Assembly: GCA_018241725.1 (NCBI GenBank)
Contig: JAFEDI010000110.1
Coordinates: 1-64,000, forward strand
Source: Pseudomonadota bacterium
GTDB taxonomy: Bacteria > Pseudomonadota > Gammaproteobacteria > Burkholderiales > Rhodocyclaceae
DNA length: 64,000 bases
Direction of reading: 5' to 3'
The notes under the pieces are model-generated. The model saw only the letters and a program-made list of their open reading frames with translations, was not told the origin of the DNA and ran no database searches. This document shows, in pieces, positions 1-64,000 of the stretch. Within the stretch, counting starts at the first letter, position 1. Each line of letters opens with the position of its first letter. A program made the position numbers and the translations under genes.

Positions 1-1
1 C

Positions 2-124
2 AGCGCCGTCAAGGTCCAGCTCGACTTCCAGAAGGACCGCAGCGGCCCCAACTACACCGTGGACGGCTTCAACCGCTTCGGCAACGCGCGCCTGCTCACC
101 GCAACCTACGACGTGGTGTTCTGA
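2..124 (+). CDS. Outer-membrane beta-barrel protein, C-terminal end only
   Basis: The window opens inside a gene; only the last 40 residues are visible before a TGA. They alternate polar and hydrophobic residues (VKVQLDFQKD, then ARLLTATYDVVF) and finish with a terminal phenylalanine. That is the usual C-terminal signature of a Gram-negative outer-membrane barrel recognised by the BAM complex. The family (porin, phosphate-selective porin or other channel) cannot be decided from this piece. The gene is followed by about 110 bp without a gene and then by a convergent gene. Confidence 0.6.
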   Translation, partial: SAVKVQLDFQKDRSGPNYTVDGFNRFGNARLLTATYDVVF

Positions 125-234
125 TCGGCACCGGTAGAAGGTGCGGCGGTGCTGGCAGACGACACGCGCGGGCGCAGACCCGCAGCGGCACCCCTTGCAG
201 CCCAGGGTGGTACGCATGAAAGGTCTGGGCGCCG

Positions 235-1185
235 CTAGCGGCCGATGCGCTTGAGGGTGTCCTGCGCCGCATCCGCCGTCGGGCCGCCAAGCTCGACGGC
301 GCGCTGGGCGGCCTTGCGGGCTTCGACCGGGCGCCTCAGCTCGAGCAGCACGTTGGCCAGATTGTTCCATGCGGCAGGCGCGTCATGGCGTCTGGCCGCG
401 TCGCGGAAGGCGGCCTCCGCCCCGCGCAGGTTGCCGATCTGGTACTGGCTGTTGCCGAGGCCCATCGCCAGCGTCAGGTTATCCGGCCAGTGGGCCAGCG
501 CGGCCCGGTAGGCCGGCACCGCACGCCCGGCCGGCGCCGCCTTCTCGAAGGCCACCAGCGCGCTGGTCGTCAGCGCCTCATCGGCCGTCGCGGCAAGCTG
601 GCCCGGCGGCACGACGACGAAGGCCCATTTGCCAGCCCGCTCCCAGGTCAGCTCAAACGTCCGGAAAGGCATCACCTGGCGCTTCATCGGGCCGGAGCGC
701 AGCAGGAAGGACTCGTCGTCCAGGTCGTAGCCGATCACCACCGCGTAATGCCAGGTCGGCGCCCACGACAGCCCCAGATTGAGCAACACGACCACCGGAT
801 GCCCTGCCGCCGTCTCGCGCATCAAGGCCTCCAACGTGCCGGGGATCTCCACCGCCAGCGCCCCCTGGCGCCGCGCGCCGGCCAACATCTCGATCTGCAG
901 CGAACCCTGCCGTCCCGGCAGGAAGACCTGCCCGGCCAGCGCCTGCGGCGTGACGCCGAAGCCGTTGGCCCCCAACACCATCGCCAACGCCGCCGGCCCG
1001 CACTGGTAATCCTCCTGCGCGTAATACGGCACCGCGGCCAGCTCAACCTGCGGCGGCACCCCGACCGGCCGCGCCGCCCGCAAAGCCGCCGTCTGCGCCG
1101 CACACCCGCTCAGCCCGAGCACCGCCAGCGCACCAGCCGCACCAAGCAAACGCCGCCGTTTTTCGAGAAAAAGAGACTTACTCAT
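235..1185 (-). CDS. PA2778-type cysteine peptidase lipoprotein (C39-like plus TPR)
   Basis: A protein of 316 residues. The start chosen is the ATG at 1185 (MSKSLFLEKRRRLLG), because it places a lipoprotein signal (hydrophobic stretch ending LGLSGCAA) at the N terminus; an upstream ATG at 1233 lies inside an inverted repeat. Next comes a papain-like C39-type domain with the probable nucleophile in YQCGPAAL and the probable catalytic histidine in TWHYAVVIGYD. The last 110 residues look like TPR helices (WNNLANVLLELRRPVEARKAAQRA). The order lipobox, C39-like peptidase, TPR matches the PA2778 family, normally encoded beside a PA2779-like gene as here. Its substrate is unknown; it should sit on the periplasmic side of a membrane. 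Confidence 0.8.
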   Translation of the reverse strand: MSKSLFLEKRRRLLGAAGALAVLGLSGCAAQTAALRAARPVGVPPQVELAAVPYYAQEDYQCGPAALAMVLGANGFGVTPQALAGQVFLPGRQGSLQIEMLAGARRQGALAVEIPGTLEALMRETAAGHPVVVLLNLGLSWAPTWHYAVVIGYDLDDESFLLRSGPMKRQVMPFRTFELTWERAGKWAFVVVPPGQLAATADEALTTSALVAFEKAAPAGRAVPAYRAALAHWPDNLTLAMGLGNSQYQIGNLRGAEAAFRDAARRHDAPAAWNNLANVLLELRRPVEARKAAQRAVELGGPTADAAQDTLKRIGR

Positions 1186-1191
1186 AGGTTC

Positions 1192-1314
1192 GACCTTGGC
1201 GAAGAAATCGTAGCGAGCGCTCCGAGGTCGCAACGAGGAGCACAGCCGTACATGAGTACGGCGAGCACCGGAATTGCGAGATCGGAGTGCGCAGTAGATT
1301 TATTCGCCAAGGTC
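1192..1314. repeat. 123-bp imperfect palindrome
   Basis: The two ends carry the same sequence in opposite orientation (GACCTTGGCGAA at 1192-1203 and its complement at 1303-1314). Matching continues inward with a few mismatches and one indel. The centre is a perfect GCCGTAC-ATGA-GTACGGC hairpin (1245-1262). The right end overlaps the stop codon of the upstream PA2779-type gene. In RNA this would fold into one long hairpin between the two genes of the pair. It looks like a dispersed REP/MITE-type element, but copy number cannot be judged from one window. Confidence 0.75.
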
Positions 1315-1714
1315 AGCGGATGGAGCGGGTGAAGGGGTAGACCTTCGTGAAGCCGAGGATGTCAGTCACCAGCAGCAGCAGGAACAGGAAGATGATCACC
1401 TCAATGAAACCGCCGGCCGGCGCCTTGTCCATCTGCGTGGCGAGGCGGCTGGCATCCTCGTCGGTCAGCGCGGCGACGCGCTCGCGGGCATCCGCCGCCT
1501 TGACGCCCATGCTCTCCAGACGAGACTGCACGTCGGCACGGTCGAGCAGCTCGTTCAGGTGGGCGCGCGCCTCGGCGCCGCTGCGGGTTGTGCCCTGGCT
1601 GGCCTGGGCGACCTGCTCGGTGCCGATCATGGTGGCCTGGGCGGTCTGCACGAAGGCCACGTGAGTGGTACTGACGATAAGCAGGGCAGCAAGAGTCTGC
1701 TTGAGGCGTTTCAT
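1313..1714 (-). CDS. PA2779-type small membrane-anchored protein
   Basis: A protein of 133 residues. The start at 1714 is supported by an AGGAGA ribosome-binding site just upstream. It has an N-terminal hydrophobic signal (about residues 8-27, ending AQA), a polar helical middle (EARAHLNELLDRADVQSRLESMG), and a C-terminal membrane segment (EVIIFLFLLLLVTDILGF) with a short basic tail. This layout, and its place directly upstream of the PA2778-type peptidase on the same strand, fit the PA2779 family. The function is unknown. The pairing suggests it is a partner or anchor for the peptidase. A long palindrome separates the two genes and may dampen expression of the second. Confidence 0.75.
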   Translation of the reverse strand: MKRLKQTLAALLIVSTTHVAFVQTAQATMIGTEQVAQASQGTTRSGAEARAHLNELLDRADVQSRLESMGVKAADARERVAALTDEDASRLATQMDKAPAGGFIEVIIFLFLLLLVTDILGFTKVYPFTRSIR

Positions 1715-1832
1715 TGTGGTTCTCCTTGGGATCATGGAAGGCCCGCATGGCAGGCAGTGCTTCATGCTGGCAGGCCGGTCCACGCTTCTTCAAGGTCGAT
1801 CCTGTAACAACACATTTTGGGTAGTGGCATCC

Positions 1833-2942
1833 TCACAGGGCGGCCCGCCCCCGCGCGATGGCCTCGACGATGCCGCGGCGGGCCCGCGCACGGCGCAACA
1901 GGTTCGCGGCCTCCCCCTCCCGCTCCAGCCATTCGCGGAAGCGCCTGAGGCCGAGGCGGATGGCGCCTTCCTCGACGCAGTGGGACAACAGCACAAGCTG
2001 GGTCTGCATGACGTCCTCGGCGACGAACACGCCGAACTCGGAGGCCACCGCCACCGCGTTGCTGGTACCGAGCAACCTGAGGGCCTGGGATTCAGTGACG
2101 CCCCGGTGGCAGGCGATCACATGCAGCGGCCCGACGGCGTCCGCCTCCGTCAGCAGCGCCGCGTAGTCGTGGTCCTGGTAGAAGGGCTGGCCGACCCGTT
2201 CCCGCGCCGCAGCCACGCCCAGCGCTGCCGGGATCGCCTCGACGCGCAGCAGCAGGCGGGCCGGTGCCAGTCCAGACAGGCCCAGGCCGGACAACACGAC
2301 GCAGTCCTCCGCCACCTCGCCATCCAGCGCCTCGACGAGGGCCGCGCGCATCGCCTCGGCGCGCCCCGGCAGATTGAGGCGCGCCCAGTCCAGCGCCGCC
2401 CCCTGGTCGACGCGCCGACCGGCTGGCCGCGCACCGCGCTTGGCCAACTCGACAGCCCGTTGCAGGACAAGACGCAGCGCGGCGTCGAACAGCGCGTCGC
2501 GATCAGCCACCCGCGTGTGGATCAGGCGCCGGGCGGCAACGTACTGTTGAAATACCTTGTCACGATGTTCCACCGCCGGAAAGGTCGGTTCCAGTGAAAT
2601 CACCGACACGACGTCGCGCCGATGAGTGAGCGCCTCCTGCAGTTCGGCGTGGCAGATGCCGATTTCGCTGCCGCGGTCCGCGCTGCCGGCCTCACCGGTG
2701 TATAGCGCCAGCACGATGTCGGCCTTGGCGATCTCCTCCAGCGAGCCTTCGAGGATGGTCTTTCCGGCCGGCTCTGGATCGTCCTCATGGATCCACACCT
2801 CGAAGAGCTGATGCTCGCCAACGCGGATGCCCTCGATACGCGCCTTGAGTTCCAGGCGCAGGTCGGTCAGCAACTCACCACCAAAGACAGGCGACAGTGC
2901 TCGGCTGGAGAACATCACGCGGAGATGGGGAACAGCGGCCAT
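1833..2942 (-). CDS. DUF4062-like protein of unknown function
   Basis: A protein of 369 residues starting at 2942, with GAGGAG placed well upstream of that ATG. The N-terminal 130 residues resemble the DUF4062 fold. They show an opening beta strand ([13 protein letters not shown]), a helix that would hold the [12 protein letters not shown] segment, then [15 protein letters not shown] followed by a helix with CHAELQEAL and a strand ([10 protein letters not shown]). DUF4062 proteins are distant relatives of TIR/SLOG-type nucleotide-binding modules and often form the N terminus of multidomain signalling or defence proteins. The remaining 230 residues are an unrecognised alpha/beta region. The gene stands alone, divergent from pdxH with a gap of about 120 bp. 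The family assignment is by eye and tentative. Confidence 0.5.
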
Positions 2943-3060
2943 CGACGGGCTCCTCGGACGGGGGCACTCACGATACCACCGCGCCATTTCCGCGGGCAGC
3001 CCGGCCAACATGCCCGCGAAGTGCCACAATTCCGCATCTCCACCGCTGTCCGAAGCCGCA

Positions 3061-3708
3061 ATGAATGACGACCCCAAACTTGCCAACCTGCGCAAGAGCT
3101 ACGAACACGGCAGCCTCGACGACCACGAGGCGGCCGACTCCCCGTTGAAGCAGTTTGCCGCCTGGCTGCAGGAAGCACTGGACAGGGGCCTGCCGGAACC
3201 CAATGCGATGACCGTCGCGACGGTCGGTGCCGACGGGCGGCCGTCCACCCGCATCGTGCTGATCAAGGGCTACGACGCGCGTGGAATCGTCTGGTACACC
3301 AACTACGCCAGCCGCAAGGGCCGCGAGCTGGAGGCCCATCCCCTCGCCGCGCTGCAGTTCCACTGGGTCGAGCTGGAACGGGTGGTGCGCATCGAGGGCC
3401 GCGTCGAGAAGGTCTCCGCTGAGGAGTCCGATGCCTACTTCGCCAGCCGCCCGCTGAGCCACCGCGTCGGCGCGTGGGCCTCGCCGCAGAGCGAGCCGAT
3501 TGCCGGCCGTGGCGTACTGGTCGCCCGGGCCGCCGAATACGGACTGCGCTTCGGCCTCAACCCGCCGCGCCCACCCCACTGGGGCGGCTTCCGGCTGGTG
3601 CCGGACTACTGGGAATTCTGGCAAGGCCGCAGCTCACGCCTGCACGACCGCATCGCCTACCGCCTGCAGCCGGACGGGAGCTGGCACAAAATGCGGCTGG
3701 CGCCATGA
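3061..3708 (+). CDS. pdxH: Pyridoxamine/pyridoxine 5'-phosphate oxidase
   Basis: A protein of 215 residues, the normal length for the family. It oxidises PNP or PMP to pyridoxal 5'-phosphate with FMN and O2, the last step of vitamin B6 synthesis and salvage in the cytoplasm. Visible family features are the N-terminal [10 protein letters not shown], the FMN-binding strand [29 protein letters not shown] in the middle, and the C-terminal signature [13 protein letters not shown]. The ATG at 3061 is the only start that gives the standard N terminus. The gene stands alone on the plus strand; the next gene has its own promoter. Confidence 0.95.
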
Positions 3709-3740
3709 GGCACGCCAAGGCGGCGCCGGGATTGAATGTC

Positions 3741-3746
3741 TATAAT
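3741..3746 (+). promoter_or_regulatory. Probable sigma-70 -10 box (TATAAT)
   Basis: A perfect TATAAT stands 30 bp before the start codon of the PhnD-like gene, in an otherwise GC-rich gap. I see no good -35 element; a TG lies a few bases upstream. It would start a short leader for the binding-protein/kinase pair. Confidence 0.45.
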
Positions 3747-3776
3747 CGGCGACGCTTTCCTTTGCTGAGATCCGAC

Positions 3777-4613
3777 ATGTTCGTCCGCTTCGCCACCGTC
3801 CTCGCCCTGGCCCTGAGCATCGCCAGCGCCCATGCCGAGGAGCCGGTCTACCGCTTCTCGCCGGTCAACCAGTGGGACATCAACAAGACGGCCGCCTACT
3901 GGAACCCGATCATCCAGTACGTCTCGGAGAAGAGCGGGGTCAGACTGCAGCTCAAGATCGGCCGCACGTCGGCCGACACCACCAGCTACGTACTGGCCCA
4001 GGAAGTGGAGTTCGTGTTCACCAACCACCTGTTCAGCCCCGAGCGCGAATCCCTGGGCTGGAAGGTCTTCGGGCGACGCAATGCGCCACCGCTGCGCGGC
4101 CAGATCGTTGTGCCGGCCGACTCGCCGATCACCCGCATCGAGGAGCTCAAGGGTCAGGAAGTGGCTTTTGCCGGCCCCGAAGCCTTCATCGGCTACAAGG
4201 TGCCGTACGCCTACCTGCTGTCGAGGGGCGTGGACGTAAAGACCGTCTTCGGCGGCAACCAGAACGCGGCGATGGCCCAGTTGTTCGCCGGCAAGGCCAG
4301 AGCGGTGGGCAGCAACTCCATGCTGGTGGAAGGCTACGCCAACCGGGAAGGCAAGAAGTTCCGCGTGCTATGGACCTCCGAGCCTTACCACGACCTGGCG
4401 CTGATGGTCTCCGGCCGGGTGCCCGACAAGGACTTGAAAGCCGTCTCGGCAGCCTTCCTCGGCATGCACAGGGATCCCCACGGCCAGGAGATCCTGCACC
4501 GCGCATCCCAGGAAGTCGGCCTCGGCAGCGACGCCTACTTCATCCCCGCCAGCGGCGCGGACTATGTGTCGTATCGCAAGTTCTACCAGAGCGCACCCGC
4601 CGCCCTGCGCTGA
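3777..4613 (+). CDS. PhnD-like periplasmic binding protein (probable sensor input)
   Basis: A protein of 278 residues with a cleavable signal (residues 1-20, ending SAHA). The mature part looks like the phosphate/phosphite/phosphonate (PhnD-type) solute-binding family: YRFSPVNQWDINKTAAYWNPIIQYVSEKSG near the start, in three parts, then EFVFTNHLF, ITRIEELKGQEVAFAGPEAFIGYKV and a late DLALMVSGRVP segment. No ABC permease or ATPase lies nearby. Instead, a membrane hybrid kinase starts 19 bp downstream. This arrangement suggests that the protein binds a ligand in the periplasm and reports it to the kinase rather than feeding a transporter. The ligand could be a phosphonate, phosphite or another small anion; the sequence does not say. 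Confidence 0.8.
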   Translation: MFVRFATVLALALSIASAHAEEPVYRFSPVNQWDINKTAAYWNPIIQYVSEKSGVRLQLKIGRTSADTTSYVLAQEVEFVFTNHLFSPERESLGWKVFGRRNAPPLRGQIVVPADSPITRIEELKGQEVAFAGPEAFIGYKVPYAYLLSRGVDVKTVFGGNQNAAMAQLFAGKARAVGSNSMLVEGYANREGKKFRVLWTSEPYHDLALMVSGRVPDKDLKAVSAAFLGMHRDPHGQEILHRASQEVGLGSDAYFIPASGADYVSYRKFYQSAPAALR

Positions 4614-4632
4614 CGGATAAAGACCCCGGCCC

Positions 4633-6681
<2,049 letters not shown>

Positions 6682-6699
6682 TGCTGGCCACGGACGTGA

Positions 6700-8013
6700 T
6701 CACGTTACGCTCTCCATAGGCAGCACGAGCCGCGCCTCGAGGCCGTTCCGATTGATCAGTTCCAGGCGCCCCCCTTCCAGGGCCATGACGCGCTCGACAA
6801 TGGCCAGCCCCAATCCCGCCCCGCCTGGGCCACCGCGAGCCTGGTCCAGGCGTGCAAAGGGTTGTCGCATCGCGCTCAACGCCTCCTCAGGAATCCCGGG
6901 CCCCTGGTCGCGTACGGTGATGAGCAATGTATCCACGCCGGTACCCACGGACATCCACACCGTGGCATCGCTGTATTTCAGCGCGTTTTCCACCAGATTG
7001 ACCACCGCCCGGCGCAAAGCCAGCGGCCGGCAAACCAGGGTCGGGAGTGTGCTCGCCGGTCTCTCCGCGATGAGACGTGGCGTTGCCAAACTGGCGGCGA
7101 CATCGCCCACCAGTTCGTCCACGTCGCACGGCACACGGGGCTCTTCCGCCCCCAGACGGGCAAAATCGATGAACTGTTCGATGATCTGCTCCGCCACCCC
7201 GATATTGCGCACCATGCCCCGGAGCAATTCGTCTTCGCCTTCCACGTCCAGGATTTCCGCCGCCAGCCGCAATTTTGCGAGTGGCGTCCGCAGGTCGTGG
7301 GACAGCCCCGCCAACATCAGCGCCCGCTCCTTCTCGTTGGCCTCCAGTTGGCGCACCATGCCATTGAAGGCCATCGCCAAGCCAGCGATCTCGGTGGGCG
7401 CGGCCGCGATATGTATCACCGGGTATTCGCCGGCCGCCAGACGCTCCGCTGCCTGCTGGAGGAGCGCCAGTGGGCGGTGAAGATGACGCTGAATCAGCGT
7501 TGCACCAAGGATCGCCAGCACGCCGGCGCCGACCATTACCCCCAGGACCAGCCTGCTGCGCTCCGCGGCCAGACCGCCGGCCTCCAGCCCCAGCCACCAG
7601 GACTCGCCACCCAGGTCGGTACGAACCCACAGGAGAGAAGGCGGCCCCGCCGACCAGCCAAGGCGGACATCCGGCCCCAAGCGTGCCTGCAGGCGCTCAA
7701 GCGCCCACCGCATCAGCAGCGTGGGAGGGGTGACCAATCCTTCGGGTTGCCCCTGCGAGACCCACGCCGACGCATTCTGCCGCCCCAGATCGGCGAGGAA
7801 GCGCTGCCGCTCGGCGACGCTCATGTGGGCCACGGCCCCCGACAACAGATTCAGGTAACGCAGGGTGACCTCACTCATCCGTTCGATACGGGGCTTCTGG
7901 ACGAAGACGTAGTAAGCCGTGACAACGCCGCACTCGGCGCACAGGATCAAGCAGATGATCAGCAGCACATGACGGCCAAACAGGCTCCGGGGCCAACCGA
8001 TGCGCGGCGTCAC
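6700..8013 (-). CDS. EnvZ-like sensor histidine kinase
   Basis: A protein of 437 residues with a GTG start at 8013 that overlaps the stop of the upstream regulator (GTGA). It has a membrane helix at 14-36, a periplasmic loop, a second helix at about 153-174, a HAMP domain to about 226, HisKA with H239 in GLSHDLRTPLAKLR, then the ATPase (VVNLVENALKYSD, RDQGPGIPEEAL, GGAGLGLAIVERV). The architecture and the SHDLRTPLA box are those of EnvZ/RisS-type kinases, the usual partners of OmpR-type regulators. It lies convergent to the hybrid kinase gene with a gap of about 20 bp. Confidence 0.9.
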   Translation of the reverse strand: MTPRIGWPRSLFGRHVLLIICLILCAECGVVTAYYVFVQKPRIERMSEVTLRYLNLLSGAVAHMSVAERQRFLADLGRQNASAWVSQGQPEGLVTPPTLLMRWALERLQARLGPDVRLGWSAGPPSLLWVRTDLGGESWWLGLEAGGLAAERSRLVLGVMVGAGVLAILGATLIQRHLHRPLALLQQAAERLAAGEYPVIHIAAAPTEIAGLAMAFNGMVRQLEANEKERALMLAGLSHDLRTPLAKLRLAAEILDVEGEDELLRGMVRNIGVAEQIIEQFIDFARLGAEEPRVPCDVDELVGDVAASLATPRLIAERPASTLPTLVCRPLALRRAVVNLVENALKYSDATVWMSVGTGVDTLLITVRDQGPGIPEEALSAMRQPFARLDQARGGPGGAGLGLAIVERVMALEGGRLELINRNGLEARLVLPMESVT

Positions 8014-8759
8014 GGGGGGGTCTCCCCATCGCCGACAAAGACATAACCCGCCCCCCAGACGGTACGGATGTAACGCGGCGTGGCGGGGTCCTCCTCAAGA
8101 ACCCGGCGCAGGCGCAGAACCTGCACATCCACGCTACGCTCACTGTTGTCCTTGCGGGATCCGAAGGCCAGATCGAGCAGGCGCTCCCGCCCGAGGGGCC
8201 GGCCTGGGTGCTTCGCCAATACCTGCAGCAGGGCAAACTCGCCTGAGGTAAGCGTCACCTCCCGGCCATCCCGACTCAACCGGCAGGCACCCAGGTCAAG
8301 GACGAAGGGACCGAAACGCACCACGCCGTCGCCCGCCAATGACGCACTGCCGCGGGCCAGTTGCTGACGGCGCAACAAGGCCCGCAGCCGGGCCGCCAGT
8401 TCGCGGGGCTCAAAGGGCTTAGGCAGATAGTCATCGGCCCCCATCTCAAGCCCGATGATGCGCTCCACGGCATCGCCGCGGGCCGTAAGCATCAGGATCG
8501 GGATAGCCTCCCCGTTGGCCCGCAGGCGCCGGCAAATGGACAACCCGTCCTCACCGGGCAACATCAGGTCAAGCACCAGAGCGTCATAGGGTTCCCGGGC
8601 CAGCAGACGGTCGAGCTGCTCACCGTCGGACACTTGGCGCACCTCGAAGCCCTGACTACTCAGGTAGCGCTGCAGCAGCGCGCGCAGTTCAGCTTCATCG
8701 TCGAGGACCAGGATGCGGGCATTGGGCATGGCGGAACTGGATTTGGGTAGAGTCACCAT
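8010..8759 (-). CDS. OmpR-family response regulator
   Basis: A protein of 249 residues. The receiver domain has acidic residues in LVLDDE, phospho-acceptor D64 in LVLDLMLPGEDG, the T in MLTARGD and K114 in YLPKPFEPRE. The winged-helix DNA-binding domain occupies the C-terminal 100 residues (LTSGEFALLQVLAKHPGRPLGR, SVDVQVLRLRRVLEEDP and IRTVWGAGYVF). It is translationally coupled to the EnvZ-like kinase. The start at 8759 lacks a clear ribosome-binding site, and an internal ATG at 8729 is possible. The divergent gene at 8933 is a candidate target by position only. Confidence 0.92.
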   Translation of the reverse strand: MVTLPKSSSAMPNARILVLDDEAELRALLQRYLSSQGFEVRQVSDGEQLDRLLAREPYDALVLDLMLPGEDGLSICRRLRANGEAIPILMLTARGDAVERIIGLEMGADDYLPKPFEPRELAARLRALLRRQQLARGSASLAGDGVVRFGPFVLDLGACRLSRDGREVTLTSGEFALLQVLAKHPGRPLGRERLLDLAFGSRKDNSERSVDVQVLRLRRVLEEDPATPRYIRTVWGAGYVFVGDGETPP

Positions 8760-8932
8760 TGTGCCGCCGGCCGGTATTCAAGGTGCAGGCAAGCGGCGCC
8801 ACGGGTTTATTGCAAACGATGACAAAAGCGACGAAGCATCACAAAACCTAACGAACGGAGCCACTGCCAGAATCGCCGGCAACCGGCGACCGGGCTAGAG
8901 TATTGGCATACCCCCTTTCCAAGGAGTACGTC

Positions 8933-9415
8933 ATGTCCGTAACGCTTCCCCGGTTTGCGGCCCTTGCGGCCCTGAGCCTTACCCTCGGCCTCACGACGGC
9001 AGCCCACGCCGGTGAGCGCATCACCCGCTTCCATGGTGCCGATGGCGGTGCCGTCGTCCACGGACGCGTCACGCATGGCGACGGAGCCGGCAACCGGGAA
9101 TCGTTCCGTGGCGGCGCCTTCCGGGGCACCGAAGGTCGCCAGGGCATGCGTGCCAGCCACCTTACCCGCAATGCAGACGGCAGCGCTGAACGCACGGGAG
9201 GCTTCGCAGCCAGCGGCCCCAACGGTTCGGTACGCAGCCAGGGCAGCATGACGCGCAGCACCGACGGCGACATCAGCGGTCAGCGCACGACGACCGGCAC
9301 CGGCTCACAGGGCAATACCTACCAGGGCAGCACGACCTACAGCCGGAGCGACGGCGTGAACCACACTGGGACCTGCAGCGACTCTGCCGGCACTCCGATT
9401 CCGTGTTCGCGCTGA
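8933..9415 (+). CDS. Small secreted Gly/Ser/Thr-rich protein, unknown function
   Basis: A protein of 160 residues, with AAGGAG upstream of the ATG at 8933. A signal peptide covers residues 1-26 (LTLGLTTAAHA). The mature protein is low-complexity and rich in G, S, T, R and H. It has loose repeats of a short unit containing GS-TRS-DG or GTGSQGNTYQGSTTYSR, and two cysteines at the very C terminus (GTCSDSAGTPIPCSR). It would be exported to the periplasm or beyond. I do not recognise a family. It starts divergently from the OmpR-like regulator gene. Confidence 0.6.
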   Translation: MSVTLPRFAALAALSLTLGLTTAAHAGERITRFHGADGGAVVHGRVTHGDGAGNRESFRGGAFRGTEGRQGMRASHLTRNADGSAERTGGFAASGPNGSVRSQGSMTRSTDGDISGQRTTTGTGSQGNTYQGSTTYSRSDGVNHTGTCSDSAGTPIPCSR

Positions 9416-9441
9416 CTCAGGCCATCATGAGGAATGCCCCG

Positions 9442-10359
9442 ATGAAGCCCATCGTCCTCCGCTTGTGCGCGGCCCTCACCCTCGCCATTCTGGCGCAGGC
9501 TGCCGACGCCGGTCCGCTGCTCGAGCGCCTGCGCGAACGGCAAGCGGCCCGCGCCAGCGCAACAAACGCGTTGCCCGCCGGCGTCCGCAAGCTGACCGAC
9601 GTCGCCTACGGTGCCGATCCGGCCCAGACGATGGACGTGTACATTCCGGCCGAGGCCCACGACGCACCGGTGATCCTGATGGTCCATGGCGGCGCCTGGG
9701 CCATCGGCGACAAGGCCATGGAGCGCGTGGTGGACGCCAAGGTGGCACGCTGGGTAACGCGTGGCATCGTCTTCATCTCGATCAACTACCGCATGCTGCC
9801 GCAGGCCGGCGTCGACGTGCAGCTGAGCGATGTGGCGCGGGCTCTGGCGATGGCCCAGCAAAAGGCCGTGGCCTGGGGCGGCAACCCTCAGCGCTTCGTG
9901 CTGATGGGCCACTCCGCCGGCGCCCACCTGGCCGCTCTGCTGGCGGTCTCGCCGTCGGCCCGCTTCACGCCGCAACCGCTGCCCATACTCGGCACGGTGG
10001 CGCTGGACAGCGCCGCGATGGACGTGGAGGCGATCATGAACCAGCGCCATCTGCGCCTCTACGACCGCCCCTTCGGCACCGACCCGTCCTACTGGCGCGC
10101 CCTATCGCCCTACCACGCATTGACGCCGGGCGCCGCGCCGCTGCTGGCAGTCTGCTCGACGCGGCGGGAGGACTCCTGCGAGCAGGCCCGGCGCCTCGCC
10201 GGCCGCGCCGACGGGCTGGGCATGCAAGTGCAGGTGCTCGGCGAGGATCTGTCCCACGGCGACATCAACAGCCAGCTGGGCCTCGACAATGCCTATACCC
10301 GCGCCGTGGAACACTTCATGGCCAGCCTCGACCCGGCCCTGGCGCACCGCCTCCCATAA
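9442..10359 (+). CDS. Secreted alpha/beta-hydrolase (carboxylesterase-like)
   Basis: A protein of 305 residues. The ATG at 9442 is preferred because GAGGA lies 8 bp upstream. A signal peptide ends near AQAADA (residue 23). The fold is alpha/beta hydrolase of the BD-FAE/hormone-sensitive-lipase type: oxyanion hole in VHGGAWAIGDK, nucleophile serine in LMGHSAGAHLAAL, an acid probably in the LAVCSTRRED region and the histidine in LSHGDINSQLG. It probably hydrolyses a small ester in the periplasm; the substrate is unknown. It follows the small secreted protein gene by 26 bp and may be co-transcribed with it. Confidence 0.85.
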   Translation: MKPIVLRLCAALTLAILAQAADAGPLLERLRERQAARASATNALPAGVRKLTDVAYGADPAQTMDVYIPAEAHDAPVILMVHGGAWAIGDKAMERVVDAKVARWVTRGIVFISINYRMLPQAGVDVQLSDVARALAMAQQKAVAWGGNPQRFVLMGHSAGAHLAALLAVSPSARFTPQPLPILGTVALDSAAMDVEAIMNQRHLRLYDRPFGTDPSYWRALSPYHALTPGAAPLLAVCSTRREDSCEQARRLAGRADGLGMQVQVLGEDLSHGDINSQLGLDNAYTRAVEHFMASLDPALAHRLP

Positions 10360-10403
10360 ACGCAGGTTCATCCATCTGCAGCCGCAACTTGAAATCCCGC
10401 ACC

Positions 10404-10451
10404 TCAAAAAGCAGATCGGCCATCGCGGACGATACGCCCGCGATGGCCGAT
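10404..10451 (-). terminator. Intrinsic terminator of the small secreted-protein gene
   Basis: A perfect 14-bp stem (10415-10428 with 10438-10451, loop of 9) is followed, on the minus strand, by a run of five T. It lies 30 bp past the stop of the minus-strand gene at 10481. It also sits behind the plus-strand hydrolase gene and could slow that transcript, though there is no T run in that direction. Confidence 0.75.
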
Positions 10452-10480
10452 GGAAGCGGGCTGCCAGCGGCAGCGGCGCC

Positions 10481-10756
10481 TCAGCAGCCCCTTGCAGCCG
10501 CGGTCTGGCCGCAGGCCAGCTTGGTGGGCGCGGCGACTGCCGGAGCCTGCTCAATGCTGCGGTTGGCCGCCACCGGCTGGGCGCGCGGACCGTAGCTGAC
10601 CGGCTGGACGACAACCTGAGCCTCGCCGCTGGCGAGGGCGGCGCGCTTCAGCTGGCGGCCATGTTCGATCAGGTACCAGTCGGGACCAGCAAAGGCGGTG
10701 GTAGCCGCGAACGCACCCAGCAGGGCAAGCGCGAGGCTGACAAAACGGCGGAACAT
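10481..10756 (-). CDS. Small secreted protein, unknown function
   Basis: A protein of 91 residues. The ATG at 10756 has GAAAGGA 8 bp upstream. A clear signal peptide covers residues 1-23 (FVSLALALLGAFAATTAFA). The mature part of about 68 residues begins GPDWYLIEHGRQLKRAAL. It contains two cysteines close to the C terminus, which could form a disulfide. No family recognised. The gene has its own strong terminator and an AT-rich upstream region, so it looks like an independently expressed unit. Confidence 0.55.
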   Translation of the reverse strand: MFRRFVSLALALLGAFAATTAFAGPDWYLIEHGRQLKRAALASGEAQVVVQPVSYGPRAQPVAANRSIEQAPAVAAPTKLACGQTAAARGC

Positions 10757-10953
10757 GAGACGAATCCTTTCTCCGATAAAAATCACTAGGCGATCAGCAT
10801 CTGTTCCGCGGTGCCGGTTCTGTCGCCGACAACCTGCAGGAACAAGGAACCAACCGCCTGCATGTTCCGTACCAGTTATATAAATTTTGTTATATCAACT
10901 ATTAGAGTGCGCTCCACAGTTTTGTGGCAGACATGAACGTGCCACTTTGTAAT
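10757..10953. other. AT-rich intergenic region with direct and inverted repeats
   Basis: No gene is seen here. It contains a direct repeat of GTTATAT (10875-10881 and 10889-10895) and an inverted repeat GTGGCA/TGCCAC (about 10924-10945). It is the most AT-rich stretch of this part of the window and probably contains the promoter of the small secreted-protein gene at 10756. Confidence 0.4.
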
Positions 10954-10976
10954 AAACCACACCATGATTGTGGTTT
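10954..10976 (-). terminator. Probable terminator hairpin after the AraC-type gene
   Basis: AAACCACA (10954-10961) pairs with TGTGGTTT (10969-10976) around a 7-base loop. On the minus strand the stem ends in TTT then ATT, about 25 bp past the AraC-type stop codon. The T run is short, so termination strength is uncertain. Confidence 0.5.
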
Positions 10977-10999
10977 TTGATCCATCGCGGCGGCGCGCA

Positions 11000-12013
11000 T
11001 CAGCGCCCCATGCGCCGCAAGGTGTCCGACGGGTTCTCGGCAAAGCGCGCCCGGTAGCGCGCCGCAAAGACACCGAGACTGTAATAGCCCCACTGCTCCG
11101 CAATCGCCGCGACGGTGCTCTCCGGCGGGGCCGCCAGCAGCGCCTGGCGCACGCCCTGCAGGCGCGCCTCACGCAGGAAGGCCATCGGCGTGGTGCGGCG
11201 GAACTCCCGGAATGCGCCGCTGAGCGCCCGCACGCTGATCCCCACCGCTGCCGCCACAGCGCTCAGGGTCGGCGCCTCGCGGGCATGCTCGCGCATGTAC
11301 TGCTCGGCCTGCCGCACATAGCGCGGCGCCAGCGCACACGGGCGGGCCGGCAGCTCGCCCCAGCGGCGGGTCCACTCCATCAGCATCTGGGTGCCGAGCA
11401 TCTCCTCCAGCTGGCGCCCCAGCGGCCCCTCGCTGACCTGGCGCGGATACTCCGCCACGCAGCGGCAGCAGTAGGCGAGCAGCGCATGCCACGGCGAACC
11501 GGCGCCGCCGAAGCGGATCTTCAGGCGCCACAGGGCATCGTGAGCCGGCTGGCCGGTCCACCGCAGGTAGAGCTCCTCCAGGTAGCGGTGCGGGAAGGTG
11601 ATGTTCACCTGCAGGTGGTCCGGATCGAAATCGGCCCAATATTCGGTGCGGCTGGTATCGACGAGAAAACTCTCACCGGCCGCGGTCTCGGCCGGCTCGT
11701 GACTGTCGACCCAGTGCCTGCCGGCGCCGCGCACGGTAGTCAGCGCCATGCCCATCCCGGCCCCTTCCGAGAAGTCGCTGAGATGGACGGGAATGCCATA
11801 GGAGAAGCGGCTGAGGATCATGCTGCCGATATGCACCGCGTGCAGGTCGGAGCTCGGCACCAGGATGTTGCCGGTGGGGCGCACCGAATAAGGCATGTAG
11901 ACGCGCCGGGTCCACGCCTCCAACTCGTCGAAGTCGCGGGTGACGATCAGTTGGTGGGCGTCGGTCGGCCGTCCGCCGGCGTCCACGACGAGGGCATTGC
12001 ACAGGCTTTCCAT
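11000..12013 (-). CDS. AraC-family transcriptional regulator
   Basis: A protein of 337 residues. The N-terminal two thirds are a cupin-like sensor domain (SYGIPVHLSDFSEG, HWVDSHEPAETAAGESFLVD, each seen in part). The last 100 residues are the paired helix-turn-helix of AraC proteins (LSAVAAAVGISVRALSGAFREF, then GYYSLGVFAARYRARFAENPSDTLRR). The overall shape fits the AraC_binding_2 group that often controls aromatic or aliphatic catabolic genes. The SphA/MetA-type outer-membrane protein gene lies 58 bp upstream on the same strand, with the serine hydrolase gene beyond it. The regulator may control those genes. Confidence 0.9.
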   Translation of the reverse strand: MESLCNALVVDAGGRPTDAHQLIVTRDFDELEAWTRRVYMPYSVRPTGNILVPSSDLHAVHIGSMILSRFSYGIPVHLSDFSEGAGMGMALTTVRGAGRHWVDSHEPAETAAGESFLVDTSRTEYWADFDPDHLQVNITFPHRYLEELYLRWTGQPAHDALWRLKIRFGGAGSPWHALLAYCCRCVAEYPRQVSEGPLGRQLEEMLGTQMLMEWTRRWGELPARPCALAPRYVRQAEQYMREHAREAPTLSAVAAAVGISVRALSGAFREFRRTTPMAFLREARLQGVRQALLAAPPESTVAAIAEQWGYYSLGVFAARYRARFAENPSDTLRRMGR

Positions 12014-12071
12014 GGCAGCTCCCAGGACCTTGCGACCGCCCCGGGCGGCGCTCCCGGGGCGAAGGGCGAAC

Positions 12072-12965
12072 TCAGAACACTTTCAGCAAGCGCAGGTTGA
12101 GCCGCGCGTCCTCCTTGACGCCGCTGCGGACGGACAGATCCCGCCCCAGCGAGGTCAGCACCTGCCAGCCCGGCGCCACGAAATGCGCCACGCTCAGCAA
12201 GGCCTTGCTACGGCGCTGGCGGTCGCCCTGGGCGATGCCGTCGATCTCCGTCTCACCGCCGCCCGCCTGGGACAGCATGCCGCCCACCCACGTGGCCGCG
12301 CCGAGATTGTAGCGAAGGTGGGACTGCAGCTCCCAGGCCGGGCGCTGCCGGAGCGTCGCGCCGGTGGGGCCATAGTCGCCGTTGCGACCGAAGACCTGGC
12401 CGTCGGCGATCAGGTCCAGCGTGAAGCGCTCCGACAGCGGCGTGATCCAGCCCGTCTGCAGCGCGAACTTCCAGCGGTTCTCGCCGAAGGGATTGAGCGG
12501 CGCGTTGCGGTCGTAGCGGCCGGTGGGCAGCCACAGCCAGGGCGTCACCGCGAAGGCGCGGCGGCCTTCCGGATCCTTCATCAGGTGAATGGTGGACGCC
12601 AGGATCAGGTCGCCGACGCCATTGGTGGCGTCCACGCCGGCCAGGTCGCCGCCGGTATGCACGCGGCCGAAGGGCAGCAGGAACTGGGGCGCCATGGTCA
12701 GGCCGCCGACGTCCACGTAATGCACGCCACGCAGGATGCCCACGTCCGCCTCGACGCGGGCCTGGTCGGCCACTTTCTTGCCGCCGGCGTAGAGCTGGCG
12801 ACCCTCGGTATGCTGGTAGTAGCCGACGGCGAGGCTGGTGCCAGCCGGCAGGTAAGTGTAGTCGCCGGCATCGATGGTCACGGCACAAGCCAGTCCGGGC
12901 AGGGCGAGGGCCACGGCGCAGGCAGCAGCGTGCCCGCGACGGCCCATGGGGGTACGTCGTTTCAT
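12072..12965 (-). CDS. SphA/MetA-type outer-membrane transporter-like protein
   Basis: A protein of 297 residues with a signal peptide (residues 1-28, ending PGLACA), then the start seen in this family (VTIDAGDYTYLPAGTSLAVGYYQ, seen in two parts). The rest alternates as an outer-membrane barrel and ends in LLKVF with a terminal phenylalanine. It matches the phenol-degradation MetA/SphA family, found beside catabolic genes and thought to help hydrophobic substrates through the outer membrane. GGAGAG precedes the ATG. It lies between the serine hydrolase and AraC genes, all on the minus strand. Confidence 0.8.
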   Translation of the reverse strand: MKRRTPMGRRGHAAACAVALALPGLACAVTIDAGDYTYLPAGTSLAVGYYQHTEGRQLYAGGKKVADQARVEADVGILRGVHYVDVGGLTMAPQFLLPFGRVHTGGDLAGVDATNGVGDLILASTIHLMKDPEGRRAFAVTPWLWLPTGRYDRNAPLNPFGENRWKFALQTGWITPLSERFTLDLIADGQVFGRNGDYGPTGATLRQRPAWELQSHLRYNLGAATWVGGMLSQAGGGETEIDGIAQGDRQRRSKALLSVAHFVAPGWQVLTSLGRDLSVRSGVKEDARLNLRLLKVF

Positions 12966-13110
12966 GTCTCCAACTCTCCTCTGGTGGCGGCGGCCGTCTC
13001 TCGCGTTCGGGACGGCCTGACGCCTGGGGCCTACTGTGGCAGGCCCCGGATCGGGTCTTGCCTTGTTCCGGCAGTCGCCTGTCGCGCGCCGGCAATTTTT
13101 CGGAAGGGGT

Positions 13111-14292
13111 TCAGCGGTGGTGGTAAACCGCCGTCTCGAACTCCACGAACTGGGGGTAGGACACGCAGTCCTGGAAGGGCAGCAACTGGGTCGCCCAGTA
13201 GCCGCCGATGCCAGTCTGGCGGTCGATCCAGTAGAAGGAATTGGCCAGCCCGGCCCAGGCCAGGGAATTGGCCGGGCGGCCCGACGGGGTCGGCGCCCGG
13301 TTGGTCATGAAGGTGTAGGCCCAGCCCTTCGGCACGCCGGGGAAGAAGCTGCCGGCATTGGCGAGGGACGGAATCGACGTGGACCAGCCCGTACATTCGA
13401 GGGAGCCGAGCCCATCGCGGGCCATCAATGCCACGGTTTCCGGGCGCAGCACGCGGCCGTGGGGGCCCGCGCCGTCGTTGAGGAGCATGCGGATGAACTT
13501 CATGTACTCGCCGACCGTCGCATACAGCCCATGGCCGCCGCAATCCATTGCCGGCGGCTGCGGCAGCACCAGCTCGGGCAGCGGGCTGAGCGCGCCGTTG
13601 GCGGCCCGCTCGTGGATGCTCACGCGACGGTCCCGCATGGACTCGGACATCGTGAAGCCGATGTCGGCCATGCCCAGCGGCGCGAAGATCCGCTCCTTCA
13701 TCACCTCGCCAAGGCGCTGGCCGCGCAACGCCTCCACCACCAGGCCGAGCCAGTCGATGTTGACGCCGTAGGTCCACCGCTCACCCGGATCGTGCAGCAG
13801 CACCGTGCGGATGGACGGAAACTCGCACGACACGATGGTCGGGATCTCCTTCGCCGTGCGGTACTGCAGGTCATCGTGGCTGAAGAACTCGTAGCCGAGA
13901 CCGGAGGTGTGCAGGAACAGGTCGTTGATCGTCACCTCGCGCTTCGGCGGCCGCGTGCGCGGCTGGCCCGCTGCGTCGAAACCGTCGAGCACCTGCAGCT
14001 CGGCAAACTCCGGCAGGTACTTGCGCACTGGATCAGCCAGGGACAGGCGCCCCTCCTCGACGAGCTGCATCGCGCAGGTGCCGGTCAGCGCCTTGGTGGT
14101 GGAAAAGATCGCGAAAACCGAATCCAGCGTCATCGCCGGCTCGGCGTCCAGCTCCCGCAGGCCCGCACAGCCTTCGTAGAAATTACCGTCCCGGTCGGTG
14201 GCCATCGCCACCACGCCGGGCACGCCGCCCGCCCGGTTCACCGCCTGGTCCAGTACGGAATCCAGGACGGCCGTCAACGTGCTTACCGTCAT
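13111..14292 (-). CDS. Serine hydrolase, beta-lactamase class C/esterase type
   Basis: A protein of 393 residues; the ATG at 14292 follows a GAGGAGA site. It has the class-C/EstB-type layout: nucleophile serine and lysine in FSTTKALTG (S-x-x-K), the tyrosine in WTYGVNIDWLG, and a GHGLYATVGEYMKFIRMLL segment. No signal peptide is visible, so it is probably cytoplasmic. Cytoplasmic members of this family are mostly esterases rather than true beta-lactamases. It is upstream of the SphA-like and AraC genes and may be part of a small ester-utilisation unit. The substrate is unknown. Confidence 0.88.
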   Translation of the reverse strand: MTVSTLTAVLDSVLDQAVNRAGGVPGVVAMATDRDGNFYEGCAGLRELDAEPAMTLDSVFAIFSTTKALTGTCAMQLVEEGRLSLADPVRKYLPEFAELQVLDGFDAAGQPRTRPPKREVTINDLFLHTSGLGYEFFSHDDLQYRTAKEIPTIVSCEFPSIRTVLLHDPGERWTYGVNIDWLGLVVEALRGQRLGEVMKERIFAPLGMADIGFTMSESMRDRRVSIHERAANGALSPLPELVLPQPPAMDCGGHGLYATVGEYMKFIRMLLNDGAGPHGRVLRPETVALMARDGLGSLECTGWSTSIPSLANAGSFFPGVPKGWAYTFMTNRAPTPSGRPANSLAWAGLANSFYWIDRQTGIGGYWATQLLPFQDCVSYPQFVEFETAVYHHR

Positions 14293-14491
14293 GCCTTGTC
14301 TCCTCATATCGTTGTGGTCCGCTTGACGCGCCCGCCCTGAAACCCGGAGGCCGGGCGGGCGGAAGGACGATATGTCGGGACAAGGCTGCCGCCTGTCCGG
14401 AAACGGCAGGCGGCTATCGGGATCTGGCAATTATTGGTGGATTACATGTGATCTCCGCGGCCACCGCCGCGACAGTGCAGGCCGCGCCTGC

Positions 14492-14800
14492 CTACAGCGT
14501 CGTCAGCCGCGCCAGCTGGCGGCCGAACAGGGCCGTTGCCAGCAGCAGCACCGGCGTGATCGTGATGAAGGCGTACAGCACGCGGCGGATCAGCGGATGG
14601 GCGCTGTTGGCCTCGATGAAATGGCGGATCACCAGCCAGCCCTTCAGCCACAGGATGGCGGCCACCAGCCATTGCAACCCGGCCTGGCCGTGCAGCACGT
14701 GGCCCAGCAGCAGGGACAGCCCGGTCAGCGCAAGCAGGCCGAGCCAGGTCTTGACGAGCGGCGCCAGCGGGGCCGCCGATTCACGATGCATGTCGTTCAT
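14492..14800 (-). CDS. norF: NorF-like small membrane subunit (cytochrome oxidase subunit IV family)
   Basis: A protein of 102 residues starting two bases after the NorE-like stop codon, so the two are clearly co-translated. It has three membrane helices (WLGLLALTGLSLLLGHVL, WLVAAILWLKGWLVIRHF, LYAFITITPVLLLATALF) and the W-LKGWLVIRHFIEA pattern of the prokaryotic subunit-IV/NorF group. NorF accompanies NorE and supports nitric oxide reductase activity in denitrifiers. The catalytic norCB genes are not in the window. Confidence 0.75.
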   Translation of the reverse strand: MNDMHRESAAPLAPLVKTWLGLLALTGLSLLLGHVLHGQAGLQWLVAAILWLKGWLVIRHFIEANSAHPLIRRVLYAFITITPVLLLATALFGRQLARLTTL

Positions 14801-14802
14801 GC

Positions 14803-15426
14803 TCACACCAGCACGTAGAAGAAGGAGAAGATGACCAGCCAGATGATGTCGGTGGCGTGCCAGTAGCAGGCCAGCGCCTCCAGGCCGCTGTAGTCGTCGG
14901 CGGAATAACCGCCGGCCAGGTGGCGCGCCAGCACCCACAGGATGCCGAGGATGCCCCACACCGCATGCACCATGTGGTTGAAGGTCAGGTAGTAATAAAC
15001 GCCAGAGAAGATGCCGGCCTGCCCGTCGATGCCGTGGGCCAGGTTCCACTGGATCTCGACGATCTTGGCGAGCGGATAGCCCAGCGCCAGCACCAGCCCG
15101 CCGACCAGCCAGGCGATCGACGCCCTGCGCCGCCCGGCGCGGATCAGCGCCGTGGAGCAGGCGATGCAGAAGCTGCTGCTGATCATCACCAGCGTGATGA
15201 CCGTCCCCAGCGTGGCGGACAAGCCCTCCGCCCCCTTCTCGAAGGCCTCCGGGAAATGGGCACGGGCGACGAAATAGACGGCGAAGAGCACCAGAAACTC
15301 GACGAACTCGCAGCCGATCCCGACCCAGATCCCCTTGTTGCCGGGAATCCGCCCGCCCGGCGCCTCCTCGAAGCCCGGTCCCGCTACGGTTGCAGTCATG
15401 GTATCGGCAGTCATCATTTTCCCCAT
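14803..15426 (-). CDS. norE: NorE-like heme-copper oxidase subunit III family protein
   Basis: A protein of about 207 residues with five or six membrane helices (GCEFVEFLVLFAVYFVARAHFPEAF, VITLVMISSSFCIACSTAL, WLVGGLVLALGYPLAKIVE, FNHMVHAVWGILGILWVLARH, WHATDIIWLVIFSFFYVLV, each seen in part). It contains the subunit-III histidine/tryptophan pattern YWHATDIIWL. Short members with this shape are NorE, an accessory factor for nitric oxide reductase. The start is uncertain: ATGs at 15426, 15417 and 15414 are all possible. Upstream lies a perfect FNR/NNR-type palindrome, as expected for expression under low oxygen or NO. Confidence 0.8.
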   Translation of the reverse strand: MGKMMTADTMTATVAGPGFEEAPGGRIPGNKGIWVGIGCEFVEFLVLFAVYFVARAHFPEAFEKGAEGLSATLGTVITLVMISSSFCIACSTALIRAGRRRASIAWLVGGLVLALGYPLAKIVEIQWNLAHGIDGQAGIFSGVYYYLTFNHMVHAVWGILGILWVLARHLAGGYSADDYSGLEALACYWHATDIIWLVIFSFFYVLV

Positions 15427-15506
15427 TGCTCGGCAGCCGCCATTCTTCGCCACCGGCCCGGCCACAGAAGGAACAGATGAAATGGTTTACTGCCGATACA
15501 GATCGG

Positions 15507-15528
15507 GGAATTGACTCCGGTCAATTCC
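15507..15528. promoter_or_regulatory. FNR/DNR/NNR-type binding site upstream of norEF
   Basis: GGAATTGAC-TCCG-GTCAATTCC is a perfect 9-4-9 palindrome containing TTGAC-N4-GTCAA, the core of Crp/Fnr-family sites used by FNR, DNR and NNR. Its centre is about 91 bp upstream of the assigned norE start. A site centred 41.5 bp before transcription would leave a short leader, and a weak -10 (TAAACC on the minus strand) is in the right place. Confidence 0.75.
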
Positions 15529-15567
15529 GTCGCCGGCGGCGGGGAAACACCGTCGGCAAGCGACGGC

Positions 15568-16452
15568 TCAACGGCCGAACACCCGTGCGCAAGCCAGGAA
15601 ATGGGGCAGGCAGGGATTGTCGTTGCCGGCAGCCCAGATGACGCCCTGCTCGACCATCCGCGTCACAGAAATCGCCCGGAACACCGCGCCCGGCAACTGC
15701 ATCTTGCTCATCGACCAGGGCACCAGCGACACGCCGAGACCTTCCGCCACCAGATTGACGATGGTCTGCTGCAGATGGGTTTCCAGGCGGATGCGCGGCT
15801 CGAAGCCGCTCTCCCGGCAGCAGCCGATCACCAGTTCGTGCAGCGCCGGCGCCGTCGCTGCGGGGAGCGTGATGAAGGGCTCGCCGGCGAGGTCGGCGAC
15901 GGCGACCTCCGTCTGCCGGGCCAGCGGGTGAGCGGCCGGCAACACGGCGCACAGCGGCTCCGCGTGGATCGGCAGGTATTCGAGTCCCGCAGGCCGCTGC
16001 CACGGAAAGGCAATGCCGACATCCACCTTGCCGGAGATCAGTACATCGTTCAGCTCCCGCGGGAGCACCTCGTTCAACTGCACGTCCACCTCCGGTGCCC
16101 CATCACCGTAGGCCTTGATCAGCGGCGGCAGCACACTCCATGCGGCGCTCATAGTGAAGCCGATGCGCAGAACCCCGCGCTCGCCGCGTTCGGTGGCCTG
16201 CGTGCTGCGCACTGCGCCGTCCAGCGCCTCGATGATGCGGACGGCCTGCTGATGGAAATGCCGCCCTGCAACCGTCAGCTCCACCTGCCGCGAGCTGCGC
16301 TTGAACAGCGTGACCCCGAGTTCTTCTTCGAGCGCCGCGATCTGCCGGCTCAAGGGCGGTTGCGAGATGTGCAACAGCGCGGCAGCGCGCCCGAAATGCA
16401 GCGTGTCGGCCAGGGTTACGAAGTAGCGGAGCTGGCGAAAGTCGATGGCCAT
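15568..16452 (-). CDS. LysR-family transcriptional regulator
   Basis: A protein of 294 residues with the start at 16452 (MAIDFRQLRYF), the classic LysR N terminus. Helix-turn-helix at residues 4-62 (LHFGRAAALLHISQPPLSRQIAALEEELG, in two parts), then a two-lobed effector domain (VLRIGFTMSAAW, DVGIAFPWQRPAG, LVAEGLGVSLVPWSM). It belongs to the BenM/CatM-like side of the family by the SQPPLSRQI helix. It is divergent from the AEC transporter gene, 95 bp apart, and probably controls it. A palindrome just ahead of its start codon could be an autoregulatory site. Confidence 0.9.
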   Translation of the reverse strand: MAIDFRQLRYFVTLADTLHFGRAAALLHISQPPLSRQIAALEEELGVTLFKRSSRQVELTVAGRHFHQQAVRIIEALDGAVRSTQATERGERGVLRIGFTMSAAWSVLPPLIKAYGDGAPEVDVQLNEVLPRELNDVLISGKVDVGIAFPWQRPAGLEYLPIHAEPLCAVLPAAHPLARQTEVAVADLAGEPFITLPAATAPALHELVIGCCRESGFEPRIRLETHLQQTIVNLVAEGLGVSLVPWSMSKMQLPGAVFRAISVTRMVEQGVIWAAGNDNPCLPHFLACARVFGR

Positions 16453-16454
16453 TG

Positions 16455-16469
16455 ATACGGATTCCGTAT
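16455..16469. promoter_or_regulatory. Probable LysR operator
   Basis: ATACGG-ATT-CCGTAT, a perfect 6-3-6 inverted repeat that also reads as ATAC-N7-GTAT, the form of a LysR T-N11-A box. It lies in the LysR/AEC divergent region only 3 bp from the assigned LysR start, so binding would block LysR synthesis. It is about 80 bp from the transporter start. Confidence 0.5.
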
Positions 16470-16547
16470 TGATCAAGCACACATATAACATTGGACTGCA
16501 TCGATTTGGAATCCTAAGCTGCAGCGAGTCTTCCCACCGCCACCGCC

Positions 16548-17477
16548 ATGTCTTCCATCATCAACGTCGTCCTGCCGATCTTCGGACTCATCCTGGCCGG
16601 TTATGTGTGCCGCCGCAGCCGCTGCCTCGGCGAAACGGCCTCCGCCGAGCTCAACCGCTTCGTCGCCTGGCTGGCGCTGCCGGCCCTGCTGTTCAAGGTG
16701 ACGGCCACCGCCACCTGGGCGCAGATCTGGCAACCGGGCTTCGTCGCCTCGGTCGGCGCGGGCTGCGCGCTGGTCTTCGGCGCCACCGTCGTCCACCGCC
16801 TGCGGCGCGCGCGCGGGCTGGCCGATGCCAGCATCGACGGGCTCAGCGCCGCCTATTCCAACACCGGTTTCCTGGGGATTCCCCTGTGCGTGCTGGTCCT
16901 CGGCGACGACGGCCTGCTGCCGGCCATCGTCGCCACGCTGATCGTGGCCTGCCTGCTGTTCGCCGTCGGCATCGTCCTCGTCGAGATCAGCCTGCAGACC
17001 GAAAAACACCCCTTGCGGGCCGCTGCCAAGGTGAGCCGCGCGCTGCTACGCAATCCCCTGCTGGTCGCCCCGCTGCTGGGCGCCGGCTGGGCCACCGGCG
17101 GCCTGCCGCTGCCGGCGCCCGCCAACCAGTTCCTGAGCCTGCTGGGAATGGCGGCGACGCCCTGCGCCCTCGTTTCGCTGGGCGCCTTCCTGGCCCACGA
17201 GCAGAGCGGGCGGAGCGATGGCACTGCGGGGCTGGTGTTCGCCAAGCTGCTGCTGCAACCGCTGATCACCGCCTTCTTCGCGTTCCGGGTGTTCGAGCTG
17301 CCAGCCCTGTGGGCTCACTCGGCCCTGCTGCTGAGCGCGCTGCCGACCGGCACCGGCCCCTTCATGCTGACCAACTTCTACGGTCGGGATGGCGCGCTGG
17401 TGTCGCGCGTGATCCTGCTGACGACCCTCGGCTCATTGGTCACCATTTCGGCCTGCCTGTATCTGCTGGCGCAGTAG
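16548..17477 (+). CDS. AEC-family transporter (auxin efflux carrier/malonate type)
   Basis: A protein of 309 residues with about ten membrane helices and no signal peptide. Family features are the opening VVLPIFGLILAGYVCRR, FVAWLALPALLFKVTA, the AYSNTGFLGIPLCVLVLG segment with its NTGF motif, and the second repeat LLLSALPTGTGPFMLTNFYG. AEC proteins move small organic anions such as malonate or dicarboxylates across the inner membrane. The divergent LysR gene, not a nearby enzyme, is the only clue to the substrate. Confidence 0.88.
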   Translation: MSSIINVVLPIFGLILAGYVCRRSRCLGETASAELNRFVAWLALPALLFKVTATATWAQIWQPGFVASVGAGCALVFGATVVHRLRRARGLADASIDGLSAAYSNTGFLGIPLCVLVLGDDGLLPAIVATLIVACLLFAVGIVLVEISLQTEKHPLRAAAKVSRALLRNPLLVAPLLGAGWATGGLPLPAPANQFLSLLGMAATPCALVSLGAFLAHEQSGRSDGTAGLVFAKLLLQPLITAFFAFRVFELPALWAHSALLLSALPTGTGPFMLTNFYGRDGALVSRVILLTTLGSLVTISACLYLLAQ

Positions 17478-17484
17478 GGGGCGG

Positions 17485-17521
17485 GGATCAACCCGCCACG
17501 CCGGGCGGCGGGCTGATCCCT
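17485..17521. terminator. Bidirectional hairpin between convergent genes
   Basis: GGGATCA-A-CCCGCC pairs with GGCGGG-C-TGATCCC with one mismatch in the stem. It lies between the AEC transporter stop (17477) and the TorF porin stop (17541). There is no T run in either direction, so it may act with Rho or as an mRNA end protector. Confidence 0.55.
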
Positions 17522-17540
17522 CACACCATCAAGGCCCGTC

Positions 17541-18455
17541 TCAGAACCCGTAGCTGATCAAGCCCACCAGCTTGCTGACCTGGTTCACTCCGAAGCGGTT
17601 GTCGCCGCCGATGATGCCTTGCAGCGTCCACGTCAGGCCGGTGCTGCCGATGGGTTGGGACAGGCCGAGGACGAGGTGGCGGAAGCCGTCGCTGATCGGC
17701 CCCTTGCCGGCGAAGCAGCCGTTGACCACGAAGGCGGTGCCCGGCGCGCAGGACGCACCGCTGGCGGCATCACCGGTGCCCAGGTACTTGCCCTCCCGCG
17801 CGTAGGTGTACCAGCCGAGGCTGGCCGTGAAAGTAAGTTCGGCCGGCAGCGGGCGAGTGTAGTTGAGCGTCCAGTAGGTGTCGCCGCGGTTGCCCCACAC
17901 GGTGTCGTTGAGCAGGGTCTGCGCGTTCAGCGCGTATTCCTGCCAGGCCAGGCCGAGCTTGGTCTCGGTGGCGTTGGCGTGGCGGCCGTTGAGGTAGTAG
18001 TAGGCGGTCAGACCCAGAGTGTAGGAGACGTCACCGAGCTTGCCGGTGTAGCCGCCGTAGAGATCGTTCTCCACCGACTTGCCGTCCTGGAAGTCGCTGA
18101 CCGCCACGTTGCCGGTGGCCGCGTATTGGTCGTAGGAGCGGCCCAGCTGCTTGTACGAGTAGTTGATCGCCGACGCCCAGTAACCCAGGTAGAAGCCGCT
18201 TTCGTGGGTGAAATCGACGCCCCACTGGGGTGTGAAGCGGTCCGACTCGGGGGCGTCCGCCCCCTGGTTGCCGAGGCCGGGCTTGGCGTTGCCGTAGGTC
18301 GTCGTCGCGCCGCGCAGGTAGTAGCGGCTGGCGAGATCGACATGCCCAGTGAGGGTGTAGGGCGGCGCGGCTTCATCGGCCGCAAGGACGGGACTGGCGG
18401 AACTGGCGAGGAGGGACAGGGCGCACAGGGACCCTGCGATGGCTTTATCAAGCAT
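17541..18455 (-). CDS. TorF-family putative porin (guanidine-region copy)
   Basis: A protein of 304 residues. A signal peptide covers residues 1-25 (LLASSASPVLA) and is followed by a barrel that opens YTLTGHVDLASRYYLRGATTTYG and closes with LVGLISYGF. The opening strand with its SRYYLRG box and the evenly spaced aromatic strands match the TorF/Gcw_chp putative porins. A GTG at 18458 is an alternative start one codon earlier. The gene is divergent from the guanidine operon. It has its own sigma-54 promoter at 18505-18520 and shares the intervening NtrC-like boxes. Inference: it is an outer-membrane channel induced under nitrogen limitation, possibly for guanidinium. Confidence 0.82.
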   Translation of the reverse strand: MLDKAIAGSLCALSLLASSASPVLAADEAAPPYTLTGHVDLASRYYLRGATTTYGNAKPGLGNQGADAPESDRFTPQWGVDFTHESGFYLGYWASAINYSYKQLGRSYDQYAATGNVAVSDFQDGKSVENDLYGGYTGKLGDVSYTLGLTAYYYLNGRHANATETKLGLAWQEYALNAQTLLNDTVWGNRGDTYWTLNYTRPLPAELTFTASLGWYTYAREGKYLGTGDAASGASCAPGTAFVVNGCFAGKGPISDGFRHLVLGLSQPIGSTGLTWTLQGIIGGDNRFGVNQVSKLVGLISYGF

Positions 18456-18504
18456 CACGAGAGAAGACTCCGATTAAGGTTCCGGATATGCGCGCCGTCC
18501 TCCT

Positions 18505-18520
18505 AGCAAAAAGCGGGCCA
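18505..18520 (-). promoter_or_regulatory. Sigma-54 promoter of the TorF porin gene
   Basis: On the minus strand this reads TGGCCCG-CTTT-TTGCT, one base away from the TGGCACG-N4-TTGCW consensus, with GG and GC at the correct 10-base spacing. Transcription would start near 18494, giving a leader of about 40 bases before the porin start codon. NtrC-like boxes lie 90-140 bp upstream, a normal enhancer distance. Confidence 0.7.
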
Positions 18521-18611
18521 GCCGGCGCGGGGCAGCAGCGGGCCGACTTTTGCATATACATGGCAGGCACCTCCGCCACGCCCCATTCGGGCGCAGCCCA
18601 CCCTCGAACGA

Positions 18612-18659
18612 TGCACCCGCGGCGTGCCTGCCCATTCCGGGCGGCACCACGGCGGTGCA
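18612..18659. promoter_or_regulatory. Tandem NtrC-like enhancer boxes
   Basis: 18643-18659 reads GGCACC-ACGGC-GGTGCA, 11 of 12 matches to the NtrC consensus TGCACC-N5-GGTGCA. 18612-18628 reads TGCACC-CGCGG-CGTGCC, 10 of 12. The two start 31 bp apart, about three helical turns, the geometry of classical NtrC enhancers. They sit between two divergent sigma-54 promoters (18505-18520 and 18771-18786) and could serve both. The assignment is by consensus and by context of nitrogen genes. Confidence 0.65.
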
Positions 18660-18770
18660 TTCACCCCGCCTGCATGGCGTGCCCGCCGCCCCGGTGGCCA
18701 CCTGCGGCCCACCCGGCGAAAGCCTGGCACGCCAGTATCCACAAGGCTTTCACAGGATCGTCACGATAAC

Positions 18771-18786
18771 TGGCACCGCTATTGCT
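18771..18786 (+). promoter_or_regulatory. Sigma-54 promoter of the guanidine operon
   Basis: TGGCACC-GCTA-TTGCT agrees with the consensus TGGCACG-N4-TTGCW at every strongly conserved base and is preceded by the preferred C. Transcription would begin near 18797, about 45 bp before the riboswitch, so the whole aptamer and terminator lie within the leader RNA. Confidence 0.8.
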
Positions 18787-18839
18787 AAACGATGGGCGAG
18801 AGGGAGCGAATCGCGCTGTATCGCGTTCGCTTCATCGAA

Positions 18840-18971
18840 GGGTGGCTAGGGTTCCGGTCCCGTTTCGGATATGCGCACATATCGGGGGACGTCTGGTCCG
18901 AGAGCTGCCGGCTACGATAAGCCGAGCAGGCATGTCGTGGCTCCACGGAGGGATAAAAGCCCGGGAGGAAC
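18840..18971 (+). ncRNA. Guanidine-I (ykkC class) riboswitch
   Basis: The conserved blocks of the class appear in order: GGCTAGGGTTCCG at about 18844-18856, CTGGTCCGAGAG at about 18893-18904, and ACGGAGGGATAAAAGCCCGG at about 18945-18964 followed by GAGGA. Variable hairpins separate them. It lies in the 5' leader of the ABC importer, carboxyguanidine deiminase, carboxylase and allophanate hydrolase genes, the known context of this class. Guanidinium binding should stabilise the aptamer, prevent the overlapping terminator and allow read-through. Confidence 0.93.
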
Positions 18972-19002
18972 GCTTTGGATGAAGCGCCCTCTCGCCCTTT
19001 TT
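18962..19002 (+). terminator. Riboswitch-controlled intrinsic terminator
   Basis: CGGGAGG (18962-18968) pairs with CCTCTCG (18988-18994, one G-U), and CGCTT (18971-18975) pairs with AAGCG (18982-18986). CCC and five T follow at 18995-19002. The 5' arm uses the last conserved bases of the guanidine aptamer, so aptamer and terminator exclude each other. The importer start codon follows at 19025. Confidence 0.85.
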
Positions 19003-19024
19003 GTCCCAACGACAGGAGCCCTTC

Positions 19025-20077
19025 ATGTACCAGACCGACACCCGCCGCGTTCGTCCGACCGTCCTCCGCGACACGCGCGCCACCACCACCTCATCCCTCC
19101 TCAAGCGCCTCAAAACCACCCTCGCCGTTCTCGGCCTGGGCACTGCGCTGCTCGCAGCACCCGCGCCGGCCCTCGCCGAGGTCAAGGTCGGCGTGTCCGA
19201 CTGGCCGGGCTGGGTGGCCTGGTACGTGGCCGAGCAGAAGGGCTTCTTCAAGAAATACAAAGCCGACGTGAAGCTGGTGTGGTTCGCCAACTACACCGAC
19301 TCCATCTCTGCGCTGTCCTCCGGCCAGCTCGACGCCAACTGCCAGACCTGGTCCGACACCATGGGCCCGCTGGCCAAGGGCGTGCCGGTGAAGGCGGTGC
19401 TGGTCAATGACAACTCGGCCGGCAACGACGCACTGATGGTCAGCGACAAGATCAAGGGCTTCGCCGACCTGAAGGGCAAGCGCATCGCCCTCGAAGAGTT
19501 CAGCATCTCCCACTTCGTGCTCGCCACCGCGCTGGCCAAAAACGGCCTCACGCAGAAGGACGTGAAGGTGGTGAACCTGTCCGCCGGCGACGCTGCGGCG
19601 GCCTTCCTGGCCGGCCGCGTGGACGCCGCCGTGGTGTGGAACCCGTGGGTCGCGCAGATCGAGAAGAGCGGCAAGGGCAAGCCGTTGTTCACGTCGAAGG
19701 ACATGCCGGGCCTGATCCCCGACCTGCTGGTGGCCCAGGACAAGGCCATCAAGACCAAGCACAAGGACTTGGTCGGCATGATCCGGGCCTGGTTCGACAC
19801 CGAGAAGTTCATCCGCGACAACCCGGACGAGGCGGCCAAGATCATGGCCAAGGTAGTCGGCATGAAGCCCGAGGACTACAAGGTCTTCCTGCCCGGCACG
19901 CGCTTCTTCGACGCAGCAGCCAACCAGGCCGCGCTGACGCCGGCTGACGCCAAATCCCTGCAGGCTGTCGCCCCGACCATCTCGGCCTTCCTGCTCGACA
20001 AGAAGTTGATCGACGGCAAGCCCGACGCCGCCAAGGGCATCGACGCCAGCCTGCTCGCCGAAGCCCTCGGCAAGTGA
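19025..20077 (+). CDS. ABC importer substrate-binding protein (probable guanidine importer)
   Basis: A protein of 350 residues; the ATG at 19025 has an AGGAG site. It has an unusually long N-region before the signal core (LAVLGLGTALLAAPAPALA, ending near residue 51). The mature protein is of the nitrate/sulfonate/taurine-type (NMT1/SsuA-like) family: EVKVGVSDWPGWVAWYVAEQKGFF at its start, in two parts, then SGQLDANCQTWSDTMGPLAKGVPVKAV and GDAAAAFLAGRVDAAVVWNPWV. It is first in the riboswitch-controlled operon, so the ligand is most likely guanidinium or a guanidine compound. Homologues are often labelled urea or nitrate transporters. Confidence 0.88.
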   Translation: MYQTDTRRVRPTVLRDTRATTTSSLLKRLKTTLAVLGLGTALLAAPAPALAEVKVGVSDWPGWVAWYVAEQKGFFKKYKADVKLVWFANYTDSISALSSGQLDANCQTWSDTMGPLAKGVPVKAVLVNDNSAGNDALMVSDKIKGFADLKGKRIALEEFSISHFVLATALAKNGLTQKDVKVVNLSAGDAAAAFLAGRVDAAVVWNPWVAQIEKSGKGKPLFTSKDMPGLIPDLLVAQDKAIKTKHKDLVGMIRAWFDTEKFIRDNPDEAAKIMAKVVGMKPEDYKVFLPGTRFFDAAANQAALTPADAKSLQAVAPTISAFLLDKKLIDGKPDAAKGIDASLLAEALGK

Positions 20078-20084
20078 GGCGGCC

Positions 20085-20909
20085 ATGAGCGCAAGCAAGC
20101 GAGCCGGCGGGGGCGGCAGCTCCCTGTGGCAGATCCGCTCCGCCATCGACCCGCGCCAGTACTGGCTGCTGGCCCTGTTCGGGCTGGTCGCGCCGCTCGT
20201 CGCGTGGCTGGTGGCGAGCCAGCTGGACGGCACCGACAAGGTCTTCCTGCCCGGCCCGGCCGACGTGCTGGCCCGCATCTGGAGCTGGGCCACGGACGAC
20301 GACCTGGCCGCCGACGTGGCGATCAGCACCTGGCGCGTGGTGGCCGGCTGGGCTTTATCCGCCGCCATCGCGCTGCCGCTGGGCCTCTTCATCGGCAGCT
20401 ACCGGGCCGTGCAGGCGCTGCTGGAGCCCCTCACCGACTTCGTCCGCTACATGCCGGCGGTGGCCTTCATCCCGCTGGTCATGCTGTGGGTCGGCATCGA
20501 GGAAGGCTCCAAGGTGGCGATCATCTTCATCGGCACCTTCTTCCAGATGGTGCTGATGGTCGCCGAGGACGTGCGCCGGGTGCCGCTGGCGCAGATCGAG
20601 GCGGCCCAGACGATGGGCGCCACGCGCAGCGAGATCCTCGAGAAGGTCATCGTCCCGTCGGCCAAGCCAGCCCTGCTCGACACCCTGCGGGTAACCATGG
20701 GCTGGGCATGGACCTACCTGGTGGTGGCCGAGCTGGTGGCCTCCAACTCCGGCCTCGGCTATGCGGTGCTCAAGGCTCAGCGCTTCCTGCAGACCGACAA
20801 GATCTTCGCCGGCATCCTGTTGATCGGCCTGATCGGCCTCCTCATCGACCAGGGCTTCCGCCTGGTCCATCGCAAGGCCTTCCCCTACCTCGCCGGGAGA
20901 CACCGATGA
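20085..20909 (+). CDS. ABC importer permease (probable guanidine importer)
   Basis: A protein of 274 residues with six membrane helices typical of SsuC/TauC-type permeases (BPD_transp_1). The coupling loop carries the EAA motif (IEAAQTMGATRSEILEKVIVP), which docks on the ATPase. It starts 7 bp after the binding-protein stop, and its own stop overlaps the ATPase start as ATGA, so the three are translationally linked. It acts in the inner membrane as a homodimer with two copies of the ATPase. Confidence 0.9.
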   Translation: MSASKRAGGGGSSLWQIRSAIDPRQYWLLALFGLVAPLVAWLVASQLDGTDKVFLPGPADVLARIWSWATDDDLAADVAISTWRVVAGWALSAAIALPLGLFIGSYRAVQALLEPLTDFVRYMPAVAFIPLVMLWVGIEEGSKVAIIFIGTFFQMVLMVAEDVRRVPLAQIEAAQTMGATRSEILEKVIVPSAKPALLDTLRVTMGWAWTYLVVAELVASNSGLGYAVLKAQRFLQTDKIFAGILLIGLIGLLIDQGFRLVHRKAFPYLAGRHR

Positions 20910-21763
20910 CCGCCAGCATCGACATCCGCGACGCCTTCAAGACCTTCGGCCACGGCACCCAGGCCATCCAGGCGCTGGAGCAGGCCAACCTGGCCATCCG
21001 CCCCAACGAGTTCGTCACCTTCGTCGGCGCCTCGGGCTGCGGCAAATCCACGCTGCTGCGCATGATCGGCGGGCTGGAAAGCCTCAGCCGCGGCAGCATC
21101 GCGGTGAACGGCCAGCCCATCGCCGGCCCCGGTGTGGACCGGGCCATGGTGTTCCAGCACTACAGCCTCTACCCGTGGCTGACGGTGACCCAGAACATCA
21201 AGTTCTGCCGCCAGCTCAAGGCCCACACCCACGATCGGACCTCGGCCGACGTGGAGCAGGCCGCCGGCCGCGCCGACGCGCTGATCCGCCTGATGGGCCT
21301 CAGCCATGTCGCCGATGCCTACCCGAGCCAGCTGTCGGGCGGCATGCAGCAGCGCGTGGCGATTGCCCGCGCGCTGATGAGCCGGCCACCGATCCTGCTG
21401 ATGGACGAGCCCTTCGGCGCGCTGGACGCCCAGACCCGCGAGGTGATGCACGACCTCATCCGCCACGTGCACCGCATGGAAGGCAGCACCATCGTGTTCG
21501 TCACCCATGACGTGGAAGAGGCCATCTACCTGGGCCAGCGCATCGTGCTGATGGCGCCCCGCCCCGGCCGCATCGACACCCTCTACGACGTGCCCCTGCC
21601 CGCCGAGCGGCACCAGGACATGAAGCTCGCCCCCGAGTTTCTCGCCTTGAAGCGCGAGATCCTGGAACGCATCCGCGAGACCTCCGGCATGAAAACCGAC
21701 CTCGAGCAGCTCGCCCGCCTCAACGCCGCCGTCGGCGCCGACGCTGCCCTCACCACGGACTGA
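20906..21763 (+). CDS. ABC importer ATPase (probable guanidine importer)
   Basis: A protein of 285 residues. The Walker A is GASGCGKST, the Q-loop lies in AMVFQHYSLYPWLTV, the signature is LSGGMQQRVAIARAL, the Walker B is ILLMDEPFGALD and the switch histidine is in IVFVTHDVEEA. This is the SsuB/NrtD subfamily. The start overlaps the permease stop. It energises uptake of the substrate consumed by the downstream enzymes. Confidence 0.92.
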   Translation: MTASIDIRDAFKTFGHGTQAIQALEQANLAIRPNEFVTFVGASGCGKSTLLRMIGGLESLSRGSIAVNGQPIAGPGVDRAMVFQHYSLYPWLTVTQNIKFCRQLKAHTHDRTSADVEQAAGRADALIRLMGLSHVADAYPSQLSGGMQQRVAIARALMSRPPILLMDEPFGALDAQTREVMHDLIRHVHRMEGSTIVFVTHDVEEAIYLGQRIVLMAPRPGRIDTLYDVPLPAERHQDMKLAPEFLALKREILERIRETSGMKTDLEQLARLNAAVGADAALTTD

Positions 21764-21767
21764 ACCC

Positions 21768-22556
21768 ATGAACGCCCTGCTCACCCCCACCGACGCCGTC
21801 GACGTGGACACCCGCTGGCAACAGCTCGCCGCCGACCTGCCGGAAGACAAGATTCTGTTCTCCGACGTGGTCCCCGGCGGCTGCCACTGGTCGTGGGTCC
21901 TGCCCCGCGGCACCACCCTGCGCCTGGTCGCCCAGGCCGCCGGCGCCAACCTGTCGATGGTGCTCTACAACGCCCGCCAGCCGCTCGAGCGCTACAACAT
22001 GCCCGACTCCCTCAAGGCCCAGCACACCGCCCACTACGGCCGCGGCCACGTACTGATGAGCGACATGGGCTGCGCGATGGCCTCCATCACCGCCGACAGC
22101 CTCGGCTGGCACGACCCCCTCGGCCTGCTGCTCGACGCCCCGCGCATGCACGACAAATACGGCCAGCACCCCTACCAGCAGTACCGCAACGGCATGTACC
22201 GCGCCGGCCGCGACGGCCTGCTGATCGAGATCGGCAAGTACGGCCTGGGCCGCCGCGACCTGGTGGCGCCGGTGAACTTCTTCAGCAAGGTCAGCGTGGA
22301 CGAGGAAGGCCGCTTCCACTTCCAGCCCGGCCACGCGCCGGCCGGCGCGATGGTGGAAGTACGCCTCGACATGGACGTGATCGTCGCCGTGTCCGCCGCG
22401 CCGCACCCCCTCGACCCGCGCCCGGACTACGCGCCGGCGCCGGTGGGCATCGTCGCCTGGCGCTCCGGCCCGGCGGCGGCGGACGACTACTGCCGCCAGT
22501 TCCGCCCGGAAGGCGCCCGCGCGCTGCACAACACCGATCTGCACTACCTGGCCTGA
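21768..22556 (+). CDS. cgdA: Carboxyguanidine deiminase subunit (urea-amidolyase-associated protein 1)
   Basis: A protein of 262 residues of the DUF1989 family, starting 4 bp after the ATPase stop. Recognisable features are GGCHWSWVLPRGTTLRLVAQ, NLSMVLYNARQPLERYNMPD, HVLMSDMGCAMASI and NFFSKVSVDEEGRF. Proteins once called UAAP1 and UAAP2 are known from biochemical work to form carboxyguanidine deiminase (CgdAB), which converts carboxyguanidine to allophanate and ammonia. The gene order carboxylase, CgdAB, allophanate hydrolase fits this exactly. Assignment of A versus B follows gene order and length. Confidence 0.88.
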   Translation: MNALLTPTDAVDVDTRWQQLAADLPEDKILFSDVVPGGCHWSWVLPRGTTLRLVAQAAGANLSMVLYNARQPLERYNMPDSLKAQHTAHYGRGHVLMSDMGCAMASITADSLGWHDPLGLLLDAPRMHDKYGQHPYQQYRNGMYRAGRDGLLIEIGKYGLGRRDLVAPVNFFSKVSVDEEGRFHFQPGHAPAGAMVEVRLDMDVIVAVSAAPHPLDPRPDYAPAPVGIVAWRSGPAAADDYCRQFRPEGARALHNTDLHYLA

Positions 22557-22566
22557 GGAGACCGCC

Positions 22567-23220
22567 ATGACCGCCACCGCCATCCGCCTCCGGGAAAGCG
22601 AACTCGACCCGGCCCGGGCCGTCACCGACGTGGTGCTGCCCGCCGGCGAACCCTGGCTGCACGAGGTGAAGCAGGGCCAGACCCTGCGCATCGTCGACCT
22701 CGCCGGCAACCAGGCCGCCGACGTGATCTTCTACAACCGCCACGACACCGACGAGCACTACAGCGCCACCCAGACCCTGCTGCAACAGGGCGGCATCTAC
22801 CTCACCACCGGCTCGGTGCTGATGAGCAACGAAGGCCGCCCGATGCTCACTATCGTCGCCGACACCTGCGGCCGCCACGACACGCTGGGCGGTGCCTGCG
22901 CCGCCGAGAGCAACACCGTGCGCTACGCGCTGCACAAGAAGTACATGCACAGCTGCCGGGACAACTACCTTCTGGCCATCCAGCACTCCGACTCCGGCCT
23001 GACCAAGGCCGACCTGGTGCCCAACGTCAATTTCTTCATGAACGTGCCGGTCACCGCCGACGGCGGCCTCAAGTTCGACGACGGCGTGTCCGGCCCCGGC
23101 AAGTACGTCGAACTGCGCGCCGAAATGGACCTGTGGGTGCTGGTCTCCAACTGCCCGCAGCTCAACAACCCCTGCAACGCCTACAACCCCACGCCGGTGC
23201 AGTTCCTGATCTGGGAATGA
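22567..23220 (+). CDS. cgdB: Carboxyguanidine deiminase subunit (urea-amidolyase-associated protein 2)
   Basis: A protein of 217 residues, also DUF1989, with GAGGAG upstream. It is a paralogue of the preceding gene: GQTLRIVDLAGNQAADVIFYN, YLTTGSVLMSNEGRPMLTIVAD, CGRHDTLGGACAAESN, NFFMNVPVTADGG and the C-terminal NNPCNAYNPTPVQFLIW. The cysteine/histidine-rich segment CGRHDTLGGAC is a likely metal or active-site region. It should form a heteromer with the preceding subunit. A 200-bp gap with strong hairpins separates it from the carboxylase. Confidence 0.88.
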   Translation: MTATAIRLRESELDPARAVTDVVLPAGEPWLHEVKQGQTLRIVDLAGNQAADVIFYNRHDTDEHYSATQTLLQQGGIYLTTGSVLMSNEGRPMLTIVADTCGRHDTLGGACAAESNTVRYALHKKYMHSCRDNYLLAIQHSDSGLTKADLVPNVNFFMNVPVTADGGLKFDDGVSGPGKYVELRAEMDLWVLVSNCPQLNNPCNAYNPTPVQFLIWE

Positions 23221-23421
23221 CGGCCCCCGAGGGCCGGGCCTGGCCCGGCCCACCCCCCAAGGGGGGCGCAAGAAAACTTGGGGCGACCCGGCGTTTTCTT
23301 GCGGCCGACCAAGGCCAGGCTGTATCGACTATCAACCGGCACTCGCCGGCCCCCGGGACGACCCGGGCGGACAGGATGACCGGGCGGGACGACCCGCCCC
23401 CTCGCTCCGAGAGCCTCCACC
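23221..23421 (+). repeat. Intra-operon hairpin cluster
   Basis: This gap inside the guanidine operon contains no gene. It holds a GGGCCGGGCC/GGCCCGGCCC run, CCCCCC-AA-GGGGGG (about 23253-23266), and a strong stem of CGCAAGAAAAC (23267-23277) with GTTTTCTTGCG (23293-23303). These could stall RNA polymerase or protect mRNA ends, lowering carboxylase expression relative to the importer. They look like a dispersed extragenic element rather than a gene remnant. Confidence 0.6.
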
Positions 23422-26400
23422 ATGTTCAGCAAAGTCCTCATCGCCAACCGGGGCGCCATCGCCTGCCGGGTGATCCGCACGCTCAAGAAGCTCGGCATCG
23501 CCTCGGTGGCCGTGCATTCCGAAGCCGACGCCAACTCCCTGCACGTCAGCCTCGCCGACGAGGCGGTGTGCATCGGCCCGGCCCCCGCCGCCGACAGCTA
23601 CCTCAAGGCCGACACCATCCTCGCCGCGGCCCGCGCCAGCGGCGCCCAGGCCATCCACCCGGGCTACGGCTTCCTGTCCGAGAACCCGGACTTCGCCGAC
23701 GCCTGCGAGGCCGCCGGCATCGCCTTCATCGGCCCGACCCGCGCCCAGATGCTGGCCTTCGGCCTCAAGCACACCGCCCGCGAGCTGGCCGAGCAGGCCG
23801 GCGTGCCGCTGCTGCCGGGCAGCGGCCTGCTGTCCGGCGTCGACGAGGCGCACCGCGAGGCCGCCCGCATCGGCTACCCGGTGATGCTCAAGAGCACCGC
23901 CGGCGGCGGTGGCATCGGCATGCGCCTGATCGGCGGCGAGGCCGAGCTGGACGAGGCCTACGCGTCGGTGGACCGCCTGGCCCGCGCAAACTTCAAGGAG
24001 GCCGGCATCTACCTGGAGAAGTACGTCACCGCCGCCCGCCACATCGAGGTTCAGGTCTTCGGCGACGGCCGCGGCCGCGTGCTGGCCCTGGGCGAGCGGG
24101 ACTGCTCGGTGCAGCGCCGCAACCAGAAGGTCATCGAGGAAACCCCGGCGCCGGGCCTGTCCGCCGCCCAGCGCGCCGGGCTGGCCGCCACCGCGGTGCG
24201 CCTGATGGAGTCCGTCGCCTATCGCTCCGCCGGCACCGTGGAGTTCGTGATGGACGCCGACAGCGGCGAGTTCTACTTCCTGGAGGTGAACACCCGCCTG
24301 CAAGTGGAACACGGCGTCACCGAGGAAGTCACCGGCATCGACCTGGTGGAATGGATGGTGCTGCTCGCCTCCGGCGACCTGACCCTGCCCGCCACCGCGC
24401 CACAGCCGCGGGGCGCGTCCATCCAGGTGCGCCTCTACGCCGAAGACCCGGCCAAGAACTTCCAGCCATCCTCCGGCCTGCTCACCGAGGTGCGTTTTCC
24501 GCCCGGCGTGCGCGTCGAAACCGCCGTCGCCACCGGCTCGGAAGTGCCGCCCTATTACGACCCGATGGTCGCCAAGATCATCGTCCATGCGGACAGCCGC
24601 GAAGCCGCCACCGACAAGCTGATCGCCGCGCTGGACGCCACCCGCGTGTACGGCATCGAGACCAACCGCGCCTACCTGCGCCAGATCCTCGACGGCGAGG
24701 TGTTCCGCGCCGGCCGCCAGACCACCCGCTACCTGAATACCTTCGACTACCGCCCGGCCACCTGCGACGTACTGGAGCCCGGCGTGCAGACCTCAGTGCA
24801 GGACTGGCCCGGCCGCGTCGGCTACTGGGACGTGGGCGTGCCGCCATCCGGCCCGATGGACGACCTGGCCCTGCGCGCCGCCAACCGCCTGGTCGGCAAC
24901 CCGGAAGGCGCCGCCGGCCTGGAATGCACGATGAGCGGCCCGACCCTGCGCTTCAACTGCGACACTGTGATCGCCCTCACCGGCGCGCCCACCGCCGCCA
25001 CGCTGGACGGCGCACCGCTGGCCTGGTGGCAGGCCCACGCGGTGAAGGCCGGTTCCACGCTGAAGGTCGGCGCCGTCATCGACGCCGGTTGCCGCAGCTA
25101 CCTGGCGATCGCCGGCGGCGTCGACGTGCCCGACTACCTGGGCAGCAAATCCACCTTCACCCTCGGCCAGTTCGGCGGCCACGCCGGGCGCTGCCTGCGC
25201 CTCGGCGACGTGCTGGCGATCCAGCCCACCACCGCCCTGCCCGCCCCCGTCGCGCTGCAGCCGCCCGCCTATGGCCATCACTGGGAAGTGGCGGTGCTCT
25301 ACGGCCCCCACGGCGCGCCGGACTTCTTCACCGATCCGGACATCGCTGGCTTCTTCGCCACCGACTGGGAGATCCACTACAACTCCAGCCGCACCGGCGT
25401 GCGCCTGATCGGGCCCAAGCCCCAGTGGGCGCGGACCGACGGCGGCGAGGCCGGCCTGCACCCGTCCAACATCCACGACAACGCCTACGCCATCGGCGCC
25501 ATCGACTTCACCGGCGACATGCCGGTGATCCTCGGCCCGGACGGCCCCAGCCTGGGCGGCTTCGTATGCCCGGCGGTGGTGATCCAGGCCGACTTGTGGA
25601 AGCTCGGCCAACTGCGCCCCGGCGACACCCTGCGCTTCGTGCCGGTCAGCGCCGCTACCGCGGCACGGCGCCTGGCCGCTGCCGACGCAGCCCTGGCCCA
25701 TGCCGACGGGCCCCTCGCGCTGCCGGTGATCGCCGAGCCGGACACCGTCACCACGCCGATGCTGGCCGAGCTGCCGGCCGCCGGCGAGCACCCCCACGTG
25801 GTCTATCGCCAGGCCGGCGACGCCTACCTGCTGATCGAATACGGCCCGCTGGTGCTCGACCTGGAGCTGCGCTTCCGCGTGCATGCGCTGATGGACTGGC
25901 TGAAGGCCCATCCCCAGCCCGGCATCGTCGACCTGACCCCCGGCATCCGCTCCCTGCAAGTCCATTTCGACGCCCGCCGCACCGACCGCGCCGCGCTGCT
26001 CGCCGCACTGCAGGCCGCCGAAGACGCGCTGCCCGCCATCGACGACATGGCAGTGCCGAGCCGCACGGTGTATCTGCCGCTGTCGTGGGACGACCCGGCC
26101 ACCAAGCTGGCCATCGACAAGTACATGCAGTCGGTGCGGAAGGACGCCCCCTGGTGCCCGTCCAACATCGAGTTCATCCGCCGCATCAACGGTCTGGATT
26201 CCATCGACGAGGTGTACCGCACCGTCTTCGACGCCAGCTACCTGGTGCTGGGCCTCGGCGACGTGTACCTCGGCGCGCCGGTGGCCACGCCGATGGACCC
26301 GCGCCACCGCCTCGTCACCACCAAGTACAACCCGGCGCGCACCTGGACGCCGGAGAACGCGGTCGGCATCGGCGGCGCCTACATGTGCGTGTATGGCATG

Positions 26401-27027
26401 GAAGGCCCCGGCGGCTACCAGTTCGTCGGCCGCACGGTGCAGATGTGGAACCGCTGGAACCACGGCGCCCGCGGCACCGAGCAGTTCGACAAGCCCTGGC
26501 TGCTGCGCTTCTTCGACCAGGTGCGCTTCGTGCCGGTGGGCGAGGAGGAGCTGCTGCAGCTACGCAAGGACTTCGCCGCCGGCCGCGCCCGCCTGCGCAT
26601 CGAGGACGGGGTATTCCGCCTGGCCGACTACCGGCGCTTCCTGGCCGACAACGCCGCCCCCATCGGCGCCTTCAAGGCCCGCCAGCAGGCCGCCTTCGAG
26701 GCCGAGCGGGAACGCTGGAAGGCCGCCGGCCAGGCCGAGTACATCAGCGAGGCCGACATCGCCGCGGCGGCCGCCGACTCCGAACTGGACCTGCCGGAAG
26801 GCGCCCAGCTGGTGGCCAGCTACGTGCCCGGCAACATCTGGAAGCTGCTCGTCGAGGCCGGCCAGCACGTGAGGGCCGGCGACCCGCTGGCGGTCGTCGA
26901 ATCCATGAAGATGGAATTCACCGTGACCGCCCCCGCCGACGGCGAAGTGCTCCAGCTGCTGTGCCGCGAAGCCAGCCCCGTCGCCGCCGGCCAGGATCTG
27001 CTGATCCTGCGCACCGCCACCCACTGA
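23422..27027 (+). CDS. Guanidine carboxylase (urea carboxylase family)
   Basis: A protein of 1201 residues, full length. Residues 1-450 are biotin carboxylase ([60 protein letters not shown]). About 450-1080 is the carboxyltransferase made of KipA/KipI-like parts ([62 protein letters not shown]). The biotin carrier domain ends the protein, with K1163 in VESMKMEF. It uses ATP and bicarbonate to carboxylate its nitrogenous substrate. The riboswitch and the flanking deiminase genes point to guanidine rather than urea. Allophanate hydrolase is encoded separately. Confidence 0.93.
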
Positions 27028-27043
27028 TTGCGGAGAGATGACC

Positions 27044-28840
27044 ATGCTGCCCACCAGCCTCGACCTCACCACCCTGGCCGCCGCCTACCGCGCCGGCCTC
27101 AAGCCCAGCGCCCTGTTCGCCCACCTCCACGCCCGGGCCGCCGCCGACACCCACCACGCCTGGATCAGCCTCATGCCGGAGGCCGAACTGCTGGCCCGCG
27201 CCCGCGCACTGGACGCCCAGGACCCGGCCAGCCTGCCGCTGTACGGCGTGCCCTTCGCAGTGAAGGACAACATCGACCTGGCCGGCCTGCCGACCACCGC
27301 CGGCTGCCCGGACTTCGCCTACGCGCCGCAAACCGACGCGGCGGTGGTGGCGCGCCTGATCGCCGCCGGCGCGATCCCCCTCGGCAAGACCAACCTGGAC
27401 CAGTTCGCCACCGGCCTCAACGGCACCCGCAGCCCTTACGGCGCCTGCCGCAACGCCTTCCAGCCGGACCACATCTCCGGCGGCTCCAGCTCCGGCTCGG
27501 CGGTCGCCGTGGCGGCCGGCCAGGTGAGCTTTGCGCTGGGCACCGACACCGCCGGCTCCGGCCGCGTGCCGGCCGCCTTCAACAACCTGGTCGGCCTCAA
27601 ACCGAGCTGCGGCCTGCTGTCGTCCACCGGCGTCGTGCCGGCCTGCCGCAGCCTCGACACCGTCTCGATCTTCGCCCTCACCGCCGCCGACACCGCCACG
27701 CTGTTCGGCGTCGCCCGCGGCTTTGATGAAACCGACGCCTACAGCCGCCCGGCGGAGGCCCACGGCCGGCGCTTCCCGGCCGGCCAGCCCTTCCGCTTCG
27801 GCGTGCCGCGCCCGGACCAGCTGGCCTTCTTCGGCGACGCCCACAACGCCGGCCTGTTCGCCGCTGCAGCAGCCCGCCTGCAAGGCCTCGGCGGCACGCC
27901 GGTGGAGCTGGATTTCGAGCCCTTCCTGGAAACCGCCCGCCTGCTCTACGGTGGCCCATGGGTCGCCGAACGCTACCACGCGATCAAGGACTTTATCGAG
28001 CGTCAGCCGGAATCCCTTTTCCCGGTGACGCGGGCGATCACCCTCAGCGGCGCCACGCCCAGCGCCGTGGACGCCTTCGACGCCCAGTACCGGCTGCGCG
28101 CCCTCAAGCGCCGCTGCGACGCCGCCTGGCAAGAGGTGGACCTGATCCTCACCCCCACCGCCGGCTACCACCCGACCATCGCCGCCGTCGAAAGCGAGCC
28201 GATCCGCATCAACACGGAGCTGGGCCATTACACCAACTTCATGAACCTGCTGGACTACGCCGCGGTCGCCGTGCCCGCCGCCTTCCGGCCCGACGGCCTG
28301 CCCTTCGGCGTGACCCTCTTCGCCCCCGCCCACCAGGATCTGCCGCTGCTCGAACTGGCCGCCCGCTGGCAGGCCGACACCGGCCTGCCCCTCGGCGCCA
28401 CCGGCCAGCCGCTGCCGGACCAGGCCTTCCCCGCCGTGCCCGGCGCCGACGGCATGGTGCAGGTCGCCGTCTGCGGCGCCCATTTGTCCGGCCTGCCCCT
28501 CAACGGCCAGCTCACCCAACGCGGCGGCCGCCTGCTGCGCAGCGTGCGCTCCGCGCCGGAATACCGCTTCTACGCGCTGGCCGGCAGCCCGCCCCAGCGC
28601 CCCGGCATGGTCCGCGTCGCCGAAGGCGGCGCCAGCATCGAAATGGAAATCTGGGAACTCCCCGCCCATCACTTCGGCAGCTTCGTCGCCGCCATCCCCG
28701 CCCCGCTGGGCATCGGCAAGGTAAAACTGGAAGACGGCAGCCAGGTCTGCGGCTTCATCTGCGAAAGCGGCGGACTGACGGGAGCGGAGGACATCACCGG
28801 GTACGGCGGGTGGAGGGCGTGGTTGGGGCTCAGGCCTTAA
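27044..28840 (+). CDS. atzF: Allophanate hydrolase
   Basis: A protein of 598 residues (600 if the ATG at 27038 is used; the one at 27044 is better spaced from GGAG). The N-terminal 430 residues are an amidase-signature domain with the catalytic lysine in FAVKDNIDLAG and the Ser-cis-Ser pair in SGGSSSGSAVAVAAG. The C-terminal 160 residues are the small domain typical of AtzF/DUR1 enzymes. It splits allophanate into ammonia and CO2, the last step of guanidine assimilation. Its stop codon overlaps that of the convergent TyrR-like gene, so there is no space for a terminator between them. Confidence 0.93.
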   Translation: MLPTSLDLTTLAAAYRAGLKPSALFAHLHARAAADTHHAWISLMPEAELLARARALDAQDPASLPLYGVPFAVKDNIDLAGLPTTAGCPDFAYAPQTDAAVVARLIAAGAIPLGKTNLDQFATGLNGTRSPYGACRNAFQPDHISGGSSSGSAVAVAAGQVSFALGTDTAGSGRVPAAFNNLVGLKPSCGLLSSTGVVPACRSLDTVSIFALTAADTATLFGVARGFDETDAYSRPAEAHGRRFPAGQPFRFGVPRPDQLAFFGDAHNAGLFAAAAARLQGLGGTPVELDFEPFLETARLLYGGPWVAERYHAIKDFIERQPESLFPVTRAITLSGATPSAVDAFDAQYRLRALKRRCDAAWQEVDLILTPTAGYHPTIAAVESEPIRINTELGHYTNFMNLLDYAAVAVPAAFRPDGLPFGVTLFAPAHQDLPLLELAARWQADTGLPLGATGQPLPDQAFPAVPGADGMVQVAVCGAHLSGLPLNGQLTQRGGRLLRSVRSAPEYRFYALAGSPPQRPGMVRVAEGGASIEMEIWELPAHHFGSFVAAIPAPLGIGKVKLEDGSQVCGFICESGGLTGAEDITGYGGWRAWLGLRP

Positions 28841-30366
28841 TCGATGCCATAGCGCCTCAGCCGGTTGGCGATGGCGGAGTGGGAGGTGCCAAGGCGCTTG
28901 GCCAGGCGGCGGCTCGATGGAAACTCGCGGTACAGGCGCTGCAGCAGGCTCTTCTCGAAATCGGCAACGGCCTGTTCCAGAGTCGCAACCTCTCGCTCAT
29001 CGCCGGCCGGCTCAGGCGCGGCGACCTGGGCAAGCTCCAGGTCTTCCACGTTGATGATGTTGCGCTCCGTCATCGTCACCGCCCGGAAGATCACGTTCTG
29101 CAACTGGCGTACATTGCCCACCCACGGGTTGGCCAGCATGGCGGCGCATGCGCCCTGGGACAGGCGCATGGGTGGGCGCGACGCCTGGGTGCAGGCGCGG
29201 CCGAGGAAGGCGTGGGCGATCGGCAGGATGTCGCCGGGGCGCTCGCGCAGCGGCGGAACGTGCAGGTGGAGCACGTTCAGGCGGAACAGCAGATCCTGGC
29301 GGAAATGGCCGCTGCTCACCATGTCTTCGAGCTTGCGATGGGTGGCGCTGATGATGCGTACGTTCATCCTCACCTCCCGCTCGCCGCCGACCCGCCTGAA
29401 GCTGCCGTCATTGAGGAAACGCAGCAGCTTGGCCTGCAGATACGGTGACATCTCGCCGATTTCGTCGAGGAACACCGTGCCGCCGTGCGCCAGTTCGAGC
29501 AGGCCGGGCTTGCCGCCGCGCAGGGCGCCGGTGAAGGCGCCCGCGGCGTAACCGAAGAGTTCGCTTTCGGCCAGGCTTTCCGGCAAGGCCGCACAGTTGA
29601 GGGCGAAGAAGGGCTGGCCACTGCGGCTGCTGCCGGCGTGGCAGGCGTGAGCCAGCAGCTCCTTACCGGTACCGGTTTCGCCGGTGATCAGCAGCGGCGC
29701 ATCCACCGTGGCCATGCGGGCGGCACGCTGCTTGAGCTGCTCCATGGCGGGTGAGCTGCCGAGGACGGCTTCGAAACCGCCGGCATCGTAGTTCTGCAAG
29801 GCGCTCATGCGCTCGCCCATGCGGCTCGGGGCGTGCAAGGTCATCACCGCACCGGCGACGCGGCCGCCGGCTTCATGCAGCGGCATCGTTTCCAGCAAGT
29901 AGGGCTCGCCGTTCATGACGACCTCGCACACCGGCAGGTGGTAGCCCCCGTTGACCAGCTCGCGCAGCAGTTCGGGGTTGCCGATCAGTTCCTGCATGGA
30001 GGTGCCGATCAGGCGTGCCTCGTCCAGGCTGCAGGCGCCGATTGCCGCGCCGTTGGCGACCACGATGCAACCTGCTTCATCGACTGCGAAGATCGGGTCG
30101 GGCTGGGAGGCAAGCAGGGCGTCGAGGTAGAGGCGCCGTTGGGCGCCCGGCAGCATCTGCACGGGCTCCACGCTGCGCACCCCTGCAACCCCCATCAACT
30201 GGGCGCGCAACTCGTCGAGGCTGGCCTGATCGACGGCCGGGGCCTCAATGAAGATATGCGGCGGGTCCACCTCCACCGCCGTCACGTTGAAGCTGCGCCG
30301 GGCCAGCTCTGCCAGCACTTCCTGGGCGATCCCGACCCGATCGGAAAAGAACACATCGATGCGCAT
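28837..30366 (-). CDS. TyrR/PhhR-like sigma-54-dependent activator
   Basis: A protein of 509 residues. It has an N-terminal ACT-like domain (about 1-72), a PAS domain (about 78-180) and an AAA+ domain with Walker A GETGTGKE (229-236), an intact GAFTGA loop (276-281) and Walker B GTVFLDEIGEM. A TyrR-type helix-turn-helix forms the end (SSRRLAKRLGTSHSAIANRLRRYG, in two parts). The E. coli TyrR protein lacks a working GAFTGA loop, whereas this one should activate sigma-54 polymerase. It is divergent from dadA, whose upstream region has a matching sigma-54 promoter, so it probably senses an amino acid and turns on D-alanine catabolism. Confidence 0.9.
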   Translation of the reverse strand: MRIDVFFSDRVGIAQEVLAELARRSFNVTAVEVDPPHIFIEAPAVDQASLDELRAQLMGVAGVRSVEPVQMLPGAQRRLYLDALLASQPDPIFAVDEAGCIVVANGAAIGACSLDEARLIGTSMQELIGNPELLRELVNGGYHLPVCEVVMNGEPYLLETMPLHEAGGRVAGAVMTLHAPSRMGERMSALQNYDAGGFEAVLGSSPAMEQLKQRAARMATVDAPLLITGETGTGKELLAHACHAGSSRSGQPFFALNCAALPESLAESELFGYAAGAFTGALRGGKPGLLELAHGGTVFLDEIGEMSPYLQAKLLRFLNDGSFRRVGGEREVRMNVRIISATHRKLEDMVSSGHFRQDLLFRLNVLHLHVPPLRERPGDILPIAHAFLGRACTQASRPPMRLSQGACAAMLANPWVGNVRQLQNVIFRAVTMTERNIINVEDLELAQVAAPEPAGDEREVATLEQAVADFEKSLLQRLYREFPSSRRLAKRLGTSHSAIANRLRRYGID

Positions 30367-30386
30367 GAAGGAGCCCGTAATGAATT

Positions 30387-30401
30387 CGATACAGCGTATC
30401 G
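30387..30401. promoter_or_regulatory. Candidate activator site (CGATAC-AGC-GTATCG)
   Basis: A perfect 6-3-6 inverted repeat 21 bp from the TyrR-like start codon and about 155 bp upstream of the dadA sigma-54 promoter, the right distance for an enhancer. It could also repress the regulator's own gene. A second, weaker inverted repeat, TCGTA-N10-TACGA, lies at 30475-30494. Confidence 0.45.
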
Positions 30402-30555
30402 ATAATGATACGGATCATTCAAGTCACTGAGTAATAAGGGTAATCAGCAGCAAAGCAAGCCTGCGCCAATCAATTCGTAACGATATCAATACGAAATTTT
30501 CTGAAGAACAACCAAGAAATCAAGCAACCAATTGTTTTTAATGAAGTTTTCTTGA

Positions 30556-30571
30556 TGGCACGGGAATCGCT
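30556..30571 (+). promoter_or_regulatory. Sigma-54 promoter of dadA
   Basis: TGGCACG-GGAA-TCGCT has a perfect -24 element and a -12 element with the essential GC at the correct spacing; only one T of TTGC is replaced. It lies about 50 bp upstream of the dadA start. The divergently encoded activator has the GAFTGA loop needed to use such a promoter. Confidence 0.72.
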
Positions 30572-30618
30572 AAATGGCATTCATCGAATGGCAACCCGTT
30601 TCATCAAGGAGAACTTCC

Positions 30619-31872
30619 ATGCATGTCCTCGTCCTCGGCAGTGGCGTCATTGGGACCACCACCGCCTACTACCTGGCCAAGGCTGGGCACCAGGTCACGG
30701 TGGTGGACCGCCAGCCCGGACCGGCACTCGAGACCAGTTTTGCCAACGCCGGGGAAGTGTCACCCGGCTATTCCGCACCGTGGGCGGGGCCAGGCGTTCC
30801 AGTCAAGGCGATCAAGTGGATGCTGATGCACCACAGCCCGCTGGTCATCAAGCCCATGCTCGACCCCGCCATGTGGCGTTGGACCATGGCCATGCTTCGC
30901 AACTGCACGGAATCTGCCTACCAGGTCAACAAAAGCCGGATGGTGCGCATCGCCGAGTACAGCCGCGACTGCCTGAAACAGCTGCGCGCCGACACCGGCA
31001 TTGCCTACGACGAGCGCACCCAGGGCACGCTGCAGCTGTTCCGCACCCAGAAGCAGTTCGACGGCATCGGCAAGGACGTGGAGATCCTGCGCCAATCCGG
31101 CGTGCCCTTCCAGGTGCTCGACCGGGACGGCTACCTGGCCTACGAGCCCGCCCTGTCCCCGGTCAAGCACAAGTTCGTCGGGGCCCTGCGCCTGCCGGGG
31201 GACGAGACCGGCGACTGCTACAAGTTCACCCGCAATCTGGCCGGCATGGCCGAGTCGCTGGGCGTGACGTTCCGCTTCGGAACCACCATCACCGACATCG
31301 AACAGGATGGGCAGCGCATCACCGGCATCCACACCAGCGCCGGTACGCTGGCGGCCGACCAGTATGTGCTCGCCCTCGGCAGCTACTCGACCCGGCTCCT
31401 CAAGCAGGTGGGTATCGACGTTCCGGTCTATCCGGTGAAGGGCTTCTCCATCACCGTGCCCATCACCGACCAGGCCATGGCGCCGGAGTCCACCATCATG
31501 GACGAAACCCACAAGGTTGCCGTCACCCGCCTGGGCGACCGGATCCGGGTCGGCGGCACCGCGCAGCTGTCGGGCTTTGATCTGGGCCTCGAAGCGGGAC
31601 GGCGCAAGACCCTGGAGTTCGTGGTGTCCGACCTCTTTCCCCACGGGGGCGACCTCTCCCGGGCCGAGTTCTGGACCGGCCTGCGGCCGATGACGCCGGA
31701 CGGCACGCCCATCATCGGCAAGACCCGCTTCGACAACCTGACCCTCAGCACCGGCCACGGCACGCTGGGCTGGACGATGGCCGCCGGCACCGGCCGCGTG
31801 GTGGCGGACATGCTCAGCGGCCGCAAACCCGAGATTCCCGTGGCCGACCTCAGCGTCGCGCGCTACGCCTGA
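30619..31872 (+). CDS. dadA: D-amino acid dehydrogenase
   Basis: A protein of 417 residues. The ATG at 30619 follows AAGGAG and places the FAD-binding motif at the N terminus ([22 protein letters not shown], in two parts). Other family segments are [21 protein letters not shown], the closing [25 protein letters not shown] region and [10 protein letters not shown]. It oxidises D-alanine and other D-amino acids to 2-oxo acids at the inner face of the membrane, passing electrons to the quinone pool. It starts the cluster dadA, ridA, permease, dadX. Confidence 0.95.
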
Positions 31873-31917
31873 TCCCCTGCAATACCCACACCAATCCATA
31901 ACCGAGGAGACACCACC

Positions 31918-32292
31918 ATGCACGTCATCGCCACATCCGGAGCCCCCCAGGCCATCGGTCCCTACGCCCAGGCCATCGTTGTCGACGGCTGGCTGTTCAG
32001 CTCGGGGCAAATCCCGCTGACGGCCGCCGGCGAGCGGCTCGCCACCGATATCGAAGCCCAGACCGAACAGGTGTTCGACAACCTCAGCGCCGTGCTGGAG
32101 GCGGCCGGCGCGTCCCTCGCCCAGGTCGTCAAATGCACCGTCTTCGTCAGGGATCTGAATGACTTCGCGCGCCTCAACGCCGTCTATGAGCGCCGCTTCG
32201 GCACCCACAAGCCAGCCCGTTCAACGGTCGAAGTGGCGCGCCTGCCCTGCGACGTCAAGGTCGAGATCGAAGCCATTGCCCGCCTGGGCTGA
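31918..32292 (+). CDS. RidA-family imine/enamine deaminase
   Basis: A protein of 124 residues, with GAGGAG before the ATG. Features of the family are [13 protein letters not shown] near the start, [38 protein letters not shown] in the middle, and the C-terminal [21 protein letters not shown]. RidA enzymes hydrolyse the reactive imines released by PLP and flavin amino-acid enzymes. Its place 45 bp after dadA suggests it hydrolyses the iminopyruvate made by D-alanine oxidation and protects the alanine racemase encoded downstream. Confidence 0.92.
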
Positions 32293-32343
32293 CGGCGCGT
32301 CCCATCGTCTGATCCGGCGGGGCCGGACTGAAAGGAATTTGTC

Positions 32344-33756
32344 ATGACAGATGTCAAAGCACTGCTTGCCGAGGAAGGCCGTCACGAGGCGAGGGATCTC
32401 CACCGTGGCCTGAAGGACCGGCACATCCAGATGATCGCCCTCGGCGGCGCCATCGGCGTCGGCCTGTTCCTGGGCGCCGGCCGGGCCATCGCCGTTGCCG
32501 GGCCGGGGCTGCTGCTGAGCTATGCCCTCGGCGGCCTGATCATCTTTTTCATCATGCGCGCGCTTGGCGAGCTCCTGCTCTACCGCCCGGTGGCCGGCTC
32601 CTTCGCCACCTACGCGGAAGAGTTCGTCGGGCCCTTCGCCGGCTTCGCCACCGGCTGGTCCTATTGGTTCACGTGGGTGACCATCGGCATGGCCGAGATC
32701 ACCGCCGTCGCCGTGTATATCCACTACTGGTTTCCAGGGGTTCCCCAATGGATACCGGCGCTCGTCACACTCGCCGTGCTGTATTCGGTAAATCGCATCT
32801 CGGTGGCACTGTTCGGCGAGTTGGAGTTCTGGTTCGCGCTGATCAAGGTCGTCACCATCGTCGCGATGATCCTGATCGGCCTGGCCATCATCTGTTTCGA
32901 CCTGACGCCCCTCGGACATACGGCCAGCTTCTCCAATCTGTGGAGCCACCAGGGCTTCATGCCCTTCGGCATCCTGGGCGTCGTGATGACACTGCAGATC
33001 GTCATGTTCGCCTACCAGGGGGTCGAACTGATCGGCGTCACCGCCGGCGAGGCACAGAACCCGGAGAAGGTCCTGCCGAGCGCCACCAACAGCATCATCT
33101 GGCGCATCCTGGCCTTCTACCTCGGTGCGCTCGTGGTCATGATGGCCCTCGTGCCGTGGAATGAGCTCAAGCCCGGCATCAGCCCCTTTGTGTTCGTCTT
33201 CGAGCGCATCGGCATTCCCGGCGCCGCCGGGCTGATCAACTTCGTCGTCATCACCGCAGCGGCATCGTCCTGCAACAGCGGCATCTTCAGCACCGGCCGC
33301 ATGCTCTACACCCTGGCCCAGTTCCGCCAGGCGCCACAAGCCTTCGGCAAGGTGGACGGGCACCACCTGCCGGCCAACGCCATCACCTTCTCGGCGGCCC
33401 TGATGAGTATCGGCGTAGTGCTCAACTACATCGTGCCGGAGGAAGTCTTCGTCTGGGTGACCAGCATCTCCCTCATCGGCGCGTTGTGGACCTGGTCGAT
33501 CATCGTCATCGCCCACCTCGGCTACCGCAAGGCCGTGGCCGCCGGGCAAGCCAGGGCGGTGGCCTTCCGCATGCCGGGCGCCCCCTACATGAACTGGATC
33601 GTGGTCGCCTTCATGGTCGCCGTCGGCGCCCTCCTCGCCCTCGATCCCAGCACGCGGGTCGCCCTCTACGTGGCCCCCGCCTGGTTCGCCCTGCTAGGCA
33701 TCGGCTATCGCCTGAGCAAGGCCGGAAGACCGCAGCTCGTAGCCACCAACGCCTGA
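32344..33756 (+). CDS. Amino-acid permease (CycA/AAT family)
   Basis: A protein of 470 residues with twelve predicted membrane helices. It opens in the AAT-family manner (RGLKDRHIQMIALGGAIGVGLFLGAG, in two parts) and contains GFATGWSYWFTWVTIGMAEITA, GVELIGVTAGEAQNPEKVLPSA and NSGIFSTGRMLYTLA. This is the proton-coupled family containing CycA (D-alanine, D-serine, glycine) and ProY. The neighbouring D-amino acid dehydrogenase and racemase make alanine of either hand the likely substrate. GAAAGGA precedes the start. Confidence 0.9.
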   Translation: MTDVKALLAEEGRHEARDLHRGLKDRHIQMIALGGAIGVGLFLGAGRAIAVAGPGLLLSYALGGLIIFFIMRALGELLLYRPVAGSFATYAEEFVGPFAGFATGWSYWFTWVTIGMAEITAVAVYIHYWFPGVPQWIPALVTLAVLYSVNRISVALFGELEFWFALIKVVTIVAMILIGLAIICFDLTPLGHTASFSNLWSHQGFMPFGILGVVMTLQIVMFAYQGVELIGVTAGEAQNPEKVLPSATNSIIWRILAFYLGALVVMMALVPWNELKPGISPFVFVFERIGIPGAAGLINFVVITAAASSCNSGIFSTGRMLYTLAQFRQAPQAFGKVDGHHLPANAITFSAALMSIGVVLNYIVPEEVFVWVTSISLIGALWTWSIIVIAHLGYRKAVAAGQARAVAFRMPGAPYMNWIVVAFMVAVGALLALDPSTRVALYVAPAWFALLGIGYRLSKAGRPQLVATNA

Positions 33757-33765
33757 TTCCCCCCG

Positions 33766-33785
33766 GCCCCGCCTCCGGGCGGGGC
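33766..33785. terminator. Intercistronic hairpin before dadX
   Basis: GCCCCGCC-TCCG-GGCGGGGC, a perfect 8-bp stem with a 4-base loop in the 73-bp gap between permease and racemase. There is no T run, so it is more likely to stabilise the upstream mRNA or reduce read-through than to end the transcript. Confidence 0.5.
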
Positions 33786-33829
33786 AGTTCGACGCCGCCC
33801 ACTCACGCCTCATCTCGAAGGACCCCGGC

Positions 33830-34954
33830 ATGACCGACCAGCACCCCATCAGGGCAGGCGCCCTGCTCAGCATCGACCTCGACGCCCTCTGCGACAACTG
33901 GCGGAGCCTCAAAGCAAGGCTGGCAAATGCGGAATGCGCCGCCGTGGTCAAGGCCGACGCCTACGGCCTGGGCGCCGAGCGGATTACCCCGGCGCTGTAT
34001 CGCGCCGGCTGCCGCAACTTCTTCGTCGCCCACCTCAACGAAGGCATTGCGCTCCGCCCCACATTGCCCGCCGATGCATCCATTTATGTCCTGCACGGCC
34101 CCCACCCTGGCGACGAACGCGAGTTCGTCCACCACCGGCTCGTTCCCGTCCTCAACAGCCTGCCGCAACTCGGCGCCTGGCAGGCCCTCGCCCGCGACCT
34201 GGATACCGTCCTGCCAGCCATCCTCCAGGTGGACACTGGCATGGCCCGCCTCGGTCTCGCCCCCGACGAATTTGAACGCGTGGTGGCCAGCCCGGCCTTG
34301 CTGCTGAGGCTCTCGCTCAAGTTCATCATCAGCCACCTGGCCAGTGCCGAAGACCAGGACAACCCGGCCAATCCCCTGCAGCTCGCGCGCTTTCGCCAGG
34401 CCATGGCACGCTTGCCCGGCGTGCGCGGCAGCCTCGCCAATTCCTCCGGGATCTTTCTCGGCGACGACTACCACTTCAACCTGGTCCGCCCGGGCGCCGC
34501 ACTCTATGGCGTTGCCCCGGTGGCCGGGCAAACCAACCCGATGCGACCCGTCATCCGCCTGCAGGGCAAGGTGCTGCAGACGCGCACCATCGCAACCGGC
34601 ACAGCGGTCGGCTATTCCCACACCTGGACCGCACAACGCCCCTCGCGCATCGCCACCGTGGCAGTCGGCTATGCCGACGGCTACCTGCGCAGCCTGAGCA
34701 ACCGCGGCACCGTCAGTTGGGACGGCATCCCGCTGCCCCTTATCGGCAACATCTCCATGGACACCCTCATTGTCGATATCACCGACCTACCGGAAGGACG
34801 CATCGCGGAAGGCGAACTGCTCGACCTCGCCGACCCGCTGAATGGCGTGGATGCCATCGCCGCCCGAGCCGGCACCATCGGCTACGAGATCCTGACCAGC
34901 CTGGGACGCCGCTATGCACGCCGCTACCTCGGAGGCGGCGAAGAAGGCGTTTGA
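33830..34954 (+). CDS. dadX: Alanine racemase, catabolic type
   Basis: A protein of 374 residues. The PLP lysine is in AVVKADAYGLGAERI near the N terminus. Other features are VDTGMARLGL, the carboxylate-handling RPGAALYGVAP segment, AVGYADGYLR and the catalytic tyrosine in GTIGYEILTSLGRRYARRY. It interconverts L- and D-alanine so that L-alanine can be burnt by DadA. The place at the end of the dadA cluster marks it as the catabolic (DadX) enzyme rather than the cell-wall one. An AAGGA site precedes the ATG. Confidence 0.95.
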   Translation: MTDQHPIRAGALLSIDLDALCDNWRSLKARLANAECAAVVKADAYGLGAERITPALYRAGCRNFFVAHLNEGIALRPTLPADASIYVLHGPHPGDEREFVHHRLVPVLNSLPQLGAWQALARDLDTVLPAILQVDTGMARLGLAPDEFERVVASPALLLRLSLKFIISHLASAEDQDNPANPLQLARFRQAMARLPGVRGSLANSSGIFLGDDYHFNLVRPGAALYGVAPVAGQTNPMRPVIRLQGKVLQTRTIATGTAVGYSHTWTAQRPSRIATVAVGYADGYLRSLSNRGTVSWDGIPLPLIGNISMDTLIVDITDLPEGRIAEGELLDLADPLNGVDAIAARAGTIGYEILTSLGRRYARRYLGGGEEGV

Positions 34955-35597
34955 TGCGCCGAGTTGAACCATTGCTGTCCGGACTTGAACTTTCGATATC
35001 CGGATCTGAACAAGTTCAAGTCCGGGTTGAACTGGCTCAACGAAAAGATGAACCCACGGCGCTCAGTGCCGCATCAGCAGCTGGTCAGCAGTCATTCGAA
35101 TCGGCTCAGCGATGAAGGGCTGCTTTCTTTTGCGACGAATGTGGCGTAGCCATCGACCGGAGAGCAGCTGCGGCACGGCTTAGATTACCGCTTATCGCCT
35201 GCTTGCTGGCCGCAATGCGACCGAGCTGAGCTGTAACTGCGCGCACAGCTGCCACGTAACTATCGAGTGTGTCGCTGCCAGTTTGGATATTCCGGGTCGG
35301 GGTCAAGGGCATCATCCACCTCCATCCATGGGCTATATCTGTAGCATACCATGAGGGTCGAAAATGCAATATGAATTTGCTTTGCTTTCGGAATACTGAA
35401 CCCATCACAGGCTCCGCGCCACTCATTTCGTGGTCCGACATAACTTGATGTTATGCCACGCGGAAGCCACGCAGGCGGCAGGGACGCCTGCTGTCGGGAC
35501 AGATTGGCAATGACCGGTTGTGGCCGAATTCAGAAGTCGGCAGACGCCCATCAAGATCCCTCGATTTCCCCGTGAGCTGACATCCAACGCATGAGGG
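34955..35597. other. Gene-poor, lower-GC stretch
   Basis: I see no convincing gene here. The first 80 bases after dadX contain three imperfect copies of a short unit (TCCGGACTTGAAC, TCCGGATCTGAAC, TCCGGGTTGAAC between about 34978 and 35032). A 111-codon open frame on the minus strand (35106-35441) has no recognisable product and no ribosome-binding site. The base composition drops compared with the flanking genes, and the stretch marks the left edge of a probably acquired patch. Confidence 0.5.
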
Positions 35598-37205
35598 CTA
35601 GCGCAATCCATAGATACTGCCCTCCCTCGGGTATTCGATGTTGTACTCGACCTTGAAGGTTGCGGTTTCAGATGGGGCCAGCGTCTTCTTCCAGGCGACT
35701 ACCCCCTGTCGTTGCTCCCAAGCTTCCACGGTCGGTTTCGGATCAAACATTGCTTTCACTTTGATCTCGTCCGCCGTACTCACCGGGGACGACTCCAGGA
35801 CCAGCACATCCACTGGTGTCTTATGGGCGCTGCTGAGCGCAAATACATCGCCTATACGACGCTCGTTGTGCTTTTCCAATATTCCCGTTGCCCCGGAGAT
35901 GCTTTTCACCGGATTAACCGTCACCCGCAGCAGTTCGTCTCGACCAAAAGGAATTACAAAGCGCTCCGCTGCCTTGGGATCCCAATCGCTCGATCCGACA
36001 TAGCTGCCATCCCGGTAAAGTTGCATGTTGCCAGGCAACCAAACGCCTGGTGGCCGCTCCGTTTCGGCACTGACAAAGCCAGTGCGGTCGAACCGTGGCA
36101 CCACCCGCACCTCCTGCCGAACCGGCAAGGTTTGCTTTGACAAAACGACGGAGGTTTCGCGCCCATCAGCGGCTAGAGTCACCCGCGCCGGCACTTCAAA
36201 TTCGGTCGCAAAGGTGCTGTTGGTCTCGAAGGTCGGCGGGCTATAGCCTTCCTCCCGATCCTCCTCTTTTTGTTTTGCCGCCATCGGTGCGGCCGCAACG
36301 GCGGCGGGAGCAACCCGATATTCTGAAAACTTCTGCGGTAACGAATAGGACAGCAGCCAAGGCTGGGGTGTGATGCCTTGTGGCGAGAGTCCGGGCTGGG
36401 CCGTCGATAGAGAGAGTTTGACGTTGCGCCAGTCCTCACCTGTCTTTTGAGAAATGGTTGCCAAGCGTTCCAGTTCAACCTTGGATGATGCGGAATCCAG
36501 CCCTGCACGATATGCGGGCTTCCATCCAGCGTTATGGACCTGATAGGAGATTTTCAGGGTGCCTGGTCGATCCGCCACCAGGTTGACCGTGACCATCCGC
36601 GTGTCCTTGGCGCCTGTACGAAGCCGCGCCAAGTCTCGTTGCAGTGCATCGATCCTTTTGGTGAGTTCGCGCTTTTGCACTGCGATGCGCTGCATCTTGG
36701 CAAACGCCTCCTGAGCGCCCCGTCCCAAGGTATCGATGATGGCGCCCAGTGTCTTGCCGTCGATGGATGCGGTCGGATGATCGCCCGCCGTTCCGTTGCT
36801 GCCGAATCGCTCCAGGTAACCCGTCACGATTCCCGCCGATTTGGCCTCGGCATCGAGGGTAGCCACCTGATCCTGGAGCATCTGTATCTTGCCTTCCAGG
36901 TCCGCCTCGGCCGGACTGGCCGCTTGGAGCGTGGCGATCTCCTGCACGACGATTTCACCGATCTGAATACCAGATCCGGCTTCCACCCTCAGCGTCTGAC
37001 GGTCAAGTTGTGCGGAGAGACCGGCGACTACAAGCTGCGTCGTGCCCGGTGCGACCTGCGCTGTGCGCACTACCGTTGCGCTGCCAGGGTAAAGAGCTAC
37101 AGCCGTGATCGGGGCTGCGAGTTCGGCCCCGAGGCAAGCCACCGGTGCAGCGAGCGCAGAGACGACGGTACCAGTCTTCATCCACGCCCACGTAAATTGT
37201 CCCAT
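35598..37205 (-). CDS. MuiA-family protein (DUF4140/DUF4139)
   Basis: A protein of 535 residues; the ATG at 37205 has GAGGGA upstream and gives a signal peptide (to about AELAAP). The N-terminal part is DUF4140-like (ITAVALYPGSATVVRTAQVAPGTTQLVV, in two parts). A coiled-coil follows (EADLEGKIQMLQDQVATLDAEA, then QKRELTKRIDALQRDLARL), then DUF4139 beta-rich segments (YQVHNAGWKPAYRAGLDS, VLSKQTLPVRQEVRVVPRFD, KVEYNIEYPREGSIYGLR). Distant relatives are called mucoidy inhibitor A. The function is not established; it should be periplasmic. Codon use is less GC-rich than in the surrounding genes, consistent with acquisition. Confidence 0.8.
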   Translation of the reverse strand: MGQFTWAWMKTGTVVSALAAPVACLGAELAAPITAVALYPGSATVVRTAQVAPGTTQLVVAGLSAQLDRQTLRVEAGSGIQIGEIVVQEIATLQAASPAEADLEGKIQMLQDQVATLDAEAKSAGIVTGYLERFGSNGTAGDHPTASIDGKTLGAIIDTLGRGAQEAFAKMQRIAVQKRELTKRIDALQRDLARLRTGAKDTRMVTVNLVADRPGTLKISYQVHNAGWKPAYRAGLDSASSKVELERLATISQKTGEDWRNVKLSLSTAQPGLSPQGITPQPWLLSYSLPQKFSEYRVAPAAVAAAPMAAKQKEEDREEGYSPPTFETNSTFATEFEVPARVTLAADGRETSVVLSKQTLPVRQEVRVVPRFDRTGFVSAETERPPGVWLPGNMQLYRDGSYVGSSDWDPKAAERFVIPFGRDELLRVTVNPVKSISGATGILEKHNERRIGDVFALSSAHKTPVDVLVLESSPVSTADEIKVKAMFDPKPTVEAWEQRQGVVAWKKTLAPSETATFKVEYNIEYPREGSIYGLR

Positions 37206-38013
37206 GGCAAAATCCCTCGAATTGTCTGAATGTTTATCGGACGATAGCTGCAGTTGCATGCGCGCATCTTGCTGCAATTCAAATTGCATGGCAATTATGG
37301 GGCGATGGCCCGTCCACAGGAACGGTCTCGAGAGTCGCCCCCCTGATCTACAAGCACATAAAGAACCTGCGGGCAGTTAAGTTGCAGCCTGGGCAGGCCA
37401 AGTTGGAAAGCACAGTCAGGTATCTCGGCATCAAGGTGGACGACGCACTGTCGGCCAGGAGCGGCCGGAAAGCAGTCCGCCGACAAATAAGAAATCACAT
37501 AGGCATTTCTGCGCCTGCACAACCTTTTGGTCCTAAATGCACCTCAAAAATCAGATTGACCAAATATTCAGCCTTGATGCATGTGGAGACGTGCTGCTCT
37601 ATCGCTTTCCTGGGGGCTTACGATTTGAATCGTCCGAGAGCGGCACTCCACTGGAGCAGGTTCTGACACCACTCCGGAAAGCAACAGCAATCTCATTGCC
37701 GCCCGATTCAGATCGCCGGGCCAAGGTCGGGTTTGGCCGTGGCAAAGCACCGCGGATCAGCAGTTGGACCTCGGCCATTCGTGGCCGCAAGCCAATTGCT
37801 GCGTCTGACCGCCCCAGCTTTGACCGCAGTGGCCATTTTCGCTGACTTGGCGTGAGTCGATCCCAGAACAGGAGCTGTCTTTGCGCCGGTTCGGTTAGGA
37901 CGACTGAGACACCCGGTTAGCTTCACGGAGTCCAGCTACCTGGTTGATCTGTGTTGGTACCGGACGAGAATAACCGATTAGACTCCTGACTGTTATCGCA
38001 AGAATCAATAAAA
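37206..38013. other. Gene-poor stretch with a recombinase remnant
   Basis: Apart from the decayed recombinase end at 37313-37462, no gene is supported. Short open frames at 37382-37666 and 37537-37845 have no start signals or recognisable products beyond that remnant. The base composition is mixed and lower in GC than the core genes. The promoter of the diguanylate cyclase at 38014 should lie at the right end. Confidence 0.5.
37313..37462 (+). pseudogene. Decayed C-terminus of a tyrosine recombinase/integrase
   Basis: Read in one plus-strand frame, the DNA gives STGTVSRVAPLIYKHIKNLR, then AVKLQPGQAK, then LESTVRYLGIKVDDALSAR. This is close to the common integrase ending (LIY-RTKNLRAVQLLLGHTKLESTVRYLGIEVDDAL, from memory of the family). 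The catalytic H-x-x-R and the LLGH segment are corrupted (LQPGQ replaces LLLGH), the upstream catalytic domain is absent, and the frame runs on into unrelated sequence. It is a dead fragment that marks past mobile-element activity in this lower-GC patch. Confidence 0.7.
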
Positions 38014-39189
38014 ATGAACAAGGAACCAGCGGTCAGCCCCACCCAGGAAGATCAATTGGAGGTTGACACTATTTGCGTGACTGCTCTGTTTGAGCGTGCT
38101 CGCAAGGCGACGATGTTGTCGCCGATAGGCACAGGATTCATGTTCTGGCTGGTACACGAGATCGTGGCGGCGAAGCTCGTGCTGGCCTGGATCATCCTCA
38201 ATACCTTGCCAGATACCATTACCTTCATTCTGACCTCGCGTCTGATAAAGCGCCCGCTCCCCAACCAGCAGATAACCTATTGGCACAACTTGCAGATCGC
38301 CCTTCGTTCCTTGCAGGGATTGTGCTGGGGATCCGCTGTGATCTTCTTCCATGTGGCGTGGCCTGTTTCCTTGGTTCACGACATGACCATCTTGTTGGTG
38401 TTGGTTGCCGTCGCCACCGCAGGCATTGTCAATACGGCGCCTTCATTTCGTACCTCGTTCGGTTTTACCTTCTGCTTGCTAATAGTCCCGATTTGCTATT
38501 ACTTCTGGTTGGGCGACCCGATCCATATCAAGCTGGCTACTGGCTCCACCATACTGCTGCTGGTCACACTCCAATTTGGGTGGGATGCTTACCAACAGTT
38601 CGTCGATGGCGCGAAACAGTTAGTGTTGAATCGACGAATCGCCCTACAACTGGAAATGCGGAACAATGAGCTTGATGAACTTAATAGGCAGCTCAGTGTG
38701 ACTGCCACTCACGACAGTTTGACCGACCTGTACAACCGGCATTTCATCGTTGATCAATTGAAGCAGCAACTAAATCTTTTTAGGCGCCATGGAAATCCAT
38801 GCAGCATCGTTTTGATTGATATCGATCGATTCAAACAGGTCAACGACCAGTTTGGGCATGCCTCGGGCGATGAGGTACTGGTTGCCTTCAGCCGGCAGAC
38901 TGAGTCGCAAATACGATTAGGCGATACTTTCGGACGCTATGGAGGCGAAGAGTTCTTGCTGGTATTGCCGATGACAGAATTACCCGCTGCACTGAATCTC
39001 GCCGAGCGCATACGTGGCCATTTGGCGAGTACGCCTCTGCTAGGGCATCCTCGACCTTTGACGATTACTGCCTCATTCGGCGTTGCACAATTAAAGGCCG
39101 ACGAATCGATCGACACCTGGCTTATCCGAGCCGATAAGGCACTTTATCGTGCCAAGGAAAATGGTAGAAACTGCGTAATGGCTGATTAA
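38014..39189 (+). CDS. Membrane diguanylate cyclase (GGDEF)
   Basis: A protein of 391 residues. The N-terminal 195 residues contain about five membrane helices (for example ILLVLVAVATAGIVNTA, FTFCLLIVPICYYFW, ILLLVTLQFGW) in a MASE-like sensor that I cannot name. A short coiled-coil leads to the GGDEF domain: active site GGEEF at 310-314 and, five residues before it, an RLGD that fits the RxxD inhibitory site. It should make c-di-GMP from two GTP and be product-inhibited. The GC content is clearly lower than in the neighbouring genes (about half of the bases in some lines), suggesting horizontal origin. Confidence 0.9.
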   Translation: MNKEPAVSPTQEDQLEVDTICVTALFERARKATMLSPIGTGFMFWLVHEIVAAKLVLAWIILNTLPDTITFILTSRLIKRPLPNQQITYWHNLQIALRSLQGLCWGSAVIFFHVAWPVSLVHDMTILLVLVAVATAGIVNTAPSFRTSFGFTFCLLIVPICYYFWLGDPIHIKLATGSTILLLVTLQFGWDAYQQFVDGAKQLVLNRRIALQLEMRNNELDELNRQLSVTATHDSLTDLYNRHFIVDQLKQQLNLFRRHGNPCSIVLIDIDRFKQVNDQFGHASGDEVLVAFSRQTESQIRLGDTFGRYGGEEFLLVLPMTELPAALNLAERIRGHLASTPLLGHPRPLTITASFGVAQLKADESIDTWLIRADKALYRAKENGRNCVMAD

Positions 39190-39513
39190 TGTCGACCAGA
39201 AGCGGACGGTCGTCACGTATGCTGGCCAGCCATTCGATAGGCCGCTTCGGGTCGGGTCCGGTTGTTGGTCAAACGGGTAAGCAGCTATTGATCACCTTCA
39301 GCGCCTGAACGGCAGCAAAGGCCTGGCAACAACCTGACGTGACAGACCATTTATCAGCCCGTCCCAATAGACGTGGTCTTGCCACCCGCAACTGCGGAAG
39401 ATCCCGAACAGCATAATCAACCCGGCGCGAGTCCCACCGGGATAGTCGCGAGGTCCTCGGCGGGGGTCGCAGTGGAGTAAATTAGCGCCCCTGTCGCCCT
39501 CTGCCCCGATTCC
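39190..39513. other. Intergenic region before sbcD
   Basis: No gene found. The left part still has the lower-GC character of the patch and contains GACCAGAAGCGGACGGTCGTC, in two halves, with a partly matching copy about 45 bp on, of the kind seen as debris beside integrases. The right part returns to high GC and should hold the sbcD promoter; a weak TAAATT is visible near 39477. Confidence 0.4.
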
Positions 39514-40743
39514 ATGCGCATCCTCCACAGCTCCGACTGGCACCTCGGCCAGCATTTCATCGGCAAGACCCGCCAGGCCGAGCACCAGGCGCTGATCGCC
39601 TGGCTGCTCGAACAGGTGGAGGAACAAAAAGTGGATGCGGTGCTGATCGCCGGCGATATCTTCGACACCGGCACGCCGCCGAGCTATGCACGGGAGCTGT
39701 ATTCGCAGCTGGTGGTGGGCCTGCACGAAGCCGGCGTGGCGCTGCTGCTGCTCGGCGGCAACCACGATTCGGTGGCGACCCTCGGCGAGAGCCGCGACCT
39801 GTTGGCCCGCCTCGGCGCCACGGTAGTGCCAGCCGCCGACGTGGCAGACGAGCAGGTCCGCGTGCTGCCCCGGCGGGACGGTACGCCAGGCTGCGTGGTC
39901 TGCGCGATCCCCTTCATCCGACCCCGCGACGTGATCCGCAGCCAGGCCGGCGACAGCGCGGAGGACAAGCAGGCCTCACTGCAGGCGGCGATCCAGGCCC
40001 ACTACCACGCCGTCTTCGCCGCCGCCGAGGCCCGCCGCAGCGCACTCGCCACCGAGCTGGGTCGCAGCCTGCCGCTGATCACCACCGGCCACCTGACCAC
40101 CGTCGGCGCCAGCGCCAGCGAATCGGTGCGCGAGATCTACGTCGGTGCGCTGGAGGCCTTTCCGACCAGCGCCTTTCCGCCGGCCGACTACATTGCCCTC
40201 GGCCACATCCACCGCCCGCAGCGGGTCGGCGGGCTGGAGCACATCCGCTACAGCGGTTCGCCGATCCCGCTGTCCTTCGACGAGGCCGGCCAGCACAAGG
40301 AAATGCTGCTGGTGGACCTGGACGCCGCCGGCCTGCAGGCGGTCACGCCGCTGCCGGTGCCGCGCTTCCAGGCCCTGGCCAGCCTGACCGGCAACCTCGA
40401 CGAACTGCAGGCCGCCGTCGCCGCCACCGCACTCGACGGCAATCCAGAAAACCCGGTTTGGCTGGAAGTGGTGGTGCGCACCGACGACTACCTGGCCGAC
40501 CTGCCGGCCCGCATCGAAAGCCTGACCGACGGCCTGCCGGTGGAAGTGCTGCGCATCCGCCGCGCCCGCGGCACCGCTGCCGCCAGCCTGGTCTCCGAGG
40601 CCCGCGAGACCCTGGACGAACTGACGCCGGACGACGTCTTCGCACGCCGCCTGGCCCTGGAAGAGCTGTCCGACGAACTGCGCGCCGCCCTCACCGAGCG
40701 CTTCCGCGGCGTGCTCGCCGGCCTGGAGGAGAACCCGGCATGA
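39514..40743 (+). CDS. sbcD: Exonuclease SbcCD, nuclease subunit D
   Basis: A protein of 409 residues. The metallophosphoesterase motifs are in order: [47 protein letters not shown] and [12 protein letters not shown]. SbcD is the bacterial Mre11. With SbcC it opens DNA hairpins and processes blocked ends, such as those formed at long palindromes. The stop codon overlaps the sbcC start (ATGA). No clear ribosome-binding site is visible before the ATG. Confidence 0.95.
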
Positions 40744-43700
40744 AGATCCTGCGCCTGCGCCTCAAGAACCTGAACTCCCTCAAGGACGAGTGGACCGTCG
40801 ACTTCACGCGGCCCCCCTTCTCCGACAACGGCCTGTTCGCGATCACCGGCCCCACCGGTGCCGGCAAGTCCACACTGCTCGACGCCATCTGCCTGGCCCT
40901 CTACCACGAGACGCCGCGCCTGAAGAGCATCTCCGCATCGGCCAACGACATCATGACCCGCCACACCGCCGACTGCCTGGCGGAGGTCGAGTTCGAGGTG
41001 AAGGGCGCGGTGTACCGCGCCTTCTGGAGCCAGCGCCGGGCGCGCAACAAGCCCGACGGCGCGCTGCAGGCGCCCAAGGTGGAACTGGCCGAAGTGGATG
41101 CCGCCAGCGGCGAAGGCAGGATCCTCAGCAGCCAGATCAACGACAAGCTGAAGCGCATCGAGGCGATCACCGGGCTCGACTTCGCGCGCTTCACGAAGTC
41201 CATGCTGCTCGCCCAGGGCGGCTTCGCGGCCTTCCTCAACGCCAGCGCCAACGAACGCGCCGAGTTGCTTGAAGAGCTGACCGGCAGCGACATCTACGGC
41301 CTGATCTCGGAGCGCGTCTACCGCCAGACCCAGGAAGCCCGCCAGCAACTCGACCACCTGAAGGCCCGAGCCGAAGGCGTAGAACTTCTGAACGCTGAAA
41401 CCCGCGCGGAGAAGGAACAGGCCCTCGCCGCCCTCGCCAACGTCCAAACCGACACCCGCCGCGAACGGGACGCCACGCTGGCCCTGCGCCAGTGGCGAAG
41501 CGGCGTGGACGACGCCGAAAAGGACACCGGCGCCGCCGCCATCCGCCTGCAGGCTGCCGACCAGGCCATCGCCGACGCCGCCCCGCTGCTCGACCGGCTC
41601 GCCGCCGACGAACCCGCCGAAGCCCTCAAGCCGGTGCATGAGCAATGGCAGCAGGCCGAAGCCGCCGTCCGCCACGGCGAAGCGCAGCTGCAGCAACTCG
41701 CCACCGAGCGTCTCATGCTGGAAGGCGAGCAGGACCGCCAGCACGCCACCGCCGACCAGCTGGCCCGTCACATCGCCGCCGCCACGCGCCGGTACTGGCA
41801 GCAGCTGCAGGATGAGCAGCTGCGCCTCGACGCCTTCTGCACCAGCCATGCCCGCCGCGCCCAACTGGGCGAGCAGCTCGGCGCCTGGCGCCAGCAGTTC
41901 GAGCAGCGCCAGACGCTGCAGCAGGCCTTGAGCGATGGGCAACGCAGCGTCGACGCGCTGGCCGCGGAAATCCTCCAGCACGAAACCCGGCTCGCCCAAC
42001 AGACCCAAGCTCTGGCTACAGCCGGGCAGGCCCGGACGCAGGCCGAAGCGGAACTCAACACCGCCCAGGCGACCCAGCTCCAGCGCCTGGCCGGCACCAG
42101 CCTCGGCGAGCTGCGCCAGCGCTGGCAGCACGCCCAGGGCGCCGTCGCCCTGTGGCAGCAGCTCGACGAGCTGGCCGGCCGGCGCCGCGAACAATCCGCC
42201 CGCCACGCCGAACTGAGCAGCCAGCTGCAGCGGGAGCAGGCCGTCATCGAGGCCCGCGACAAGGCCCTCATCGCGCTGCGGGAAAAGCACGCGGTCCTCA
42301 AGGAACAGGTCGCCGACAAGCAGAAGATGCTCGACCAGGAACGGCGCATCCAGAGCCTGGAAGCCCACCGCCAGCACCTGCAGCCGGGCGAGGCCTGCCC
42401 CCTGTGCGGCGCCACCGAGCACCCGGCCGTCGCCGCCTACCTGGCCCTCGACATCTCCGCCACCGAGGCCGCGCTGAAGGCCCGGCAGGCCGAGCTGGAG
42501 GCGCTCATCGAGCAGGGCCAGAAAGCCCGCAACGAGCTGACCGCGCTGCAAACCCGCCGCGACGCTGCGCAGGCCGAGCACACCCGACTCGGCGGCGAGC
42601 TGGCCCGCCTGGCCGCCGAGTGGTCCGAGCGCCACGCCGCGCTCGGCGATGCGCTGGCCACCAACGACTGGCAGCATCCAGAACGCCTGCAAGCTGCCCG
42701 CGCCACCGCAACTCAGGCCCTGAACCACCTCGCAGAGACCCTGCAGGGCGCCGAGCAAGGCGAGCGCCTCGTCCAGCAGGCCACCCAAATCGCCCACACT
42801 CGCAGCCAAGCCTGGCAGGCCGCAGGCAGCCAGCTGGAACTGGCCCGCCAGGCGCTGGCCACCAGCCGGACCCGCCACGCCGACAACACGAGGCAGCTCG
42901 ACGTACGCCGGCAGGAGCTGGCCGCCCTCGACGCCCGCCTCGGCGCCAGCCTGGCCGACGCCGGCTTCAGCCTGCCCAGCGAGCCCGGCCCATGGCTGCG
43001 CGAACGCGACGCCGAATGGCAGGAGTGGCAAGCTGTGCAGCAACGCCGCCAGCTGCTGGCCACCGAACTCAGCCGCCAGCAGACCCGCTGCGAGGCCGCC
43101 GATGCCGACGCCGCCCAATGGGAATCCCGCTGGGAAAAGCTGCAGGAGATGCGCGACACGGCCGTCGCCGAGCTATCGCCCCCCGGCGACGATGCCACCG
43201 CCGCGCTGGCCCGCTGCGCCGAACGGATCGGCAGCCTGGCCGCCGAACTCGCCGCGCTGCACGGCCGCCGCCAGCAACTGGAACGCAGCCTGGCCGACCA
43301 ACGCAGCACACTGATGACGGCCAGCGGGAACTGGCAAACCGCCCTCGCCGCCAGCCCCTTCGCCGACCGGGACGCCTTCCTCGCCGCGCTCTTGCCGGCC
43401 GACGAGCGCCAACGCCTGCAGCAGCACAAGGACAAGCTGCAGCAGGCCCGCCAGCAGGCCGACACCCTGCTGCGCGCAGCCCGCGGCAAGCACGCCGACC
43501 TGCTCGCCGAAGCCCGCACGGCGCTACCGTTGATCGAACTGGAACGCCTGCTGGCCGAACAGGAAAGCCGCCTGCGGGAACTCGACGAACGCCACGGCGC
43601 CGAACGCGCCCTGCTCGACAGCGATGCCCAGCGCCGCCGCAGCCAGCAGGCCCTGTTCGCCCAGATCGACGTCCAGGCTGCCGAAACCGAGCTGTGGCTG

Positions 43701-44189
43701 CGCCTCGACGGCCTGATCGGTTCCGCCAAGGGCGACAAGTTCCGCAAGTTCGCCCAGGGCCTCACGCTGGACCACCTGCTGCACCTGGCCAACCACCACC
43801 TGGCCCGCCTGCACGGCCGCTACCTGCTGCGTCGCAGGAGCAGCGGCGAACTGGAGCTGGACATCGTGGACAGCTGGCAGGGCGAGACCGCCCGTGACAC
43901 CCGCACCCTGTCCGGCGGGGAGAGCTTCCTGGTCAGCCTGGCGCTGGCCCTGGCCCTGTCGGACCTGGTCAGCCACAAGACCTCCATCGACTCCCTGTTC
44001 CTCGACGAAGGCTTCGGCACCCTCGACGGCGAAACCCTCGACATCGCACTGGACGCCCTCGATACCCTCAACGCCAGCGGCAAGATGATCGGCATCATCA
44101 GCCATGTGGAAGGCCTCAAGGAACGCATCCCCGCGCAGATCCGCGTGGACAAGGGCGGTGGCGTAGGGCACTCCCGGCTGACGGTGTAG
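40740..44189 (+). CDS. sbcC: Exonuclease SbcCD, ATPase subunit C
   Basis: A protein of 1149 residues, starting at the ATG that overlaps the sbcD stop. The N-terminal ATPase half has [21 protein letters not shown] in two parts and Walker [11 protein letters not shown] long coiled-coil arm is broken by the zinc hook CPLCG (C553, C556), and a second arm leads to the C-terminal ATPase half with signature [19 protein letters not shown] and Walker [13 protein letters not shown]. It is the bacterial Rad50 and works with SbcD in DNA-end and hairpin processing. Confidence 0.95.
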
Positions 44190-44202
44190 GCCGGCTATTT
44201 CC

Positions 44203-44226
44203 GAGGGGGCGAATCCACGCCCCCTC
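44203..44226. terminator. Hairpin after sbcC
   Basis: GAGGGGGCG-AATCCA-CGCCCCCTC, a perfect 9-bp stem with a 6-base loop, 13 bp past the sbcC stop. There is no T run; it probably marks the end of the sbcDC transcript. Confidence 0.6.
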
Positions 44227-44327
44227 CCGTACATCATATACAGGCAGCAAACAGGAAGACGCCTGTCCGGGATTTCAGTTTTTCCGGTTTATGCCGTAAT
44301 CAAGGGCCAACAAGACATAACCTTGGC

Positions 44328-47232
<2,905 letters not shown>

Positions 47233-47240
<8 letters not shown>

Positions 47241-48255
47241 ACAGCTCCACACCCCCACATCGTCCGGATGCGACCACCGTCCCAAGCTGCTCCTGGTGGA
47301 TGACGAACCCACCAACCTGCAGGTGTTGCGCCATATCCTGCAACAGGATTACCGCCTGCTCTTCGCCAAGGACGGCCCCCGTGCGCTCGAGTTGGCCAGC
47401 ACAGAACAACCGGCGCTGATCCTCCTCGACGTGATGATGCCGGGCCTGACCGGGCTCGATACCTGCCGCCAGCTCAAGCAGAACCCCTGCACGGCGACGA
47501 TCCCGGTGATCTTCGTCACCGCCCTGAACGACTCGACGAACGAGACGGAAGGCTTCGAAGCCGGTGCGGTGGACTACATCACCAAACCTTTGAGCGCCCC
47601 CGTGGTACGTGCCCGCGTGCGCACCCACCTGTCGCTGGTGAGGGTCGAGGAACTCGCCACCACCCGCCTGCAGGTCATTCAGCGCCTGGGACGGGCGGCC
47701 GAGTTCCGCGACAACGAGACCGGCCTGCACGTCATCCGCATGAGCCATTACGCCCGCATCCTGGCGCTCGGCGCCGGCCTGAGCGAGCAGGCCGCCGACG
47801 ACATATTCCTCGCCGCGCCGATGCACGATGTGGGCAAGATCGGCATTCCGGACGCCGTCCTGCTCAAGCAGGGCCCACTGGACGAGGCCGAGTGGAAAAT
47901 CATGCGTCGCCACTGCGAGATCGGCGCCGAGATCATCGGCGAACATCCGTCCGGGCTGCTGCGCATGGCCCGCAGCATCGCCCTGAGCCACCACGAAAAG
48001 TGGGATGGCAGTGGCTATCCGAACGGACTGGCCGGCGAGGCCATTCCACTCGAAGGCCGCATCGTCGCCATCGCCGATGTCTTTGATGCGCTGACCAGCG
48101 CACGCCCCTACAAACAAGCGTGGGACGTCGATGACGCGGTCGGCAGCCTGCGCCAGAATGCGGGCACGCACTTCGAGCCGGCTCTGGTGCAGTGCTTCAT
48201 CGACAAACTGCCGGACATCCTGGCCATCAAGGCACGCTGGCCGGACGAGCCCTGA
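47233..48255 (+). CDS. HD-GYP response regulator (c-di-GMP phosphodiesterase)
   Basis: A protein of 340 residues starting inside the end of the MHYT kinase gene. The receiver (residues about 18-135) has phospho-acceptor D66 in ILLDVMMPG and KPLS near its end. The HD-GYP domain has H198-D199 in MHDVGKIGIPD, HHEKWDGSGYPNGL and the conserved IVAIADVFDALTS. It should break c-di-GMP to pGpG/GMP when phosphorylated. The direct overlap with the kinase, which has an HPt domain, suggests a dedicated relay: sensor, HPt, then this regulator. Confidence 0.92.
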
Positions 48256-48256
48256 T

Positions 48257-49297
48257 TCAGCGCAGACCTTCGACCAGGCTCCGCGTCACCTCCGCCGCGC
48301 CAACCTCCCGACAACCGAGCACGTTCTGGCCGCACCACAGCGGCGAGAAGTCGCCGCTGCCGCGGCTTTCGGCGGCGGCACGCAGCGGGGCGATGGCCGA
48401 GGTGGCCAGCGGGAATTCCGGCGCCGCGGGGCTGAGCGGGCCAAGCTCGCGCATCACGCGATTGACGATGCCCCGCGCCGGGCGGCCGGTGAACAGGTTG
48501 GTGAGGGCCGTGTGGCCGGCGGCCGAGCTCTTGAGGGCAGCGCGGTGCACGGCGCTGGTAGTGGCTTCGGGGCACAGCATGTAGGCGGTGCCTGCCTGCA
48601 CGCCGGCCGCACCGAGGGCCAGGGCCGCTTTCACGCCACGGGCGTCGACGATGCCGCCGGTGGCGATCACCGGCACCTTCACCGCATGGACCACACGCGG
48701 CAGCAGTGCAAAGGTACCCGACTGGACACTCAGGTCATGGTTCAGGAAATGGCCGCGGTGGCCGCCCGCCTCCAGGCCCTGGGCGATGATCGCATCGGCG
48801 CCGTGGGCTTCGAGCCACAGGGCCTCTTCCACCGTGGTGGCGGACGACAGCACCTTGGCACCCCATTTTTTGACCCGCGCCAGCAGCTCGGCGGACGGCA
48901 GGCCGAAGTGGAAGCTGACCACCGGCGGGCGAAAGGCCTCGATGATGTCCGCCGTCTCGGCAGTGAACGGATTGCGGCCGGGGCCGGCCGGAATGCCCGC
49001 CGGGTCGATGCCGAACTCCGCGTAGTACGGCGCCAGCGCGGCGCGCCACGTGGCCTCCCGCTCGGCGTGGGGTTGCGGCGGGCGGTGGCAGAAGAAATTG
49101 ACGTTGTAGGGCTTGTCGGTGGCCACGTGGATGGCCGACAGTTCCTTCTCCAGCGCCTCTGGGCTCAACATCGCGCAGGGCAGCGAGCCGAGGCCGCCCG
49201 CCTCGGATACCGCGATAGCCAGCGCACTCCCCTGCACGCCGGCCAGCGGGGCCTGGATAACTGGCAGGGTGATGCCGAAAAGCTCGGTGATGCTCAT
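48257..49297 (-). CDS. Nitronate monooxygenase (NPD family)
   Basis: A protein of 346 residues with AAGGAG before the ATG. It is a class I FMN enzyme by sequence: opening FGITLPVIQAPLAGVQGSALA in two parts, FFCHRPPQPH, VVSFHFGLPS, the AQGLEAGGHRG loop with the probable catalytic histidine, VIATGGIVDARGVKAALALGA and GTAYMLCPEA. It oxidises alkyl nitronates such as propionate-3-nitronate. It converges with the HD-GYP regulator gene, only one base apart, and follows another HD-GYP gene on its own strand. Confidence 0.9.
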   Translation of the reverse strand: MSITELFGITLPVIQAPLAGVQGSALAIAVSEAGGLGSLPCAMLSPEALEKELSAIHVATDKPYNVNFFCHRPPQPHAEREATWRAALAPYYAEFGIDPAGIPAGPGRNPFTAETADIIEAFRPPVVSFHFGLPSAELLARVKKWGAKVLSSATTVEEALWLEAHGADAIIAQGLEAGGHRGHFLNHDLSVQSGTFALLPRVVHAVKVPVIATGGIVDARGVKAALALGAAGVQAGTAYMLCPEATTSAVHRAALKSSAAGHTALTNLFTGRPARGIVNRVMRELGPLSPAAPEFPLATSAIAPLRAAAESRGSGDFSPLWCGQNVLGCREVGAAEVTRSLVEGLR

Positions 49298-49309
49298 CAG
49301 AAAATCTCC

Positions 49310-50572
49310 TTAAATGCCGAAATGCAGGCGGACGCGCTCGTCCAGCAACTGCCTGGCCTGGTCTTCATCGCAGTCGGCCAGGCGGTCAAAGACTTCCCGC
49401 GCGATGGGCCGGAAGGCGTCCATCACGGCGGGATCGAAATGGCTGCCGCTGTCTTTGTCCAGGATCGCCATCGCGGCCTCAAAACCCAGCGGGGCCTTGT
49501 AGGGACGTTTGGAACACAGCGCGTCGAACACGTCGGCGACCGCGAAGATCCGCGCGGCCAGCGGAATCGCCTCGCCGGCCAGCCCGCGCGGATAGCCGGC
49601 ACCATTCCATTTTTCGTGGTGACCGGCCACCACCGCGGCGGCACCTTCCAGCCAGCCGATGCCGGTGACGATCTCCTCGCCCTGCTGCACATGGGTACGC
49701 ATGGTGTCGAACTCGGCTTCATCGAGCTTGCCCGGCTTGAGCAGGATCGCATCCGGAATGCCGATCTTGCCGACGTCGTGCAGGAAGCTGCCGGCGATCA
49801 GGGCCTGCATTGCCTGGCCGTGCAGGCCCAGCCGCTCGGCGATGCGGGTGGCGATCCAGGCGACCCGGTAGTTATGGGCGCCGGTATCCGAATCCCGCTT
49901 GGCGATGGCGCGGCCGAGGGCGTCCATCATCGAGATGTGCGAGTCGAGTACCTCGCGGGCCTTGCGCTGGTTGTCCGCCGACAGGCGCACCACCACCGGA
50001 TAGATCACCGCGCCGCACAGCAGCGAGGCCAGCCCGGCCAGCAGGGCCGCACTCAGCGCATTGGCCCGCATCTGCTCACGCTGCCAGGCGGACACCACCC
50101 GCACACCCTCGAAATAGCCGCTGATGCGGCTCAAGCCACCGGCTTCCGCCTCCTGCAAGGGCACGAAAACCCGCAACACCCACAGCGCATCGCCGAAGCT
50201 CAGGCTTTCATAGGAGGCCGCCTGGTAGGTCGGCCGGCCGTGTCCGGGCAGCCGCTCCTCCACGGCAGCACCAGCGTCGGTCATCGCCTCGGCAAGCTTG
50301 TTGCCGTGTTCATCGTAGATCTCGGCGATGTCGAACAGCCCACCGGCGATGGTACGTGCCGCCTTGGCGGCCTTCTCCTGCGCCTTGGGACCATTCAACG
50401 TGACGGCGCCGAAATAGCGCAGCAAACGGCGCGACTCCTCCATGGCCAGGGAAACGGTGGCTTCCTCCGCGTTTTCGCGGGCCACGAACCAGGCGATCGG
50501 GCTGGCGATCGCCGCCAGCAACAGGCTGACGGCGGCAATGCGAATGGCGGTACGCCTGTTGAACCTGTTCAT
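49310..50572 (-). CDS. Membrane-bound HD-GYP phosphodiesterase
   Basis: A protein of 420 residues with the start at 50572 (MNRFNRRTAIRI); ATGs at 50611 and 50629 are possible, and none has a strong ribosome-binding site. It has a membrane helix at about 9-30, a periplasmic sensor loop of about 150 residues and a second helix at about 175-197. The HD-GYP domain follows, with SFLHDVGKIGIPDAILL, GHHEKWNGAGYPRGL and IFAVADVFDALCSKRPYK. It should degrade c-di-GMP in response to a periplasmic signal. It is 12 bp upstream of the nitronate monooxygenase gene on the same strand. Confidence 0.9.
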   Translation of the reverse strand: MNRFNRRTAIRIAAVSLLLAAIASPIAWFVARENAEEATVSLAMEESRRLLRYFGAVTLNGPKAQEKAAKAARTIAGGLFDIAEIYDEHGNKLAEAMTDAGAAVEERLPGHGRPTYQAASYESLSFGDALWVLRVFVPLQEAEAGGLSRISGYFEGVRVVSAWQREQMRANALSAALLAGLASLLCGAVIYPVVVRLSADNQRKAREVLDSHISMMDALGRAIAKRDSDTGAHNYRVAWIATRIAERLGLHGQAMQALIAGSFLHDVGKIGIPDAILLKPGKLDEAEFDTMRTHVQQGEEIVTGIGWLEGAAAVVAGHHEKWNGAGYPRGLAGEAIPLAARIFAVADVFDALCSKRPYKAPLGFEAAMAILDKDSGSHFDPAVMDAFRPIAREVFDRLADCDEDQARQLLDERVRLHFGI

Positions 50573-50647
50573 GCCCACAACGATGCTTGTCTCTTGTGAC
50601 GAGGACGCCATTATCGCCGCGAGGCCCATGCCACCGCCAATCGACCA

Positions 50648-51667
50648 TCAGGGCCGCAACAGGATCGCTCCGTGACTGCGGCCGGACTCCAGCAGATGCT
50701 GCGCATCGGCGGCACGGGCCAGGGGCAGCACTTCACCGACGCAGGCCTGCAGGCCGGACTGCAGGCGGGCCAACGTCGCAGCGGCGCCTTCCCGGTAACG
50801 CCCCGGATCGGCCATGAAGCGGAACACGCCGGGCCGCGACAGGGCGATGGAGCGGGCAGGACCGAGCTGGGCCAGATCCAGCGGACCGCTGTCGCCGGCC
50901 ACCTGGCCGATGCTGGCCACCATGCCGTAAGGACGCACCGCGCCCAAGGTCGCGGTCAGCGTGGCGCCGCCGATGCCGTCGATGGCGTAGTCCACACCCT
51001 GGCCTCCGGTCAGGTCCTGCACCGCGCCGACGAAATCCGCGTCCCGGTACAGGATGGCGTGATCCAGGCCATGGAGGCGCGCCAGCTCGGCCTTGGCCGG
51101 CGAACCGACGGTGCCGATGACCCGCGCACCAAGTGCCTTGGCCCACTGCACCAGCACCAGGCCCAGGCCACCGGCCGCCGCATGAACCAGCAGGGTGTCG
51201 CCAGCCTTCACCGGGCGAACGTGAGTCAGGAGCATGTGGGCGGTGATGCCGCGCAACAGCAGGGACGCAACGGTGTCGTCGGCCACATCCTCCGGCAGAG
51301 CCACGGCACGTGCCGCCGGCAGGTTGCGGGCCGTAGCGTAACTGCCGGCAGGCGGGCCCGCATAGGCGATGCGCTGGCCCACCTGGAGCCCTTCCACCCC
51401 AGCGCCGATGGCCTCGACGACACCCGCCGCCTCGACGCCCAGCGCCGCCGGCAGGGCGGGCAACGGATACAGACCGGTACGGTGATAGACATCCACGAAA
51501 TTGACGCCAATGGCCGTATGGCGCACGCGGATCTCGCCGGCCCCTGGCGCGGGCAGGCGGACGGTTTCCAGTTCGATTTCCCCTGCGCCGCCATAGCGAT
51601 GGATGACGGCTTGGGTGGCCGGGGCGAAGGAACTGCTGTCGCCCGACAATGCGGTGCTGCTGCTCAT
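50648..51667 (-). CDS. Quinone oxidoreductase-like (zinc-free MDR) enzyme
   Basis: A protein of 339 residues; the ATG at 51667 follows AGGAG. It is a medium-chain dehydrogenase/reductase: GIGVNFVDVYHRTGLYPLP-type segment near 55, LGVEAAGVVEAIGAGVEG, VHAAAGGLGLVLVQWAKALGARVIGTVG for NADPH binding (in two parts), and RSHGAILLRP at the C terminus. The zinc-ligand cysteines of alcohol dehydrogenases are absent, as in Qor proteins. It reduces quinones or enals with NADPH. It is divergent from a LysR gene with a gap of about 100 bp and is probably controlled by it. Confidence 0.9.
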   Translation of the reverse strand: MSSSTALSGDSSSFAPATQAVIHRYGGAGEIELETVRLPAPGAGEIRVRHTAIGVNFVDVYHRTGLYPLPALPAALGVEAAGVVEAIGAGVEGLQVGQRIAYAGPPAGSYATARNLPAARAVALPEDVADDTVASLLLRGITAHMLLTHVRPVKAGDTLLVHAAAGGLGLVLVQWAKALGARVIGTVGSPAKAELARLHGLDHAILYRDADFVGAVQDLTGGQGVDYAIDGIGGATLTATLGAVRPYGMVASIGQVAGDSGPLDLAQLGPARSIALSRPGVFRFMADPGRYREGAAATLARLQSGLQACVGEVLPLARAADAQHLLESGRSHGAILLRP

Positions 51668-51768
51668 GATCTGCTCCTGGGAGTTGAAGTGGGCATCCCG
51701 ATGGGATTGCAGGCACAGCGTACGGCGCGCAAAATCACTCAACAATTCCAAATACGTAAACACTTTCT

Positions 51769-52686
51769 GTGCAAAAAAGCCCAATCAATCCGGCCGCTGC
51801 TGCAGTCCTGCAGTGGGACGACGTGCGCCACTTCCTGGCTCTGGCCCGCCACGGCAGCCTGTCCGGCGCCGCACGCCGGCTCGCAGTCGAACACAGCACG
51901 GTGGCGCGCCGCGTGGAGGCGCTGGAACACGCCCTCGGCCTGCGCCTGTTCGACCGCCTGCCGCGGGGCTGGACGCTGACGCCGGAAGGGGAAGCCCTGG
52001 CCGAACAGGCCGGGCGCATGGAGGACGAGGCGCTGGCCTTCTCGCGCCTGGCCCTGGGCGTTGGCGCCCTGCAGGGCACGGTGCGCATTTCCGCACCGCC
52101 AGTGATCGCCAGCCATTTCCTGGTGCCGCGCCTGCTGCCGCGGCGGGAGGCCTGGCCGGGCATCACGCTGGACATCGTCGGCGAGAGCCGCGAAGCCAAC
52201 CTGGCCCGCGGCGAGGCGGACCTGGCCGTGCGACTATCCCGCCCCAGCGCAGGCGGCCTGGTGGCCCGCCCCCTCGGGCAGCTCGGCTACGGGCTCTACG
52301 CCACCCCCGGCTACGCGGCGCGGCCGGCGGATGCCTGGCAGTTCCTGGGCTACGACGACAGCCTGAGCCAGGTGCCGCAGCAGAAATGGCTGGACGAGGT
52401 TGCCGCGGGGCGCCGTTTCATCCTGCGCAGCAACGACCTCGCCGCGCTGCTGCAGGGCGCCCGCAGCGGCCATGGCATCACCGCGCTGCCCCATTTCCTG
52501 GGTGCCGGCGATCCCGCATTGGCGCCACTGGCCGGCGGCCCCTGTCCGACGCTACGTCCGATCTGGCTGGTCATGCATCCGGACGTGCGCCGTTCGCCAC
52601 GGGTGCGCACGGTCGCCGACGCGCTGCTGTCAGTCTTCGCGGATGCCGCTGGCCTGCTCAGCGGCGAAACCGTTAATGGAGCCTGA
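51769..52686 (+). CDS. LysR-family transcriptional regulator
   Basis: A protein of 305 residues if the GTG at 51769 is used. The helix-turn-helix is VRHFLALARHGSLSGAARRLAVEHSTVARRVEALEHALGLRLF (in parts, residues about 19-62), and the effector domain contains VRISAPPVIASHFLVPRLL and ARGEADLAVRLSRPS. The EHSTVARRVEALE recognition helix is typical of a large betaproteobacterial subgroup that controls neighbouring oxidoreductases. It is divergent from the quinone oxidoreductase gene. Confidence 0.88.
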   Translation: MQKSPINPAAAAVLQWDDVRHFLALARHGSLSGAARRLAVEHSTVARRVEALEHALGLRLFDRLPRGWTLTPEGEALAEQAGRMEDEALAFSRLALGVGALQGTVRISAPPVIASHFLVPRLLPRREAWPGITLDIVGESREANLARGEADLAVRLSRPSAGGLVARPLGQLGYGLYATPGYAARPADAWQFLGYDDSLSQVPQQKWLDEVAAGRRFILRSNDLAALLQGARSGHGITALPHFLGAGDPALAPLAGGPCPTLRPIWLVMHPDVRRSPRVRTVADALLSVFADAAGLLSGETVNGA

Positions 52687-52842
52687 CCCCCACTCGGCAA
52701 CGAACACCTCCCGAAACTGACGCGGCCAGGCCACACGCAGCTCGCCCAGGCGCCGGGCCGCCGTGGTGTTCATCAGCGCCGAACAGACCCGCGCATGATC
52801 CACGAGTTCTCAGCAGCTTGCCGCACCGAAACCACCGCCGGC

Positions 52843-53331
52843 TCACAACTGCAGCATGTCCTTGGTGCACGCCCCTTCATACACCGAATCCATCGTGATA
52901 CGGATCTGCACGTCCTGGCCACCCTTATGGACAAGCTGCTGGACCTCGGAACGCAGGTGACGCGGCGCCACGGTGTTGTGGATCTGCATCTCCACCGAAT
53001 TGCCGTCGGCCATCGTACAACTCATCTTCCAGCCGGCCTGGGCCTCGCTGCGGGTGGCATCCGAAATACGGCAGTGCGCCCCCTGCTTCTCCATCTTGTC
53101 CTGATCGATGCCAGGCGTCAGATAGGGATCGCGGGCCAGAAAGGCGGGTGTTAGACAGAGCTGCGTATTCATCTCCGATACGGTGCGGACCGGACTGGCC
53201 GGGGTTTCGCGCGCGGTGACCACCGTCTTGACCTTCCAGCCCCCCGGCTGAATGGTGGGACCGGCGAGCACAGGCACGCCAGTCAGAACCAAAGGCAGGA
53301 CGACGGCGCAGTGCAGGGTACGGACTGACAT
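52843..53331 (-). CDS. DUF3617-family secreted protein
   Basis: A protein of 162 residues; the ATG at 53331 has GGAGG upstream. A signal peptide covers about residues 1-23 (LPLVLTGVPVLAG). The mature part has the DUF3617 pattern: an opening QPGGWKVKTVV strand, four cysteines (TQLCLTPAF, HCRISDAT, WKMSCTMADG, EGACTKDM) that could form two disulfides, and EMQIHNTVAPRHL. It is a small periplasmic beta protein of unknown role. Confidence 0.8.
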   Translation of the reverse strand: MSVRTLHCAVVLPLVLTGVPVLAGPTIQPGGWKVKTVVTARETPASPVRTVSEMNTQLCLTPAFLARDPYLTPGIDQDKMEKQGAHCRISDATRSEAQAGWKMSCTMADGNSVEMQIHNTVAPRHLRSEVQQLVHKGGQDVQIRITMDSVYEGACTKDMLQL

Positions 53332-53721
53332 GGAAACCTCCGGCCGGGGAATGATGGATGAACGGAAGGATGGTGCCACGGACCGCCGGCTTCCGGCCCA
53401 CGCCGCAGGACGCCCGTTGGCCGTGACATTTTCCGGCCTGCCGGACCACCTGTCCGGCCGGGAAACGCCCGGCGACACCTGGCACCATTGCGGTGCAAAT
53501 ACTCCTTTGTGGGTATCAAATTATGGATGTCAGCCAGAAACCGCACACATATGGTGCATATGTGTGAATTTCCGTGACGCCAGCAGGGAAAATATATTGC
53601 ATAACGTAAAGTCCTAAGCACCTGATTCACCAAGGCGGTGCAGGCCGCTACGACGCTTTAGGGCAAAACAGGCGCAGCTCTTGCTAACGATCCTGCTTAG
53701 TTTTGTAGCAGGAATCCGTCA
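53332..53721. other. Divergent regulatory region with a perfect palindrome
   Basis: No gene is present in this 390-bp gap between the DUF3617 and chemotaxis receptor genes. The central third is AT-richer than its surroundings and contains the palindrome CACACATAT-GGTGC-ATATGTGTG (53544-53566). Promoters for both flanking genes should lie here; I do not see a convincing sigma-54 or sigma-28 promoter. Confidence 0.5.
53544..53566. promoter_or_regulatory. Perfect palindrome, probable operator
   Basis: CACACATAT-GGTGC-ATATGTGTG is a perfect 9-5-9 inverted repeat, about 210 bp upstream of the DUF3617 start and about 155 bp upstream of the chemotaxis receptor. The size and symmetry are those of a dimeric regulator site. 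I cannot name the regulator. Confidence 0.55.
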
Positions 53722-55857
53722 ATGCTCAAGAGTCAGAACATGTCCCTCAGCGGCGCAGAGAAAGCCTGGCTGCCGTGGTTCGGCCGGACCGGCAAGATCG
53801 CCATGGGCTGGGCCACGTCCCGCAACCGGCATCGCTACCCCGCCATCGAACAGACCTTCGAGGCCTTCGCGCAGACCCGCGTCCGTATCCTGAGCACCTG
53901 GGCCGACCAGCAGTGGGCCCACCTGGAAGGGCTGGCCCGCGAACTGGCCGGCAGCTGGCCGGACGTGGATGCCCGCCTGCTGCAACAGCGCCGCGAGCGC
54001 GCCGAGGACTTTTCCGAACTGTTCGTCGTCAACCAGCAGGGCATGATCATCGGCTCCACTGCCAAAGGCCGCGCCGGCTCCCGCGTGGCCGCCACCGCGC
54101 CGCTGCGCGCGGGGCTGGCCGGGCGCTTCCTGCACGGCCCCTACCGCGACCCAGTCACCCAGAGCCTGCCGCAGTCCACGTCCCGCTTCCACGACGCGGT
54201 GACGCTGATGTTCTACCAGCCGATCAGCGTGGATGGCAGCATCGTCGGCGCCCTGTGTGGCCGCGTGCCCAACGACGTACTTGGCGACCTGATCCAGCGC
54301 GAGGCCGGCCACATCTTCCACGAGTCCGGCGACAACTACCTGTTCATGGTCAAGTCGGTCTTCGACCCGCAGATCGCCCCCGGCACGGCCCTGTCCCGCT
54401 CGCGCTTCGAGGACGCCACCTTCACCGGCGGCGACAACCTGAAGGACGGCGTGCGCACGACCTTCGGCACCGTGCGCGTGCAGGAGCATACCGAACTCGA
54501 ACTGGTCTTCAACGATCCGGCCACCGGCCAGCTCCACCCCGGCGTACGCGAGACGATCCGCAAGGGCGACAACCTCTTCGTCACCTACCCGGGCTATTCC
54601 GACTACCGCCACGTGCCGGTCATCGGCAAGGGCGTCACCTTCCGCCTGCCCGGCTCGCCGGACACCTGGGGGATGATGTGCGAGGCCGACCTGGAAGAGG
54701 TCTACCGCTATCGCAGCATCCCTTTCCGCCTGCTGCGCCTGTACATGGCGATCACCCTGGGCAGCTGGGGTGTCGCAGGGCTGCTCGCCGAGCTGGCCGG
54801 CCTCGGCCAGGCCGCCGTGCTCGGCACCGGGCTGGCGCTGCAACTGGTCGGCGCGGCGCTGTTCCACCAGCTGGGCTGCATGCCGGTCAGCCAGCGGCTG
54901 CGCGAGGCGACCCGCGTGCTGCGTTCCACCACCGAAGGCGGCGGCAATCTGTCCCAACGCCTGCCGCGGGCCAGCGAGCGCATCGACGAAGCCACCGTGC
55001 TGGCCCAGTGGGCCAACAGTTTCATCGACAACCTGGAACAGATGATCCGCCAGGTCGCCAAGACCACCAGCGAAATCGGCGATACCAACCGCAACATGCT
55101 GCAGAAGAACAGCCACGCGGACCAGGTGTCGACGAGCATGCAGGGCGCCATCGACGACATCCTCAACGCGATCCGCGTACAGCTCAGCGAGATCGACGCC
55201 GCCACCACCAACACCGCTACCATGCAACAAGTCGTACAGCGCGTCAGCGAAGAGGCGCGCGAGCAATTCGCGCTGGTCGAAGCCCGCAGTCAGGGCATCC
55301 GCAGCTCGGTCAACCTGTCGGCCACGACCATCCGCCAGCTCGAACAGCGCACGCTGGAGATCGGCCGCATCGTGACGCTGATCAACGAGATCGCCGACCA
55401 GACCAACCTGCTGGCCCTCAACGCGGCCATCGAAGCGGCCCGCGCCGGCGAGACCGGGCGCGGCTTCGCGGTGGTGGCCGACGAGGTGCGCAAACTGGCC
55501 GAACGCACCCGCGGCGCCACCGCCGACATCCGCGAGATGATCGACGGCGTGCAGAGCCAGGCCGAGGAAGCCGTACGCACGATGGAAAGCGGCATGTCGG
55601 AGATGGAGGAAGGCCTGCGCCTGGCCACGGCGGCGAGCACCGACAAGCGGGAGATCGAGGCGGTCGTCGAGCGCCTGTTCATCACCATCAACCAGATCGC
55701 CGCGGCGACCCATGCCTACGGCGACCGGGTGGAGTCCATCTCCTCCGCCGCCGAGGCGATGCGCCACGCCACGCGGGAATCGGCGCGAAGCGCCGAACTC
55801 ACCGGCTTTGCGACCGGCAAGCTGGAACAGACCATGGGCCAGTTCCAGGTCGCCTGA
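53722..55857 (+). CDS. Methyl-accepting chemotaxis protein
   Basis: A protein of 711 residues. The first 335 residues form a Cache-like sensor ([49 protein letters not shown]) with no membrane helix in front of it. Two helices follow at about 340-380 ([36 protein letters not shown]), then HAMP-like sequence and the signalling domain with its hairpin tip ([47 protein letters not shown], in parts). There is no CheR/CheB pentapeptide at the end. It directs flagellar movement through CheA/CheW. The sensor domain, lacking an N-terminal membrane anchor, should be cytoplasmic, which is unusual for a Cache-type module. Confidence 0.9.
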
Positions 55858-55977
55858 AGCCCGGCGTCAATCCCCCACCGCGGCCCACGGTAGTGGGCCT
55901 GTCCCGGAGGCCATGGTCCGCGAACGACTTGGGGAGCTTCTCCGCCACATCCGCCGGTGAGAAGGACTGCATGGGCG

Positions 55978-56484
55978 TCAGCCTTCGCCGCGCAGGCCTT
56001 CCACCAGGCCATCGCGCAGCGCCGTGTAGCGCTGCTCCAGCTCGCGGCGCAGCTCCTTGCGGGCCTGGGCAGCCTGATAGCGGCGTTTCTCGTCCGGAGT
56101 GAAGGCACGCAGCGGCGGCACGCTGACCGGCTTGCGGTTCTCGTCCACGGCGACCATCGTGAAGAAGCAGCTGTTGGCATGGCGCACGACCTGGGTGCGG
56201 ATATCCTCGGCGATGACCTTCACGCCGATCTCCATCGACGAGTTGCCGGTGTAGTTAACCGACGCCAGGAAAGTCACCAGTTCGCCGACGTGGATGGGCT
56301 GGCGGAACATCACCTGGTCCACCGACAGGGTCACCACGTAACAGCCCGAATAACGCGCCGCGCAGGCGTAAGCCACCTGGTCGAGCAGCTTGAGGATGGC
56401 GCCGCCATGCACGTTGCCGGAAAAGTTGGCCATGTCCGGCGTCATCAGCACCGTCATGGTCAGCTGGTGAGCAGGGAAATTCAT
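55978..56484 (-). CDS. Acyl-CoA thioesterase, hotdog fold (YciA-like)
   Basis: A protein of 168 residues. The ATG at 56484 has GGAGA upstream and gives the typical opening NFPAHQLTMTVLMTPDMANFSGNVHGG, seen in two parts. The hotdog helix is GGAILKLLDQVAYACAARYSG, followed by VVTLSVDQVMFRQPIHVGELVTF and the late strand SCFFTMVAVDENRKP. It hydrolyses acyl-CoA esters in the cytoplasm. It is divergent from the REC-kinase gene. Confidence 0.88.
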   Translation of the reverse strand: MNFPAHQLTMTVLMTPDMANFSGNVHGGAILKLLDQVAYACAARYSGCYVVTLSVDQVMFRQPIHVGELVTFLASVNYTGNSSMEIGVKVIAEDIRTQVVRHANSCFFTMVAVDENRKPVSVPPLRAFTPDEKRRYQAAQARKELRRELEQRYTALRDGLVEGLRGEG

Positions 56485-56674
56485 TGTTGTCTCCGTGGGG
56501 TCTGCAAGCATGGAGTTCAGGATAAACGCGGTCACGCGGGATGTCTCCCCGCACCGCGCGGAATCAGGCATCCTCTCGTGCACGGAACCTACAGACATGT
56601 CGACGGGCCTGCCCTGCACCACATGTCCCCCGAAAAACGGCACTACCTATTCCGCCAGCACCTTGGATGCCTCC

Positions 56675-57964
56675 ATGAATGCCCAGGACAGCATGCAGCC
56701 TCCCCGCACCACCCGCAGCGTGGTGCTCGTCGTCGACGACGAGCCGGTGAACCGCCTGGTGCTGGGCCGCGTCCTCGAACCCTTCTACACGGTCATCAAG
56801 GCCGCCAACGGGACGGAAGCCCTGCAGGCGGCGGTCCAGGACCCGCCGCCCGACCTGATCCTGCTCGACATCATGATGCCGGACCTGGACGGCTTCGAAG
56901 TCCTCCAGCTGCTGCGCCGCGATCCCCGCACAGCCACCATTCCGGTGATCTTCGTCACCGCACTGATCGATGACGACAGCGAGCAGCGCGGTTTCGAGCT
57001 GGGCGCCTGCGACTACATCCACAAACCGATCCGCGCGATCGTCGTGCGCGCCCGGGTGCGTGCCCAGCTGGAAGCCAAGGCAGCCCGCGACATGCTGGAC
57101 AAGAACAACCAGCGCCTGCGGCACAAGGTGGAAGGCGGTGCCAAGGCCCTCGAAACCGCCCAGATGCAGTTGCTGCAGTCCGAGAAGATGGCCTCCCTCG
57201 GCCAGCTCGCAGCCGGTGTCGCCCACGAGATCAACAACCCGATCGGCTTCGTCGGCTCCAACCTGGGCAGCCTGGAGCGTTACCTGCAGGACTTGTTCGC
57301 CATCGTGGACGCCTACGAGGCGGCGCTGGCTACCAGCACGCCCGAGGCCGTTGCGGCCGTCGAGGCGCTGCGCCGCCAGCTCGACTATGACTTCCTGAAG
57401 GAAGACGCCCTACAACTATTGAAGGAATCCGCCGACGGCGTGGACCGCATCCGCAAGATCGTCAGCGACCTCAAGGATTATTCCCACACCGGCAGCGCCG
57501 ACTGGCACTGGGCCGACCTGCACGCCGGCCTCGAATCGACCCTCAACATCGCCGCCAATGCGCTCAAGTACCACTGCTCGGTGGTCAAGGACTACGGCGA
57601 ACTGCCGCAGGTCTATTGTCTGCCGTCCCAGCTCAATCAGGTGTTCATGAACCTGATCATCAACGCCGCCCAGGCCATCGAAGGCCAGGGCACGATCACC
57701 CTGGCCACCCGGCGGAGCGGCGACAACACGGTGCAGATCAGCATCAGCGACACCGGCAAGGGCATTCCGCCGGAAGACCTGCAGCGTATTTTCGAGCCCT
57801 TCTACACCACCAAGCCGATCGGCAAGGGCACCGGTCTCGGCCTGTCCCTGTCATGGGGCATCGTCGACCGCCATCGTGGCCGCATCGAGGTGAGCAGCCA
57901 AGTCGGCAAAGGCAGCACCTTCACCGTCACGCTGCCGATCGAGGCGCCCACCGAGCACGCCTAG
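56675..57964 (+). CDS. Receiver-histidine kinase protein
   Basis: A protein of 429 residues from the ATG at 56675; upstream ATGs at 56597 and 56495 are possible, but the receiver domain begins soon after 56675. The receiver has D65 in LILLDIMMPDLDGF and HKPI near its end. A helical linker leads to a kinase with H184 in GVAHEINNPIGFVGSN and an ATPase with NLIINAAQAIEGQG, DTGKGIPPEDL and GTGLGLSLSWGIV. There is no membrane helix. The HEINNP type belongs with NtrB/DctB-like kinases. The input receiver suggests it is switched on by another kinase; no partner gene is adjacent. Confidence 0.88.
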   Translation: MNAQDSMQPPRTTRSVVLVVDDEPVNRLVLGRVLEPFYTVIKAANGTEALQAAVQDPPPDLILLDIMMPDLDGFEVLQLLRRDPRTATIPVIFVTALIDDDSEQRGFELGACDYIHKPIRAIVVRARVRAQLEAKAARDMLDKNNQRLRHKVEGGAKALETAQMQLLQSEKMASLGQLAAGVAHEINNPIGFVGSNLGSLERYLQDLFAIVDAYEAALATSTPEAVAAVEALRRQLDYDFLKEDALQLLKESADGVDRIRKIVSDLKDYSHTGSADWHWADLHAGLESTLNIAANALKYHCSVVKDYGELPQVYCLPSQLNQVFMNLIINAAQAIEGQGTITLATRRSGDNTVQISISDTGKGIPPEDLQRIFEPFYTTKPIGKGTGLGLSLSWGIVDRHRGRIEVSSQVGKGSTFTVTLPIEAPTEHA

Positions 57965-57975
57965 ACGCCTCAGGT

Positions 57976-58007
57976 AAAAAAGACGGCCCGCTGTCACCAA
58001 CGGGCCG
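57976..58007 (-). terminator. Intrinsic terminator of the second TorF porin gene
   Basis: On the minus strand CGGCCCG (58007-58001) pairs with CGGGCCG (57990-57984) around a 10-base loop and is followed by TCTTTTTT. It lies 40 bp past the porin stop codon and also behind the convergent REC-kinase gene. Confidence 0.8.
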
Positions 58008-58047
58008 AATCAGGTGCCAACTTGCCTGAGGAGAAACGGAGCCCGGA

Positions 58048-58941
58048 TCAGAAGACCCGGTTGACCGACGCGATCCAGGTGCCGGCGTTCATGTCCTTGG
58101 TGGTGCCGTTGCCGGCCACGCTGGGGTAGTTCTTCCAGTAATCGGCACCGGCCGTCGTCGTATAGGCCAGGCCCAGCGTCCAGCTACCCGGCATGGCCTT
58201 GGTGACACCGACCTTGTAATCGGAATAGTCCAAGCCCTTCGAATTTGCAATGGTCTGACGACCGGCATGCAGCGTGGCCGTCCATGTCGGCAGGAACTCG
58301 TAGTTCACGTTGGCTTCGATGTACCAGGAGCCGGTGGTGTCCTTGCCGGTCACGCCCGCCCCCGGCTTGTTGGGGAAGGCACCGGGGCCGGCGTTGTTGT
58401 CGGTGAACCCGAAGTAACCCACATTGGTCATTGCCCGCGAATACTTCAGGTTGAGCCACTGCCAGGTGCCGGAGAGGTAGAACTCGGTGGAGTCGTAGGT
58501 CTTCTTGGCATAGCTGCCGGCCGGCGTGATCTTGTCGTAGTTGGCCTGCGGGAAGATGAACTGCAGCACCCCCACGTCGTAGCTGAAGTCACCCACCGCG
58601 CCGCGGTAGCCGCCATACAGGTCGACCTCGATGTTGGCGTTGGCGTAAAGGTTGCCGCTTGTGTTGGACATCCACGTACCCACGTAGAGGCCGGACGCAT
58701 GAGCGTAATCCACGCCACCCTGGATCGCCGGGTTGCCCCAGGTCTGGCGGATGCCGCGGAACACGTATTCCGACACTACGCCGATGTTGCTGGTCAGTTC
58801 CGGAGCGGGCGCCGGTGCGTCCTCGGCATGGGCCGGCGCGGCCAGCGCGGCGGCGGCGATGGCCGGCAGCGCACAGTAGCCAAGGTGCCGGACAGCATTC
58901 CGTAGGGCGGTCTTCTTCGCGGGTTTCATGCCGGTTTTCAT
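58048..58941 (-). CDS. TorF-family putative porin (dimethylamine-region copy)
   Basis: A protein of 297 residues. The signal peptide ends near AAPAHA (residue 39). The mature protein opens with the family pattern LTSNIGVVSEYVFRGIRQTWGNPAIQGG, seen in two parts. It continues as an evenly spaced barrel (YVGTWMSNTSGN, IEVDLYGGYRG) and closes TWIASVNRVF. It is a paralogue of the porin at 17541-18455 by fold, though not closely similar. It is divergent from the dimethylamine operon by about 170 bp and is likely to let the amine through the outer membrane. This is inference from position. Confidence 0.82.
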   Translation of the reverse strand: MKTGMKPAKKTALRNAVRHLGYCALPAIAAAALAAPAHAEDAPAPAPELTSNIGVVSEYVFRGIRQTWGNPAIQGGVDYAHASGLYVGTWMSNTSGNLYANANIEVDLYGGYRGAVGDFSYDVGVLQFIFPQANYDKITPAGSYAKKTYDSTEFYLSGTWQWLNLKYSRAMTNVGYFGFTDNNAGPGAFPNKPGAGVTGKDTTGSWYIEANVNYEFLPTWTATLHAGRQTIANSKGLDYSDYKVGVTKAMPGSWTLGLAYTTTAGADYWKNYPSVAGNGTTKDMNAGTWIASVNRVF

Positions 58942-59113
58942 GCTTTTGCCTCTGTCGGTGTTGGGATGGCAGCCATTTCACGCCCGCGCGCCTACTCCCT
59001 CAATTCCCCCTCGGACCTACTCCCAAAGTCGAATTGTTCGCCCCCCGCCCGGCGGCGGACAGTGCAGGCCATTGCAGTCCCATCGCATTTTTTCGACATC
59101 GAGGAGTACGCAG

Positions 59114-60802
59114 ATGAACACGACGACAGTGGATGCCGTAGCGAGCGGCATCGGCGGTGCGAGCGCAACGCTCCACCGCAAGATCGGCTGGGCCGGGGCC
59201 TTCTGGGTGGCCAGCGGCGTCCCGGCCCTGGTGCTGTTTTCCATCGGCTCCATTGCCGCCACGGTAGGCAAGCCGTCCTGGGCGGTGTGGATCATTTCCA
59301 TCGCCTTCGGCTTCCTGCAGTCCTTCTCCTACGCGGAGATCGCCGGCCTGTTCCCGCACAAGTCCGGCGGCGCCTCGGTGTACGGGGCGGTGGCCTGGGT
59401 GCGCTACAGCAAGCTGCTGGCGCCACTGTCGGTGTGGTGCAACTGGCTGGCCTGGTCGCCGGTGCTGGCCATCGGTTCCGGGCTGGCAGCGGGCTACATC
59501 CTGTCCATCCTGTTCGCGCCGGACGCGGCCATCAACACCTGGCAGATCACCCTGCTCGACCTGGGCTTCATCAAGGGCGGCCTGTCCCTGCGCATCAACG
59601 CCACCTTCGTGCTCGGCGCGGCGGTGCTGCTGGCCGCCTTCGCCATCCAGCACCGCGGCATCCTGCAGGCGGCGCGCATGCAGATGGTGCTCGGCATCGC
59701 CGCGCTGGCACCGCTGATGCTGATCGGCCTGTGGCCGCTGCTCTCCGGTGATGTGCCGGCCGCCAACCTGACCCCGCTGTTTCCGCTGGCCAAGGACGCC
59801 AGCGGTGCGGTGATCGACGGCACCTGGGACATGGGCGGCCTGACCCTGATGGCCGGCGGCCTGTTCATGGCGGCCTGGTCCACCTACGGCTTCGAGACTG
59901 CGGTGTGCTACACCCGCGAATTCCGCGACCCACGCACCGACACCTTCAAGGCCATCCTGTACTCCGGCCTGCTGTGCATCTTCGTGTTCACCGTCGTGCC
60001 ACTGGCCTTCCAGGGCAACATCGGCCTCGGCCAGCTGGTCACGCCGGAGGTGAAGGACGCCGCCGGCAACGTGGTCACCCCGGCGGTATACGACGGCATC
60101 CTGTCGCCGGACATTTACAGCGGCATGGGCGTCGCCCACGCCATGGCCCACATGCTGGGCGGCGGCGCGCTGGTCGAGCACGTGCTGATGGCGATGCTGG
60201 TGCTGGCCCTGGTGCTGTCCATCATGACCTCGATGGCCGGCTCCTCGCGCACCCTCTACCAGGCTTCCGCCGACGGCTGGCTGCCCAAGTATCTGTCCCA
60301 CGTGAATGCCAACGGCGCGCCGATCCCGGCGATGTGGACCGACCTCGGCTTCAACCTGATCCTGCTGCTGATGTCCGACTACGTCTTCGTGCTGGCCATC
60401 TCCAACGTCTGCTACATCCTCTTCAACTTCCTCAACCTCAACGCCGCCTGGATCCACCGCCTCGACCGCCCGAGCTGGCCGCGCCCGTTCAAGGCACCGC
60501 TGTGGCTGATCGCCATCGGCACCGTGCTGGCCTTCGCCAACCTGTGGCTGATGGGCATGGGCGCCGACATCTGGGGCGCCGGCACGCTGGCCTCCGGCCT
60601 GCTCGTCGCCGCGCTGATCGTGCCGGTCTTCCTGTACCGCCACTACGTCACCGACAAGGGCCAGTTCCCCGCCGCGATGCAGGAGGACATGCACCTCGGC
60701 AGCGAAGAAGGCGTCGGCACCCGCGCCGGCATCCTGCCCTACCTGACCCTCGCCGGCGGCGCCGCGGTGGTGGCCATCGCCCACGCCTGTGCGGTGATCT
60801 GA
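59114..60802 (+). CDS. APC-family amine/amino-acid permease
   Basis: A protein of 562 residues; the ATG at 59114 follows GAGGAG. It has about twelve membrane helices with APC-family sequence in the first (GWAGAFWVASGVPALVLFSIGSIAA, in two parts), WAVWIISIAFGFLQSFSYAEIAGLFPHKSGGASVYG (in parts) and YGFETAVCYTREFRDPRTDTFKA. It opens an operon with the dimethylamine monooxygenase genes, 11 bp ahead of the first, so its substrate is probably a methylated amine rather than an ordinary amino acid. Confidence 0.88.
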   Translation: MNTTTVDAVASGIGGASATLHRKIGWAGAFWVASGVPALVLFSIGSIAATVGKPSWAVWIISIAFGFLQSFSYAEIAGLFPHKSGGASVYGAVAWVRYSKLLAPLSVWCNWLAWSPVLAIGSGLAAGYILSILFAPDAAINTWQITLLDLGFIKGGLSLRINATFVLGAAVLLAAFAIQHRGILQAARMQMVLGIAALAPLMLIGLWPLLSGDVPAANLTPLFPLAKDASGAVIDGTWDMGGLTLMAGGLFMAAWSTYGFETAVCYTREFRDPRTDTFKAILYSGLLCIFVFTVVPLAFQGNIGLGQLVTPEVKDAAGNVVTPAVYDGILSPDIYSGMGVAHAMAHMLGGGALVEHVLMAMLVLALVLSIMTSMAGSSRTLYQASADGWLPKYLSHVNANGAPIPAMWTDLGFNLILLLMSDYVFVLAISNVCYILFNFLNLNAAWIHRLDRPSWPRPFKAPLWLIAIGTVLAFANLWLMGMGADIWGAGTLASGLLVAALIVPVFLYRHYVTDKGQFPAAMQEDMHLGSEEGVGTRAGILPYLTLAGGAAVVAIAHACAVI

Positions 60803-60813
60803 GGAGAACGACC

Positions 60814-61395
60814 ATGCTGCATTCCGACATCAAGAGCCGCCCCATCTACACCCAGCTGGAGCCGGACCTGTCCGGCAGCCAGCACCTGCTGATCGTCGAA
60901 GGCGACACCGTGCTGCCGGGCCGCCTCGACTCCCTGGCCGGCACCTTCGCCCCGGTGGAAGAACAGCTGCACACCTGGCTGGTCGGCACTCAGGCCGGCG
61001 GCCTGGGCCTCGGCAAGGTATGGCGCCTGCCCGACGTGGCCGACGTGGTCGATGCCTTCGCCTGTGCCACCCGCGGCTACGGCATCGGCGACCGCCTCTA
61101 CGTGCAGGGCACCGAGCCCTTCCTGTGGTCGGTGGCCAAGGCCGCGGCAATCATCGGCTTCAGCGCCGACCAGATCCACCTGCACCACGCCGGCAGCCTG
61201 CGCCGCCGGGTGTGGTGCACCCACTGCCATACCGTCACCGAAAACGTCACCACCAGCATCGCCAGCTGTGCCGGCTGCCACCGCCATCTGCTGGTGCGCG
61301 ACCACTTCTCCCGCCGCCTTGGCGCCTTCATGGGCGTGATGGTGGATGCGGAAGCCCCGGGTGAAGTGCCGGCCGTCGAGGAGAACTTCGCATGA
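60814..61395 (+). CDS. dmmA: Dimethylamine monooxygenase subunit, DmmA-like
   Basis: A protein of 193 residues, 11 bp after the permease, with GAGGAGA upstream. The N-terminal part is an unrecognised alpha/beta region. The C-terminal part carries two C-x-x-C pairs (WCTHCHTVTEN and ASCAGCHRHLLVRDHFSRRLGAFMG), a rubredoxin-like metal site of the DmmA family. Its stop overlaps the start of the reductase gene. With the next two genes it should form the enzyme that oxidises dimethylamine to methylamine and formaldehyde. The letter of the symbol follows family naming and should be checked. Confidence 0.75.
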   Translation: MLHSDIKSRPIYTQLEPDLSGSQHLLIVEGDTVLPGRLDSLAGTFAPVEEQLHTWLVGTQAGGLGLGKVWRLPDVADVVDAFACATRGYGIGDRLYVQGTEPFLWSVAKAAAIIGFSADQIHLHHAGSLRRRVWCTHCHTVTENVTTSIASCAGCHRHLLVRDHFSRRLGAFMGVMVDAEAPGEVPAVEENFA

Positions 61396-62342
61396 TCGGC
61401 GAAACCCTCCGGCTCAAGGTGGCCGCTGCCTGCGCCATCTCGCCCAGCCTGCGCCACCTGCGCCTGGTGGCGGCGGACGGCGGCAAGCTGCCTCCGGCGG
61501 CGGCCGGCGCCCACCTCCAGCTCGTACTGAAGGGCGCCACGCGGACCCACCGCAACGCCTATTCGCTAATCAGCCGCCCCGGCGCCCGCGACGCCTACGA
61601 GATCATCGTGCGGCGCGTGCCCGCCTCCCGCGGCGGCTCGGCCTTCATCCACGAGCAGATCAAGGTCGGCGATGTGCTGGAAGCCGGCTGGCCCGGCAAC
61701 CTGTTCGCCCCGGTGCGCACCGCCCGTCGCCACCTGATGATCGCCGGCGGCATCGGCATCACGCCCTTCCTGTCCTACCTGGCCGACTTCGCCTTCGGCG
61801 GCGCCGACTACGCGCTGCACCTGTGCTGCCGCGAGGACGAGCAACACGTCTTCGACCCCTGGCTGGCCGGCAAGAGCGGCGTCAGCGTGCACTGGGACAC
61901 CGACGGCCGCCGCCTCGACATCCCCGCCCTGCTCGCCGCCCAGCCGGTCGGCACCCACCTCTATGTGTGCGGCCCGGCCGCCATGAACGACGAAGTGCTG
62001 GAACTTGCCGCAGCCGCCGGCTGGCCCGCCAGCCATGTCCATTGCGAGCACTTCGGCAGCGCCCTGTCCGGTGGCGAAGCCTTCCACGCCTTCCTCGCCA
62101 AGTCCGGCGTCGAGGTCAGCGTCGGCGAAGACGAGAGCCTGCTCGAAGCCATCGAACGGATCGGCGTCAAAGCCCCCTGCCTGTGCCGCGGCGGCGCCTG
62201 CGGCGTGTGCGTGACGCCACTGCTGGAGGGCGAAGCCGAGCACCGCGACCACTACCTGTCCGCCGCCGAGCGGGAAGCCGGCCGCCTGATCCTGCCCTGC
62301 GTGTCGCGGGCGCGGAGCGGACGGCTGGTTCTGGACCTGTGA
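61392..62342 (+). CDS. dmmB: PDR/VanB-type reductase of dimethylamine monooxygenase, DmmB-like
   Basis: A protein of 316 residues. It has a flavin-binding barrel (RNAYSLISRPGARDAYEIIVRRV, in two parts), an NAD-binding segment (GGIGITPFLSYL), YVCGPAAMNDEVLELA, and a C-terminal plant-type 2Fe-2S domain with CLCRGGACGVCVTP (C-x4-C-x2-C). It carries electrons from NAD(P)H through flavin and the iron-sulfur centre to the heme subunit. The start overlaps the dmmA stop. Confidence 0.85.
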   Translation: MIGETLRLKVAAACAISPSLRHLRLVAADGGKLPPAAAGAHLQLVLKGATRTHRNAYSLISRPGARDAYEIIVRRVPASRGGSAFIHEQIKVGDVLEAGWPGNLFAPVRTARRHLMIAGGIGITPFLSYLADFAFGGADYALHLCCREDEQHVFDPWLAGKSGVSVHWDTDGRRLDIPALLAAQPVGTHLYVCGPAAMNDEVLELAAAAGWPASHVHCEHFGSALSGGEAFHAFLAKSGVEVSVGEDESLLEAIERIGVKAPCLCRGGACGVCVTPLLEGEAEHRDHYLSAAEREAGRLILPCVSRARSGRLVLDL

Positions 62343-62373
62343 CATCCCCCTGAGCGCCCCCGAGGAGATCGAC

Positions 62374-63450
62374 ATGAGCATCGCTTTCAAACCCGAAGAA
62401 ACCTTCCGCGGCGACTACAGCTACCGCAACAGCGACGCCGCCGTGCTGCGCTTCCCTTTCCCTTTCCCGGAAGACCGCTACATGTACAGCGTCAATATCG
62501 AGCCGCACGTACGCAGTGGCCCGAGCGACGTCTTCCTGCGCCCCTTCGACGTGGATGAGCACTACATCGCCGAGTGCCGCGACAAGGCCATCACGCTGGA
62601 GCGCGACCCCGGCCGCTGCCAGGTGCTTCCGCACATGATGATGGCCCAGTGGGACACCCTGGAGCTGCTGATGGAGAGCCTGTCCGCCGACTATCCGGAG
62701 CAGTTCTCCCTGATCAAGGAAGGCGACGACTTCGGCAGCCGGTGGACCTGGATCAACCGCCCGCTGGGCATCGAGCAGAGCTTCATCTTCGGCAATGCCG
62801 AAACCCTGCCCTGCGAACCCTTCGAGTACATCACCCGCCAGGCCCAGGGCGACTTCGCGATCTGCGACCAGCGCGACGACAACCTCTACATGGACGCCGG
62901 CATGGTCACCTCCCAGGCCGACTGGTCGCTGGAGTTCGATGTCGGCATGAGCTTCATGGAATGGCACGGCCCGGTGCCGCTGGCCCACCAGAGCGGCGTC
63001 TTCGAGCGGGCGCTGAAATACCTGCTGATGCTGCGCCTCGGCCAGCCGGTGCGCCGCCTCAATTGGACCATGAGCATCAACCCGCGTCTCGACACCTCGC
63101 CGGAGAGCTACCCCGAGTGGGGCCCGGACCGCGCCAGCGTCACCCCCGACAACGCCGGCCAGAAAGTGCACCTGCGTGTCGAGTTGCAGACCCTGTGGCG
63201 CCTGCCGCGCAGCAACGCGATCCTGTTCCCGATCCGCTGCTACCTGGCCTCCCTCGAAGACCTGGCCCGCGTGCCCAAGTGGGGCGCCCGCCTGCACCGG
63301 GTGCTGTCCTCGCTGCCGCCCCAGCTCGTCGAATACAAGGGCCTCACCCGCTACCTCCCGGCCGCCCTCGAATGGCTGGCCCAGCACGACGACGGCCGCG
63401 AACTGCCCGTCGGCACCGAAGCCGGCATCACCACCCTCAGCCCGCGCTGA
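62374..63450 (+). CDS. dmmC: Heme-dependent oxidative N-demethylase (DUF3445), DmmC-like
   Basis: A protein of 358 residues, with GAGGAG upstream. Features of the DUF3445/HODM alpha-subunit family are the opening FRGDYSYRNSDAAVLRFPFPF, LPHMMMAQWDTLELLM, FGSRWTWINRPLGIEQSFIFG and SFMEWHGPVPLAHQSGVFERALKYLLMLR (in parts), then RVELQTLWRLPRSNAILFPIRCYL. In this family a PAS-like fold binds heme and demethylates secondary amines such as dimethylamine. It is the catalytic subunit of the unit formed with the two preceding genes. Confidence 0.85.
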   Translation: MSIAFKPEETFRGDYSYRNSDAAVLRFPFPFPEDRYMYSVNIEPHVRSGPSDVFLRPFDVDEHYIAECRDKAITLERDPGRCQVLPHMMMAQWDTLELLMESLSADYPEQFSLIKEGDDFGSRWTWINRPLGIEQSFIFGNAETLPCEPFEYITRQAQGDFAICDQRDDNLYMDAGMVTSQADWSLEFDVGMSFMEWHGPVPLAHQSGVFERALKYLLMLRLGQPVRRLNWTMSINPRLDTSPESYPEWGPDRASVTPDNAGQKVHLRVELQTLWRLPRSNAILFPIRCYLASLEDLARVPKWGARLHRVLSSLPPQLVEYKGLTRYLPAALEWLAQHDDGRELPVGTEAGITTLSPR

Positions 63451-63516
63451 GACGCATCCGATCCATCCGCAAATCCGCATTCCACGACACCCCGAAACCA
63501 CAAAAAGGAAACAGCC

Positions 63517-64000
63517 ATGAACGCCATCACCCAAATGACCCCCACCGGCATCGGTTCCGAATGGAGCCCCCAGTGGCTGCTCACCCCCGAGCAGAAGGCC
63601 CTGCAGGCCGACCTGATCGCCCTGTGCGAAACCACGCTGCGCCCCAACGCCATCGAAAGCGACAAGAAGTACGTCTATCCGCGCAAGAACTTCGAGGCCC
63701 TGGCCTCCATGGGCCTGCTGAGCCTGACCATCCCGAAGGAACTCGGCGGCCGCGGTGAGAGCCACCTGTGCGCCGCGATGGTGGTCGAGACCATCGGCCG
63801 CTACGGCTGCCCCTCCACCGCCATGTGCTACACCATGCACCTGGGTGCCTGCGCCGCCGCGCTCTTGCGCCACCACGACAACGAGCGCCTGAAGGACATC
63901 CTGCGCCGCGTCGACAAGGACGTGCTGATCGGCACCCTGTCCTACTCCGACCCGGAAACCGGCTCCCACTTCTGGTACCCGATGTCGTCCCGCGCCGAGC
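63517..64000 (+). CDS. Acyl-CoA dehydrogenase family protein, cut by window end
   Basis: The first 161 residues of a flavin enzyme of the acyl-CoA dehydrogenase family are visible: a helical N-terminal domain (LLTPEQKALQADLIALCETTLRP, ALASMGLLSLTIPKELGGRGES), the START of the middle domain with MCYTMHLGACAAALLRHH, and LIGTLSYSDPETGSHFWYP. AAAGGAA precedes the ATG. It follows the dimethylamine genes by 66 bp and may be in the same operon. If so it might act on an amine-derived or acyl substrate; its role cannot be told from this part. Confidence 0.8.
   Translation, partial: MNAITQMTPTGIGSEWSPQWLLTPEQKALQADLIALCETTLRPNAIESDKKYVYPRKNFEALASMGLLSLTIPKELGGRGESHLCAAMVVETIGRYGCPSTAMCYTMHLGACAAALLRHHDNERLKDILRRVDKDVLIGTLSYSDPETGSHFWYPMSSRAE

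Follow-up and report, generated by a model that had tools for sequence, protein, structure and literature searches.

Initiation at nasF of Klebsiella oxytoca is nitrogen-regulated and uses sigma-54. The leader of the nasFEDCBA operon contains an intrinsic terminator with substrate-dependent readthrough (PMC7496416), a likeness to the guanidine operon described here; the sensor of nasF is the RNA-binding protein NasR, whereas here it would be the RNA itself. Two inputs also decide the fate of one leader in tandem riboswitch logic gates, in which PRPP aptamers are combined with guanine aptamers (PMC7266159; PMC5912903), but both inputs are RNA ligands there, whereas one of the two here is a promoter activator.

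The guanidine carboxylase pathway and the guanidine-I riboswitch are themselves already known. In Vreelandella boliviensis, a guanidine-I riboswitch lies at the 5′ end of the operon and a guanidine-II riboswitch between cgdB and gca, the operon proteins are raised by guanidine, and guanidinium binding has been shown for this relative of the present guanidine-I element (PMC12508155). This locus resembles that operon in guanidine-I, guanidine-II, ABC transporter, cgdA/B, gca and allophanate hydrolase, and the arrangement of guanidine-I with an internal guanidine-II is therefore already described. That paper discusses riboswitch control, whereas NtrC does not occur in its main text. The physiological meaning of guanidine, and with it that of its many riboswitches, has been called an open question (PMC12186494). 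No report tying guanidine riboswitches to NtrC or sigma-54 was present among the literature matches listed (several listings giving only the best 15–20, in one case 20 of 980), subscription literature lying largely outside the search.

Nitrogen control of similar genes has been recorded in Burkholderia cenocepacia H111. RNA-seq of nitrogen-limited cells gave a change of −6.0 for the urea carboxylase gene BCAS0272 in an ntrC mutant, and the mutant had zero reads for both BCAS0269, a urea carboxylase-related ABC transporter, and BCAS0271, named as a urea carboxylase-related aminomethyltransferase (PMC5491218). The likeness of these NtrC-dependent genes to the present operon is by name; they are named for urea, and neither ‘guanidin’ nor ‘riboswitch’ occurs in that report. 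The effects of NtrC in B. cenocepacia could be indirect. In a strain of B. cenocepacia other than H111 (L244), the same gene set stands on two divergent guanidine-I leaders, one leading to the substrate-binding-protein gene and the other to the UAAP1-UAAP2-carboxylase genes, each with a sigma-54 site of 11/12 and NtrC dyads of just 9/12; guanidine-II was not found at that locus.

The window, which is the whole stretch of 64,000 nt analysed, contains from 19025 a co-directional gene set for a substrate-binding protein, permease, ATPase, UAAP1, UAAP2, urea/guanidine carboxylase and allophanate hydrolase (Table 1). The carboxylase, UAAP1/2 and allophanate hydrolase of the guanidine carboxylase pathway occur together, with TIGR02712, TIGR03425, TIGR03424 and TIGR02713 all over cut-off. 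The named loci with the closest carboxylase protein are those of Zoogloea (91–92 % identity), and the bacterium is on this ground probably a Zoogloea. The riboswitches and the CgdA/B pair suggest that the pathway prefers guanidine to urea.

Table 1. Features of the guanidine operon and its surroundings (positions in the window)
Feature	Position	Strand	Evidence or remark
TorF-family (Gcw_chp) porin gene, divergent	17541..18458	−	TIGR02001 and PF09694 over cut-off
Sigma-54 site facing porin gene	18505..18520	−	TGGCCCGCTTTTTGCT, 11/12
NtrC-like box 1	18612..18628	+	10/12
NtrC-like box 2	18643..18659	+	11/12; 31 bp from box 1
Sigma-54 promoter, −24/−12	18771..18786	+	TGGCACCGCTATTGCT; 11/12
Predicted transcript start and candidate antiterminator 5′ strand	18797..18804	+	Start 12 nt after GC of sigma-54 site
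Candidate second antiterminator segment, GCTTCATC	18829..18836	+	Complementary to GATGAAGC at 18978–18985
Guanidine-I riboswitch aptamer	18835..18969	+	RF00442, 84 bits, cut-off 63
Terminator hairpin	18962..18994	+	−16.3 kcal/mol; T run 18998–19002
Terminator 3′ arm and following CCC, alternative partner of transcript 5′ end	18987..18997	+	Complementarity, folding
ABC transporter substrate-binding protein (SsuA family; Uca-type by similarity)	19025..20077	+	TIGR01728 over cut-off; TIGR03427 second, below cut-off; scanned from 19001
ABC transporter permease	20085..20909	+	Profile scan
ABC transporter ATPase	20906..21763	+	Profile scan from 20909
UAAP1, pair member read as carboxyguanidine deiminase/hydrolase	21768..22556	+	TIGR03425, 336.9 bits
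UAAP2, partner subunit of UAAP1	22567..23220	+	TIGR03424, 348.8 bits
Guanidine-II (mini-ykkC) riboswitch	23350..23397	+	RF01068, 41.8 bits, cut-off 32; 24 nt before carboxylase start
Urea/guanidine carboxylase	23422..27027	+	TIGR02712, 1887.9 bits
Allophanate hydrolase	27038..28840	+	TIGR02713 and NF006043 over cut-off
TyrR/PhhR-like sigma-54 activator gene	28837..30366	−	PF00158, GAFTGA motif

An earlier note on this DNA had read the region before the operon as a sigma-54 promoter with tandem NtrC-like boxes, followed by a guanidine-I aptamer and an intrinsic terminator. These elements were recovered, the boxes at the spacing claimed and the terminator where it had been placed. The aptamer is above the gathering score and is the sole RF00442 match found in the genome. 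The 5′ arm of the terminator shares bases with the conserved 3′ end of the aptamer, and its hairpin is followed by CCC and then TTTTT. A standard terminator scan of the window did not list it, presumably because the CCC precedes the T run, and the terminator was therefore judged by folding. Three elements are additional to the earlier note: the sigma-54 site facing the porin gene, the guanidine-II riboswitch, and a complementarity between the 5′ end of the predicted transcript and the terminator. The guanidine-II element has two ACGA-loop hairpins and scores above its gathering threshold; in a motif scan such an element was seen at the equivalent place in many of 80 named loci. Between UAAP2 and guanidine-II, at 23225–23330, there is an intergenic repeat, of which the genome has five further, partial copies (77–83 % identical).

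The promoter candidate keeps GG-N10-GC intact when scored against the consensus TGGCACG-N4-TTGCW. A consensus of GGcacg-N4-ttGC is given in PMC5491218. No sigma-70-type site was found in 18300–19100, and RpoN is encoded in the genome (TIGR02395, 478.5 bits). Taken singly, the sigma-54 and NtrC motifs are near chance in the window: with up to one mismatch the sigma-54 pattern occurs four times in the 64 kb (2.6 expected), and with up to two mismatches the NtrC dyad occurs eight times (6.4 expected). They rise above chance because of their conjunction and conservation. The 5.93-Mb genome has 17 copies of TGGCAC-N5-TTGCT and none of the reversed control pattern. Only two of these 17 exact sites come with tandem NtrC dyads of at least 9/12 (at −159 and −128 relative to the −24 element): one precedes the guanidine operon, the other a gene belonging to the MSMEG_0572/Sll0783 nitrogen-starvation family. 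This second gene lies elsewhere in the genome (L168 921–1403, minus strand) and has the same sigma-54/tandem-NtrC geometry as the guanidine operon.

Conservation of the promoter and boxes in close relatives, the absence of which the earlier note had named as grounds for giving up its reading, was seen in Zoogloea. The sigma-54 site scores 10/12 in both Zoogloea loci (L047 and L048), with two NtrC dyads of 10/12, 31 bp apart, in the former and one dyad in the latter. For a broader comparison, guanidine-I elements were located with a covariance model built from 34 leaders, giving 59 matches in 80 named loci and 67 in 60 unnamed loci, and later 29 in 26 further loci and 36 in 34 further loci. Counts for the named and unnamed sets were kept separate, since the two share species. 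A leader was scored as having the promoter if a sigma-54 site of at least 9/12, with GG and GC required, lay at −130 to −20 from the aptamer. This was the case for 59 of 59 leaders of named loci with at least 150 bp upstream, the window included (one of 60, L112, was dropped, its aptamer starting at base 1), and for 54 of 66 leaders of unnamed loci (the window's own locus, L001, was dropped from the 67 matches), compared with 0–5.3 % by group in shuffles. One of the 59 named leaders with a site, in L056, sits away from the operon.

The misses in the unnamed set were all eight amino-acid-permease leaders (L003, L013, L015, L019, L023, L029, L030 and L153), two of 42 substrate-binding-protein leaders, one of two UAAP1 leaders and the single carboxylase leader. 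Leaders were assigned to these classes by clustering their first open frames and reading them manually, the permease label being checked with Pfam in four of the eight. Among leaders examined once the rule was fixed, 51 of 61 have the site (the shuffles covered the earlier sets only). The 61 are drawn from 65 later matches, of which L196 127–223 and L199 1–77, near locus ends, and two of L243, already counted as L012, were dropped; L198_68m, which is counted, has just 67 bp upstream. By source, the site is present in 19 of 20 further order-level leaders and in 32 of 41 phylum-level leaders. The latter comprise 25 of 26 leaders of the same class and only seven of 15 of other classes, which counts against the model set out below. 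Plasmid loci of Cupriavidus, Pantoea and Paraburkholderia also have guanidine-I leaders, with sigma-54 sites of 10–12/12 and internal guanidine-II; one Paraburkholderia plasmid-locus leader has no NtrC dyad of at least 9.

Together with the site in most leaders of the class, the strong enrichment of NtrC dyads (below), the presence of NtrC in the genome and the NtrC dependence of like-named genes in H111 (PMC5491218) support the reading of the earlier note, that the operon is under both NtrC/sigma-54 and a guanidine riboswitch. It is very likely that NtrC and sigma-54 start transcription and that guanidine lets it finish. In the full form of this model, the operon would import guanidine and break it down to ammonia. 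Under nitrogen shortage, phosphorylated NtrC on the tandem boxes would activate sigma-54 polymerase at the promoter, and from these boxes it probably acts on the divergent porin promoter (18520–18505) as well. When there is no guanidine, the leader would form the terminator hairpin and polymerase would stop at the T run. When guanidine is present, the aptamer would hold the 5′ arm of the hairpin, the freed 3′ arm would pair with the first nucleotides of the transcript, and polymerase would continue; guanidine-II probably gates translation of the carboxylase as well. What the sequences show is the presence of the elements, how far they are conserved and the locus-specific complementarity described below; the AND logic, the response to ligand, the order of events and the binding of NtrC in this organism are inferred.

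Sigma-54 polymerase is generally silent without its activator, and in the window the terminator is predicted to win in free RNA once the T run has been made (0.78–0.997 for RNA ends at 19000–19023). Both points argue against a looser arrangement, in which the promoter does answer to NtrC and sigma-54 but there is no strict AND-gate, either because the effects of nitrogen and guanidine simply add up or because the riboswitch leaks. The looser arrangement is rather unlikely, with something still in its favour: traces of three operon proteins were seen in Vreelandella on ammonium (PMC12508155), and the fold changes of H111 imply that the nitrogen-limited wild type did give reads, in a report in which ‘guanidin’ does not occur (PMC5491218).

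On the two-level model, the guanidine operon appears as a nasF-like system with an RNA sensor, a protein-free counterpart of nasF-type control, and the arrangement appears widespread in related bacteria. If genes for import and breakdown start only through the nitrogen-starvation activator, these operons would be a nitrogen supply; the recurring arrangement suggests that they serve feeding rather than detoxification. Export genes should, if this is true, be without a sigma-54/NtrC promoter. No small multidrug-resistance leaders, the intended efflux control, were recognised among the leaders sampled. Two leaders of EamA-like transporters by Pfam (L218 and L227, included in the 61) are without a sigma-54 site, but they are below the Rfam cut-off, so may not be guanidine-I, and make a poor negative control.

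The predicted transcript begins CGAGAGGG, and GGGCGAGAGGG (18794–18804) is the exact complement of 18987–18997. The terminator and this 5′-end pairing are mutually exclusive predicted folds in the window. If the pairing acts as the antiterminator, the sigma-54 start would itself lay down the antiterminator strand, a part that is omitted by an aptamer-only model such as the 107-position RF00442. The complementarity of the first transcript nucleotides to the terminator 3′ arm is new here; no report of it was found among the matches listed, with subscription literature again largely outside the search.

The complementarity was assessed across relatives by permutation and shuffle tests, the 5′ leaders differing in length. 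In 84 distinct leaders with a long 5′ part, pairing of each 5′ end with its own terminator region gives a mean duplex of −22.3 kcal/mol, compared with −17.8 (sd 0.34) for permuted partners, the best of 5000 permutations reaching −19.1 kcal/mol. By locus, 39 of the 84 own pairs are within the best 5 % of same-locus shuffles and 45 are outside. In 40 later leaders the values are −22.6 for own pairing and −17.95 (sd 0.52) for permuted pairing. The DNA just upstream of the −24 element, used as a control in the later leaders, gives −15.0 vs −14.3 (sd 0.43). A second intended control, the 26 nt immediately preceding the aptamer (12 loci), likewise shows some preference for its own terminator, though a weaker one (−15.8 vs −13.9, sd 0.76). 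With its locus-specific complementarity across relatives, the transcript 5′ end is probably the antiterminator.

Folding of the window RNA agrees with a switch in part. When the 3′ part of the aptamer is held unpaired, a lock that merely imitates ligand, the predicted fold for the same ends (19000–19023) changes from the terminator to the 5′-end pairing (0.87–0.97). In 126 leaders the lock lifts the mean number of pairs between 5′ end and terminator from 8.1 to 11.1; 51 leaders gain at least two pairs, six lose at least two, and 109 have at least five. If the RNA stops short of the T run, at 18995 or 18997, the 5′-end pairing dominates with or without the lock (0.96–0.98). Kinetics must therefore decide, and equilibrium folding at this stage does not show the terminator winning in time.

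This long-range helix might instead aid termination or protect the mRNA. In favour of this, the helix borders the T run with its 3′ strand, and at equilibrium it is predicted to form even in ligand-free RNA as long as the T run has yet to be transcribed. It competes, however, with the local hairpin, which in 88 of 126 leaders uses at least half of the helix's 3′ strand as its own 3′ side. Guanidine-I riboswitches activate gene expression. The ligand-bound fold should therefore not terminate, guanidine induction in Vreelandella being a case in point (PMC12508155), and a role other than antitermination is considered unlikely.

Leaders form two classes by the distance between predicted start and aptamer, up to 8 nt (35 leaders) and at least 21 nt (126 leaders), with none between; in the short class, the predicted start of some lies just within the aptamer. 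The classes do not differ in the median stability of the local fold that follows the aptamer (−21.6 short, −21.8 long), which counts against the antiterminator, and T-run length failed as a class marker, runs of at least four being present in 12 of the 35 short leaders and 54 of the 126 long ones. Short-class members from Acinetobacter have weak local folds (−7.9 to −16.0) and run straight into the start region. At Acinetobacter loci such as L113 and L122, the predicted sigma-54 start is 5–8 nt before the aptamer and there is no evident terminator; these short-leader loci are probably under translational control. Two short-class members from Acidithiobacillus have T runs of 7 and 9 after a hairpin that is self-contained by eye.

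On balance, it is somewhat more likely than not that most proteobacterial guanidine-assimilation operons have a guanidine-I riboswitch fused to an NtrC-activated sigma-54 promoter, the first ~8–20 nt of the transcript being the antiterminator strand. The position of the promoter would in that case evolve together with the RNA switch, giving two discrete forms, one starting at the aptamer (leader of up to 8 nt, in Acinetobacter without an evident terminator), the other at least 21 nt upstream with 5′-end pairing. The folding result before the T run counts against this proposal and lowers our confidence in it.

NtrC is the favoured activator. It is encoded in the genome (TIGR01818, 704.9 bits) next to ntrB and glnA, and glnA beside ntrBC provides an own-genome control, with boxes of 12/12 and 11/12, 30 bp apart, and a sigma-54 site of 10/12. 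The survey of NtrC dyads started from 111 leaders in which the upstream DNA was long enough; 105 distinct ones were left after removal of near-duplicates. Conserved dyads upstream of the −24 element are well above chance: 80 of the 105 leaders have one of at least 9/12 (shuffle null 12.7, max 17), 41 of at least 10/12 (null 1.9, max 7) and 10 of at least 11/12 (null 0.1), while the reversed motif at 9/12 or better is found in 11 (null 8.1). Dyad pairs of at least 8/12 at the window's own spacing of 31 bp, about three helical turns, are present in 28 of 105 leaders, against 0.47 expected; spacings of 18 bp (12 leaders), 30 bp (10), and 21 and 44 bp (8 each) are also above chance. A dyad of at least 9 is absent from 25 of the 105. 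Of the later leaders having a sigma-54 site, 18 of 32 in one set and 15 of 19 in the other do have such a dyad. We infer that the tandem boxes of the window bind NtrC in this organism.

The eight permease leaders without a sigma-54 site are from family f16. Loss of rpoN as the cause is ruled out, as rpoN is present in 10 of 10 genomes of the family, including the eight that supply these leaders. No protein over the NtrC cut-off was found in the ten f16 genomes, vs five of five comparison genomes with one, and a carboxylase-gene leader of the family (G063) is likewise without a sigma-54 site. The sigma-54 check covers the eight permease leaders and the NtrC check ten genomes, the leaders of G146 and G274 being left out. 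The site-less leaders and absent NtrC support NtrC control, as a case of one family, mostly with another target gene and possibly a single event.

A different sigma-54 activator was considered, such as the TyrR/PhhR-like protein, which has the sigma-54 activation domain and whose gene adjoins the operon, ending against it. TyrR boxes of at least 9 are found in eight of 105 leaders (null 9.7) and are unenriched, unlike the NtrC dyads. The gene is also divergent to dadA, whose own sigma-54 site is the nearer likely target. This candidate was rejected, such an activator being very improbable. The dadA (D-amino acid dehydrogenase) site is at 30556–30571 (11/12), and an amino acid permease and alanine racemase follow.

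The NtrC boxes probably act both ways, with the porin also co-controlled. The sigma-54 site facing the porin is ~50 bp before the porin gene, with the NtrC boxes ~92 bp further on. Among porin homologues with at least 400 nt upstream, seven of 10 loci, the window included, have a sigma-54 site of at least 10 and an NtrC dyad of at least 9. This site is new here and may serve the porin through the operon's boxes; the porin, being without a riboswitch, should answer nitrogen alone. That the boxes serve only the porin, which does have its own sigma-54 site within their reach, with the guanidine operon relying on the riboswitch, is barely credible, as many loci have both boxes and sigma-54 site ahead of their guanidine-I leaders while the porin query matched just 14 of 126, two being the window itself (many loci are ~3 kb long, limiting this count).

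Elsewhere in the window, three NtrC-like boxes lie at 53481–53642, in the intergenic region before a gene at 53722 whose product resembles, by eye, a methyl-accepting chemotaxis protein; it is possible that a chemoreceptor is also under nitrogen control here.
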